A stretch of DNA of 64,000 nt, from contig JAGGAC010000014.1 of the NCBI GenBank assembly GCA_017889635.1, positions 1-64,000 of the forward strand. Direction: 5' to 3'. Made by a program: the position numbers and the translations under genes. This DNA comes from Bacillota bacterium. Lineage in GTDB: Bacteria; Bacillota; Negativicutes; Sporomusales; CTSoil-080. Positions 1 to 64,000 of the stretch are shown one piece after another (within the stretch, counting starts at the first letter, position 1; each line of letters begins with the position of its first letter). Under the pieces are notes generated by a model. The model had not been told where the DNA came from, ran no database searches, and worked only from the letters and a program-made list of their open reading frames with translations.

Positions 1-140
1 GGAACAGGTGGATCCTCTTAGCTATCGACACCGAATATGCAATTTCACAACTTCTGTAGTATATCGCAACTTTTTTGTTATGTCAACACTTTTTTATCTA
101 TTGTTGCATTTTTCATCTGCATTATTTGCTTTTACAGAAT

Positions 141-215
<75 letters not shown>

Positions 216-222
216 TTATAAC

Positions 223-297
223 TGGAGCGGAAGACGAGATTCGAACTCGCGACCCTCGCCTTGGCAAGGCGATGCTCTACCACTGAGCTACTTCCGC
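223..297 (-). tRNA. tRNA-Gly (GCC)
   Basis: Reverse complement GCGGAAGTAGCTCAGTGGTAGAGCATCGCCTTGCCAAGGCGAGGGTCGCGAGTTCGAATCTCGTCTTCCGCTCCA; anticodon GCC. Confidence 0.96.
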
Positions 298-302
298 GAC
301 CT

Positions 303-388
303 TGGTGCGGTCGAGTGGATTTGAACCACCACGAGATTACTCCCACTAGCTCCTGAGGCTAGCGCGTCTGCCGTTCCGCCACGACCGC
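303..388 (-). tRNA. tRNA-Leu (CAG)
   Basis: Class II tRNA with long variable arm; anticodon loop CTCAGGA; GGTTCAAATCC T-loop; CA end. Confidence 0.93.
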
Positions 389-547
389 ATTGCAAATTTA
401 TATCTAACGGATTTTTAGTATATCAGGCTGATACGTTTATGTCAACACCAGAATACGAACTTTGCTAAAACTTCCACCTTGATTCATAAAGCTAAATCTC
501 CTCGAATATAATAGCTTAATGTATTTTATACATAAGGAGTCTTTTAT

Positions 548-1126
548 ATGACAAAGTTCCTAGAAATCGAACAAGTGCATTTCTACGAAATCAACTCTGT
601 TTTACCGTTAACCCCAAACACGACTCCATTAACTTCTCCATTTCCCATTACTATAACTACCGGAGAAACCATCAACCTTGCATTAATCAATGTACCTGTC
701 GGTTCCGAGCCCGACGGCATACTATTAAATGCCATAGTCAATTGGAGTGCGACTTTTACTCCAACTACAGCTTCAACAACTATAAACACGCCTGGCTATG
801 CTGACGCAACCTTCGAACTCTTACGCAATGGGATCCTCATCACTAGAATTACTCAGACCGCCGCTCAAAAAGGTATTCCACTAAATTCCTCGCTCGATTT
901 CTCGACTCCTATCCCAACCTATGAAATTGCTTCTATAATGTTTTTTGATACCAAAGCAATTTCCTGCAAAACAAATATCTATACCCTGCGGATTACCAAT
1001 ATATCGCTAGTTGCACCCCTGGTCGCTTCCGGAACCGCTACAACAAGTGCCCAAATTGGAGCAATATGTTTAATCGGCCAAAGAGTCAATGCACATAGAA
1101 ATCTAACCCCGGTTGCCACAACTTAA
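548..1126 (+). CDS. hypothetical protein, possible spore-surface/exosporium jelly-roll (BclA C-terminal/ExsF-like) domain
   Basis: 192 aa ORF preceded by aaggag; Thr/Ile-rich beta pattern (GILLNAIVNWSATFT..ATFELLRNGILI) resembling exosporium jelly-roll domains; family call by eye only. Confidence 0.5.
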   Translation: MTKFLEIEQVHFYEINSVLPLTPNTTPLTSPFPITITTGETINLALINVPVGSEPDGILLNAIVNWSATFTPTTASTTINTPGYADATFELLRNGILITRITQTAAQKGIPLNSSLDFSTPIPTYEIASIMFFDTKAISCKTNIYTLRITNISLVAPLVASGTATTSAQIGAICLIGQRVNAHRNLTPVATT

Positions 1127-1240
1127 TTCACCACTCAGACCGCAGAAAAAATTTGACTCGCAAACTTTCGATTTAAAAAATATAAAGCACCCAATTACAT
1201 GATACTCCTTACCTTATTGGCACCTCATGTATTACCGCAC

Positions 1241-1546
1241 TTAGGTATTAATATTATATATTGTCAGGCTTGAATTTAAATTGGCAATAGCATTTGAGAT
1301 ACTCACGATGTTGGCTATGTTTGATATCGGATTTAAGGCTTGCTGCGCTAAGATTTCCTTTAATACAAACATTGTATATAGTGATATCGCGTTACCGGCG
1401 ACTCCAACTAGCATACTATTTTTTGCTGCCAGTTTCTCCGCCTTTCGAAAAAGTCTAGCAGACTCCACCGGCAGGTTCATTGCCACCAAATCTATTAATG
1501 CAGTACTATCAGCTAATGAATTTATTGTTATTTCCTTATCCAACAA
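1241..1546 (-). CDS. small hypothetical protein
   Basis: 101 aa ORF; an overlapping plus-strand ORF looks spurious. Confidence 0.4.
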   Translation of the reverse strand: MLDKEITINSLADSTALIDLVAMNLPVESARLFRKAEKLAAKNSMLVGVAGNAISLYTMFVLKEILAQQALNPISNIANIVSISNAIANLNSSLTIYNINT

Positions 1547-1674
1547 AATCCCCTCCGCCTAATTATATCTGCGCATAGTCAACGCTATTAGTTTATATAT
1601 AATATTTTGAAAGGGCCTATTTGGATAGCACTTAGCTATAAACATCTTCCATTAGCATATATTAAGGCCTTAAA

Positions 1675-3807
1675 CTAACCGACAGGATTATTCTTATGTT
1701 TACAAATTGTTGCTTTGATAGCGATATATTCTATTTCATCAGGCAAGACATCTTTTAACCGTTTCAATTTATCTGCGCCCACTTCTTCAATCTTAGCAAG
1801 AATCAACTTTTCATACTGGACCGGAATAAGCTGAGACCAGTCTATAGCATGGCCCTCTAGACTACAGCGTATTAAATGTTCCTGTATCGTCAATAACTTC
1901 AGATTGCGTTCTACGGCTATCTGTGTTAACGAGCGTCCAGTCCGGCATAAGTTTAGTGTAACAATATGACTTGGGATATCATCAACCTTACCTTCATCTT
2001 TGGTCGAACTTATCGCCTTATGACTTGGCATTAGCTCATGTTCAGCAACATACCCAGCTATAACCTCAATAAATTCGCTGCCATAGCGCTCTAATTTAGT
2101 CTCACCGACTCCTTTGATCAATCGCAAGGTCTGCCGCTCGGTTGGACAATATTCGCTCATCTCTTTCAACGTACTATCAGCAAACACCAAATAAGGCGGT
2201 ACATTCTCCCGATCAGCAATTCGCTTACGTAATATTCTTAGTTCTTCAAACAATAAATTATCGTTCACTATTTTCTGAGGTCGTTTAGGAACCTTTTGCC
2301 AAACTTTAACGTTTTCCTTCAGTACCGCTATACCCCGGTCAGTCAGTTTAACTACTGGATATTCACTTTCTGTGAGGCAAAGATACCCTGAGGCAATTAG
2401 CCTATTAATGAGGTCTTTTATCTCTTGCAAGGTATCTTGTTTTAGTATTCCATAAACCGACAATGTATCAAACCCCTGTTGAAGAACCTTCTTGCTCTTC
2501 GAACCTTTCAGCACTTCAGCAACTAAAGTACTACCATAACGCTGATTCATCCGTAGTATGCATGAAAATACTTTTTTTGCTTCAATAGTTATATCAGTAA
2601 GTTCATTGTCATCTTTGCAATTACTGCAATTTCCACATTCATCTGCAAGCGTTGTCTCGCCAAAATATGCAAGAATATACCGCCGTAGACAGCCGGTCGT
2701 ATAGCAGTAATCCACCATAGTTTGTAGCTTCGCATATTCACTGCTTTTACGTTCATTATCAGTTACCGATTGTTCAATCAGAAATTTCTGCAACATAATA
2801 TCCTGCGCCCCAAACAACAATATGCATTCACTTGGTTCGCTATCACGCCCAGCCCTTCCAGCCTCCTGATAGTAAGCCTCCATATTTTTGGGCATGTTGT
2901 AATGAATTACATAACGCACGTTAGATTTATCAATCCCCATGCCAAAAGCATTAGTAGCCACCATTATTTTTATGTCGTCATGAATAAAAGCCTCCTGGCT
3001 TTTTCTTCGTTCCTCATCAGTCAAACCAGCATGGTATTTCCCTACTTCATAGCCTCGTTTGCTAAGCAATGTATGTGTATTGTCAACTTCTTTGCGAGTT
3101 GCAGCATAAATTATACCTGAATGATTCTTGTTTGCAGCCACATAATTCAGAACAAAATCCTGTTTATTCTCTCCGCGGATAACAGAAAAAAACAGATTAG
3201 TGCGATCGAAACCAGTAAAATATGTTTGAGGATTGTTTAGCGCCAACAGATTAACAATGTCCTTCTTAACATTATCCGTAGCCGTTGCGGTAAATGCGCC
3301 AATAACCGGGTGTTGAGAAAGCCGGGCAATAAACGGTCCAATAGCCCGATAGCTAGGCCGAAAATCATGTCCCCACTGCGATATACAGTGAGCTTCGTCA
3401 ATTGCTACCAACGATATTTTCAAGTTTTCAATAGCAGTCTGAAATTGTTCTGCTTCCAGCCGTTCCGGAGCAACATAAAGCAATTTGTACCGACCAGCTT
3501 GAGCATTGTAAATACGTTTATTTACTTCAGAGACGGATAACGAACTATTAATATAAGTTGCTGAAATACCAAGACTGAAAAGAGTATCAACCTGATCTTT
3601 CATCAGCGAAATAAGCGGTGAAATAACAATAGTTATACCCGGCAACATTAACGCCGGCAACTGAAAGCACAGAGATTTACCAGCCCCCGTAGGCATAATG
3701 GCTACAGTATCGTTACCATTCATAAGAGACTCCACTATTTCGGCCTGTCCTGGACGAAACTCCGAATAGCCATAGTATTTTTGCAATAGCTTCCGGGCAT
3801 TTTCCAT
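1675..3807 (-). CDS. recQ: ATP-dependent DNA helicase RecQ
   Basis: MPTGAGKSLCFQLPAL, DEAHCISQWGHDFRPSY, QEAGRAGRD, zinc-binding Cys cluster, HRDC-like region and C-terminal helix-turn-helix region. Confidence 0.97.
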   Translation of the reverse strand: MENARKLLQKYYGYSEFRPGQAEIVESLMNGNDTVAIMPTGAGKSLCFQLPALMLPGITIVISPLISLMKDQVDTLFSLGISATYINSSLSVSEVNKRIYNAQAGRYKLLYVAPERLEAEQFQTAIENLKISLVAIDEAHCISQWGHDFRPSYRAIGPFIARLSQHPVIGAFTATATDNVKKDIVNLLALNNPQTYFTGFDRTNLFFSVIRGENKQDFVLNYVAANKNHSGIIYAATRKEVDNTHTLLSKRGYEVGKYHAGLTDEERRKSQEAFIHDDIKIMVATNAFGMGIDKSNVRYVIHYNMPKNMEAYYQEAGRAGRDSEPSECILLFGAQDIMLQKFLIEQSVTDNERKSSEYAKLQTMVDYCYTTGCLRRYILAYFGETTLADECGNCSNCKDDNELTDITIEAKKVFSCILRMNQRYGSTLVAEVLKGSKSKKVLQQGFDTLSVYGILKQDTLQEIKDLINRLIASGYLCLTESEYPVVKLTDRGIAVLKENVKVWQKVPKRPQKIVNDNLLFEELRILRKRIADRENVPPYLVFADSTLKEMSEYCPTERQTLRLIKGVGETKLERYGSEFIEVIAGYVAEHELMPSHKAISSTKDEGKVDDIPSHIVTLNLCRTGRSLTQIAVERNLKLLTIQEHLIRCSLEGHAIDWSQLIPVQYEKLILAKIEEVGADKLKRLKDVLPDEIEYIAIKATICKHKNNPVG

Positions 3808-3885
3808 CTTATTTTCGCTCCCATCGATTGCTGTTTATGGTATTAACTTCTTAGTAGCCTTTACAAATTCCTGGTTTATTCGGCA

Positions 3886-4389
3886 CTATATTTTCTTTTC
3901 CATATCAACATGTTCAATACTAGCCTCAAGATAAATATCCCCATACGATTGGTAACCAAGACGTTCATAAAACTTCCTAGCGTGTAGTTGCGCGCTAAGT
4001 TTCACCCATTTATAACCGAGTTTTTGAGCTTCCACCTCAATCCTATTCATAATCCTTCTGCCAAAACCGCTACCCCGTTGCTTAGACAGCACAGCAACTC
4101 GTTCGATTTTTATAATAGCATCCCCATACGGACGAAACCTGGCCGTTCCTACAATACTCCCTTCATTAAATATAAGCACATGCAATGTAGCACTATCATT
4201 GTCATATTTATCAAATTCCAAGTCTTCAGGAACATTTTGGTCTTCAATAAATACTTGACGTCTAATTGCATATGCTTCTTCCATGTCTTTAGCCGCAGTT
4301 CCAGACAAAACTCTAATCTCCACTTTTCTATCCCTCCGTGTTTTATTATTTCTAATCTTACCCGAACAAAGAAATACTGCCGACAACAA
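3886..4389 (-). CDS. GNAT family N-acetyltransferase
   Basis: RVAVLSKQRGSGFGRRIMNRIE acetyl-CoA motif; true start probably near 4320 (VEIRVLSGT). Confidence 0.88.
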   Translation of the reverse strand: MLSAVFLCSGKIRNNKTRRDRKVEIRVLSGTAAKDMEEAYAIRRQVFIEDQNVPEDLEFDKYDNDSATLHVLIFNEGSIVGTARFRPYGDAIIKIERVAVLSKQRGSGFGRRIMNRIEVEAQKLGYKWVKLSAQLHARKFYERLGYQSYGDIYLEASIEHVDMEKKI

Positions 4390-4445
4390 AATTGTCGGCA
4401 GTATTTCCTTATTACCAGCAGTATTCTAATCGCCACCCATCCAAG

Positions 4446-5558
4446 CTATAAATCCTTCGACAAAGCATTATTAAACATTATGACTTCTACAATCGAAAGA
4501 TCGTTTCTAAAATATAGGTCTATTACCACACCGGTTTTCTTACTTACTACTGGTTTAGCAGACATAAAATGCGAAAACTGCACAACTTCCGCTTGACTCC
4601 CATCACTAAGCATAACAACAGAACCAATCAAAGTACGGCATATATTACGGATAAGGACCTTACAGCATTCCTTGTCAAGCCGTATAAACATATCCTCAAT
4701 TAAAGTTTCTAATGCAGTAAATGGAGTAACGCTTTTCTGATAAATTCGTTCAGTTGTCATCGCATCATATACATCAGCAACCGCAACAATTTTAGCTACC
4801 GGATGAATATTACGCGAAACTAATTTATTTGGATATCCCTCACCATTTTCACGTTCATGATGCTGCAAAATTGCATACAATACCGCAGAGATTATACCCG
4901 GAATATTTTTCGCCATATAATAACCGTATTCAGGATGTAGATTAATTGTTTTTCGTTCTTCACAAGTAAGATTGCCCGGTTTTTCTAAAATTGCTCTGGA
5001 AATTTGTGACTTACCTATGTCATGCATAAGTCCACAAAGCACCAGTATCTTTGTTTGTTCTATCGGTAGGTTCAACCACCTACCAAGCACTCCAGCAATA
5101 ATTCCGGTATCCACCGCATGCCGACTAGTATAGTCAGTAAAGGGTTTAATTTTATACAATTTAGCTAAAACGCTTTTGCCTTGCGCCAATTGGTAGAGAT
5201 CCAATGTCGCCAAATTCCGAAGTGCCTCATAAGGCAAGTTCTCATCTTCTCGCATACGCTCAAACAATTCGTTTGTTAACTTTACTGCTTTTGTGTACTG
5301 TTGTATGAAATGAATTTCATCTTCTGCTAGAGCATCCTTAATATTTTCAATGCGACAGTCATTGCCCCAATTATTGCAACTTTCTGCTTTCACCCGAACC
5401 GTATTAATTCCCCAATCTGCAAGCCGCCGGATAATATTCGTTGTCAGAACCGTATTTTGCTGTAACACTAACAGATTATCGCGCCACACTCCTGCTGAAA
5501 TAACCATTCCCGGCTTGACAGCTTTTGTCATCATTAATACTCCCGCCACAAGAAACAC
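4446..5558 (-). CDS. HD-GYP domain c-di-GMP phosphodiesterase-like protein
   Basis: HDIGK ... LQHHERENGEGYP ... AVADVYDAMTTERIYQ. Confidence 0.93.
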   Translation of the reverse strand: MFLVAGVLMMTKAVKPGMVISAGVWRDNLLVLQQNTVLTTNIIRRLADWGINTVRVKAESCNNWGNDCRIENIKDALAEDEIHFIQQYTKAVKLTNELFERMREDENLPYEALRNLATLDLYQLAQGKSVLAKLYKIKPFTDYTSRHAVDTGIIAGVLGRWLNLPIEQTKILVLCGLMHDIGKSQISRAILEKPGNLTCEERKTINLHPEYGYYMAKNIPGIISAVLYAILQHHERENGEGYPNKLVSRNIHPVAKIVAVADVYDAMTTERIYQKSVTPFTALETLIEDMFIRLDKECCKVLIRNICRTLIGSVVMLSDGSQAEVVQFSHFMSAKPVVSKKTGVVIDLYFRNDLSIVEVIMFNNALSKDL

Positions 5559-5700
5559 ACCTCTTATTTAGAGTTATTAATGTATTTTTCTTCCAAAAAT
5601 GAAAAATTCCTGCATTTATTGCAGGATAATACAATATATTATAATTTTATTAAGCAGCTTGAGATTTCCACTAACCCACAGAAGGCCCGCCGTAGTTTTG

Positions 5701-6813
5701 CTAGTTTTGTTTAGCAACTTCCAAAACCTCTTCCGCTTTAAACACTTTCGTAATAAATCTTGTCAAGTTTACTGCGAGATCAATAATTTTGCCCTCACCT
5801 TCCATAACTTTCCCCCGCTCGTCAATTACCACCCTAACCGTCGGCCGAGACTGTAGTTTCGGAAACGTGTTTACAACTATCGCAATTTCTCCAGTATCTA
5901 ATAGAACAGTCGAACCAACTGGATATATCGCCACACTTTCCAAAAACACATCTGTAAATTCCGGATCAAGCTTTGTTCCTCTGGATCCAAGCATTATTTC
6001 GTAGGCTTCATGCGGAAGCATTGCTTCTCGATACGGTCGATCAGCAGTAATAGCATCATAAAGATCCGCAATTGCCACTATCCGAGCAAAAAGATGAATC
6101 TCCTCTCCCCTAAGGCCACGAGCATAGCCAGCACCATCGTAGGATTCATGATGCTGATAAGCTACATGGGCCGAGACCAAAGGCATCGAATAATCTCTTC
6201 GCAAAATATCGAAACCTTTATCTGTATGTTGCCTCATCTCTGTCCATTCCTCAGGAGTAAGCGATCCAGGTTTATTCAGTATTTCTTGAGGAATCATCAT
6301 CTTCCCTAAATCGTGCAATATTGCTCCCATCGCTAGTTCAAACAATTGACCTTCACGAAAGTTCAACTTTATCCCAAGCATCACCGAAAGCAGACATACG
6401 TTGATCGAATGACCAAAAGTGTAATCATCATGTATTCGGATATCCGAAAGATGGATGAGAAAGTTGCGATTATCCATAGAATCTTCGATTATTTTTACAA
6501 CTACCTCTGATATCGTTGAAAGATCAACAACTTTTTTTAAGCGAAACAGTTCGAATGTCTTCTGGATCTCCCTAATCGCTTCAACCCTCGTCTTTTCATG
6601 CAGTATTTCTTGCGGCTCAATATCCAAAAAGGGGTGTCTAATATAAACGGAGTCAATTCCCAACTTTTTTATCTTTAAAATCAATCGACGATCTAACGCG
6701 GTATCCGCAGCAAGCAACTTAGTTCCATTAGCATTATAAATATTGCGTGCAATTATCATCCCTGGCTTAAGGTAATTTGTAGCCAATCGAAGCATAAATA
6801 ATCCCCCAATCAC
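5701..6813 (-). CDS. HD-GYP-type protein with GYA instead of GYP
   Basis: HDLGK, QHHESYDGAGYARGLRG, AIADLYDAITADRPYR. Confidence 0.92.
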   Translation of the reverse strand: MIGGLFMLRLATNYLKPGMIIARNIYNANGTKLLAADTALDRRLILKIKKLGIDSVYIRHPFLDIEPQEILHEKTRVEAIREIQKTFELFRLKKVVDLSTISEVVVKIIEDSMDNRNFLIHLSDIRIHDDYTFGHSINVCLLSVMLGIKLNFREGQLFELAMGAILHDLGKMMIPQEILNKPGSLTPEEWTEMRQHTDKGFDILRRDYSMPLVSAHVAYQHHESYDGAGYARGLRGEEIHLFARIVAIADLYDAITADRPYREAMLPHEAYEIMLGSRGTKLDPEFTDVFLESVAIYPVGSTVLLDTGEIAIVVNTFPKLQSRPTVRVVIDERGKVMEGEGKIIDLAVNLTRFITKVFKAEEVLEVAKQN

Positions 6814-7178
6814 TTTACAGCAACAAGTTCGACATAACTATTCGATTTTTCTTACTATATAAATCTAAATAAATCTAAAATCTTTTTATAATATATCCCC
6901 AATAAATCAGCTTGACTTTTGTCTAAAAATTCTATTATATGAAATATTCCACATGAAATTATTTATGTCCTTCGACAAATCATGCGTTTATTTAGCCACA
7001 CCACAATAAAAGTCCTGCAAAGCATCAAAACCTTGCAAGACTTTCGATTAGTTACACTAATATTTCTTTCTCCTCACCGCGTTCTACAATGACCTACCAC
7101 GCAGCATTTATCAGAAATCGTCTTTTGACGTTAAATCCTATCACGTCTTAAGAAAAAGCAATTTCACGATATCGCTCA

Positions 7179-7850
7179 TCATTTCTTATAAATTTCATAC
7201 CTAGCTACAACATTTCTCGCCGTCGATTCGCAGTTCACAGACCTAAAACCAAAGGCCTTGTTAGCTCCATCGACAAATGCCCCAAGCCACATTTCATAGA
7301 ACCCATTCATGACCTTTGCATCGACGCCGACCCGTTTCCAGTTTGGCAGCTGAGTATATGCGCCTTTATCCCAAATAAAAGCAGTTGACCGAGATTCAAT
7401 AACCATATCAGCCTGATCACAAGGCATACCGTTAAGATAGTAATCATTCAGTGCTTTGTAAATTCCAGGCGCAGTATCCAACTCATACTTACCTTGAGCC
7501 CTAGCATTTTCACCATATGCTTTTCCATGCTCCCGAAAAGCCTTTCCGAGTAATTGAACGCCAGCATCACCGCATACTTCAAGAAGTTCTTTAATAAAAG
7601 CGGCTTCCCTGGACTCAGCAATATTAATTTGCCGCTGCAACCATCCATGTATATTATCATGTTCAATAAGTTCGCCAAGATCGACATCAGGCAGCTTCTT
7701 GCCATACGTCTGCCATACCTGCTCCCTTAATTCCTCAGCAGTTTCACCGCACATTGCGGCAGCATTTTCGAAAATATAATCTTCTCGATTATTAATCACA
7801 CGAATTTTTTCAAATAGCCAATAATGAATCGGGCCAATAAACGTGCTCAC
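7179..7850 (-). CDS. L-2-amino-thiazoline-4-carboxylate hydrolase-like protein
   Basis: CxADMVIESRSTAFIWDKG... and overall layout of the ATC hydrolase-like family. Confidence 0.6.
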   Translation of the reverse strand: MSTFIGPIHYWLFEKIRVINNREDYIFENAAAMCGETAEELREQVWQTYGKKLPDVDLGELIEHDNIHGWLQRQINIAESREAAFIKELLEVCGDAGVQLLGKAFREHGKAYGENARAQGKYELDTAPGIYKALNDYYLNGMPCDQADMVIESRSTAFIWDKGAYTQLPNWKRVGVDAKVMNGFYEMWLGAFVDGANKAFGFRSVNCESTARNVVARYEIYKK

Positions 7851-8020
7851 TACTCATCACTCCTAGCATTAATTTTATCTCAAAGCTTCTGCTAACTTAC
7901 TTACACTGACATACACTTTCTCCCCCAGCAACTCTTTAACTATATTGTATCCGTTCTTCACTATGAATACTTTGACCCAGATCACAATAAATCTGTTTTA
8001 CACTAAACCCACCACTCAAA

Positions 8021-8061
8021 AAGCCTGTTTGCCAGCCAAATAATGTCTGACAAACAGGCTT
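8021..8061 (-). terminator. intrinsic terminator of the Crp/Fnr gene
   Basis: AAGCCTGTTTG / CAAACAGGCTT inverted repeat, T-run on the minus strand. Confidence 0.8.
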
Positions 8062-8087
8062 CATTCTTATTTCAAAGAAAAACCAAG

Positions 8088-8810
8088 CTACATCTTATCC
8101 TCATAATACTGGCGTAATCCCACCATGTCAATAATAATAATCCGGCGCTCATCTCCATCCAGCACCCTGTCTTTTTTCATAATACCAAACACCCGACTGA
8201 CAGTCTCCCGGGTTGTCCCCGCCATATTAGCAACCTCTTGTCTTGTAATATCCACCGCCACTTCCAAACCACGGTCAGTAGCTTGACCATAACGCTGAGC
8301 AAGACTTTCCAAAGTCTGAGCTATTTTGGCGTAACTGTCAGAAAAGGCCAGCGATTTTACCTTTACCTGAACATACTGAAGCTTTCTACTTAAAACCCTG
8401 ATAATATTTAAAGCTAATTGCGGATGGCTGATAATAACACGCTCAAGCTCGCTGTTTTTTATAATGCCGATGCAAGCTTTCTCTATAGCAACAGCTGTAG
8501 CTGGATAAGTTCCTTGGTTAAACAGCAACACTTCAGCAAAAACCTCACCTGGACCTAAAATATTGATTATATGTTCTCGCCCGTCAGCTGATAATTTTAC
8601 TATCTTGACTTTGCCGCTTTTAACGTAATGAAATCCCGCACCAGGTTCCCCCTCGCAGAAAACGGTATCATTCTTTTTATACTTGCGCTCAATAATCACT
8701 TGATTTATAATAGCCAAATTCTCAGGCGCCAAGTCTTCAAATACAGGTACATTTCTTAAATATTCAAAATCCAACTTGCCGTCCTCCCGCCAGAAAACCA
8801 GATTTTTCAT
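8088..8810 (-). CDS. Crp/Fnr family transcriptional regulator
   Basis: cNMP-binding fold (GEPGAGFHYVKSGKVKI) plus C-terminal HTH (DITRQEVANMAGTTRETVSRVF). Confidence 0.95.
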   Translation of the reverse strand: MKNLVFWREDGKLDFEYLRNVPVFEDLAPENLAIINQVIIERKYKKNDTVFCEGEPGAGFHYVKSGKVKIVKLSADGREHIINILGPGEVFAEVLLFNQGTYPATAVAIEKACIGIIKNSELERVIISHPQLALNIIRVLSRKLQYVQVKVKSLAFSDSYAKIAQTLESLAQRYGQATDRGLEVAVDITRQEVANMAGTTRETVSRVFGIMKKDRVLDGDERRIIIIDMVGLRQYYEDKM

Positions 8811-8871
8811 AACCCAAATTTAATAATTCTAGCAATATAGCGCTAGAACCAACCACCGCTCAACAAAAATA

Positions 8872-9978
8872 CTACAAAACAATCAGTTCATACTCGCGGG
8901 TTCCCATCCCAAGCTCTTCTCCATACCGCAATTGAATTGAGCCGTCAATGTACGAACGTAAACCATGAAACTTGTCAGCACCAGCTTCACAATTACAAGT
9001 GAGTAAAGTTGAGGATAATCCTATTTGTTTATTGACCAAATCGTAACTTGCTTGGTCAATAGCTACAGGGTCAGTAGACGCCAAAAAACCGATATCCGGA
9101 ACAATCGGAGCATCACTCCAAGGCACGCAATCGCAATCCGGAGTAATATTCATTAAAAAGTTTATATAACCAATCCTATTCTTATGTGTCTTTGTCACGC
9201 CATAACCATATTCAGTCATTCTTTCAATCAAGGCAGGTAAATCAGTTGTCCAATCCATTCCCACAGCCTTAACCGGACATACTGTTAAACACTCCCCACA
9301 ACCGATACATTTATCTAGAGCTATACTTGCCTTTTTTGCACTAATAGCAATTGCCTTTTCCGGACAAACAGTTCCACACTTTGCACACCCAATACATCTC
9401 TCATGTTCTACTACCAATTTCGTGGCATGTTGCTCTTTTTTCCCAACTGCTGGGGCTCCGCCCATAGCAATATTCTTTATTGCTCCGCCAAAACCAACCA
9501 TCTCATGCCCTTTAAAATGTGACAACACTATCATGCTGTCAGCACTAACAATATCTTTGGCCAGCTTTACCTTATCAAAATGCTTTTTACTAATCTCCAC
9601 CTCCGCAATGTTCTCACTGCGTAAGCCGTCGGCAATAATTATCGGCGCCCCGGTAACGGTGTAATCAAAACCATGTTCAAGGGCAGTCTGTAAGTGATCC
9701 ACAGAATTATGCCTACTTCCCGAGTAAAGAGTATTAGTATCAGTAAGGAATGGTTTAGCCCCCTGGGCTTTTACTTTATCCACCACTTGCCGTACAAAAA
9801 CAGGGTTGATAAAACCGTCGCTGCCACGTTCACCAAAATGCAGTTTTATGGCTGTAAGATCATCCTTTCGAATAAACTCATTCAGACCGGCACGGTCAAA
9901 TAGAGCTCTGATCTTACTTATCTTATTACTCTTATCAGTTCTTGTCCGTAAGTTTACAAAATAAACCTTGCTCGGCAT
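8872..9978 (-). CDS. DUF362 domain protein with two 4Fe-4S ferredoxin motifs
   Basis: CIGCAKCGTVCP and CIGCGECLTVCP; LSHFKGHEMVGFGGAIKNIAMG; start taken at MPSKVYFVN. Confidence 0.92.
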   Translation of the reverse strand: MPSKVYFVNLRTRTDKSNKISKIRALFDRAGLNEFIRKDDLTAIKLHFGERGSDGFINPVFVRQVVDKVKAQGAKPFLTDTNTLYSGSRHNSVDHLQTALEHGFDYTVTGAPIIIADGLRSENIAEVEISKKHFDKVKLAKDIVSADSMIVLSHFKGHEMVGFGGAIKNIAMGGAPAVGKKEQHATKLVVEHERCIGCAKCGTVCPEKAIAISAKKASIALDKCIGCGECLTVCPVKAVGMDWTTDLPALIERMTEYGYGVTKTHKNRIGYINFLMNITPDCDCVPWSDAPIVPDIGFLASTDPVAIDQASYDLVNKQIGLSSTLLTCNCEAGADKFHGLRSYIDGSIQLRYGEELGMGTREYELIVL

Positions 9979-10233
9979 CCGCTTCATCCTTCCTCTATAC
10001 AAACTGAAATGTAATCCAGTTATGCTTAATATTACACCTTTGAGTATACTCGAAGTCAACAACTTTTATTAAAAGAAATAGATTTCATTCTACGAATCGA
10101 AGCGCCAGATTTGTAACTAATATTATTATTCGAAATAATATCGACAAAACAAGTCATTATTTTACAGGAAAACTATAAACTTTTATCGAAATCTTATTAT
10201 AAAATAGTATTAGCAAGAGGAGCTATAGTAAAT

Positions 10234-11505
10234 ATGGGATTAGAACGTTTAATTGTGGGAGAATTAGCCTTCCCAGTCCAACATCGAATACTTAATATAG
10301 TACTGCTTTTAGGAATTTGCCTAGCAACCTTGAGCTGTGTCTTTTTTTCATTGTTTCGTTCAGGAACTATACTTTTATTTGTCAGTGTGACAAGTGCTGT
10401 AACTTTAATAAGCTTCTATTACTTATTATTTAAAAGAAAAAATTACACTCATACAGCTTTTTTAGCAATAATAATTTTTGGGTTTGCAGTTGTCCCTTTG
10501 ATGTGGATTTTCAGAGGAGGGATATATGGCGGTACGCCGTTTTACACCCTAATGTACGCTGCAATGATTACCACATTGCTCCGTGGCAAAAGCAGATTGG
10601 TGGTTCTAATCTGCTTTGTTATAATGCTCTCAGTTCTGATAATAGTACAGTTTTTCAACCCCTCCTTTATTATAGTCCCATTCATCGGCGATAAAGAAAG
10701 ATATCTTGAACTGTTTTTTTCTTTGCTGATTGCAATGGTAACCTTTATCGCCTTTTTTATGGTTATTCTTAATCACTATACTCTTGAATATCAAAAATCG
10801 AGAACCTACTTATCACAGCTTGAAAAGCAAAAAATGGAGATTGAGCTGGACCGGTTAGATCGCCTGAATCTGATTGGTGAAATGGCTGCAAGTATCGGTC
10901 ATGAAGTAAGGAATCCACTGACAACTGTTCGAGGTTATCTGCAGTTATTTAAACAGCAGCAGGCATTTTCAAATTACCAAGAACGCTTTGATATTATGAT
11001 TGGCGAATTAGACAGAGCAAACCTTATTATCACCGAATTTCTTTCGTTAGCTAAAAACAAAACAGTACATCGAAAAAGGGCTAACCTCAACATAATAATT
11101 GGCAATATCCAATTACTACTTCATGCTGATGCTTTACTGCAAGGAAAAAAACTTACGATTGAGCTAGAAGATATTCCCGACCTCTTACTCGACGAAAACG
11201 AAATTCGTCAATGCATCCTAAACTTTGTGCGAAACGCCTTTGAAGCTACCGGCAACGAAGGTATCGTCGTATTGAAAACCTATATCGAAGATAACGAAGT
11301 AGTTCTATCGGTTCAAGACAATGGCGAAGGCATCCCCCCAGAGGTATACGCCAAATTAGGCACTCCCTTTTTGACAACAAAACACCAGGGAACTGGACTG
11401 GGACTTCCGGTTTGTTATCGTATTGCCGACCGCCATCAAGCGAAAATAGAAGTTAAAAACAGTCCGTCAGGAGCCACATTTTCAATTAAGTTTAGTATGC
11501 TTTAA
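10234..11505 (+). CDS. membrane sensor histidine kinase (sporulation-kinase-like)
   Basis: Several TM segments, H-box MAASIGHEVRNPLTTVRGYLQLF, N/G boxes (NFVRNAFEAT, DNGEGIP, GTGLGLPVCYRI). Confidence 0.93.
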   Translation: MGLERLIVGELAFPVQHRILNIVLLLGICLATLSCVFFSLFRSGTILLFVSVTSAVTLISFYYLLFKRKNYTHTAFLAIIIFGFAVVPLMWIFRGGIYGGTPFYTLMYAAMITTLLRGKSRLVVLICFVIMLSVLIIVQFFNPSFIIVPFIGDKERYLELFFSLLIAMVTFIAFFMVILNHYTLEYQKSRTYLSQLEKQKMEIELDRLDRLNLIGEMAASIGHEVRNPLTTVRGYLQLFKQQQAFSNYQERFDIMIGELDRANLIITEFLSLAKNKTVHRKRANLNIIIGNIQLLLHADALLQGKKLTIELEDIPDLLLDENEIRQCILNFVRNAFEATGNEGIVVLKTYIEDNEVVLSVQDNGEGIPPEVYAKLGTPFLTTKHQGTGLGLPVCYRIADRHQAKIEVKNSPSGATFSIKFSML

Positions 11506-11535
11506 CCACCACGAAACCAAAACTAAGCCCTGACC

Positions 11536-11591
11536 GCATAACAACTAAGAAACCTCAGTCTAGCAGGGCTGAGGTTTCTTAGTTGTTATGC
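11536..11591. terminator. bidirectional intrinsic terminator
   Basis: GCATAACAACTAAGAAACCTCAG ... CTGAGGTTTCTTAGTTGTTATGC perfect inverted repeat between convergent genes. Confidence 0.88.
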
Positions 11592-11595
11592 ATTT

Positions 11596-12768
11596 TTAAA
11601 AATCAACTTTTTCACCGTTAAACGCGCAAGTAAATAACCTTTTCATTTCTTCAAAGCTAATAGCGCGTGGATTAGAACTTGTGCAGGGATCTTTTAGAGC
11701 ATTGGCTGCAATGCTTTCAAGACTTTTCGCAAAAAACTCCGAAGCTACTCCAGCAAGCTCTAAATTAGCCGGGATATCAAGTAATCTGTTGAGTTCATCA
11801 ATAAACGCAACCAGATTATCGACCAGTTCTGCTTGGCTTGAACCCGTCATACCCATTGTTTTAGCCACCTTAGCATAGTCGGCACTTGCCGTTTTCTTAT
11901 TGAAATCAATTACAAACGGCAAGAGAATGGCATTGGCACAGCCATGCGGAATATGATATAACGCCCCAATTTTGTGAGCCATACTATGAGTAATACCTAA
12001 CAACGCATTAGTAAAGGCCATTCCAGCCAGACATTGAGCGATATGCATCTGTTCTCGTGCTTCCCGATCACCCTGATATGACTTGATTATGTACTCCTGT
12101 ACCATTAGTATTGCCTGCAAAGCTAGAGGATCAGAAAAAGAAGAACGCCCAGTCGCGACATACGCTTCTAACGCATGAGTTAACGCATCCATGCCCGTAT
12201 GCGCCACCAGTTTAAGTGGCATAGTTTCCGCCAAGTCCGAATCAACAATGGCAATATCAGGCGTAAGATTATAGTCAGCTAATGGGTACTTGATTTTGGT
12301 ACTGTAATCAGTAATCACCGAAAAAGCAGTCACTTCCGTGGCTGTACCGCTTGTCGAAGGTATGGCAGCAAACCGAGCCTTGCTCCGCAAAGCAGGTACC
12401 GTAAATGGTTCTTTGACATCGTCAAACGTCTTTTCCGGATGCTCGTAGAAAATCCACATTGCTTTGGCCGCATCAATAGGCGAACCACCGCCAATTGCGA
12501 CAATCCAGTCGGGTTCAAAATCACACATCAGCTCCGCACCATGATAAACAGTCTCAACAGAAGGGTCGGGTTCTACACCTTCAATTAGCTTTACTTCCAT
12601 TCCAGCTTTTCTAAGACTCGTGATTGCTTTGTCCAAAAAACCAAATTTCTGCATGGAGTTACCACCCGTCACCACAACAGCCCTTTTTCCTTCCAGTCCT
12701 GCCAACACCTCAGTCATGCACCCACTGCCAAAGTAGATATCTCTGGGAATAGTAAACCGCTGCATCAC
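11596..12768 (-). CDS. iron-containing alcohol dehydrogenase
   Basis: GGGSPIDAAKAM, STSGTATEVTAFSVIT, GMDALTHALEAYVA, HSMAHKIGALYHIPHGCANA. Confidence 0.95.
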   Translation of the reverse strand: MMQRFTIPRDIYFGSGCMTEVLAGLEGKRAVVVTGGNSMQKFGFLDKAITSLRKAGMEVKLIEGVEPDPSVETVYHGAELMCDFEPDWIVAIGGGSPIDAAKAMWIFYEHPEKTFDDVKEPFTVPALRSKARFAAIPSTSGTATEVTAFSVITDYSTKIKYPLADYNLTPDIAIVDSDLAETMPLKLVAHTGMDALTHALEAYVATGRSSFSDPLALQAILMVQEYIIKSYQGDREAREQMHIAQCLAGMAFTNALLGITHSMAHKIGALYHIPHGCANAILLPFVIDFNKKTASADYAKVAKTMGMTGSSQAELVDNLVAFIDELNRLLDIPANLELAGVASEFFAKSLESIAANALKDPCTSSNPRAISFEEMKRLFTCAFNGEKVDF

Positions 12769-13150
12769 ATCATCCCCTTTGTTAGTTGTTTTTCACGTTT
12801 TCCCTTGCACCGATTATGCAGCCAAAACCATTCATCAAAATCCCAATTATCACTATTAGCACTTGCATGTATAACTCCATCGCCATAAGTTGACACCTCT
12901 CACACCGCTCCTGCTCCATTAATGCACCATGCTGATTTTGGTTCTACTTTAAATTGGAAAACGCAATACTTCTACTAGCATATGCCAAAAGCAAGCACTA
13001 CTATTCTCAGCAATGTTACACAAAGCTCATTTGAACTGGTAAACTACACATAATTTAACTTACCACCTTCATGAGGTGATAACAACAGTTCCTAAAAACT
13101 AAATTGAATTATAATTCCCAGGAACTATTATTTAATATTATGCAGAAAAA

Positions 13151-14503
13151 TCAAACAACTCTGTCTATAGGTATAGGCCTATCGCTTCTTTTAACCCGAC
13201 TTGTATTATAACCATATTGTTCCTGTACTAGCGCAATCGCCACAGCTGAAATTAGGCAAGGTATGGCAAACGCCAAAAAGCTTTGGAATAGTGTAGCCTT
13301 CATTGCTAGCAGCACTCCACCTACCAATGGACCAAGCAGACCGCCGGCGCGCCCCAAAGCGAGTCCCCAGCCCATCATCGTCGACTTCACCGTTGGCGGA
13401 AAGTACTGGGCAATATAAGCATGAGTTAAATTCTGCGTACCCATTGTACACACGCCTGCCACCGCAACAACCAAAACCGAAAGATAAAGCTCCATGGGAA
13501 TGCTTAACAGTAAAATAGAAACAAAAGCAATAGAGTATAGCAACAAAGAAATTCGCTTGGCACCAAAACGATCAGCCAAATACCCAATAATCGGACTTGC
13601 TATACCCGCACCAAGAAATAGAGCTAGATAAATAATTAAACTTGCCCCAAAACCATGACCTGCATCCATCATCAGCTTAGGAATCCATGTATTGGTGCCG
13701 TAAATTACAAATACATTCATAAAATACACCAGCCAGAATAGCAAGGCGCTTAAAGCTCTATTGTCTGCGAACACCTTAGCAATCGATGACTTTTCCTCTG
13801 CTTTAGGATATACGAAACTTGCATCATTAGGCACCAGCATCTCTGGTCGCAAATGCTTCAGCACGTTTCTAAGTTGGTGATCCTTGTTTTTTATTACAAG
13901 CATCCACGGCGCTTCCGGCATATACTTAATCAAGAATGGTACAGCAAAAATTGCCAGCGAACCAAAATAATATACAGATGACCAACCATACGGTACTAAC
14001 AGCCATAAAGCCGCAAGAGCCGACATAATACCGCCAATCTGCATTCCTGTAGCAACCGTCGAAACTGCAGTTTGCCTATATTTACGCGGGAAATATTCGG
14101 AAACTAATGCTACTTCATTTTGCAGCGTCATCCCCATACCTATCCCCGATCCAATTCGAGCAATGGCAAACCAAACCGGGCCGTTTGCCAAAGCACATGC
14201 GAAAGTACCAATAGAAAATATTATAACTGAAGAAATTATTGTGTTTTTTCTTCCCCATTTATCGCCAAGAGCTCCACCTATGATTGCACCAAATACAGAT
14301 GCACCAAACCCACAGCTTGCGATAAATCCAGCATAGGCCGGCGACATACTCCATTGACTTAGCAACAGAGGAATTGTTGCACCATATACCACAAGATCAT
14401 AACCATCAAAAGAAAGTGATACTATGCAGCAAAGAAACACTTGAATATGATAAAATTTGAGAGAAGCTTCGTCAATGAGGTTTTTAACGTTTATAACGTT
14501 CAT
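13151..14503 (-). CDS. MFS transporter, aromatic acid:H+ symporter (AAHS)-like
   Basis: DGYDLVVYGATIPLLL, GGALGDKWGRKNTI; 12 TM pattern. Confidence 0.88.
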   Translation of the reverse strand: MNVINVKNLIDEASLKFYHIQVFLCCIVSLSFDGYDLVVYGATIPLLLSQWSMSPAYAGFIASCGFGASVFGAIIGGALGDKWGRKNTIISSVIIFSIGTFACALANGPVWFAIARIGSGIGMGMTLQNEVALVSEYFPRKYRQTAVSTVATGMQIGGIMSALAALWLLVPYGWSSVYYFGSLAIFAVPFLIKYMPEAPWMLVIKNKDHQLRNVLKHLRPEMLVPNDASFVYPKAEEKSSIAKVFADNRALSALLFWLVYFMNVFVIYGTNTWIPKLMMDAGHGFGASLIIYLALFLGAGIASPIIGYLADRFGAKRISLLLYSIAFVSILLLSIPMELYLSVLVVAVAGVCTMGTQNLTHAYIAQYFPPTVKSTMMGWGLALGRAGGLLGPLVGGVLLAMKATLFQSFLAFAIPCLISAVAIALVQEQYGYNTSRVKRSDRPIPIDRVV

Positions 14504-14574
14504 AAATTTCGCCTCACATATTCACTTTGCCAAAATTTTTCAATCCTCTTCCATGCCTTTGTCACAAAAAACCG

Positions 14575-14997
14575 CTAATTCTTGATTACTGCTAAAGTCT
14601 GCCCTGTTTGTATCGAGTCACCAGCCTTTACATACACACTATCTACAATGCCGTCACTTGGCGACAAAATCGGGTTATGCATTTTCATAGCTTCCACAAC
14701 TAGCACTTCCTGGCCCTGATTTACGGTATCGCCAACGTTTACTTTGACTGCGATTACCGTCCCAGGCATTGGTCCAATAATCGTTTTCCCGACTCCGCTG
14801 GCAATTGGATTTGATGACGCATTCGGCATTAACATCGGCTCAACTGCTAACTGCGAACTATTAGTCATCACGTCATACTCAGCAGGTCTTATAGGTGCGT
14901 CGTTTTTTTTCTCGACCGTGACATCATAAGATTTGCCATTCACGGTTATAGTGTACGTTGTCACCACTTTCACTCCCCCTATATATAGTAAAACCAA
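14575..14997 (-). CDS. biotin/lipoyl attachment protein, gamma/biotin-carrier subunit of a Na+-pumping decarboxylase
   Basis: VVEAMKMHNPI biotinylation motif. Confidence 0.93.
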   Translation of the reverse strand: MVLLYIGGVKVVTTYTITVNGKSYDVTVEKKNDAPIRPAEYDVMTNSSQLAVEPMLMPNASSNPIASGVGKTIIGPMPGTVIAVKVNVGDTVNQGQEVLVVEAMKMHNPILSPSDGIVDSVYVKAGDSIQTGQTLAVIKN

Positions 14998-14999
14998 CC

Positions 15000-15287
15000 T
15001 TATTGTCGGCTACGAATCAAATCCTGCCGTCCGAAAAGCGCCCAGTTGCAAGCGTTCGACGAGATATTCAACACCTTGAATTTTTCTAAGCCTTCAATTT
15101 CAGCAACCGCAGCCATAATAACAGCTATTAACTCCGCGCCATCCAGTTGGCAGGTTTCGCAATTATCTGGCATAACTGACGGCAAATCCGTCGCAGCAGC
15201 CACCTCATCTCTATCCGTATGGCTTCGCACATAAATGCAGACCCCAGCAAAAAAAATTACCAGCAATATTACCAATACAGCAACCAC
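15000..15287 (-). CDS. small membrane-anchored decarboxylase accessory subunit (OadG/epsilon-like)
   Basis: N-terminal TM; ELIAVIMAAVAEIEG ... NWALFGRQDLIRSRQ, typical of OadG-type C-termini; GTG start. Confidence 0.6.
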   Translation of the reverse strand: MVAVLVILLVIFFAGVCIYVRSHTDRDEVAAATDLPSVMPDNCETCQLDGAELIAVIMAAVAEIEGLEKFKVLNISSNACNWALFGRQDLIRSRQ

Positions 15288-15289
15288 TT

Positions 15290-15448
15290 TTATTCCTCCC
15301 TGGCTTCGTATTGGTCACCAAAACCGCTATCTCGGCCTCGCTCGAGCACCGTACGTCTTTGAGTCATACAAGTTCTTTCCTTTATAATTGTATAAAAATA
15401 GTATCCGAGCGTAACCGCTAAAGCCAGTAGAAAGGCAAAAAAATTCAT
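15290..15448 (-). CDS. 52-aa single-TM protein, unlisted in the ORF track
   Basis: Translates as MNFFAFLLALAVTLGYYFYTIIKERTCMTQRRTVLERGRDSGFGDQYEAREE*; lies tightly between the decarboxylase genes. Confidence 0.6.
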   Translation of the reverse strand: MNFFAFLLALAVTLGYYFYTIIKERTCMTQRRTVLERGRDSGFGDQYEAREE

Positions 15449-15473
15449 CTTAAACGCCCCCTAATTCATCCGC

Positions 15474-16604
15474 TTATTTACAAATAAGCGCTAACATTAT
15501 TCCTCCCGAAATAGCAGTCCCAAATACCCCTGCCAAGTTAGGACCCATAGCATGCATAATTAAGAAGTTGTACGGGTTCTCCTTGAGCGCAACAACATGG
15601 GCTACCCTGGCGGCAATAGGTACCGAAGCGATACCAGCCGAACCAACTAACGGGTTTATTTTTTCTTTCAGAAATAAATTCATGACTTTCGCGCCGATAA
15701 CCCCAGAAGCTGTCCCACCAAGAAAGGCAACTAAACCAAGACCGATAATAAGCATTGTTTTATATGTCAGGAATCGATCAGCGGCCATTGTTGACCCAAC
15801 CGCTACCGTAAGAATAATAGTTATAATATTCATAAGCTCGTTGGCAGCGGTTTTTGCCAGACGTTCAACCAGCAACACTTCCCTTAGCATATTGCCCAGC
15901 ATTAGCATTGTGATCAGAGGAGCTACCGGCGGCAATAAGAGATTAACAATTATTGCAATAACAAAAGGAAAAACTATCTTTTCAATACGGCTAACTGGTC
16001 GGACTTGCTTCATCACAATTGACCGCTCCTCTTTCGTGGTTAATAATCTCATCACCGGCGGCTGAATTAAGGGCATCAATGCCATATAAGAGTATGCAGC
16101 TACGGCGATCTGCGGCAAAAGATGAGGTGCAAGTTTCATTGTAACAAAAATGGCCATTGGACCGTCAGCGCCGCCAATAATACCTATTGCCCCCGCTTCC
16201 GCGACACTAAATTCCCCTGTCAGTTTAGCCAAAACAATAGCAATAAATATTCCAGCGTGAGCAGCCGCCCCCAAAATCATTAAACTTGGCCGAGAGATCA
16301 TCGGCCCAAAATCAGTCATAGCCCCAACACCCAAGAAAATGAGCGGTGGAATAATTACCATCTCGACACCGCGAAAAGCATAATAGAATAACCCACCCGG
16401 CGCCGTAAGATCTGATCCCGGCACATTGGATACAATGCACGAGAAACCAATGCCGAGAAGAAGAAATGGTTCGTATTTCTTTGCCAGAGCCAGGTATACC
16501 AATAAACCGCCGACAATAATCATGATAATATTGCCGATTGAAATTAAGGTTAAACCTGTCTGTTCACCAAGAACGAACAAAAGACCAATAAATTGCTCAA
16601 ACAT
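15474..16604 (-). CDS. Na+-translocating decarboxylase beta subunit
   Basis: IGIIGGADGPMAIFVTMKLAP, PPVMRLLTTKEERSI, NPLVGSAGIASVPIAAR, NFLIMHAMGPNLAGVFG. Confidence 0.96.
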   Translation of the reverse strand: MFEQFIGLLFVLGEQTGLTLISIGNIIMIIVGGLLVYLALAKKYEPFLLLGIGFSCIVSNVPGSDLTAPGGLFYYAFRGVEMVIIPPLIFLGVGAMTDFGPMISRPSLMILGAAAHAGIFIAIVLAKLTGEFSVAEAGAIGIIGGADGPMAIFVTMKLAPHLLPQIAVAAYSYMALMPLIQPPVMRLLTTKEERSIVMKQVRPVSRIEKIVFPFVIAIIVNLLLPPVAPLITMLMLGNMLREVLLVERLAKTAANELMNIITIILTVAVGSTMAADRFLTYKTMLIIGLGLVAFLGGTASGVIGAKVMNLFLKEKINPLVGSAGIASVPIAARVAHVVALKENPYNFLIMHAMGPNLAGVFGTAISGGIMLALICK

Positions 16605-16637
16605 AGTTTCCCGTCCTCCATATTCCCAATTTGAAAT

Positions 16638-16814
16638 TCAATGTCCGTCTTTCAACTGTTCATCGCTAATCTTACCAAGCTTGTTTAACAGGGGAAATAT
16701 ATGCAATATAAGACTAATGCCATAAATAATTACAATACTAAGAAAAAAATCAATGATACTTAAAATAACAGCCCCCTCCAAAGTATCCGGAACAGTCACT
16801 GGCACGATAGTCAT
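16638..16814 (-). CDS. OadG/MmdD-like small subunit (58 aa)
   Basis: MTIVPVTVPDTLEGAVILSIIDFFLSIVIIYGISLILHIF single TM, position between alpha and beta subunits. Confidence 0.65.
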   Translation of the reverse strand: MTIVPVTVPDTLEGAVILSIIDFFLSIVIIYGISLILHIFPLLNKLGKISDEQLKDGH

Positions 16815-16845
16815 ATCTTTCTTGCTCCTCTCAACAAATCTATTA

Positions 16846-18325
16846 TTAAAGTGGTATATTGCCGTGCTTTCTAGCGGGCCGACTTTCCCGTTTTGTGGCC
16901 AACATGTTGAGAGCCGTAATAATTCGCGGCCTGGTTTCGGCAGGTTCGATAACTTGGTCAACAAAACCACGCTCCGCCGCCTTATAAGGGGTGGCAAATT
17001 CCTCTACATACTTCATAGTCTTGGCCTTGGCCTCTGGGTCATCACGAAAAATGATATTTGCCGCTCCAGCAGGACCCATTACCGCAATCTCGGCTGACGG
17101 CCAGGCCATAACTTGATCAGCCCCCAAATCCTTAGAGCACATTGCCATATACGAACCGCCGTAAGCTTTGCGAGTAATTACTATGGCGTATAATACCGCC
17201 AGTTTCCTGCCCAGTTCCCGGCAGAAAGCCAGGTACATCGACCAGATTGACCAACGAAATGTTGAAAGCATCGCAGAACCTGATAAATCGGGCTGATTTA
17301 TCTGAAGCATTAATATCAAGACAACCCGCCATCACCATCGGCTGGTTCGCAATTACCCCCACCGTCCGACCACCAAACCGGGCAAAACCAGTAATAATAT
17401 TTTGAGCGTAGTAGATGTTAGCCTCATAGAATTCACCGTTATCAACAATGGTTTTGATAATATCTTTCATATTATACGGCTGGTTGGGATTATCAGGTAA
17501 AAAGCTGTCTAATGCTGCCTCAGTACGATTCGAATCATCGTCAGTACTTTTAAGCGGCAGTTCATCAAGATTGTTGCTTGGTAAGAAACTTAGAAGATAA
17601 CGCACCTGCTGCATACAGTCTTCATCAGTCTCAGCCGCAAAATGAGCCACACCGGAAATAGAATTATGAGTCATTGCTCCCCCCAATGCTTCAGCAGTAA
17701 CTTCTTCGGCCGTGACTGATTTTATTACCTGCGGGCCAGTTATGAACATTTGGCTAGTGTTTTTGACCATAAAGATGAAATCAGTCAGTGCAGGCGAATA
17801 TACCGCTCCACCCGCACACGGCCCCATAATTACCGAAATTTGCGGGACCACTCCGGATGACAAAGTATTACGATAAAATATCTTCCCATATCCGCCCAGC
17901 GCATCAACTGCTTCTTGAATCCTCGCTCCCCCTGAATCATTGAGACCAATAATTGGCGCACCCATTTTAAGAGCTAGGTCTTGCACCTTAACGATTTTAG
18001 CGGCATGCATTTCTCCGAGCGAACCGCCGATCACCGTAAAGTCCTGCGCATATACATATACAAGACGGCCATTCACCGTGCCGTAACCAGTTACAACGCC
18101 TTCCCCCGGCGCTTCAACCTTTTCCATCCCGAAATTAGTACACCGATGCTGGACAAATTGGTCAATTTCCACAAAGCTTCCATCATCCAGCAATTTATCT
18201 ATTCGCTCACGGGCAGTAAGCTTACCACTGGCATGCTGCTTATTGATACGCTTTTCTCCGCCGCCAAGCTTAACCTTGGCTTGCATTGCTTTTAGTTCCT
18301 GGATTTTTTCCTGAATGCTAGCCAT
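16846..18325 (-). pseudogene. mmdA: methylmalonyl-CoA decarboxylase alpha subunit (carboxyltransferase), interrupted by internal deletion and frameshift
   Basis: Two ORFs (17132..18373 and 16846..17319) together give the MmdA sequence; frame breaks after ETGGIIRH and resumes at [24 protein letters not shown]. Confidence 0.88.
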
Positions 18326-18369
18326 ATAGCACCTCCTAGCAACTGGCATTACGGACTTAAAAGTTAATA

Positions 18370-18777
18370 TCACTGGCGCTCAGATAACTCTAGCAGCACT
18401 CCCCCGCTGCTCTTAGGATGGATAAACGCGATCTTAGCGCCGCCAGCGCCGTAGCGCGGCACTTCGTCAATCAGACGTATCCCTTTAGCTTTTAAATCAG
18501 CCAATGCATTTTCAACATTGTCTACGCGAAGAGCCAAATGTTGGATTCCCTCACCATTCTTTTCGATAAACTTTGCCACCGGTCCATCCGGCGCGGTCGA
18601 TTCCAGAAGCTCAACCTCACTGTCGCCGCAAGGAATAAAGCACACTTTTACTTTTTGCTGCTCAACCAACTCTTCTCCAAACACCGTCAGTCCCAGTACT
18701 TCACTATAGAAATTCTTTGTCGCAGCCAAATTTTTCACTGCAACTCCGACATGATCAACTTTTAAAATCTTGAACAT
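18370..18777 (-). CDS. mce: methylmalonyl-CoA epimerase
   Basis: [51 protein letters not shown]. Confidence 0.93.
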
Positions 18778-18801
18778 ATTACCTTCTCCTCATTTTTTTG
18801 C

Positions 18802-19755
18802 CTACCGCAATATGTCGGCCAAAATATTATTGACAATGTTGTACGGCGTTTGCCGGTGACCTTCGATGCTATCCACCAACAAATCCAACTTTCCTGGAGC
18901 CATAACACTCTCCAGCACGTGCCTGCTGATCTGTTCATTAAGCAATAAGAGAAGTTCGTTCTTTGTCCGCGCACTGCGGTGCCGCACAAATTCGCCTGAA
19001 TTATAAAGATAACTTATATGATCGGCAATAGCTCCGATCAGAGCTTCCACCCCATCACCGCTATTGGCCACCGTTCTTTTTACCGGCGGCCTCCAGGCAA
19101 CCTTACTTGAATTCAAGTCCAACATCATTTCAAGCTCGGTTTCTAATCGTTCAGTGCCATCTCGATCAGCTTTGTTGATTACGAAAATATCGCCAATCTC
19201 AAGAATCCCGGCCTTAATTGCCTGAATGTCATCGCCAAGCCCTGGGACAAGCACCACCACCGTGGTATCTACGACTTTAATGACATCCACTTCAGACTGT
19301 CCTACCCCGACTGTTTCAACAAAAATAACGTCTTTACCGAAAGCATCCATGATCTTCACGACTTCCACCGTCTTCTTAGCCAGACCGCCCAAGCTCCCCC
19401 TTGTTCCCATGCTGCGAATAAAAACTCCTTGATCCAATGCCAACTCATTCATCCGAATCCGGTCACCTAAAATAGCTCCGCCGTAAAACGGACTGGTCGG
19501 GTCTATTGCTACGATGCCTACCGTCTTTCCCTTGCGTCGATATTCCTTGGTCATTTTATCAACAAGCGTACTTTTGCCAGCACCCGGCGGTCCAGTAATC
19601 CCAACCACATGTGCTTTGCCGGTATGAGGATATATCGCCTGCATCAGAGTAACTGCTTCGTCATATTCATTTTCCACCGCCGTAATAGCACGCGCTAGGG
19701 CAAGCCTCGAACCAGCCAATAATTCTTGGACAATATCCATTAGACTTTGCACCAC
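18802..19755 (-). CDS. meaB: methylmalonyl-CoA mutase-associated GTPase MeaB
   Basis: GITGPPGAGKSTLVD, DPTSPFYGGAILGDRIRM, SMGTRGSLGGLAKKT, VETVGVGQSEVD, NKADR. Confidence 0.96.
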   Translation of the reverse strand: MVQSLMDIVQELLAGSRLALARAITAVENEYDEAVTLMQAIYPHTGKAHVVGITGPPGAGKSTLVDKMTKEYRRKGKTVGIVAIDPTSPFYGGAILGDRIRMNELALDQGVFIRSMGTRGSLGGLAKKTVEVVKIMDAFGKDVIFVETVGVGQSEVDVIKVVDTTVVVLVPGLGDDIQAIKAGILEIGDIFVINKADRDGTERLETELEMMLDLNSSKVAWRPPVKRTVANSGDGVEALIGAIADHISYLYNSGEFVRHRSARTKNELLLLLNEQISRHVLESVMAPGKLDLLVDSIEGHRQTPYNIVNNILADILR

Positions 19756-19814
19756 CTCTAGAAACCCAATCTATAGCAGTAATACCTCTGATAGCTCCGT
19801 TCCCCAATAGCCGC

Positions 19815-20087
19815 TTATTTAATATTGGCCTTGATAAATTCAACAATGGATGCGGTCGAAGTCCCTGGAGTAAATATTTCAGCTACACCAGCCTGTTTTA
19901 GACCCGGGGCTACAACATTTACATCTTCCTCCAAGGCGGCTTCAGCGATTTGCTCCGGAGTCTGGCGCAATCCGGTGTAGATTACTTCGAATCCGGCATC
20001 GCGCAAGGCACGGGCCACTACTTTGGCACCACGATCATGGCCGTCGAGCCCAGGCTTAGCAACCAATACTCTTATCCGTCTTTGCAT
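19815..20087 (-). CDS. methylmalonyl-CoA mutase small/C-terminal B12-binding subunit, internally truncated
   Basis: [44 protein letters not shown] then [25 protein letters not shown]; the SxL and GG region is missing. Confidence 0.9.
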
Positions 20088-20111
20088 CCTCGTCCCTCCT
20101 CTTACCTTCGC

Positions 20112-21764
20112 TTACAGGCTGACATGGGCTTCATATTCGCCAAATACTCTGCGCAAAACACCGCAAATTTCTCCCAGCGTCCCATATACTTTGACCGCAT
20201 CAAGGATAAAGGGCAAGAGATTTATCTTTTCATCTTTAGCGGCCTTTTCCAATGCAACCAACTTTATCTGAAGTGCATTATTGTCTCGCTTCGCTCTAAG
20301 CTCCGCCAGTTTCTTTTTCTGCAATTCACCTACCGAAGCGTCTACCTGCAGTAGCCCTTCCAACGGCTTTTCCTCAATTTGAAACTGATTCACGCCGACA
20401 ATAACCCGGTTCTTTCTTTCCACTTCCATCTGCCACTTGTAGGCACTTTCTTGAATTTCCCTTTGAATATATCCTTTTTCAATAGCGACAACTGCACCGC
20501 CTATATCGTCAATCTTCTTTATGTAATCCCAACATTCTTGTTCAATTTTATTGGTTAGAGCCTCGATGTAATATGATCCGGCCAACGGATCAACTACATC
20601 GGCCAGGCCGCTTTCATATGCTACAATTTGCTGTGTCCGAAGCGCAGTCCGCACTGCATCCTCATTTGGCAGCGCCAGTGCTTCATCTTTAGAATTGGTA
20701 TGCAGCGACTGAGTTCCGCCAAGTACAGCCGCCGCAGTCTGAAGCGCGACACGCACAATGTTGTTCTCCGGCTGCTGAGCGGTAAGCATCGAACCAGCAG
20801 TTTGGGTATGAACCCGAAGCATCCATGATTTCGGATTAACAGCCCCAAAGCGTTCTTTCATAACCTTGGCCCAAACCCGGCGCGAAGCCCGAAACTTTGC
20901 CGCTTCTTCCAGTACATTGTTGTGAGCATTCCAAAAGAAGGATAGGCGGCCAGCAAAAGCATCGACATTTAAACCCGCCTTAATGGCGGCTTCAACATAA
21001 GCTATGCCGTCGGCAATGGTAAAGGCAATTTCCTGTACCGCCGTCGAGCCAGCTTCGCGGATATGGTAGCCGGAAATAGAGATAGTATTCCAATATGGAA
21101 CATTCTTTGAACAATACTCGAAGATATTGGTAATCAGCCGCATGGAGGGCTTTGGCGGAAAAATGTAGGTACCACGGGCAGCATATTCTTTCAAAATATC
21201 ATTTTGGATAGTCCCCTTAAGTTTATCAGCACTTACACCTTGCTTTTCCGCAACTGCAATATACATAGCCAACAACACCGCTGCCGGAGCATTGATGGTC
21301 ATCGATGTAGAAACTTTCCCCAAATCAATGCTGTCAAATAAAATTTCCATGTCAGCAAGCGAATCGATGGCCACCCCTACTTTACCAACCTCGCCGTCAG
21401 CAATGGGATCATCGGAATCATAGCCAATCTGCGTTGGCAAATCAAACGCACACGACAGGCCGGTCTGACCTTGGTCAAGAAGATATCGGTACCGATTGTT
21501 AGACTCTTCAGCCGTTGCAAACCCTGCGTACTGCCGCATAGTCCAAAATCGTCCGCGATACATAGTTGGCTGCACCCCACGAACATAAGGATAACTACCG
21601 GGAAATCCCAAATCGCGCACATAATCAAATCCTTCAAGATCCAACGGAGTATACACTCTTGGTTGAGCAAGATTCTGTCGTTCAGGATTTTTCGCTAACG
21701 ACTTTTCAGCTTTCATATTGTACTCGTCAAGCATATCCTTCAACGCTTCTTTAGCCATCATCAT
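20112..21764 (-). CDS. methylmalonyl-CoA mutase large subunit
   Basis: [73 protein letters not shown]. Confidence 0.97.
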
Positions 21765-21782
21765 AGCCTCCTTTACCTTGAT

Positions 21783-22127
21783 TTACGCTCCAATCTTAAC
21801 CGCCTTATCCTTTTCCATAACGTACCGGTTAAATATCTCTTTCATTGCTGTCATCAGTGCCCGTTTAGTTGATGTATGTACTCGCTCCTCAACCTCTTTA
21901 AGAATTTCATCTGCATTATTCAGCGATTTCCCTTTTATAATTTTGACAATAAATCCATTAGTCAGCTGACAATACATCGGCACCATACTATCAACGATTT
22001 CCCCTGTTTCCAGGTCAACCTCCATAACAAGAGTAATAAACTTATGGACTTCATAAATATCTGTGCCTTGTGGAACCTGAGCATGAGCTGCCAAAATATG
22101 GGTTTTACTCATCTTAATCCCTCCCAC
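21783..22127 (-). CDS. DUF3870-like protein (copy 1)
   Basis: ITLVMEVDLETGEIVDSMVPMYCQLTNGFIVKIIKGK..ERVHTSTKRALMTA; paralogous to 37812..38177. Confidence 0.75.
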   Translation of the reverse strand: MGGIKMSKTHILAAHAQVPQGTDIYEVHKFITLVMEVDLETGEIVDSMVPMYCQLTNGFIVKIIKGKSLNNADEILKEVEERVHTSTKRALMTAMKEIFNRYVMEKDKAVKIGA

Positions 22128-23355
22128 AAACCTCAGTAGCCATTTTTGTTGTCATTGTCCTGGGTTTATTTATATAAAAAGCTATAATACTACTAACTAA
22201 AGCAAGCACTGTAAGAAAGTAAAAACTACCTTCATAACTGCCGGTCATTGTTTTCACCCACCCGGTTAAGTATGGTCCAATCACCGAAGCTACCGCAATG
22301 CCTGTCGAAACCAGCCCAAAGTTAGCCCCAAAATGCTTTGTACCAAAGAATGCGCCAACTACTGCCGACACTTGAGGTATTGTACCTCCATAGCCAATAC
22401 CAATAAGAATCGCAGCAGCAATTAATCCACTCATCCCTAACACCGGCGGTAAAATTGCGAGCATAGCCATTCCTACAGCTGTAGTAATTGACGCTAGCAC
22501 CATCGCGAACTTTCTACCCATTTGATCAGCCAAATAACCAAATAGCACCCGGCCAAACGCGTTAAAAACTGCTAAAACCCCCATCGCAATTGCCGCCTGA
22601 TTAGCACTAATCCCCTGCTCTACCCCAAACGGTACAATATGCCCTAATGCAGTCTGCCCACCGGATACTACAAATAAATGCCATAACCATAGTCCCCAAA
22701 AAGCTGGCAGCACCAGTACATCCTTCCAGTTAAAATCTTTTTCAGCCTGAGCTGATGCTTTTGCTTCCGATAATTCGGCAGCTTCTTGCCACGCCAGTGG
22801 CGGATTACGTAATAGCTGCCCAGCAATAAGTATTACCGTCATACTTATTGCCGCCAGAATTCTGAATACAGCTCGCCAACTCATAAATTTGAAAAGCGGA
22901 GCAACCCAGATACCCAAAATCAAACTTCCTACACCAGTACCTACCATTAACAACCCTGTTACCAAACCACGTTTATCTGGAAACCACCGTACCACAGTAG
23001 CAATTGTACAATTATACAATACTCCAATTGCCAGACCACATAACAAGCTATAGGCAACATAAAGTTGAAAGAGGCTATTAATCCAAGAAGCAGACATTAA
23101 CCCCACGCCAAGTAAAATACCAGCAATTATCGAGACAGCTCGCGGCCCCTTATAGTCAATTAACGGCCCACCAAGCAATATCCCTCCTGCAAGAAAGATC
23201 ATCGCCAGGCTATAAACCAACGCAGTCTGATCCCGGCTCCATCCAAACTCCTGTTCTATTGGCAAAACAAACATTGACCAGGCGTCAAGAAACCCAACCA
23301 CAAGCATCATCACAAAGCCAATTACAACAAACCTCCATCGTCCACTAATATCCAT
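22114..23355 (-). CDS. MFS transporter, oxalate/formate antiporter (OFA)-like
   Basis: 12 TM pattern; RWFPDKRGLVTGLLMVGTGVGSL; FGRVLFGYLADQMGRK. Confidence 0.88.
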   Translation of the reverse strand: MDISGRWRFVVIGFVMMLVVGFLDAWSMFVLPIEQEFGWSRDQTALVYSLAMIFLAGGILLGGPLIDYKGPRAVSIIAGILLGVGLMSASWINSLFQLYVAYSLLCGLAIGVLYNCTIATVVRWFPDKRGLVTGLLMVGTGVGSLILGIWVAPLFKFMSWRAVFRILAAISMTVILIAGQLLRNPPLAWQEAAELSEAKASAQAEKDFNWKDVLVLPAFWGLWLWHLFVVSGGQTALGHIVPFGVEQGISANQAAIAMGVLAVFNAFGRVLFGYLADQMGRKFAMVLASITTAVGMAMLAILPPVLGMSGLIAAAILIGIGYGGTIPQVSAVVGAFFGTKHFGANFGLVSTGIAVASVIGPYLTGWVKTMTGSYEGSFYFLTVLALVSSIIAFYINKPRTMTTKMATEVCGRD

Positions 23356-23390
23356 AGCAGCGATCCTCTCTTTTGGTTGTAATGCTCTCT

Positions 23391-24581
23391 TTAGACTAGC
23401 TCAATAATATCCGCAATCCCCATTCCTCCGGCAATGCAGAGAGTTGACACCCCATATTTTACCTTCCGTTTTCGCATTTCATAAATCAGGGTAGTCAAAA
23501 CCCGCGCCCCTGAGCAGCCTAGCGGATGACCAAGGGCAATTGCACCGCCATTCACATTAACAATGCTTTCATTTAAGTCCAAATCTTTAATTACAGCGAG
23601 ACTTTGCGCCGCAAACGCCTCGTTAAGTTCGATCAAACCTATATCACCTAAAGTTAGCCCCGCCAATTTAAGCGCTTTCCTTGTGGCAGGAGCTGGCCCG
23701 ATCCCCATGACTTCCGGCGATACACCAGCAACTGCATGGCTACGTAAAACTGCCAGCGGTTTTAGATTTCTCTTTTGAGCTTCCTTAGCAGACATAACAA
23801 CCAGACAAGCTGCTCCATCATTACGTCCTGACGAATTTCCGGCCGTAACGGTGCCCCCGGACTTAAAGACCGCTTTTAGCTTTGCCAACTGCTCCAATGT
23901 TGTTTTCCGTGGGAACTCGTCAATATCAAAAAGAACCGGATCACCCTTCTTCTGCCTAACGGCGACAGTCACGGTTTCTTCCCGAAACCGCCCTTCTGTT
24001 ATAGCCTGTGCTGCCTTATTCTGACTGCCAAGCGCAAAACTATCCTGCTCCTCACGACTAATACTGTAGCGCTCCGCCAAATTTTCTGCCGTCAAACCCA
24101 TCGTTAGTTCGCCATATGTTTCTATTGGTTGCGATCGTGGCTGACTTTCGGTATTAGAATCAACAAGAACGGCGTTACCGGCACCGTAGCCATAGCGAGC
24201 GCCTCTGAGATAGTAGGGAGCATTGCTCATACTCTCCGTACCGCCGGCAACAATTATGTCGGCTTGACCAGACATAATTGCCTGCGCCGCGTTATTAACA
24301 GCCTGTAGACCGCTACCACATTGACGCATCACAGTATAAGCCGGCACCGCTATAGGAATACCAGCCTTTAACGCAGCAACCCTGGCAATATTGGGCGAAT
24401 CCGCGCTTTGCTTGGTCTGACCTAAAATCACCTCGTCAATTCTTTCAGGTTCTATCCCAGCTCTTTTCACGGCTTCGCTAATAACTATTTGCGCCAATTC
24501 TTCAGGCGGAACGGTTTTAAGCGTTCCACCGATTCTGCCGATGGCAGTTCTAACAGCACTAACTATTACAACATCTTGCAT
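23391..24581 (-). CDS. acetyl-CoA C-acyltransferase (thiolase)
   Basis: VMRQCGSGLQAVNNAAQAI, GGTESMSNAPYYLR, NVNGGAIALGHPLGCSGARVLTTL, CIAGGMG. Confidence 0.96.
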   Translation of the reverse strand: MQDVVIVSAVRTAIGRIGGTLKTVPPEELAQIVISEAVKRAGIEPERIDEVILGQTKQSADSPNIARVAALKAGIPIAVPAYTVMRQCGSGLQAVNNAAQAIMSGQADIIVAGGTESMSNAPYYLRGARYGYGAGNAVLVDSNTESQPRSQPIETYGELTMGLTAENLAERYSISREEQDSFALGSQNKAAQAITEGRFREETVTVAVRQKKGDPVLFDIDEFPRKTTLEQLAKLKAVFKSGGTVTAGNSSGRNDGAACLVVMSAKEAQKRNLKPLAVLRSHAVAGVSPEVMGIGPAPATRKALKLAGLTLGDIGLIELNEAFAAQSLAVIKDLDLNESIVNVNGGAIALGHPLGCSGARVLTTLIYEMRKRKVKYGVSTLCIAGGMGIADIIELV

Positions 24582-24608
24582 GATAACCTCCGTATATTCT
24601 GAAAGCTT

Positions 24609-25457
24609 TTATTTGGCTTTAAGGACAAGCTCACCCACATTTTGACTCGCATGAGTTCGCACGGTAAGCTCAATTGGATAATATCCCTCATATTCAGCCT
24701 TAATGGTATAATCAGTATTTCTGGCCAGGCCCTTGAATTCAAAATCACCAAAGAAATCCGTTTGTACCTCAATTACTTTGTCTTCTCCGTTAGCCTTCAG
24801 GGTAACCTTAGCCCCCTTTACGCAATCGCATTGCCTGTCAGACAAGATCACTTCTCCGGCAATAAAGGGCTTGGGAATACCAATATATTTTGTACTTGGC
24901 CTAGTACCTAACTCAGACTTGAAGCTCTTAACCTTATCAGCTTTTGCGACCAACAACTTAGAAATCTCGCTATCAGCATCGTCTAAATCACCAAATACCA
25001 ACGCGCCAGTAGGGCAACACTCCGCGCACCGAACTGTTTTTTCGCCATTGTCCAACATGTGAACGCACAAAGTACATTTTTGAGGTATACTCTTTTCCTC
25101 GTTCCAAAAAATCGCGCCATAGGGACAGGCATTTACGATATCCTTGCGGCCAATCGCTTTTTTCGGGTCGATAATAACAATTCCATCGCTGCGTCTATAA
25201 ACCGCATCTGCGTTGTTTGATGTAATACAATGCGGATTTACACAATGTTGGCACATCACAGGAATGTAATCCACCTTAATCTTCGTCCCTGTTCCATGTT
25301 CGACTTCCTTTAATTGTATCCACTTATGCCCCTCATTTGGCTGTGCAGCCGAAGTCGGATAGTAATCATTTCCGATATACTCATCCTTACAGGCAAGAAA
25401 GCAGGAATGACAGCCAGTACATTTTTCGACATCCACAACAATCCCATATCTAGCCAT
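24609..25457 (-). CDS. 4Fe-4S subunit of pyrogallol-phloroglucinol transhydroxylase-like enzyme, with C-terminal Cna/transthyretin-like domain
   Basis: CTGCHSCFLACKDEY, CQHCVNPHC, CTLCVHML..CAECCPTGAL; C-terminal GEVILSDRQCDCVKGAKVTLKANGE..TDFFGDFEFKGL. Confidence 0.82.
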   Translation of the reverse strand: MARYGIVVDVEKCTGCHSCFLACKDEYIGNDYYPTSAAQPNEGHKWIQLKEVEHGTGTKIKVDYIPVMCQHCVNPHCITSNNADAVYRRSDGIVIIDPKKAIGRKDIVNACPYGAIFWNEEKSIPQKCTLCVHMLDNGEKTVRCAECCPTGALVFGDLDDADSEISKLLVAKADKVKSFKSELGTRPSTKYIGIPKPFIAGEVILSDRQCDCVKGAKVTLKANGEDKVIEVQTDFFGDFEFKGLARNTDYTIKAEYEGYYPIELTVRTHASQNVGELVLKAK

Positions 25458-27987
25458 TTCTTAAATCCTCCCACTTTCGAAGCTCGCATAAGCATGAGTT
25501 AGGAGTCATACCTGCTGCGTGCTTTGATAATAGTTTCGATGCGGTCAGCAAATTAACACATCCTGCTTTGTCCGTCGACCCCGGCTGTCCAGGCACCAAA
25601 GGATCATATTTTGCCGAACAACCATAACTGTGCAATACACCTGCCGGCACTCGCTCGGTCACCTGGGCAATACAAAGCACCGAGCCCCGGTCGTTGTAAA
25701 GCTCCACAATATCTCCGTCAATAACGTTCCGCGCCTTGGCGTCCACCGGATTAATCCGCACAGGCCACCAATAATAACCTTCCTTTTCCACCCTATGCAA
25801 AGCTATCTCGTTGAGCCAGGGAGTATGGTTATCATAATGAGTATGGAAGGAAAATCTTGGATGAGGCATAATTATCTGCAGCTGGTATTTGTCATGAGCT
25901 TCACTGAAATACCCTTCCCAGGAGGGAATAAAGTGCGGCACAATAGGCCGCTCCATATCATCAGGCATATTCTGGCGCAGGCTTTCGGCGGCAAATTCAA
26001 TTTTTCCTGAATAAGTTCCTAGTTCTTTCGCTTTTTCAGTACCCCGTTTGGAATTGCCGGTATCAGGAGTGTCGCACTCCCGGCCTTCGGCGTACCAGCG
26101 CATACCCGGCGTGGATTCATACTTATCAGGAACTGGTATAATATAGTAGCCCCGTTTGTCAAACTCTTCCCAAGAAATATCTTTAGCAATATCAGAAGAC
26201 TCAAAAAACAGTCGTGCCCAATCGTCTTCGTTATTGCCCTCAGTGTAAAGTTCCTTCATTCCTAGCCGATCTGCCAACAGCGTGAAAATTTCGTAGTCGG
26301 CTTTGGATTCGCCCAGTGGCTCAATACATTTTTGCTCTCGGACAATAACCCGGTAGTTATTTCCAATATGCGCATTTGTTGTATATCCACCGCACGCCGC
26401 CCATTCTCCAAGGTCGTTGCGTTCAAGATTAGTACATGCCGGCAGAATAATATCAGCAAATTTTGCTTCACTCCCATACCAGCAGTCCTGATTAACCACA
26501 AATTCCAATTTGTCACTCTGATACATTTTTACCCATTTATTGGTATCAGACATTGTACCCATAAATGAACCGCCGTACCGATAAAACATTTTCACCGTCG
26601 AATGACCTTCCATAGGATATACATTATGAATAAATTGCTGATCAAGGGTTTGACCGCAAAAACCGTCGCCCCAGAAATCCTCCTTGCCAGTCATAATAGC
26701 TTCAGGCAAGGTCAGACGGAACAGCCGCTGTTTTGTTTTGTTTTGCAACGACAGCTTGATTTTAGCAATATTAGATTTGCCCATCTGGCCCCGTGGTTCA
26801 GCGTAACCAGGGAACCAAGTATTAGAATCCGCTGGCGCCCCCATTGTAGTGCCCCAAATTGAAACCCCAGGCTTGCCCAATCCCTGCATTGCCTGCAAAA
26901 GCACCATCATCCGCGCCCATTCGGTGCCATACGCCGTGCGGCATGCGCTTCCCTGGCCTCCTCGGCAGCCGCTGCTCAGACACGTTCTTTTAGCGGCCCA
27001 TTCCCTGGCAAGCGCTCTGATTTTACGTGCCGGAATGCCCGATTCTGCTTCAGCCCATTCCGGCGTCTTGACAAAACCGTTATCGCTTTCTCCAAGAATG
27101 TATTGCCTAAACTCCTCAAAACCAATAGTTTTTTCCGCAACATATTCCTTATCATAAAGATCCTCAGTTATCCACACATAAGCAATTGCCATCGCAAGCG
27201 CTGTATCGGAACCCGGGCGCGGCGGCAGCCATGTTCCGTCCATTGCGGCGGCAGTATAATTGTAAAACGGATCAATAAAAACCGTCTTTATTCCTTTTTC
27301 CTTGAGCCATACCCGCCAAATAGCCGATTCCTGTCCACTGTATGTACCACGGGTAGTATCTGGATCATTAGACCAAAAAACAATCATTTCGGTATTCTTC
27401 AAAGCATCTTCCAAGAGGTCAAACTGTTCTGGCATTCCCAGACGCCACTGGAAACCATAAGTATGAGTAGCACCCCAGTGCCATCCTTCCCAACTATCCG
27501 GATTATCAAGAATCGGTGTATAGTTGAGCATATTCATAAACCGAGAAAACGGACCCATCTTATACCCGACAATCCCCCAGTTATGATGAGACGAAGTCAT
27601 CCCGGTAATGGAGGAACCGCCATAGGCGTCAGTCAATCTTTTGATTTCACCGGAAACAATATTCAGAGCCTCATCCCAGCTGATCCGTACATAATCGGAT
27701 TTACCGCGATTTTGGGGGTTGCGCTCGCCATTCGGGTCAAAGTCCACCCGTTTGAGCGGATATAAAATACGATTATGTGGCTCAAACCGGTTTCTTTCCG
27801 CATGACCCGGCGGCGCCAAGCGAAAAGCCTTAGGTGGTGAATATCTTTTGCCGCCAGCTTCAATAACCCAGGGCTTCAATTCTTCTTCCGGCACTTGCAA
27901 CGGCCGAATACGGACGATTTTACCATCCTTAACATAAACCGAAATAGGACCTCCATTGGTCATATTCGTAAATACCTGTTCTGCCAT
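25450..27987 (-). CDS. molybdopterin large subunit, pyrogallol-phloroglucinol transhydroxylase-like
   Basis: TGMTSSHHNWGIVGYKMG, PILDNPDSWEGWHWGATHTYGFQWRLGMPEQFDLLEDALKN, DPDTTRGTYSGQESAIWRVWLKE; layout matches the Pelobacter transhydroxylase from memory; start taken at MAEQVF. Confidence 0.8.
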   Translation of the reverse strand: MAEQVFTNMTNGGPISVYVKDGKIVRIRPLQVPEEELKPWVIEAGGKRYSPPKAFRLAPPGHAERNRFEPHNRILYPLKRVDFDPNGERNPQNRGKSDYVRISWDEALNIVSGEIKRLTDAYGGSSITGMTSSHHNWGIVGYKMGPFSRFMNMLNYTPILDNPDSWEGWHWGATHTYGFQWRLGMPEQFDLLEDALKNTEMIVFWSNDPDTTRGTYSGQESAIWRVWLKEKGIKTVFIDPFYNYTAAAMDGTWLPPRPGSDTALAMAIAYVWITEDLYDKEYVAEKTIGFEEFRQYILGESDNGFVKTPEWAEAESGIPARKIRALAREWAAKRTCLSSGCRGGQGSACRTAYGTEWARMMVLLQAMQGLGKPGVSIWGTTMGAPADSNTWFPGYAEPRGQMGKSNIAKIKLSLQNKTKQRLFRLTLPEAIMTGKEDFWGDGFCGQTLDQQFIHNVYPMEGHSTVKMFYRYGGSFMGTMSDTNKWVKMYQSDKLEFVVNQDCWYGSEAKFADIILPACTNLERNDLGEWAACGGYTTNAHIGNNYRVIVREQKCIEPLGESKADYEIFTLLADRLGMKELYTEGNNEDDWARLFFESSDIAKDISWEEFDKRGYYIIPVPDKYESTPGMRWYAEGRECDTPDTGNSKRGTEKAKELGTYSGKIEFAAESLRQNMPDDMERPIVPHFIPSWEGYFSEAHDKYQLQIIMPHPRFSFHTHYDNHTPWLNEIALHRVEKEGYYWWPVRINPVDAKARNVIDGDIVELYNDRGSVLCIAQVTERVPAGVLHSYGCSAKYDPLVPGQPGSTDKAGCVNLLTASKLLSKHAAGMTPNSCLCELRKWEDLRNG

Positions 27988-28051
27988 CTCGAACATTGCC
28001 TCCTTTACTTTGCTATAGCCACATACAAATACTTTCAAAAAGCACAGCCAG

Positions 28052-28381
28052 CTATTTCGGCGCAAACAACACAGTCTTTGGCTTATTCTCCATTTCCTTG
28101 ACCAGCTCGGTCAGTTCCCCATATTTCATGCAATCTGCCTGGCAATGCTTTACACAAGAGGGACGCTCACCATTTACCGTTCGATTGGCACATAAGTTAC
28201 ATAGCTCCGTAGGAAAGGGGAGATAATTAATTTCCACTTTATCTAAGGACTCGAGAACTATTTCGTTTACCTTGATGCCCCACAGTCCAGCGGGGTAACT
28301 ATTTTCTTGCTTACAAGCCACCTCGCAAGTGTGACACCCGGTGCAAAATTCATAGTCAATGAATAAACCTTTTCTTCCCAT
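28052..28381 (-). CDS. short 4Fe-4S electron-transfer subunit of a Mo oxidoreductase
   Basis: CTGCHTCEVACKQEN and CNLC..CVKHCQADCMKYG. Confidence 0.85.
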   Translation of the reverse strand: MGRKGLFIDYEFCTGCHTCEVACKQENSYPAGLWGIKVNEIVLESLDKVEINYLPFPTELCNLCANRTVNGERPSCVKHCQADCMKYGELTELVKEMENKPKTVLFAPK

Positions 28382-28382
28382 C

Positions 28383-30623
28383 CTACTCCACCGCCCCGTT
28401 TGCCTTTTTGACCCTTACCAGCGCAGTCTTATAAGCCCCGCCACCATAACCTGATTTCGCTCCAGGTCCAATATGAACCAGCTTGTTACAGTTAATATCC
28501 CAAATACCAAATAAATTCGGCTCACAGCCGTCTTCCTCCGGCAGCCACCATCCGTGCGGCACACTAATCACTTTCGGATGAACAATCGGCGTAACTTTCG
28601 CCTTACGTTTGATAGAGCCGCGGTCATTTTCGATAACCACCCATTCACCGTCATCAATCCCGACTTGTTCGGCAACGCTCGGATGGATCTCTACAATCGG
28701 ATAAGGATCACATTCCCTAAGCCAGGGAATCATTCGATGTTCCGAGTGAAAGTAAACGGATGACCGCCGACCAGTAACCATAACCAAGGGATACTTCTTA
28801 TAGACTTCTGGCGTCCGCACCTCACTTTCCGGCGGTTCAGAATAATACGGCAGAGAATCAAGTCCCCATTCCTCATAGCTCTTACTTGCAAACTCCACCT
28901 TACCAGTCGGAGTTCGAAACCCTGGCTTGCCGTCCGGTCTTAAAAGCCCCTTCTCATAACGGCGGTATGGCCTTGACGCCGAGTTTTCCGGCGGCATAAT
29001 CCACCCCCCCTGCGCCTTGAGTTCGTCATAGGTCAATCCGCAGGGTTTTAGTCGATCATTAATCAGATCTTTAACTGACCCATAACGTTTCGCAAGCTCA
29101 GGGTTAAACCTCTTCGCCAATTCCAAATTAATTTCCCAGTCGGAGCGACATTCGCCAACCTCTACCGCCGGAACAATAACCTGCAATGGAACCCACCATG
29201 ACCTAAAGCTTTCCTTTTCAGCAATTGAAGCTACCGGCAAAACAATATCGGCTACCGCCATGGTCGTAGGATTATGGAATAGATCAGCAACAACAACGAA
29301 CTCCATCTTCTTTAACGCTTCATAGTGAAGCGCAGTATCAGCAGCCTGCCCACCCAAAACATTGCTTGTTTGAATCCAGCAAGCCTTAATCGGATATGGA
29401 TCGCCGGTCAACATTTGTTTGACCGCCAAATCCGGCTGGGCCCAGCCCCGAAAATTTCGCACCATAGCAAATTCTTTCGCGCCAATTCGTTTCTCGTTTA
29501 GACGCCTTACAAATTCCTCACCGTATAGTTCATGCATTTCCTGGGTAGAAAATGGATAGGTCGTAACACCATAGGCAGGTCTGGCAATAACATTGCCACC
29601 AGGAACATCTAGGTTCCCTGTCAGACACCAAAGATGCGCAATAGCCTGCGCGACAGTCGAACCTTCCGGGCACTTGTCAATCGGTACACCCCACTGGATA
29701 GCCGCAGGCTTGGCCGAAGCGTATAACCTTGCCGCCGCAATAATATCCGCTTCAGGTATCCAGGTTATCGCTGCTACTTTCTGTGGAGGATATTCGGCAG
29801 CACGTCGTTTCAAATCATCAAAGCCTTCAGTCCAATTTTTCACAAACTCCTGATCATATAAATCCTCAGAAATTATTACATTGATCATTCCCATCGCCAA
29901 AGCCCCATCAGTTCCCGGCCTAATTTGTAAAAATTTTTCTGACCGCGAAGCAAACCAAGTCCAGCGTGGATCAACAACAATCAGCTTAGAACCCCGTTTC
30001 ATACAGTCAACTATCCAATGACCGAAAAATCCGTCTGGACACCCCGGCATCGGATTTTGCCCCCAAATAATAATCACCTTAGGAACCTCGTACTCTGGAT
30101 CGGCATAGCGTTTTTCTGAAAACTGCCCGGCGTCAAGCACTGCATAATCACCGTGGGTAGCCATCATTGCCCCCAGCCGAGGTGTGTAACAAGAATGCCC
30201 CGCCAGCCCGAGCTGAATCCAGTTAGGGCTACCATAGGAATAAGCCAGAAAAGATATCGGTCCGCCGATATCCCGCCCTGTCCCCTGGCAGAACAACACC
30301 GATTCCGGTCCATATTCTGCTTTAATATTGCTGAATTTTTCCTCAACAGTATCCAGAGCCTCATCCCAAGTAATACGTTCGAACTTCCCTTCGCCCCGCG
30401 CTCCCACTCTTTTTAGGGGATACGTTATCCGATCAGGGTGATACATATATTGCGTTAATGCCAACAGCCTTGGACAAGCTCTACCTTGACTAAAAGGATG
30501 ATTTTCATCACCTTCCACCTTGACAACCTTTCCATTCTTAATATAGAGCTTAACGCCACATCCCCCGTGACATCCCGGACCAGGTGACCAAGCCGTAGTT
30601 GTTACAACATTGTCGTAGCCCAT
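28383..30623 (-). CDS. molybdopterin-dependent oxidoreductase, DMSO reductase superfamily
   Basis: GCHGGCGVKLYIKNGKVVKVEGDENHPFSQGRACPR; GHSCYTPR; RPGTDGALAMGMINVI; C-terminal molybdopterin dinucleotide-binding region. Confidence 0.93.
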   Translation of the reverse strand: MGYDNVVTTTAWSPGPGCHGGCGVKLYIKNGKVVKVEGDENHPFSQGRACPRLLALTQYMYHPDRITYPLKRVGARGEGKFERITWDEALDTVEEKFSNIKAEYGPESVLFCQGTGRDIGGPISFLAYSYGSPNWIQLGLAGHSCYTPRLGAMMATHGDYAVLDAGQFSEKRYADPEYEVPKVIIIWGQNPMPGCPDGFFGHWIVDCMKRGSKLIVVDPRWTWFASRSEKFLQIRPGTDGALAMGMINVIISEDLYDQEFVKNWTEGFDDLKRRAAEYPPQKVAAITWIPEADIIAAARLYASAKPAAIQWGVPIDKCPEGSTVAQAIAHLWCLTGNLDVPGGNVIARPAYGVTTYPFSTQEMHELYGEEFVRRLNEKRIGAKEFAMVRNFRGWAQPDLAVKQMLTGDPYPIKACWIQTSNVLGGQAADTALHYEALKKMEFVVVADLFHNPTTMAVADIVLPVASIAEKESFRSWWVPLQVIVPAVEVGECRSDWEINLELAKRFNPELAKRYGSVKDLINDRLKPCGLTYDELKAQGGWIMPPENSASRPYRRYEKGLLRPDGKPGFRTPTGKVEFASKSYEEWGLDSLPYYSEPPESEVRTPEVYKKYPLVMVTGRRSSVYFHSEHRMIPWLRECDPYPIVEIHPSVAEQVGIDDGEWVVIENDRGSIKRKAKVTPIVHPKVISVPHGWWLPEEDGCEPNLFGIWDINCNKLVHIGPGAKSGYGGGAYKTALVRVKKANGAVE

Positions 30624-30686
30624 TGCTACTCTCCCCTGCTAAATAATTTCGCCCTTTTATCGTACTTATTAATTACACTTAGACTA

Positions 30687-40060: not shown

Positions 40061-40110
40061 TATAAAAAGCGCAAACTATTGCATAAATGCAAAAAGCTTG
40101 CGCTTTTATA
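40061..40110 (-). terminator. intrinsic terminator
   Basis: TATAAAAAGCGCAA / TTGCGCTTTTATA inverted repeat 3' of the glutamate-synthase-like gene. Confidence 0.7.
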
Positions 40111-40156
40111 TTAAATATAGGTACCTGCGTCAAAACTAGAAGTCATCGTGCTAACT

Positions 40157-41806
40157 TCAAGAATTAAGAATTCTATAGGCACTTTCATTTTGGATATCGG
40201 TAATAAAAGGAATCTTCGTTTCTTTTTCCGTTTCCCGATTGGCGGACACAATATCTGTCCTTTCGATTTCGGTGGTTGAAAACTTCCGTGCCCCTGCCAT
40301 TAACTGTTGCAGTCCGGCCTTCAGTTTGTCCGCACAAGTCCATATTGCGATTGCACCATACGGAATATTCTTCATTTCATCTAAACCAACCTTTTTCTGT
40401 ACATCATGATAGCCGGCAAATATACGTTGTGCTGATGTTCCATATTCTTTAAAGCTGTCCGGCAACGCATCCCAGTTCCCGTTCACCGCATTTTTTCGTT
40501 CCGGGTGCAGAGCCCCCTCAATATTAGAACCTAAGAAACCAGGTATCATGATAGCCCTGCCCATGCATATCAGTTTGACATAGGGAGCACCCAGCGCCAG
40601 TGCCTTAAACATGTGATCTTCTCGTGCAAGCCCGCCGCCAAAAGCAATATCCACTACCTTACTTCCCTTATTCGCAAGCAACCTTGCATATTCATAAGCC
40701 TTTGCATGCAAGAGTATTGATGGCACACCCCACGTTTCCATCATGTTCCATGGGCTCATCCCAGTCCCCCCGCCAGATCCGTCAACAGTCAACAGATCTA
40801 ACTTAGCATCGGTAGCGAATTTTATCGCCATTGCCAACGCCTCCATGCCATAGGAACCTGTTTTCAAAGAAATCCTGTTGAAGCCAAGCTTTCTTAAATA
40901 TTGAACACTTTCCATAAAATCTTCCTGAACCTGGTCAACCGAAGATAAATTGGTGTAACCCAATCGACTATGCCGGGCAAATGACCTAATAGCCCCATGC
41001 TTATAAGCATCTTGAACCTCTGGCAGTGTCGGATCAGGATCTACAATATAGCCGCGATTTTTTAGAAAAGCAGCATAATCAATATCCTTAACTTGTATTT
41101 CTCCGCCAATATCCTTTGCCCCTTGACCCCATTTCAGTTCAAGAACTACCTTATCGCCATACTTGTCGATAATATATTCGGCAACCCCATTTCTGGTATC
41201 CTCCACATTCACTTGAACAATAATTGCTCCATAACCATCATGGTAGCGCAAATAACATCCAATCCGTCTATCAAGCTCCGGCGCTGCCGTTATTCTTCCA
41301 TTCTCAATAACCGAAGCCTTATCAACGCCAACAACATTCTCCCCAACAACAATTGGTATACCGACAAGTGCGGCGCCAATAGCAAAAGACTCCCAATACT
41401 TTGCAGCAATAAAAGTCGAACCTAACGCTCCGGTCATAAGCGGCATTCGGCATTTTGTTTTTATTGTATTGCCAAATTCGCACTCGGTACTAACATTAGG
41501 AAAAATGCAATCGTCTTGCGAATTTGAGAGTTCATTTTTCATACCTTGTGCCCCATAATTATACCCCTGGATTCGCAATGAATTATAAGATACGCCTACA
41601 TGGGTAGTATTGCCGCTCCCTGCTGTCACAGCGCCAAAGTCACGAGGATATAGCAGCTTCCTGCCGCGAATACTTGACAGCCAGGTTTCACATTTCCCGT
41701 GACAGTCAGCTCTGCAAAGCGAACACAATCCTGACTCTAGAGGATTGCCTCTATTTACCGTCCCCAATACATCATTATTCTTCTGCATAAAACCTCTCCC
41801 CCTCAT
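40157..41806 (-). CDS. FMN-binding glutamate synthase family protein
   Basis: LDLLTVDGSGGGTGMSPWNMMETWGVPSILLHAKAYEYA; GAPYVKLICMGRAIMIPGFLG; N-terminal CSLCRADCHGKC. Confidence 0.92.
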   Translation of the reverse strand: MRGRGFMQKNNDVLGTVNRGNPLESGLCSLCRADCHGKCETWLSSIRGRKLLYPRDFGAVTAGSGNTTHVGVSYNSLRIQGYNYGAQGMKNELSNSQDDCIFPNVSTECEFGNTIKTKCRMPLMTGALGSTFIAAKYWESFAIGAALVGIPIVVGENVVGVDKASVIENGRITAAPELDRRIGCYLRYHDGYGAIIVQVNVEDTRNGVAEYIIDKYGDKVVLELKWGQGAKDIGGEIQVKDIDYAAFLKNRGYIVDPDPTLPEVQDAYKHGAIRSFARHSRLGYTNLSSVDQVQEDFMESVQYLRKLGFNRISLKTGSYGMEALAMAIKFATDAKLDLLTVDGSGGGTGMSPWNMMETWGVPSILLHAKAYEYARLLANKGSKVVDIAFGGGLAREDHMFKALALGAPYVKLICMGRAIMIPGFLGSNIEGALHPERKNAVNGNWDALPDSFKEYGTSAQRIFAGYHDVQKKVGLDEMKNIPYGAIAIWTCADKLKAGLQQLMAGARKFSTTEIERTDIVSANRETEKETKIPFITDIQNESAYRILNS

Positions 41807-41953
41807 AAAAACATTGACCTATGTATACTATACAAGTACTTTGTTCCCTTGTCCACGGACAAATTATTAGTTTTTTCTGATAATTTCGACAAGGTTAGAC
41901 CGCTCACAAATCGGTCTAACCTCAGTATAGGACTTGCCAATATCCTCAAGCCT

Positions 41954-42280
41954 CTACCAATCCCGCCACTTCTCAGTAATATCCTCATCCGTATCCAATC
42001 CTGCCATGCGGGCAGCAATATAAATAAAGTCGCATAAATCTTCCCGTTCGACTGTCTCAATGAACGAGTAAATTGCATCCAACTTATTAAACTTCACAAC
42101 AACAGCTTGCACACACCGCAGAATATCCTGACTTTTTAGCGGATCACCCAAAGTATCCAAATTACGAATGAACTCCTCCAGCGCGATCTCACATTGACTA
42201 ATGACTTCTTCTGAATAGGGATACTGACTTGTTTTCCATCTCAGCGTCGGTTTTGCTTCACGCAGTTTCTCCAGATTCAT
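41954..42280 (-). CDS. hypothetical protein
   Basis: 108 aa ORF directly downstream of the SLC13-like gene region; no family recognised. Confidence 0.55.
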   Translation of the reverse strand: MNLEKLREAKPTLRWKTSQYPYSEEVISQCEIALEEFIRNLDTLGDPLKSQDILRCVQAVVVKFNKLDAIYSFIETVEREDLCDFIYIAARMAGLDTDEDITEKWRDW

Positions 42281-42328
42281 CCTATATATTTCTCCTCATA
42301 ACAGTATAATTTGACCAAATTACAGTAA

Positions 42329-43567
42329 TTACACCAGACAGTATAACCATAAAACTCCAATCGCGGTTGTAAATAGCGTCAGCGGAAAACCAACCTTGAA
42401 ATAATCCCAAGCGTTTATCTTAATATGCTCACGTTTAGCAATCTCCACCACAATCAAATTTGCAATAGATCCTGTAATAGTAAGATTTCCGGCAAGAGTC
42501 GAAAATAAAGCCAAACCTTTCCACCAGTATTCGGCATTTACCCCCGGTATCAGATATTTCATTAACAGAACCGCAGGCACATTGCTTACAATATTTGACA
42601 CGGCAAGTGTCACTGCCGCAAACATCTCCATACTTTTAAAACTTGAAAAAGACAAACGTTCAAAAACAAAGGTCATCAGTCCGCTTCTTTCAACACCATT
42701 TACAATAACAAAAAGACCAATAAAAATAATAAGCAGATTAAAATCTACACTGGAATATACTTTATTAGGCTTTATTCGTCTAGTAATAAGTAATAATGCG
42801 CCCCCCAGGCTAGACGCAAACGCTAGGTCATACCCGACTATATAGGACGCCAATACCAAAATAAACGCAACCATGCTTTTACTAATCAAGTATGTGTGAA
42901 CATTACTGCAACCTAGCGCTGACGCCGAACAACTTCCCTCAAGTTCTGCCCGGAAATAATATGCTATTACAACATATACAGCAATTAACCCGCCAAGAGC
43001 AACTGGAGCAGCGGTTAAAAAATAGGCTGTAAAAGACATTCCGGACAAGCTCCCTACCAAAATGTTCTGGGGATTACCTAAGAGCGTCGAAGCACTTCCG
43101 ACATTAGATGCCATAGCTACCCCCAAAAGATGTGGCAACGGATTACACTGAAATTTTCTACATATTAACACCACTACCGGTGTAAAAAGCAAGCATATTA
43201 TATCATTAATCGCAAATGCCGACATAATTCCACTGACCATAACTATCGCACATAAAAGCTGTTTTTTATTGTTAACCCTCTGGCAAACTGCATTTCCCAC
43301 TAATTCGAAAAAACCTGCCAATTTCAGATTAGCAACCAATATCATCATTGAAAACAGAATAATAATAGTTTTATAATCAACCGCGGTTGTTGCCTCATTA
43401 AAGGATAATACCCCCGAACCAATCATTGCCACTGCCCCAATAATAGCTGCCCCGGCTCGATCTACCCGAAACAGCGGGCTTTTCCCAAATGTAAATATCA
43501 CAAGAACAGCAGTCAAAATTAATCCGGCCCACAGCATTTCTATCCTATAATCCAATCTTGAATCCAC
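42329..43567 (-). CDS. SLC13/ArsB-like anion transporter
   Basis: FNEATTAVDYKTIIILFSMMILVANL, ASNVGSASTLLGNPQNILVG, NIVSNVPAVLLMKYLI. Confidence 0.9.
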   Translation of the reverse strand: MDSRLDYRIEMLWAGLILTAVLVIFTFGKSPLFRVDRAGAAIIGAVAMIGSGVLSFNEATTAVDYKTIIILFSMMILVANLKLAGFFELVGNAVCQRVNNKKQLLCAIVMVSGIMSAFAINDIICLLFTPVVVLICRKFQCNPLPHLLGVAMASNVGSASTLLGNPQNILVGSLSGMSFTAYFLTAAPVALGGLIAVYVVIAYYFRAELEGSCSASALGCSNVHTYLISKSMVAFILVLASYIVGYDLAFASSLGGALLLITRRIKPNKVYSSVDFNLLIIFIGLFVIVNGVERSGLMTFVFERLSFSSFKSMEMFAAVTLAVSNIVSNVPAVLLMKYLIPGVNAEYWWKGLALFSTLAGNLTITGSIANLIVVEIAKREHIKINAWDYFKVGFPLTLFTTAIGVLWLYCLV

Positions 43568-43613
43568 CTTTAGTTGTATAGTTTACTATTATTATACCGC
43601 TAAGACCTTCCGA

Positions 43614-45350
43614 TCATTTCAGCTTAACAACAAGATAAAACTCCGGCATATTTACCTTTTCATTCCGTCCTTGGATACTTTTAAATACATAAGTAACTTT
43701 AATACTCTCATTCTCATCGACAAAAGTCATCTCACTTTGGTTCAAGACAGCTTTATCTATATTACTATTATGAAGCTTCAAAACAACATCCTGTACGTGC
43801 TTGCTGTAGATAACCTCCCCAGCCCGAACTATATTAAGGTTTAGGTTATCATCAATATAAGCTGCGCAGCCTGTATCAAGTTCGGCTTTTTTATCAGAAT
43901 AAATTCGACCGTCAGCGATCACTCTTAATCTCACACGGCCATTAAATTCCGCAAAATAGTCTGCTCCATTAATATCCAGCAAAACTCCCCCAACGTTCAG
44001 CGAATGCGCCCAACTTTTTTCACGAATACCAAAGCCAAATACATCTTGCATTTGATTTGTAGAAAATCCTGCCGGAAGGTACTTCAAATCCGCCAATTTT
44101 TCCTGCTGTTCAAAATACCTAATAATCGACTTAATTTCATCCTTATCAACATCCGGCAAAGTTTCTTGGGGTTTAACTAGCTGATTATCTTCAATCATAT
44201 GATATTTCATTAATATCTTTTCAAATCTAATATTTTGACTAAGTTTTGTAACTTCAAAACAGCTCCATGGACCAACTACCGACAATAATGCCAAAAATGC
44301 GGTAAAAATCGCAATAACGATATTGCGGGGATTTTTAATTATGCTCAGATAAATCATATATCCTAGAATTACGACTCCCGTAAGCACAACATAATAACGG
44401 CTTTCAGTTATTCCGTAGGCATTAATTCGTATACCAACAGTAATAAACATCATTATCAACAACGGTAGAATCGCTTTCGGGAACACCATAATAAATTTAT
44501 TTACCCATCGATTAGTAGCCCGCAACGGAAACATGCAAAATATACTACATGTACTAATAATGGCATACCATAATACCAGATTTGCAACAACTTTGTCTGG
44601 CCAGGCAAATGATAGTACAATTTTGAAAAAGTATGCATATAATATCGCCGAATAAATTGCCAGTAGCGGCATAATAATGTACTTTAAGAGACCCTTCAAA
44701 ACTTCAGGGTAATCATCAATACACTTATTTTCCCCCTGCTGCGGTACTCCAGCCAAAAAGTATGCCAAAGCGAAAACAACCGTAGTATCCCAGATGTCGA
44801 CCGCAAAATGAAAATAATCACCGATTGAAAATAGCAGATTGAGAGTAACAATAATTGCCATACAACCTGCATAAACAATTAGCGCATACAAGAAACTTAC
44901 TAAAAATCTCACTAAAAGAGCAATAACATAATTTTCATAATTCTCACGACGGTAAAAATAAGGAATAAAGGTAAATGCCAGATAAAAAAAGATATTTAAA
45001 GCACTATATTTTATTATCGCTATAGCATTAAAGCCTCTAAATATATAAAAAACGACCATTAATCCAATTATCGCCAATGCATAGACCGAAATTTTAGCTC
45101 TTTTGTCAGAAAAGTTTCTCTGTTCAAACAAGACCCGAACGACAAGAAAAACCGGACACCCCAAAGCTACAGTAGCTAAAATCCGCCTAAGCACAACCAT
45201 CTCATTCGTACTTTGAAAATCTAAATGATTTAAATATATAGCAATCCCTAAACAAATAACCGCTAATAAAAGAGTTTCCGGAAACCGCTTTATGCCAATT
45301 ACAAACTTTGTTCGCAAATTGCCGAAAACCAAGCCCAGCTTCTTAAGCAT
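43614..45350 (-). CDS. DUF4153-like multi-pass membrane protein
   Basis: About 10 TM N-terminal half, soluble C-terminal region; family call by eye. Confidence 0.65.
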   Translation of the reverse strand: MLKKLGLVFGNLRTKFVIGIKRFPETLLLAVICLGIAIYLNHLDFQSTNEMVVLRRILATVALGCPVFLVVRVLFEQRNFSDKRAKISVYALAIIGLMVVFYIFRGFNAIAIIKYSALNIFFYLAFTFIPYFYRRENYENYVIALLVRFLVSFLYALIVYAGCMAIIVTLNLLFSIGDYFHFAVDIWDTTVVFALAYFLAGVPQQGENKCIDDYPEVLKGLLKYIIMPLLAIYSAILYAYFFKIVLSFAWPDKVVANLVLWYAIISTCSIFCMFPLRATNRWVNKFIMVFPKAILPLLIMMFITVGIRINAYGITESRYYVVLTGVVILGYMIYLSIIKNPRNIVIAIFTAFLALLSVVGPWSCFEVTKLSQNIRFEKILMKYHMIEDNQLVKPQETLPDVDKDEIKSIIRYFEQQEKLADLKYLPAGFSTNQMQDVFGFGIREKSWAHSLNVGGVLLDINGADYFAEFNGRVRLRVIADGRIYSDKKAELDTGCAAYIDDNLNLNIVRAGEVIYSKHVQDVVLKLHNSNIDKAVLNQSEMTFVDENESIKVTYVFKSIQGRNEKVNMPEFYLVVKLK

Positions 45351-45460
45351 AAGTTCTTACCCCCATAATTTTTCCTTCATCCAAAATACCATTCTTTAAA
45401 TATCATCACAATTTATTCACCTCCTTTTAAATTCTACAATATGTATAAATACCCTTTTAA

Positions 45461-45514
45461 TAACAAAACACCCCACTTTTAAGCCATCTAGCCTAAAAGC
45501 AGGGTGTTTTGTTA
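45461..45514. terminator. intrinsic terminator
   Basis: TAACAAAACACCC / GGGTGTTTTGTTA inverted repeat 3' of acrB-like gene. Confidence 0.8.
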
Positions 45515-48500
45515 TTCAGATACCTTTTGCATTCTCGATTTTATTTTTCGCCGTTCGTCAAGTTTCACAGTTAGCTTTTCCACTACTACAAAGAGTACCG
45601 GTATCAAAAATATTCCCAGCACTGTGGCCATAAACATTCCGCCGACCACCGCTGTTCCCATTGAGTTTCTGGCCCCAGACCCTGCGCCAGTTGCAAAGGC
45701 CAGCGGCAAACAGCCGATAACAAACGCAAGGGACGTCATAATAATCGGCCGCAGACGGAGCTTTGCCGCTTCAATAGCCGCCTGTACCGGATTCATCCCG
45801 TTATCAACCCTGACTTTAGCAAACTCAACAATCAAAATCGCATTTTTAGCCGCCAATCCGATTAACATAACTAACCCAATTTGCATATAGATACTATTTT
45901 CTAGGTTTCTTACATATTGAAACAACAGCGCTCCGAAAATCCCAACTGGAACAGCAAGCAAAACTGCAAATGGCACACTCCAACTTTCATATAGCGCTGC
46001 CAAGCACAGAAATACAAATATTAAAGCCATTCCAAACACTATTGGTGCCCTATTACCAGCAATTTTCTCTTCACGACTTTGCCCAGACCATTCATAAGTA
46101 TAACCGCTAGGCAGAGTTTGCGCCGCTACTTCCTCTAGCGCAGTCATTGCTTGGCCAGAGCTATACCCCGATGCCGGACTGCCGCTAATTTTTACAGCAT
46201 TTACTCCATTGTACCTAGATATAAGCGAAGGTGCTGTAATTTTCTTCGGGGTAACCAGCGTATTTAATGGCACCATTGTATTACTGGAACTTTTTACAAA
46301 TAGCGAACGCATTGCGTCAACATCACTGCGGTACTGGCTTTCGGCCTGGACGATAACTTTATAAGTCTTGCCAAACTTATTCATATCATTAACTTGCGTT
46401 CCACCAAGATATACCTGCAAGGCCGTAAATACGTCAGAAACTTCTACACCCATTTTCTTAGCTTTCTCCCGGTCGACCTCAAATTCATACCCCGGAGTGT
46501 CGTTCTTAAAGTTAGAAGCAACTGACCCAATCTCTGGCCGCTGACGAGCAGCCTCAACAAATTTCTTGGATATACTGTCAAGATCATCCAATGTTCCGCC
46601 ATTATGATCCTCTAGCATTAAGGTAAAGCCGCCAACCATACCAAGACCAGGCAGAGCCGGTGGAGCAAAAGAGATTACCGTACCCTCAGGCAATTGCCCG
46701 CCGCTAATCATCGTCTGGCCAATTTCCGCCTTCACTTTTAATTTGTCATCAGTTCTCTTATCCCACGAATCCAATGAAACGAACAGCGCTCCAGCGTTTG
46801 GTTTACTTCCGCCGCTTAACATATCCATGCCTGACAATCCCATAATATTAGCAACTCCAGGCTGAGCCTTTACTGTCTCAGTAAACTCTTTCATCACTGA
46901 GATAGTTCGATTCAAACTAGACGCCTCAGGCAAAGTAACTGCTGTAATATAAAACCCCTGATCCTCATCCGGTACAAAAGACGAAGGAACAAGCTTATAT
47001 AATACGCCGGCAAAGATCAGTATAACCACCAGCAATACCATACATAACCGGGCTTTAGCGATAAGCTTTATTAAACTGCTTCCATAACGTTCAGTATATT
47101 TTTCTATCAATTTATTGAAAGCGTCAAAAAATCGACCAAGCCTGCCTTTATGCTCATTTGGATTATAAGGCTCCAATAGCAGCGTGCAAAGTGCCGGTGT
47201 CAGCGACAACGCAATAATCGCAGATAAGGCCATCGAAACCACAATAGTCAAGGCAAATTGTTTATATAGTATCCCCATCATCCCGCCAAAAAACGCGACC
47301 GGAATAAATACTGAGGCTAACACAAAGGCAATCGCGACTACCGGCCCGGAAACTTCACTCATCGCTTTTTTAGTTGCCTCCATCGGGGTAAGACCGGAGT
47401 AACGCATATGATGTTCAACGGCCTCAATAACAACAATGGCATCGTCTACAACCAGTCCAATAGCCAGCACCATCGCAAACAGCGTTAAAGTATTGATTGT
47501 AAATCCTAGTACGACAAACGCGCCAAAAGTACCTATTAGCGATACAGGAATGGCTAGCATTGGAATAAGCGTTGCCCGCCAACTCTGTAAAAAGAGAAAC
47601 ACAACAATCAACACTAATAGTAAGGCTTCAACAAAGGTTTTCGCAACATCTATCATTGACTCGCGAACAAATTTACTATTATCGACAATAACTTTATACT
47701 CTAAACCATCAGGGAAATTTTGCTTTGCAGCTTCAAGAACCTTCTTTACATTACCAATCGTTTGCAAAATATTCGCCGTGCTTGATAACTTAACTGCAAA
47801 CCCCGCACTGGGATGCCCATCAACTAAACTATCATACGTATATGACTTACTGCCAAACTCTACTCTGGCCACGTCCTTAAGTCGTATAAACGACCCATCT
47901 GTCTTGGCGCGAATAATAATATTTTCGAATTCATTAAGATCAGTTAATCGTCCTTTTACTCTGGCAGTATATTGAAAATCCTGTTGAGAATTAGTTGGTA
48001 ATTTACCGACAGAGCCAGCGGCAGCTTGAACATTTTGGTTTTCAATTGCTGAAGTAACTTCACTTGGCGAAACCGCCAATTGAGCCATTTTTTCCGGTTG
48101 TAGCCAAATTCTCATGCTATAATCAGACCCAAATTCCGTTACATCACCAACCCCATCGACCCTTTTAATTTGATCAACAAGATAAATAGTACCATAATTT
48201 TTTAAAAACTTAGTATCATATGTGCCGTTAGGCGAATATAAGTTGAAAATCATCGCCATGTCTTGTGAAGATGACCTTGTAGTAACACCAGTTGACTGGA
48301 CAGTACTTGGAAGCGAGTTTGTCGCCTCCGCAACCCGGTTTTGGGTCTGCACCGCTGCCGTATCAGCGTTTGTTGCCGACTCAAATTGAACAGTTAGCGA
48401 ATACGTACCCTCATCAGAACTAGTCGAAGACATCGATGTCATGCCTTCTACCCCATTGACCTTATCTTCAATAGTCTGGGCTACAGTTTGATTAACAACC

Positions 48501-48664
48501 TCAGCGTTGGCACCTTGATATGAGGTACTAACAGAAACTGTTGGTGGAGTAATCTGAGGATACTGCGCAATCGGCAACGTAAAGGCAGCAACCACACCGA
48601 CCATCGTTATAATGATCGATAAAACGATTGCAAATATCGGGCGCTCAATGAAAAATTTAGCCAT
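45512..48664 (-). CDS. RND multidrug efflux permease (HAE1/AcrB-like)
   Basis: FFIERPIFAIVLSIIITMVGVVAAFTLPIAQYPQITPP; GLVVDDAIVVIEAVEHHM; full-length 1050 aa. Confidence 0.97.
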   Translation of the reverse strand: MAKFFIERPIFAIVLSIIITMVGVVAAFTLPIAQYPQITPPTVSVSTSYQGANAEVVNQTVAQTIEDKVNGVEGMTSMSSTSSDEGTYSLTVQFESATNADTAAVQTQNRVAEATNSLPSTVQSTGVTTRSSSQDMAMIFNLYSPNGTYDTKFLKNYGTIYLVDQIKRVDGVGDVTEFGSDYSMRIWLQPEKMAQLAVSPSEVTSAIENQNVQAAAGSVGKLPTNSQQDFQYTARVKGRLTDLNEFENIIIRAKTDGSFIRLKDVARVEFGSKSYTYDSLVDGHPSAGFAVKLSSTANILQTIGNVKKVLEAAKQNFPDGLEYKVIVDNSKFVRESMIDVAKTFVEALLLVLIVVFLFLQSWRATLIPMLAIPVSLIGTFGAFVVLGFTINTLTLFAMVLAIGLVVDDAIVVIEAVEHHMRYSGLTPMEATKKAMSEVSGPVVAIAFVLASVFIPVAFFGGMMGILYKQFALTIVVSMALSAIIALSLTPALCTLLLEPYNPNEHKGRLGRFFDAFNKLIEKYTERYGSSLIKLIAKARLCMVLLVVILIFAGVLYKLVPSSFVPDEDQGFYITAVTLPEASSLNRTISVMKEFTETVKAQPGVANIMGLSGMDMLSGGSKPNAGALFVSLDSWDKRTDDKLKVKAEIGQTMISGGQLPEGTVISFAPPALPGLGMVGGFTLMLEDHNGGTLDDLDSISKKFVEAARQRPEIGSVASNFKNDTPGYEFEVDREKAKKMGVEVSDVFTALQVYLGGTQVNDMNKFGKTYKVIVQAESQYRSDVDAMRSLFVKSSSNTMVPLNTLVTPKKITAPSLISRYNGVNAVKISGSPASGYSSGQAMTALEEVAAQTLPSGYTYEWSGQSREEKIAGNRAPIVFGMALIFVFLCLAALYESWSVPFAVLLAVPVGIFGALLFQYVRNLENSIYMQIGLVMLIGLAAKNAILIVEFAKVRVDNGMNPVQAAIEAAKLRLRPIIMTSLAFVIGCLPLAFATGAGSGARNSMGTAVVGGMFMATVLGIFLIPVLFVVVEKLTVKLDERRKIKSRMQKVSE

Positions 48665-48676
48665 ATCTTCGCCCTC

Positions 48677-49870
48677 CTACTGCTGCGCCGGAGTCTCTAA
48701 AGCATCCGGTTCTACCATTGTTACATTCAAAGCCGCTCCTGATTTCACCTTATCAATTCCTTCAACAACAATACGTTCATTAGCTGTAAGGCCATCTTCA
48801 ACCACCACCATATTGCCGACCTTACTTCCTAGTTTCACTGCTCGTTGTTCAGCCTTATTATCATCAGTTACCACGATGACAAATTTATTATCCAACAATT
48901 CTTTTACCGCCCGCGCTGGTATTAAAATCGCACCCTGGCGAACCTGCCCCGGTATAACAACCCGTGCAAACATCCCAGGAAGAAGAAGTTTTTGGGGATT
49001 ACTAAACGTGGCTTTCATTGTAATCGTGCCTGTCGTATCACTAATTCCCTTATCAATTTGTTCAATATGTCCCAGCAACGGATATTCAGAACCATTGCTA
49101 AGTGTAAGTTTAAGGTTATCTTTAATACTGCTTGGCAAAGTGCCGTTTCCCAGCTGAACTAATTGCAAATATTCATTTTCACTCATACTAAACTGAACCC
49201 AAACAGGATCTGTCGATGATACACTAGCTAGGGTAGTTGAACCCGCTGCTACAAAATCTCCGACACTTAAATCATTGACATCAATTCGTCCATCAACAGG
49301 CGAAACAATTAAAGTATCCTGCTCATCCTCTACAGCCTGCTGCAAAGCAGCCCGGCTAACGTCAACCGTAGCAGAGTTCTCTTGTGCTGCAGCTACTTGC
49401 GTATCAAAAGTTTGGCGAGAAATAGCATCTTGTGAGGCTAACATTTGATATCTTGCTACATCTTTTTGGCTGTTGTTAAGCGTTGCCTGCGACTTAGCAA
49501 GCGTCGCCTGAGCGGAACGAATCGCTGACTGGTACTGTTTATTATCAATTCTAAACAGGGGTTGTCCCTTATGGACAATATCGCCGCCCTTTACCATCTT
49601 TTCTACAATACTGCCGGCTACCTTGGACATAATTTTCACTTCATTTTTTGACTGCACTTTCCCGACGAATTCGTAGTTAATCGCCGTATCGCGATTAACT
49701 ACCTGTACTGCCTTAACCGCTACCGCCTGTGACATTCTAGTTGCTTGATTTTTTGCCAGTAACCAACTGCGCACAGCAACAACACCTATCACTATCACCA
49801 AAATAGCTAATCCAAAATATAAAATTCTGGAACGTTCAATTTTCACTTGCGATTCCCCCTGATTAAACAT
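48677..49870 (-). CDS. RND periplasmic adaptor subunit (AcrA-like)
   Basis: VEKMVKGGDIVHKGQPLFRIDNKQYQSAIRSAQATL; VSPVDGRIDVNDLSVGDFV. Confidence 0.95.
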   Translation of the reverse strand: MFNQGESQVKIERSRILYFGLAILVIVIGVVAVRSWLLAKNQATRMSQAVAVKAVQVVNRDTAINYEFVGKVQSKNEVKIMSKVAGSIVEKMVKGGDIVHKGQPLFRIDNKQYQSAIRSAQATLAKSQATLNNSQKDVARYQMLASQDAISRQTFDTQVAAAQENSATVDVSRAALQQAVEDEQDTLIVSPVDGRIDVNDLSVGDFVAAGSTTLASVSSTDPVWVQFSMSENEYLQLVQLGNGTLPSSIKDNLKLTLSNGSEYPLLGHIEQIDKGISDTTGTITMKATFSNPQKLLLPGMFARVVIPGQVRQGAILIPARAVKELLDNKFVIVVTDDNKAEQRAVKLGSKVGNMVVVEDGLTANERIVVEGIDKVKSGAALNVTMVEPDALETPAQQ

Positions 49871-50002
49871 GATATTTCACTGGCAAAACCCTCGTTACTT
49901 GAATTTAAGCGGTTACTTTATCCCTTCACCCTCCTTTTATATTAGACCGCCAACTCCAGTTAACTGAGTACGCTCCGTAAAATCAAAAGATCATCCAATA
50001 AT

Positions 50003-50050
50003 AATTGTAACAACAAATACCGACAATTACTTGTCATTATTGTTACAATT
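50003..50050. promoter_or_regulatory. inverted repeat upstream of the RND operon, possible operator
   Basis: AATTGTAACAA (50003-50013) and TTGTTACAATT (50040-50050), perfect 11-nt arms. Confidence 0.4.
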
Positions 50051-50173
50051 AAGTTACATTTTAAAATCTCGCTAAATTCCTTTCGACACTACAACCGTCT
50101 ATATCAAACGGACTTAACATTTCGCTTAGCTTGATCAGTAATATTACTCGGCCACCTATTTATACTCAATATT

Positions 50174-50599
50174 TTATCCCAGCAATTTAATAAGTTCAGA
50201 TGAATACATATCTAATTTTTCAGTTATTCCACCCATAATCCAAGCAAAAGCCCCGTTAATCTTCTTAGTCACTTTTTGAAGCCAGTGATTATGTTTTGCA
50301 TCAACTTCATTATAATATTGCGAACTATAGCTAACACCTGCCGCCACTTCCTTGCGGGTATTATCCAATAACTTTTTTATATCTTGCCAAGCAATCTGTC
50401 TTTCTCCTACCTCAGCAACATATTGCGGCTGCATTGTCCCCTTGTCTTTATCCGTACCATTGCCTAAAACAAATTGTTCCGACGAAAAGCATATATTTTT
50501 TGCCTTTAATAGTCCCCCTCTAAAGTCGTTGGGAAACGTATCATCGCTGACATTCACAATAACAAGCAGCACCAAACATAAGATCACAACGTTTCTCAT
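50174..50599 (-). CDS. hypothetical secreted protein
   Basis: 141 aa with N-terminal hydrophobic segment. Confidence 0.5.
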   Translation of the reverse strand: MRNVVILCLVLLVIVNVSDDTFPNDFRGGLLKAKNICFSSEQFVLGNGTDKDKGTMQPQYVAEVGERQIAWQDIKKLLDNTRKEVAAGVSYSSQYYNEVDAKHNHWLQKVTKKINGAFAWIMGGITEKLDMYSSELIKLLG

Positions 50600-50714
50600 A
50601 AACCCTTCCTTTCAATACAATGCTAATGCATAACTCTGCCAAGACTATTGGCTAATTATAACTTAAATTAGTCCCAAAACCGTCACAAAAAGGTGTCTGT
50701 CTTATCACAATTAC

Positions 50715-50762
50715 GCAAAATGGTCCCAACTCCTGAATTTACAAGAGTCGGGACCATTTTGC
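50715..50762. terminator. intrinsic terminator
   Basis: GCAAAATGGTCCC / GGGACCATTTTGC inverted repeat. Confidence 0.75.
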
Positions 50763-50816
50763 ACTTGACGTTATTGTTCACTGCCGGTCATTAGCCGGCT
50801 TAGCCTTTTGTGATAA

Positions 50817-51990
50817 TCACTTTGAAAAATTGCCATTTTTAAATATAGTTATCTCTTCGCCGCCTGCCGTTATACCAATGATTTCAAGGTCAGCCGTACC
50901 AATCATAAAGTCCTCGTGAACCAGCGAATCATTAACCCCGGCAGCCACCAAATCGTCTTTGCTCATATTTTCACCGTCCTTTATGCACACCGGATAGGCT
51001 TTGCCAAAAGCCAAATGACAGGATGCATTCTCATCAAACAGCGTGTTATAAAATAAAATATTGGTATTAGAAATCGGCGAATCAAATTTTAAGAATCTCG
51101 TAGCCTTTTTCAGCTTTGAACTCTACTGCTTTACCGGCTTTAAAAGTAATAGAAAAGTTCTCAATTAAATTGCCATTATAATTTAACGGTTTAGAACTCA
51201 CAACCTTACCATTTACGCCGTTTTTTTTCGGGACAGTGAATACTTCCTCAGTTGGCATATTGGCAATAAACTCAATCCCCGCCGGAGTATGTTCCGCCCC
51301 CCCTAACCAGATATGATTCTCCGACAGCTCTATAATTAAGTCGGTCCCTAAGGAATTTTTATAATGCAACCGCCGAAGCTTATTAGCATTCAGAAAATCA
51401 AGCTTCTGCTTGAGATTATCCTTGTGCTTCTCCCATGCAGCAACCGGATCACCATCATCAATACGAACAGTCTTTAAGATAGCATCCCAAAGTCTGTCGA
51501 CAGCCTGGTTTTCCGCAATATTAGGGAAAACTTTTTTAGCCCAGGCAATTGTAGGTATTGAAACCACGCACCAGGTATTTTGATTGCTCATCAATTTTTC
51601 TCGGTACTCCATTAACGCTATGCTGGCCGACTTTTGCGCTTTTGCTACTCGGTCAGCCTTTACGTCCTTTAAAATTTCTGGATCAGAGGCTGCAATACTT
51701 ATAAACGCGGCTCCCGCCCAAGCATTTGCTGTATATAACTCCTTTTCCCATCCGGGAAACTTGTCAAAAGCTTCTTCCGGAGCATACAAAAACTTAATTT
51801 TTGATAATAATTCATCCTTCCAATTAACAGTTACTTCACTAGCCCCTTCCTTATAGGCGATCTCAGTAAGCAACCTGGCGAAATAGGCGCATTCTATCGG
51901 CGAAGCAATAACCAGCGGTTGCCCTTTCTGAAGGTTAATCCCTGTTTTTACTACAAGCCGGGCATACTTCTCCAATAAAGGACTATTCAT
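50817..51990 (-). pseudogene. M29-family (AmpS/PepS-like) aminopeptidase with internal deletion and frameshift
   Basis: 51082..52026 ends ...FKAEKGYEILKI*; a different frame resumes DSPISNTNILFYNTLFDENASCHLAFGKAYPVCIKDGENMSKDDL..., matching the family C-terminus. Confidence 0.88.
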
Positions 51991-52034
51991 CGTTCTCCCC
52001 CCAAATATCATAATATTCTTAGCCAAAAATCGTA

Positions 52035-52391
52035 TCAGGCACTAGGTAAAACTACTAATACATGACCCTCTTCAGTAAAAGTTTCCTTAATCGTCCCCGC
52101 CGGAAGCTCTAACACCGCGACACTGCCAATACATACTCTTAACCGTAGCGGCTTTAACGCCGACACCATTTTGATAATTCTTAAATCCGAACTAAGAAAT
52201 AGCACGTCAATAGAATACCGCATACCAACCGTATGAATGCTGTTGCAAGGCCGAATTAGCAACCCCTGTCCATTCAACAAACACGGCGTTCCAATCAGCC
52301 CCCTCAGCCGGGTATAAAATGTATCAGCCACCACAGCATCGCTCGCCAAAATTGCATTATTATTTTTGTTCATAACCGTAAACTTTACCAT
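52035..52391 (-). CDS. DUF192 family protein
   Basis: RLRGLIGTPCLLNGQGLLIRPCNSIHTVGMRYSIDVLFLS. Confidence 0.85.
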   Translation of the reverse strand: MVKFTVMNKNNNAILASDAVVADTFYTRLRGLIGTPCLLNGQGLLIRPCNSIHTVGMRYSIDVLFLSSDLRIIKMVSALKPLRLRVCIGSVAVLELPAGTIKETFTEEGHVLVVLPSA

Positions 52392-52632
52392 TAATTACGT
52401 CTCCTCAGCAGCCTGATAACGGCTGATTCGATTATATCAATTGCAACGCAGGAAATGCAAATTATACCATTAACCCTAGCCACATATAATATTCCCCTAT
52501 AATCCCTTGCTCAACACTACCTGAATATAATACTAGCGCTAGTATATTACTGTTCTCCAAAAATAATGTCTATACCCGCCGGTGCTTATCGAACTACACC
52601 ACGACCCTTCAACACCGATGTTTCAATCGTTA

Positions 52633-52672
52633 TAGTAAAGTAAATTATCCCTTTGGATAATTTACTTTACTA
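52633..52672. terminator. hairpin/terminator-like inverted repeat
   Basis: TAGTAAAGTAAATTATCC / GGATAATTTACTTTACTA perfect 18-nt arms. Confidence 0.55.
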
Positions 52673-53092
52673 TCTCATATGACGCCTTCTCTTTTCGATC
52701 AGCCCAGTGGAAATTGTATCATCACCAATGCTGCGAGCGTTATAACTTATCTTGTTGCCATTATCTAAAACAGTTGGAATGTTGCTGTTATTAGTATTTA
52801 ATTCTACCTTAGCCTTCATTACTTTTAGTATTTTTGCTTTTGCTAATGTTCTTTAAATAGAAGCCTTCATTCATTCCGTCCATCTGATTATCACCAAAGA
52901 ATAATTAGTTGGAGAAATACAATCGTAATTTTTACTTTTGGGGATAATTTACGCTTACCTAGTGTATATGATATCTTATTCGCAAAGGTATTTTGTCGTT
53001 TAATATCAAGGAATAGCGAATTATGTTCAACAAAACTATAACGCTTCCTCTTCTGAACCACCAGATGGCTATTAAAATATCTCATCAAGTAT

Positions 53093-53152
53093 AGGACTAA
53101 GGCATTCCTATAGTGCCGGGTTTTGACCCGGCCCAGGGAATGCCTTAGTCCT
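53093..53152. terminator. long nested hairpin, terminator-like
   Basis: AGGACTAAGGCATTCC / GGGAATGCCTTAGTCCT enclosing GCCGGG-TTTTGA-CCCGGC. Confidence 0.6.
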
Positions 53153-53184
53153 ATTTATATAGATTTTTCTATACCCAAAGCCTA

Positions 53185-53601
53185 CAACTGCTGGGGATTT
53201 ACGGTCGGCTGACCCATCGGCAAACCCAGCTGGAAGAAACAGCCGAAGACCTCGCGAACATCTACGCCATGACATACGCCTCGACCAGCTTAGCAGCCGG
53301 GGTGCGGAAAGAATGGAAGTATCGAACCCCGATTGGTCTCTTGACACCTAAAATTCGGGTTGAATTCCAGCATGAATTCCAGAACATCGGCAGTGCTGCC
53401 GTGGCGTATAGCGATGCCTTGACAAATGGATGGTACCAGATTGCATCCCAAGCATCTGGACATAACAGTTTAGTTACAGAATTGGGGCTGGAAATTGCGG
53501 CATCAAAAGTTGCCAAAACAAGCCTTATCTACAATTGGATTCACTACTTTAGCGGTAACAATTATAAGCAGCTTTCCTTGAAGTATTCATTTCTATATTA
53601 A
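53185..53601 (+). pseudogene. C-terminal autotransporter beta-barrel fragment
   Basis: Open frame RLTHRQTQLEETAEDLANIYAMTYASTSLAAGVRKEWKYRTPIGLLTPKIRVEFQHEFQNIGSAAVAYSDAL...YKQLSLKYSFLY; no passenger or signal peptide upstream. Confidence 0.7.
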
Positions 53602-53925
53602 GAACAGTTCCCCCATTATCCAAAAAGGCTGTCTTAATCTGATGTACTCCCCTTTACAGTAGACAGGTTAAATAAAAACCGCTACCGGAAAGGGGAGTAT
53701 TTTTCAATTAAAAATTATAATTTAGCGCATGCAGGTTTTGTCGTATTTTAGCAGAAATTATCAAATAGGGTTGAACTTGGATGGCCCCCCGAAAACTCAG
53801 TACGCTGAAAACAAATTAAGTATAATGGTTAAATATTACTTTGAACAGTCAAATGTGGCTTTGAAGCGAAAGTGCTTTTCACGCAAAATCCAAGGTAATC
53901 ATTACGTTTACAAAGGAGTTGAAAT

Positions 53926-54588
53926 GTGGTTACATTCAAAAGTCTTAGCTGGAAACTGATATTCATTTTTGTGCTTATTATGATTTGTGGCACTTCTTCA
54001 ATTGGTTATTATGCAGTCTACAATATGCAGAATAAAATTGTTTCCGCCTCGCAGGAAAAGCTTCAGTCAGATTTAACTGTTGCAAAAGCCTTTTTTAACA
54101 ATGAGATTCCTGGAGGATGGGAAGTAAAAGACGATAAGTTGTTTAAAGGAAATACTTTAATCAATGATATCGCGATTGTTGATGAGATTAAAGAAATGAC
54201 AAACGATAGTGTAACTATTTTCCTTTTGGATGTTCGCATAGCCACAACTGTTCGTGAACCAGATGGAACCCGTGGGACTGGAACAAAGGCTGCGGAAGAA
54301 GTATCGAATACAGTATTGAAAGGTAATAAGACTTTCATTGGAAAAGCTCAGGTAGTTGGTGTTGTTAATCAGACAGCTTATGAACCAATTTTGGATGCCA
54401 GTGGCAACGTTATCGGTATGTTCTTCGTAGGAGTTCCCAACACTCCTTACGAGGCGATGATAGCTGATTTCGAAAAAAATTTGTTGATTTTTATCGTTAT
54501 CGAAGTCCTAATCTCAACTATGATAATATATGGTATCTCCCTGAGGATATCAGAGGATATCGACACGCATCAAGCAGCTAACAACTAA
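53926..54588 (+). CDS. truncated chemoreceptor-like protein: TM-single Cache-TM, without HAMP or signalling domain
   Basis: KLIFIFVLIMICGTSSIGYYAVYNMQNKI...GKAQVVGVVNQTAYEPILDASGNVIGMFFVGVP...VLISTMIIYGISLRISEDIDTHQAANN*. Confidence 0.8.
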   Translation: MVTFKSLSWKLIFIFVLIMICGTSSIGYYAVYNMQNKIVSASQEKLQSDLTVAKAFFNNEIPGGWEVKDDKLFKGNTLINDIAIVDEIKEMTNDSVTIFLLDVRIATTVREPDGTRGTGTKAAEEVSNTVLKGNKTFIGKAQVVGVVNQTAYEPILDASGNVIGMFFVGVPNTPYEAMIADFEKNLLIFIVIEVLISTMIIYGISLRISEDIDTHQAANN

Positions 54589-54746
54589 AGCAAAAATGTT
54601 ACCCATAAAGAGAGTTGTCTGTACTTACCACATACGAAGCGTATTTTCCCAAAACCGCGTACTGTATGTAGATCCTTAAGCTGCGGTTCTTAAAGTATCG
54701 ATTTACTTATAGAGCATTGGAGCATCCTTAGGAGTTCTTCCTATAT

Positions 54747-54784
54747 AAAGATCCAGCATTCCTGTTGCAGAATGCTGGATCTTT
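54747..54784 (+). terminator. intrinsic terminator
   Basis: AAAGATCCAGCATT / AATGCTGGATCTTT inverted repeat. Confidence 0.7.
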
Positions 54785-54919
54785 ACTCCTAGTAAATTAT
54801 TACGTTAGACCGCCTTTTCAGATAGTATATTTTAGGTTTGCCTTGTTCCTATTTACGCGGTATATAAAACCCGCTAGCAGTTGAAACTAACCAAAATATA
54901 ACTTAAGGAAGTTAGACTC

Positions 54920-55240
54920 ATGACTAAAACAATTGCCTTATCCTCTACAACCGCTCCCTTAGCCGAGCTCTTGAAAAGTCGTGGCTATCAGGTAATCGGC
55001 CTGAATGAAACATCCAACTCCCGCATTCCAGTCGATGCAATCCTTTACAACCAAAGTCCCTCCCCGGAAGCAACTTACTGTCGCCAATCGTCTGAGATAT
55101 CCGACATTAGCTTAGGAAGCTCCGAGCCACTATCTGACGAACTTAATGCCATTATTATGCTGAATACAAACGGTCTGAGCTGTGAACAAGCAATATCCGC
55201 CCTTGAAGGACGCCTGCGTCATCGCCACTGGGTTCACTAA
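54920..55240 (+). CDS. YkuS/UPF0180-like protein
   Basis: IALSSTTAPLAELLKSRGYQVIGL N-terminal pattern; aaggaag RBS. Confidence 0.55.
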   Translation: MTKTIALSSTTAPLAELLKSRGYQVIGLNETSNSRIPVDAILYNQSPSPEATYCRQSSEISDISLGSSEPLSDELNAIIMLNTNGLSCEQAISALEGRLRHRHWVH

Positions 55241-55256
55241 CATTCAAGCCCACTAC

Positions 55257-56432
55257 TTATGTATACTTATTTTCGCCAAGCAACCGACAACTGGTAATAG
55301 CCGTCTCACCGAATCGGTCCTTCAAACTGTCCATCGCCCTTAGCATCCGCAGTCGTTTATCTTCCGATTCCCCAAACAATGAAATTTGCGGCATCCACGG
55401 CTTTAAATTAGTTACTGTAATTCCCAGCAGCCTTACCCCCTGGGCTAGTTCCATACCGCTAACAACACTCTTGGCAACTTCATAAATTTTTTCGTCCAAA
55501 CAAGTAGCCTCGTCAAGGGTATGACTACGCGACAAAGTTTTAAATGATGCTAAGCGGATTTTCACCGTTACGGTTCGCCCAATTAGATCAGCCTTTCTCA
55601 GACGCCGCCCAACCTTTTGACTTAGCGCTAAACAGTAAGCTTCCATTTCTTCCTTGGCCACTAAATCTTTTTCAAATGTAATCTCATTCCCCATCGACTT
55701 AGGCACATGAGTAGAAACTACTGGCCGGTCATCTGCCCCAACCACCAAAGCGCGCATCGCAGCAGCAGCACTGCCAAAAAACTTTTCAAAAACCGCTCTA
55801 TCAGCCTTAGCCAATTGTCCAATTGTATTAATGCCAGCTGAACAAAGCAGTTCAGCGGTAGTAGCACCTACCCCCCACAAACGCCCAACAGATTTATCCC
55901 GCAAAAATTCCTTTTCCATCCCTGGTTCAACAACAACTAACCCGTCCGGTTTTCCATAATCTGATGCCAACTTAGCCAAAAACTTATTTGGCGCAACTCC
56001 GGCCGATGCAACCAACCCCAGCTCTTTTTTTATCCTACGCTTTATCTTGACAGCTATCTCTTGTGGCTTAGGATATAACCACTCCATACCAGAAACGTCC
56101 AAAAAAGCCTCATCCAATGACAAAGGTTCAATTGCTGGCGAAAAGTCGGCCAATATACTCTGAATATCTGCCGAAACTTTTACATATTTCGAATGATCTC
56201 CAGCAAGGAAAATTCCCTTTGGACAAAGCTGCCTAGCCTCAGCCATCGGCATTGCCGAATGAATTCCGAATTTGCGGGCTTCATAAGATGCTGTAGAGAC
56301 AACCCCTCGCCGTCCAAGGCCGCCTACAATAACCGGCTTTCCTCTTAATTCAGGATTATCCCGCTGCTCAACAGCAGCAAAAAAAGCATCCATATCAACA
56401 TGAATAATCCAGCGCTTCACATAATTCACCAC
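55257..56432 (-). CDS. dinB: DNA polymerase IV (Y-family)
   Basis: IHVDMDAFFAAVEQRDNPELRGKPVIVGG; SLDEAFLDVSG; SAGVAPNKFLAKLASDYGKPDGL. Confidence 0.97.
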   Translation of the reverse strand: MVNYVKRWIIHVDMDAFFAAVEQRDNPELRGKPVIVGGLGRRGVVSTASYEARKFGIHSAMPMAEARQLCPKGIFLAGDHSKYVKVSADIQSILADFSPAIEPLSLDEAFLDVSGMEWLYPKPQEIAVKIKRRIKKELGLVASAGVAPNKFLAKLASDYGKPDGLVVVEPGMEKEFLRDKSVGRLWGVGATTAELLCSAGINTIGQLAKADRAVFEKFFGSAAAAMRALVVGADDRPVVSTHVPKSMGNEITFEKDLVAKEEMEAYCLALSQKVGRRLRKADLIGRTVTVKIRLASFKTLSRSHTLDEATCLDEKIYEVAKSVVSGMELAQGVRLLGITVTNLKPWMPQISLFGESEDKRLRMLRAMDSLKDRFGETAITSCRLLGENKYT

Positions 56433-56455
56433 TCAACAAAAATTAACCCGCGCCA

Positions 56456-57523
56456 TCAATTCACCGCTAAAACCTCCGCAATAACTAAATCCCGTCTGAC
56501 CTCCAAATCAATGTATTTTCCGTCAGACAACTTAACAACCGGTCGAGCCAGACGGGTATTATCAAGATAAATTACCCGAGCATCGCTGCCATCCGATAAC
56601 CGAACGATATACCCTACCAACGAATCCTTTAGATGATCCAAAAAGGTTAGAGCAATATCGGGATCAAGCTTACCAAACATTCCGCTAAATACTTCCTCAA
56701 TAGCTTTAAATGGAGTTTTAGCCCGATGATAAATTCGGTCATTAGTCATAGCGTCATAAATATCGGCAACTGCAACAATCCTGGCATAGTGTGCAACCTC
56801 GGAACCAACCAATTGAAAAGGATAACCCCGCCCATCCAGTCTTTCATGATGCTGCAAAATTCCAATTAAAACATCTTGAGAAAGATCGGTCTTCTTAACT
56901 AGCTCAAACCCTAGAATAGCGTGTCCTTCCATAATATCCATTTCCTCGGCTGTCAAACTGCCTGGTTTATTTAATATCTCTAAGGGAATTTGCGTTTTGC
57001 CGATATCATGCAGCAAGCCGCACAGAACCAGTTCACGCAATTTATCACCCGTATACCCCAGCCACTTACCCAATACTCCAGCAATAATCCCCACATTCAC
57101 CGAGTGACGAAAAGTATAATCGTCAGTATTACGGATCATCCCTAGATGACTAATAACTCCAGTAGCCTTAACCATCGACTCTATAGATCGATCAGCGATT
57201 TCCTGCATCTTCGCCAACGGAACTTCCTTAAAGTAACGTGTCTTATCAAAAGCCTCTTTAAGTACCTGTAAAAGCTCGGAATGTGTTTTGGAAAATACCT
57301 GCTGTTCAGATAGCAAACTCAGAACATTATCCGTTTCCTCCACCGCAGGCTCTTTGATATACAAGGTATTAAATCCAGCCGCCACCAGCCGCTCAATCAT
57401 CCCCTCAGCTAGAACAGTGTTTTCACTTAAAAGAATTGCTCCATCATCGGAAAAAACCGGTCTTCCTAAAATCATGCCTGGTTTTATATCACATATAAGA
57501 TAAGGTTTATTAGTCCAAATCAT
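56456..57523 (-). CDS. HD-GYP domain protein
   Basis: HDIGKTQIPLEILNKPGSLT; QHHERLDGRGYPFQLVG; AVADIYDAMTNDRIYH. Confidence 0.94.
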   Translation of the reverse strand: MIWTNKPYLICDIKPGMILGRPVFSDDGAILLSENTVLAEGMIERLVAAGFNTLYIKEPAVEETDNVLSLLSEQQVFSKTHSELLQVLKEAFDKTRYFKEVPLAKMQEIADRSIESMVKATGVISHLGMIRNTDDYTFRHSVNVGIIAGVLGKWLGYTGDKLRELVLCGLLHDIGKTQIPLEILNKPGSLTAEEMDIMEGHAILGFELVKKTDLSQDVLIGILQHHERLDGRGYPFQLVGSEVAHYARIVAVADIYDAMTNDRIYHRAKTPFKAIEEVFSGMFGKLDPDIALTFLDHLKDSLVGYIVRLSDGSDARVIYLDNTRLARPVVKLSDGKYIDLEVRRDLVIAEVLAVN

Positions 57524-57627
57524 TCAGCACCACTCCTAGTAGCCCTCGATATTATACTTACTAAATTCTATTAAGACCTTTTTACTGTAATAATTAACTT
57601 TAGTTATACACCAACAGTAAAATTCCT

Positions 57628-58890
57628 TTATTCGACAACATTTCCACTAATAATCTTCCCTTTCTCAGTATAACTATCAAATGTTACCGTAATATCGACA
57701 ATCTCTGGGATATTGCCCAATCTTATCGGCGGCCCCCAAGTTCCGAAACCTAATGAAACAATTAAATGAAAAGCTCCTCTTCTTAGAACTCCCCAATCAC
57801 TATCAAATATTCGCCCAGTTACTAGGTTATTAGGAAAAAACTGTCCCCGGTGAGTATGACCCGACAATTGTAAATCAACGCCCTGAGCCATTGCTTCATC
57901 CAACCGGTTAGGCTGATGATCAAGTAAAATAATCGGCATTTTTCGATCAATCCCCTGCATTACTTCAGCGATTGGCGCTCTCGCTCTGCCTGTAAACCGC
58001 CCTCTCATCATATCATCCCTCCCCACCACATATAATCCGTCTGCTACCTTAACATAGCTGTCACGCAAAACATGAACACCAGCCTGTCGAAGATATTCCA
58101 CTGCCATTTCGGCTTCCCCGCCAATATATTCGTGATTGCCAAGCACCGCATAAGTGCCAAACCGTGACCTTAGCTTTCCCAGTTCTTGTGGCATATTGTG
58201 CTCCGCAAAATAATTAACATCCTCATCAATGGTATCGCCCGCCAGAAATATTATGTCCGGCTCCAGCTTGTTAATCATATTAACTAAGCCACAAAGACGC
58301 GAATTATCTACAACAACGCCTAGATGAATATCAGAAACCAGCACCGCCCTAAGCCGGGATAAGTTGCCTGCGGTTTTTTTTATTTTTATCGCATAGCTCA
58401 TAACCCTAGGGTTACGCGCATTCCAGATACCATAGATCAAGATTACTACCACTAAAACCGTGACAGTGATGCCTGCTGCCATTGACTCGCCCGCGATTCC
58501 TTCTGGCAGTAGTTCCAGGACACTATTTATCCAGCGCACAGCATCCGACAGAAGCCAGAGGATTACAAAATAATATATTGCTGCCAGCCAATAATCGCCC
58601 ACTATTGTTACAAAATTAATTACCTTACCTGATTGATATCTTCTGGCCAACCTTGCGCCCAAAGGAGTTAATGCGATAATTGCAAATGCTCCAACGTACA
58701 ACATAGTATATGCTGGCAATAGTATTTGGAAAAATGCCTGCCAAAGACGAAAAGCTACATAATAATTAGCTCCTCCATAAATCATAAGCACAATACTAAA
58801 GATTATGATAAATAGTAGTATTCTCATCAAATTAGACCTCGCTACATAAATTATTAAATCACGTAATTTTTTTGAATAATACAGCCGCAA
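57628..58890 (-). CDS. membrane metallophosphoesterase
   Basis: SDIHLGVVVD, LAGDTID, VLGNHEYIGG, LSGHTHRGQ; N-terminal TM segments. Confidence 0.93.
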   Translation of the reverse strand: MRLYYSKKLRDLIIYVARSNLMRILLFIIIFSIVLMIYGGANYYVAFRLWQAFFQILLPAYTMLYVGAFAIIALTPLGARLARRYQSGKVINFVTIVGDYWLAAIYYFVILWLLSDAVRWINSVLELLPEGIAGESMAAGITVTVLVVVILIYGIWNARNPRVMSYAIKIKKTAGNLSRLRAVLVSDIHLGVVVDNSRLCGLVNMINKLEPDIIFLAGDTIDEDVNYFAEHNMPQELGKLRSRFGTYAVLGNHEYIGGEAEMAVEYLRQAGVHVLRDSYVKVADGLYVVGRDDMMRGRFTGRARAPIAEVMQGIDRKMPIILLDHQPNRLDEAMAQGVDLQLSGHTHRGQFFPNNLVTGRIFDSDWGVLRRGAFHLIVSLGFGTWGPPIRLGNIPEIVDITVTFDSYTEKGKIISGNVVE

Positions 58891-58908
58891 AACCGTAATA
58901 CTATCTTT

Positions 58909-59031
58909 GAATCAGCGGATGGCATGCTTGGGTGGAGGAAGGATAGATACGCCATCCTAAACTTCACCACATGCCGCTTTAGATTCAGTTTCTCCTCTCC
59001 CATAGTCATCCGCAAGGATGACCTTTTTTTT
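58909..59031 (+). ncRNA. candidate structured small RNA with its own terminator
   Basis: Imperfect 78-nt hairpin (58909-58986: GAATC..GATTC, AGCGG..CCGCT, CATG..CATG, GGTGGAG..CTTCACC, AGGAT..ATCCT) followed by GTCATCC-GCAA-GGATGAC-C-TTTTTTTT. Confidence 0.45.
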
Positions 59032-59358
59032 ACCATTTATCTCGTTAACAGCCTGTAAGACTCCGTGCTCTTTAGGTCGGAGATCAAAAGTCTATTACAC
59101 TCGAACTAACTATTCGGAAATAACCCTTCCGAGTACAAGACTCACTTATATATTATTGCCATTACTAACCCGCTCTCAACAAGTACGCAAACAAATTTTA
59201 TGTTAATACTATTTTTTTGTTTTCATATAACCCCTTGGCAATAACCACCATATTCCGCTATCTTATCACTATCATCCATACACAACTTTAGCATGCAGGG
59301 ATAATATCATCCTTTGTCTAATTAAACAATTACAAATCAAATTCAAAGGAGTTGTGTT

Positions 59359-59859
59359 ATGCTAAAAATCCTAAAAATTCTTTTTTTAGCGGTTATTATT
59401 TTAAGTTATCAATCGTTACCAACAGCCTTTTGTGCAGATAAATATTTTTTGTTATGTTCACCTGCAACTAGCCAAATCTTCCTAGACACCCAGAGTATTC
59501 AAACGACTTTAAGTGATGATCAAAGCTGGCTTTACATAAATGTATGGATTAAAATAAAGCCAAACGATCAAGGCATAAAATATGAACTAGAAACTAGAAA
59601 ACAACAGAATTTATTTACCAAAGGTTTTGAAAACCTTGATTATTCACTACAACAATTTATTTTGGCCTATAATCCTACATCAGGAAAAATCGTATATAAA
59701 AGTATTTCATCGACAGATTATGATAAAGCCGGCAAAATATTAGATTCCCAGAACTACACTAACGAGCCTTTTAAAGATGTTATTCCTGCATCAACTGGCG
59801 AAACCCTTGCTTTTAATATTTTACTATATACTACCGAACATAATATACACCCTCAATAA
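59359..59859 (+). CDS. hypothetical secreted protein
   Basis: 166 aa, N-terminal signal peptide, strong RBS aaaggag. Confidence 0.6.
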   Translation: MLKILKILFLAVIILSYQSLPTAFCADKYFLLCSPATSQIFLDTQSIQTTLSDDQSWLYINVWIKIKPNDQGIKYELETRKQQNLFTKGFENLDYSLQQFILAYNPTSGKIVYKSISSTDYDKAGKILDSQNYTNEPFKDVIPASTGETLAFNILLYTTEHNIHPQ

Positions 59860-59877
59860 AAATTAAAATCACAAAAA

Positions 59878-59926
59878 CAAAACCCAGGCCTGGCTTAACC
59901 TTGAACAGCCATACTGCCTGGGTTTT
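59878..59926. terminator. intrinsic terminator
   Basis: AAAACCCAGGC / GCCTGGGTTTT inverted repeat between convergent genes. Confidence 0.75.
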
Positions 59927-59972
59927 ATCATTTCTATAGTTCCAAAAGCACTCCCGCGCCACTCACAGCCGC

Positions 59973-64000: not shown

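Follow-up and report, generated by a model that had tools for sequence, protein, structure and literature searches.

Gene content and organization of the locus

The window, by which we mean the whole 64,000-nucleotide stretch that was analysed, comes from an anaerobic soil bacterium and carries on its minus strand an operon with genes for two molybdenum enzymes. The operon begins with a 3-hydroxyacyl-CoA-dehydrogenase-family enzyme that matches triacetate-forming dehydrogenase (TfD; 30687-31646). It continues with a second molybdopterin enzyme of the acetylene-hydratase/catechol-dehydroxylase type (Mo2; 28383-30623) and Mo2's ferredoxin-like electron-transfer partner (Fd; 28052-28381), and then with the large catalytic subunit (25450-27987) and the BthS-like small Fe-S subunit (24609-25457) of a transhydroxylase-family (PgtL/BthL-like) bis-MGD enzyme. 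The last genes encode an acetyl-CoA C-acyltransferase (thiolase; 23391-24581) that exceeds the TIGR01930 cut-off, an MFS transporter (22114-23355) and a DUF3870 protein (21783-22127). Gaps between the genes are -14 to 63 bp; the large- and small-subunit genes overlap by 8 bp, and 1 bp separates the Mo2 and Fd genes. The four reading frames of the two enzymes lie where the preliminary description had placed them, all on the minus strand; the arrangement that it called back-to-back is a tandem one on a single strand.

Directly downstream of the operon, across small gaps, are genes for methylmalonyl-CoA mutase, MeaB, an epimerase and a decarboxylase. Among these downstream genes, the B12 subunit has an internal deletion of 40 aa and the carboxyltransferase gene is frameshifted. 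Scans for promoters and terminators gave site counts no higher than in shuffled sequences, and an NCBIfam search returned an equivalog for neither molybdenum enzyme.

Relationships of the two molybdenum enzymes

The large subunit contains the AhtL-like first domain PF21423, which scores 55 bits where the cut-off is 27, together with PF00384 and PF01568, and it has no N-terminal Fe-S cluster. Its best PDB sequence match, at 878 bits, is 4v4c, the two-subunit BthLS enzyme (PgtLS, AthLS) of Pelobacter acidigallici, which was the one transhydroxylase structure found in the PDB search; the next match is DMSO reductase at 257 bits. BthL is the closest solved structure, with 48% identity, and the comparison of a predicted model with its fold gave a TM-score of 0.95. 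The SHHNW and NPDSWEGWHWG motifs are present as claimed, and the active-site set is complete: H134, D164, S165 and Y395 align with BthL H144, D174, S175 and Y404, of which the His, Asp and Tyr are presumably catalytic and the Ser the Mo ligand, as in the 2004 structure. The small subunit matches BthS (4v4c chain B) with 200 bits over residues 1-263. Its extra C-terminal beta domain, earlier described as Cna-like, scores above the cut-off for PF13620 (CarboxypepD_reg-type).

The window enzyme nevertheless differs from BthL, one difference being that it shares its operon with a second molybdenum enzyme. R342, Q345 and K143 occupy the positions of BthL L351, W354 (which we take to be a pocket-lining residue) and R153. 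In the tree, the large subunit falls into a group of 66 sequences, here called clade III (SH-aLRT 99), whereas 4v4c belongs to the sister clade II (27 sequences, support 98), along with two sequences from contigs C112 and C94 of the window's own genome. The substitutions are typical of clade III, in which Arg is found at BthL position 351 in 54/66 members, Glu or Gln at 354 in 49/66 and Lys at 153 in 50/66; the active-site His, Asp and Ser are invariant (66/66) and the Tyr is nearly so (63/66). As judged from the tree, the window large subunit is a member of clade III and not the ortholog of BthL, because C112 encodes a closer homolog, 84.5% identical to 4v4c; the C94 sequence is another enzyme of the transhydroxylase clade. 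The resemblance noted earlier holds at the level of the superfamily, but not of the characterized enzyme's clade, outside which the large subunit lies with its active-site set retained and its loop around Trp354 altered. The C112 ortholog makes it unlikely that the window enzyme is the main pyrogallol transhydroxylase of the genome, and pyrogallol therefore need not be its substrate.

Mo2 is a protein of 746 aa whose N-terminus, MGYDNVVTTTAWSPGPGCHGG, has no Tat motif or signal sequence. Its nearest solved structure is acetylene hydratase of Pelobacter acetylenicus (2e7z), both by sequence (317 bits) and by fold (TM 0.79). Cys145, the Mo/W ligand, which lies within the GHSCYTPR motif that had been placed near the expected Mo-ligand position, aligns with the metal-ligand Cys of that enzyme and is invariant in 19 relatives. 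Acetylene hydratase itself is ruled out as an identity for Mo2: the catalytic Asp13 is replaced by His19, also invariant in the 19 relatives, and in the N-terminal 4Fe-4S motif Gly15 stands in place of the first Cys (C18, C22 and C50 are kept). Mo2 differs further in having an Fe-S partner subunit, Fd, with 9 Cys in two groups within the 109 aa reported earlier.

Acetylene hydratase has also been reported as the nearest relative of catechol dehydroxylases (PMC7028382). Those of the Gordonibacter type consist of a cytoplasmic catalytic subunit of ~770 aa and one small Fe-S partner (PMC11585353, PMC11887054, PMC11574389). Mo2 resembles this type in size, cytoplasmic location and two-subunit layout, and it is by this layout that it is a candidate catechol dehydroxylase. 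Compared by description, Dodh, Gp Hcdh and Eadh are likewise cytoplasmic enzymes of ~750-770 aa with one small 4Fe-4S partner, an MFS transporter nearby and acetylene hydratase as the nearest characterized fold; the N-terminal cluster motif, which has lost one of four Cys in Mo2, is reported absent in them. Mo2 differs in lying within a phloroglucinol-type catabolic cluster and in adjoining a transhydroxylase-family enzyme. Because its layout is that of a Gordonibacter-type enzyme, dehydroxylation is likelier for Mo2 than hydroxylation, which narrows the earlier suggestion that it does one or the other; nothing was found in support of the cofactor-linked substrate also suggested. Paralogs of Mo2 elsewhere in the same genome and in relatives are standalone enzymes with Fd partners of their own. 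They are often located near large transcriptional-activator-like genes.

Phloroglucinol-pathway genes and recurrence of the pair

The enzymes of the phloroglucinol pathway have been characterized in Clostridium scatologenes, where TfD keeps the catalytic His, Ser and Asn and lacks Lys56 and Asn221, the CoA-binding residues of 3-hydroxybutyryl-CoA dehydrogenase (PMC10470551). Aligned to 6aa8, the window dehydrogenase keeps the three catalytic residues, has Met61 in place of Lys56 and shows no Asn in the 221 region. The C. scatologenes cluster (PGR, DPGC, TfD, TAL) is thus matched in the window by a TfD-like dehydrogenase together with a thiolase. It differs in that, as described, it has no molybdenum enzymes, whereas the window operon has no candidates for PGR, DPGC or TAL. 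These are on other contigs of the 152-contig assembly, at 79-90% identity: a candidate phloroglucinol reductase (PGR) and triacetate lyase (TAL) on C125, and cyclase/cyclohydrolase candidates on C123, so that the pathway candidates of the genome are split over C70, C125 and C123. The PGR, DPGC and TAL assignments are candidates based on family and neighbourhood.

In other genomes the candidates and the enzyme pair are found together. Two metagenome-assembled genomes of relatives, G001 and G002, come from tannin-amended anoxic soil in which a metaproteome showed polyphenol degradation (PMC8084988). The operon order is identical in G001 and is kept in G002, but there the end of a contig breaks off the Mo2 gene. 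In G025, a Sporomusa-like genome from a different family, the pair (82-86% identity) belongs to a cluster that also holds TfD-like, SDR (PGR-like), BKACE (TAL-like), two cyclase-family and CoA-transferase genes. The position of the MFS transporter is kept in all three, and DUF3870 genes repeatedly adjoin such clusters. Moorella sulfitireducens SLA38 and a third Bacillota genome (G169) each have the pair within a complete candidate phloroglucinol cluster, the latter with two Mo2 copies; PGR, DPGC, TfD and TAL candidates are thus co-located in G025, Moorella (L148/G364) and G169. Outside the Bacillota, Mo2 adjoins a clade III gene in a member of the Desulfatiglandales, and a betaproteobacterium (L137) has the order Mo2-Mo2-Fd-large-small. 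This co-clustering in other lineages supports the earlier proposal that the locus may catabolize hydroxylated benzenes.

Clade III itself ranges from Desulfobacterota to rumen Lachnospiraceae. In a synteny table of its loci, for which genes were located by tblastn (high-GC loci such as that of the betaproteobacterium included), a second molybdenum enzyme is nearby at 21/62 loci, these enzymes being of different lineages, and none of the four pathway genes is present at 39/62, partly because contigs are short. Among 399 genomes of one actinobacterial class that were searched for Gordonibacter-like sequences, Mo2 orthologs were found at 74-77%, none of them from an identifiable Gordonibacter. 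In four genomes with such orthologs no clade III gene is near Mo2, several of the contigs being short. A plasmid search for relatives gave only homologs at 44-47%, in rhizobia, Burkholderiales and similar bacteria. Some of these homologs have neighbours reminiscent of aromatic degradation, namely genes for acyl-CoA synthetase, FAH hydrolase and VOC proteins; the homologs are uninformative on the pair.

Possible roles of the two enzymes

The two molybdenum enzymes very probably rearrange and remove hydroxyls of plant-derived polyphenol rings for entry into the phloroglucinol pathway. A more specific scheme, which we consider evenly poised, is that the locus encodes the hydroxyl-rearranging part of anaerobic polyphenol catabolism, the clade III enzyme acting before Mo2 to give phloroglucinol. 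The substrates, the products, the direction of electron flow and the sequential action are those that we infer. The Ser-ligated Mo of the clade III enzyme would be the binding site of a polyhydroxybenzene, on which the enzyme would move or install a ring hydroxyl, for example converting pyrogallol to 1,2,3,5-tetrahydroxybenzene, either by transfer or with water, electrons leaving through the Fe-S subunit. Mo2 and Fd would form a cytoplasmic reductase of the catechol-dehydroxylase type that receives electrons from the small ferredoxin and takes off a hydroxyl flanked by other hydroxyls. The net product, phloroglucinol, would be taken to acyl-CoAs by the PGR, TAL and cyclase/cyclohydrolase candidates on the other contigs and by the dehydrogenase and thiolase of the operon. 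The recurrence of the pair in complete clusters speaks for this scheme; the lack of PGR, DPGC and TAL candidates in the operon itself, the actinobacterial Mo2 genes with no clade III neighbour and the 39 clade III loci with none of the four pathway genes speak against it.

It is also conceivable, if unlikely, that the pair divides a transhydroxylation between two proteins, with oxidative hydroxylation of a trihydroxybenzene by the clade III enzyme linked through the Fe-S subunits to reductive dehydroxylation by Mo2. Electrons would leave at the former and enter at the latter, and a different hydroxyl would be removed. Loss of the 2-hydroxyl from 1,2,3,5-tetrahydroxybenzene (para to OH-5 and ortho to another OH) would agree with the regiochemistry that has been reported for catechol dehydroxylases. 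If true, pyrogallol or hydroxyhydroquinone could be converted to phloroglucinol without a free pool of the tetrahydroxybenzene cosubstrate, and genes would be assigned to the conversion of hydroxyhydroquinone to phloroglucinol, which has been known biochemically since 1992.

Another scenario dispenses with cooperation between the enzymes. The clade III enzyme could be another redox-neutral pyrogallol-phloroglucinol transhydroxylase that uses 1,2,3,5-tetrahydroxybenzene, as its fully conserved active-site set and small subunit and its fold would allow, and Mo2 an independent catechol dehydroxylase for which flavonoid B-ring catechols are electron acceptors; the genes would then adjoin only because both serve polyphenol breakdown. 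The standalone Mo2 paralogs are in keeping with this, as is a 2025 microcosm study that annotated PGR together with pgthAB, as well as widespread expression of CDH, in catechin-degrading MAGs, among them a genus of the CTSoil-080 family (PMC12203004). However, the genome already has the BthL ortholog on C112 and the further enzyme on C94, clade III departs from BthL at positions 351, 354 and 153, and Mo2 orthologs recur specifically next to clade III in several lineages. We therefore regard this scenario as somewhat unlikely.

The pair might instead belong to an oxidative hydroxyhydroquinone pathway like that of nitrate reducers, in which an enzyme resembling the resorcinol hydroxylase RhLS of Azoarcus/Thauera would act first and hydroxyhydroquinone would then be the substrate of a catechol-dehydroxylase homolog. 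By description, RhL and PgtL are both Ser-ligated, hydroxylating members of one group (PMC10100899), RhLS hydroxylating a polyhydroxybenzene, and the 3,5-dihydroxybenzoate operon of Thauera includes a catechol-dehydroxylase homolog whose loss impairs growth (PMC7028382); the betaproteobacterial locus would fit as well. This is nonetheless improbable, because RhLS belongs to an oxidative pathway, whereas the Bacillota neighbours are candidates for the reductive PGR, TfD, TAL and cyclase and not for a hydroxybenzoquinone ring-fission system. Still less probable is an alkylated or otherwise different ring substrate whose carbon exits as propionyl-CoA. Such an exit would account for the presence of methylmalonyl-CoA mutase genes immediately after the operon, and genes of this type also adjoin the Moorella cluster. 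They are not among the neighbours in the stretches of G025 and G169 that were read, however, and because of the B12-subunit deletion and the carboxyltransferase frameshift in the window, their adjacency may be incidental.

Finally, we note that homologs of the transhydroxylase tend to be annotated plainly as pyrogallol transhydroxylase. The present analysis separates from the clade of BthL a large sister clade, which often has a second molybdenum enzyme adjoining and which in several lineages lies inside phloroglucinol-pathway clusters. We propose the candidate catechol-dehydroxylase-like enzyme Mo2 as a specific partner of clade III. Anaerobic breakdown of tannins and flavonoids determines the amount of phenolic carbon that peat retains and the way in which polyphenols are used in the rumen and gut.

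A molybdenum-enzyme pair within one operon

Eight minus-strand ORFs spanning 21783-31646 are read as a single transcription unit. They encode a TfD-like protein of the 3-hydroxyacyl-CoA dehydrogenase family (30687-31646); the catalytic subunit of a second molybdenum enzyme, Mo2 (28383-30623); its 109-aa ferredoxin-like partner (28052-28381); the transhydroxylase-family large subunit (25450-27987) and BthS-like small subunit (24609-25457); a thiolase (23391-24581); an MFS transporter (22114-23355); and a DUF3870 protein (21783-22127). The successive gaps are 63, 1, 61, -8, 27, 35 and -14 bp, and promoter and terminator scans of the operon gave no usable signal. All ORFs of the preliminary description were recovered on this strand at these positions, and its observation of two adjoining molybdopterin enzymes is confirmed.

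The methylmalonyl-CoA mutase genes start 18 bp beyond the DUF3870 gene. Their B12-binding subunit (19815-20087) lacks 40 internal residues, including SLLSGAH...GGG, that are found in the related genome G001 and in Moorella; either the gene has decayed or the assembly has collapsed here. Compared with its G001 ortholog of 509 aa, the methylmalonyl-CoA decarboxylase alpha/propionyl-CoA carboxylase beta gene (16846-18373) is spread over two frames, and some 17 residues are absent where it is split. The order mutase, MeaB, epimerase, carboxyltransferase, DUF3870 beside a polyhydroxybenzene cluster is common to the window (17132-22127) and Moorella sulfitireducens (L189, 2-5421); the metabolic reason for this proximity is not obvious. 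DUF3870 genes recur near aromatic clusters and methylmalonyl-CoA mutase (window 21783-22127 and 37812-38177; L018, on contig C73 of the window's genome, 5832-6152; and the Sporomusa-like cluster of G025).

A sister clade of the characterised transhydroxylase

The large subunit carries AhtL-like_1st, Molybdopterin and Molydop_binding domains (Pfam), and its top solved relative is the pyrogallol hydroxytransferase of Pelobacter acidigallici (4v4c), which scores 878 bits where the next family scores 257. The AlphaFold2 model of this subunit, computed from 30 sequences (mean pLDDT 85.0, pTM 0.88), matches 4v4c with a TM-score of 0.95, the second-best structure reaching 0.80. His134, Asp164, Ser165 and Tyr395 occupy the positions of BthL His144, Asp174, Ser175 and Tyr404, and the small subunit aligns with the small chain of 4v4c, including an extra C-terminal beta domain. 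The transhydroxylase-type layout proposed earlier thus stands.

Three further family members are encoded in the same genome, on contigs C112, C94 and C73; C112 is 84.5% identical to 4v4c, and the window enzyme 48%. In a quick IQ-TREE phylogeny of 107 family members, midpoint-rooted and with SH-aLRT as its sole support, 4v4c, C112 and C94 fall in a clade of 27 (SH-aLRT 98), the window enzyme and C73 in a sister clade of 66 (clade III; SH-aLRT 99), and 14 members in a more distant third group. The window enzyme is not the ortholog of the characterised BthL. Of the two outcomes that the preliminary description had set against its own reading, placement outside the transhydroxylase clade was found, whereas the His/Asp/Tyr set is retained. 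Clade III shares with BthL its fold, small subunit and catalytic set (His, Asp and Ser 66/66; Tyr 63/66) but differs at Leu351 (Arg in 54 of 66), Trp354 (Glu or Gln in 49) and Arg153 (Lys in 50; BthL numbering). Trp354 and Arg153 presumably line the BthL substrate pocket, a lead only, and it is plausible that clade III acts on a different substrate.

The second clade-III member, on C73 and on G001:C106 (L018 and L078), matches the window enzyme at 54-55% and has its own small subunit. Genes around it encode DUF3870, a cyclase-family protein, phosphate butyryltransferase, butyrate kinase and a thiolase sharing 73% identity with that of the window; this set probably represents a parallel route of ring cleavage. 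The enzymes on C94 and C112, of the 4v4c clade, lie near genes that by appearance encode putative UbiD-type decarboxylases, with a putative UbiX-type gene also at C94, as expected for gallate conversion to pyrogallol.

The second enzyme and the recurrence of the pair

The nearest solved protein to Mo2 is acetylene hydratase (317 bits; fold TM 0.79, from a weaker model of mean pLDDT 74.5 built from 10 sequences). The two share a Cys ligand, and Cys145 fills the metal-ligand position, in line with the earlier placement; Mo2 differs in having His19 for Asp13 and Gly15 where the N-terminal cluster motif has its first Cys. That Cys is absent from the rest of the aligned Mo2 group and present in three acetylene-hydratase/thiosulfate-reductase-like rows. 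Catechol dehydroxylases are nearest acetylene hydratase (PMC7028382), and in those of the Gordonibacter type the catalytic subunit (770 aa for Gp Hcdh) is cytoplasmic, does not have the Eggerthella-type Fe-S motif and works with a single small Fe-S partner (PMC11585353, PMC11887054, PMC11574389). Mo2 is 746 aa long, lacks a Tat motif and has its two-group ferredoxin encoded 1 bp away, and so agrees with this layout as compared with published descriptions. In CTSoil_082 (G002:C43; L077/L106) the Mo2 gene is interrupted, at a contig end.

Compared with 3-hydroxybutyryl-CoA dehydrogenase, the dehydrogenase at 30687-31646 retains the catalytic His, Ser and Asn but not the CoA-binding Lys56 and Asn221; the same pattern is described for the triacetate-forming dehydrogenase that acts in phloroglucinol degradation (PMC10470551). 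A genome of another family, guessed from kinship to be Sporomusa-like (G025:C134), carries the pair at 82% and 86% with a TfD-like dehydrogenase, TRAP transporter, directly upstream SDR, thiolase, MFS transporter, CoA-transferase, BKACE and two cyclase-family genes, and so holds candidates for all the C. scatologenes pathway enzymes (PGR, DPGC, TfD and TAL). Counterparts in the window's genome lie on C125 (SDR 81%, BKACE 79%) and C123 (cyclases 85% and 90%).

Moorella sulfitireducens SLA38 (L148, contig G364:C35) and G169:C45 likewise have the complete cluster, Mo2 and clade III included; in G169:C45 two Mo2 copies flank the genes for the ferredoxin and BthLS. A MAG of Desulfatiglandales (L116) combines Mo2 and clade III with both cyclases, and a betaproteobacterial MAG (L137) has the order Mo2-Mo2-ferredoxin-large-small. 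One or more of the four pathway genes were found at 23 of 62 clade-III loci, three or four at 8/62, and a second molybdenum enzyme (Mo2, a third-group enzyme or a transhydroxylase-clade member) within the stretch at 21/62; these are counts from an opportunistic scan, often of short contigs with common ancestry, and not a statistical test. As counter-examples to the pairing, four genomes of an actinobacterial class have Mo2 orthologs (74-77%) with no adjoining clade III in the contigs read.

The third group (32-39% identity, lacking the Tyr404 position) adjoins clade III in several phyla (L118, L119, L120, L121, L122, L128, L132, L141, L146, L155, L160, L177 and L182). Its enzymes may be alternative partners of clade III; none of the loci read holds both Mo2 and a third-group member.

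A possible route to phloroglucinol

The closest relatives sharing the operon, G001 and G002, are the MAGs CTSoil_081 and CTSoil_082 (contig-for-contig match), of the same family as the window's genome. These MAGs came from an anoxic wetland soil to which condensed tannin had been added, and their metaproteomes contained flavonoid-degrading enzymes and phloroglucinol reductase (PMC8084988), and a later catechin study found PGR and pyrogallol transhydroxylase genes expressed in a CTSoil-080-family genus (PMC12203004). Polyphenol degradation by this group is therefore already known; the portions of both papers covered here make no mention of the separate clade or of its pairing with a catechol-dehydroxylase-like enzyme.

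The earlier interpretation is supported in part: catabolism of hydroxylated benzenes agrees with the phloroglucinol-pathway genes clustered with the pair in other lineages, whereas the enzyme lies outside the characterised transhydroxylase's clade. Given its conserved catalytic residues, the first enzyme would still handle a polyhydroxybenzene hydroxyl at Mo. It is probably no mere duplicate, since the genome also has a true BthL, the loop of the window enzyme is altered and a second molybdenum enzyme recurs beside it. In Pelobacter massiliensis, hydroxyhydroquinone reportedly reaches phloroglucinol through several transhydroxylations (1992). Catechol dehydroxylases are reported to remove the hydroxyl para to a substituent; applied here, such a reaction would convert 1,2,3,5-tetrahydroxybenzene to phloroglucinol, or hydroxyhydroquinone to resorcinol. 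Together with this chemistry, the two arguments lead us to a paired reading, for which we infer substrate, order and electron flow: the first enzyme would hydroxylate its substrate or transfer a hydroxyl, Mo2 would dehydroxylate, and the two would jointly deliver phloroglucinol.
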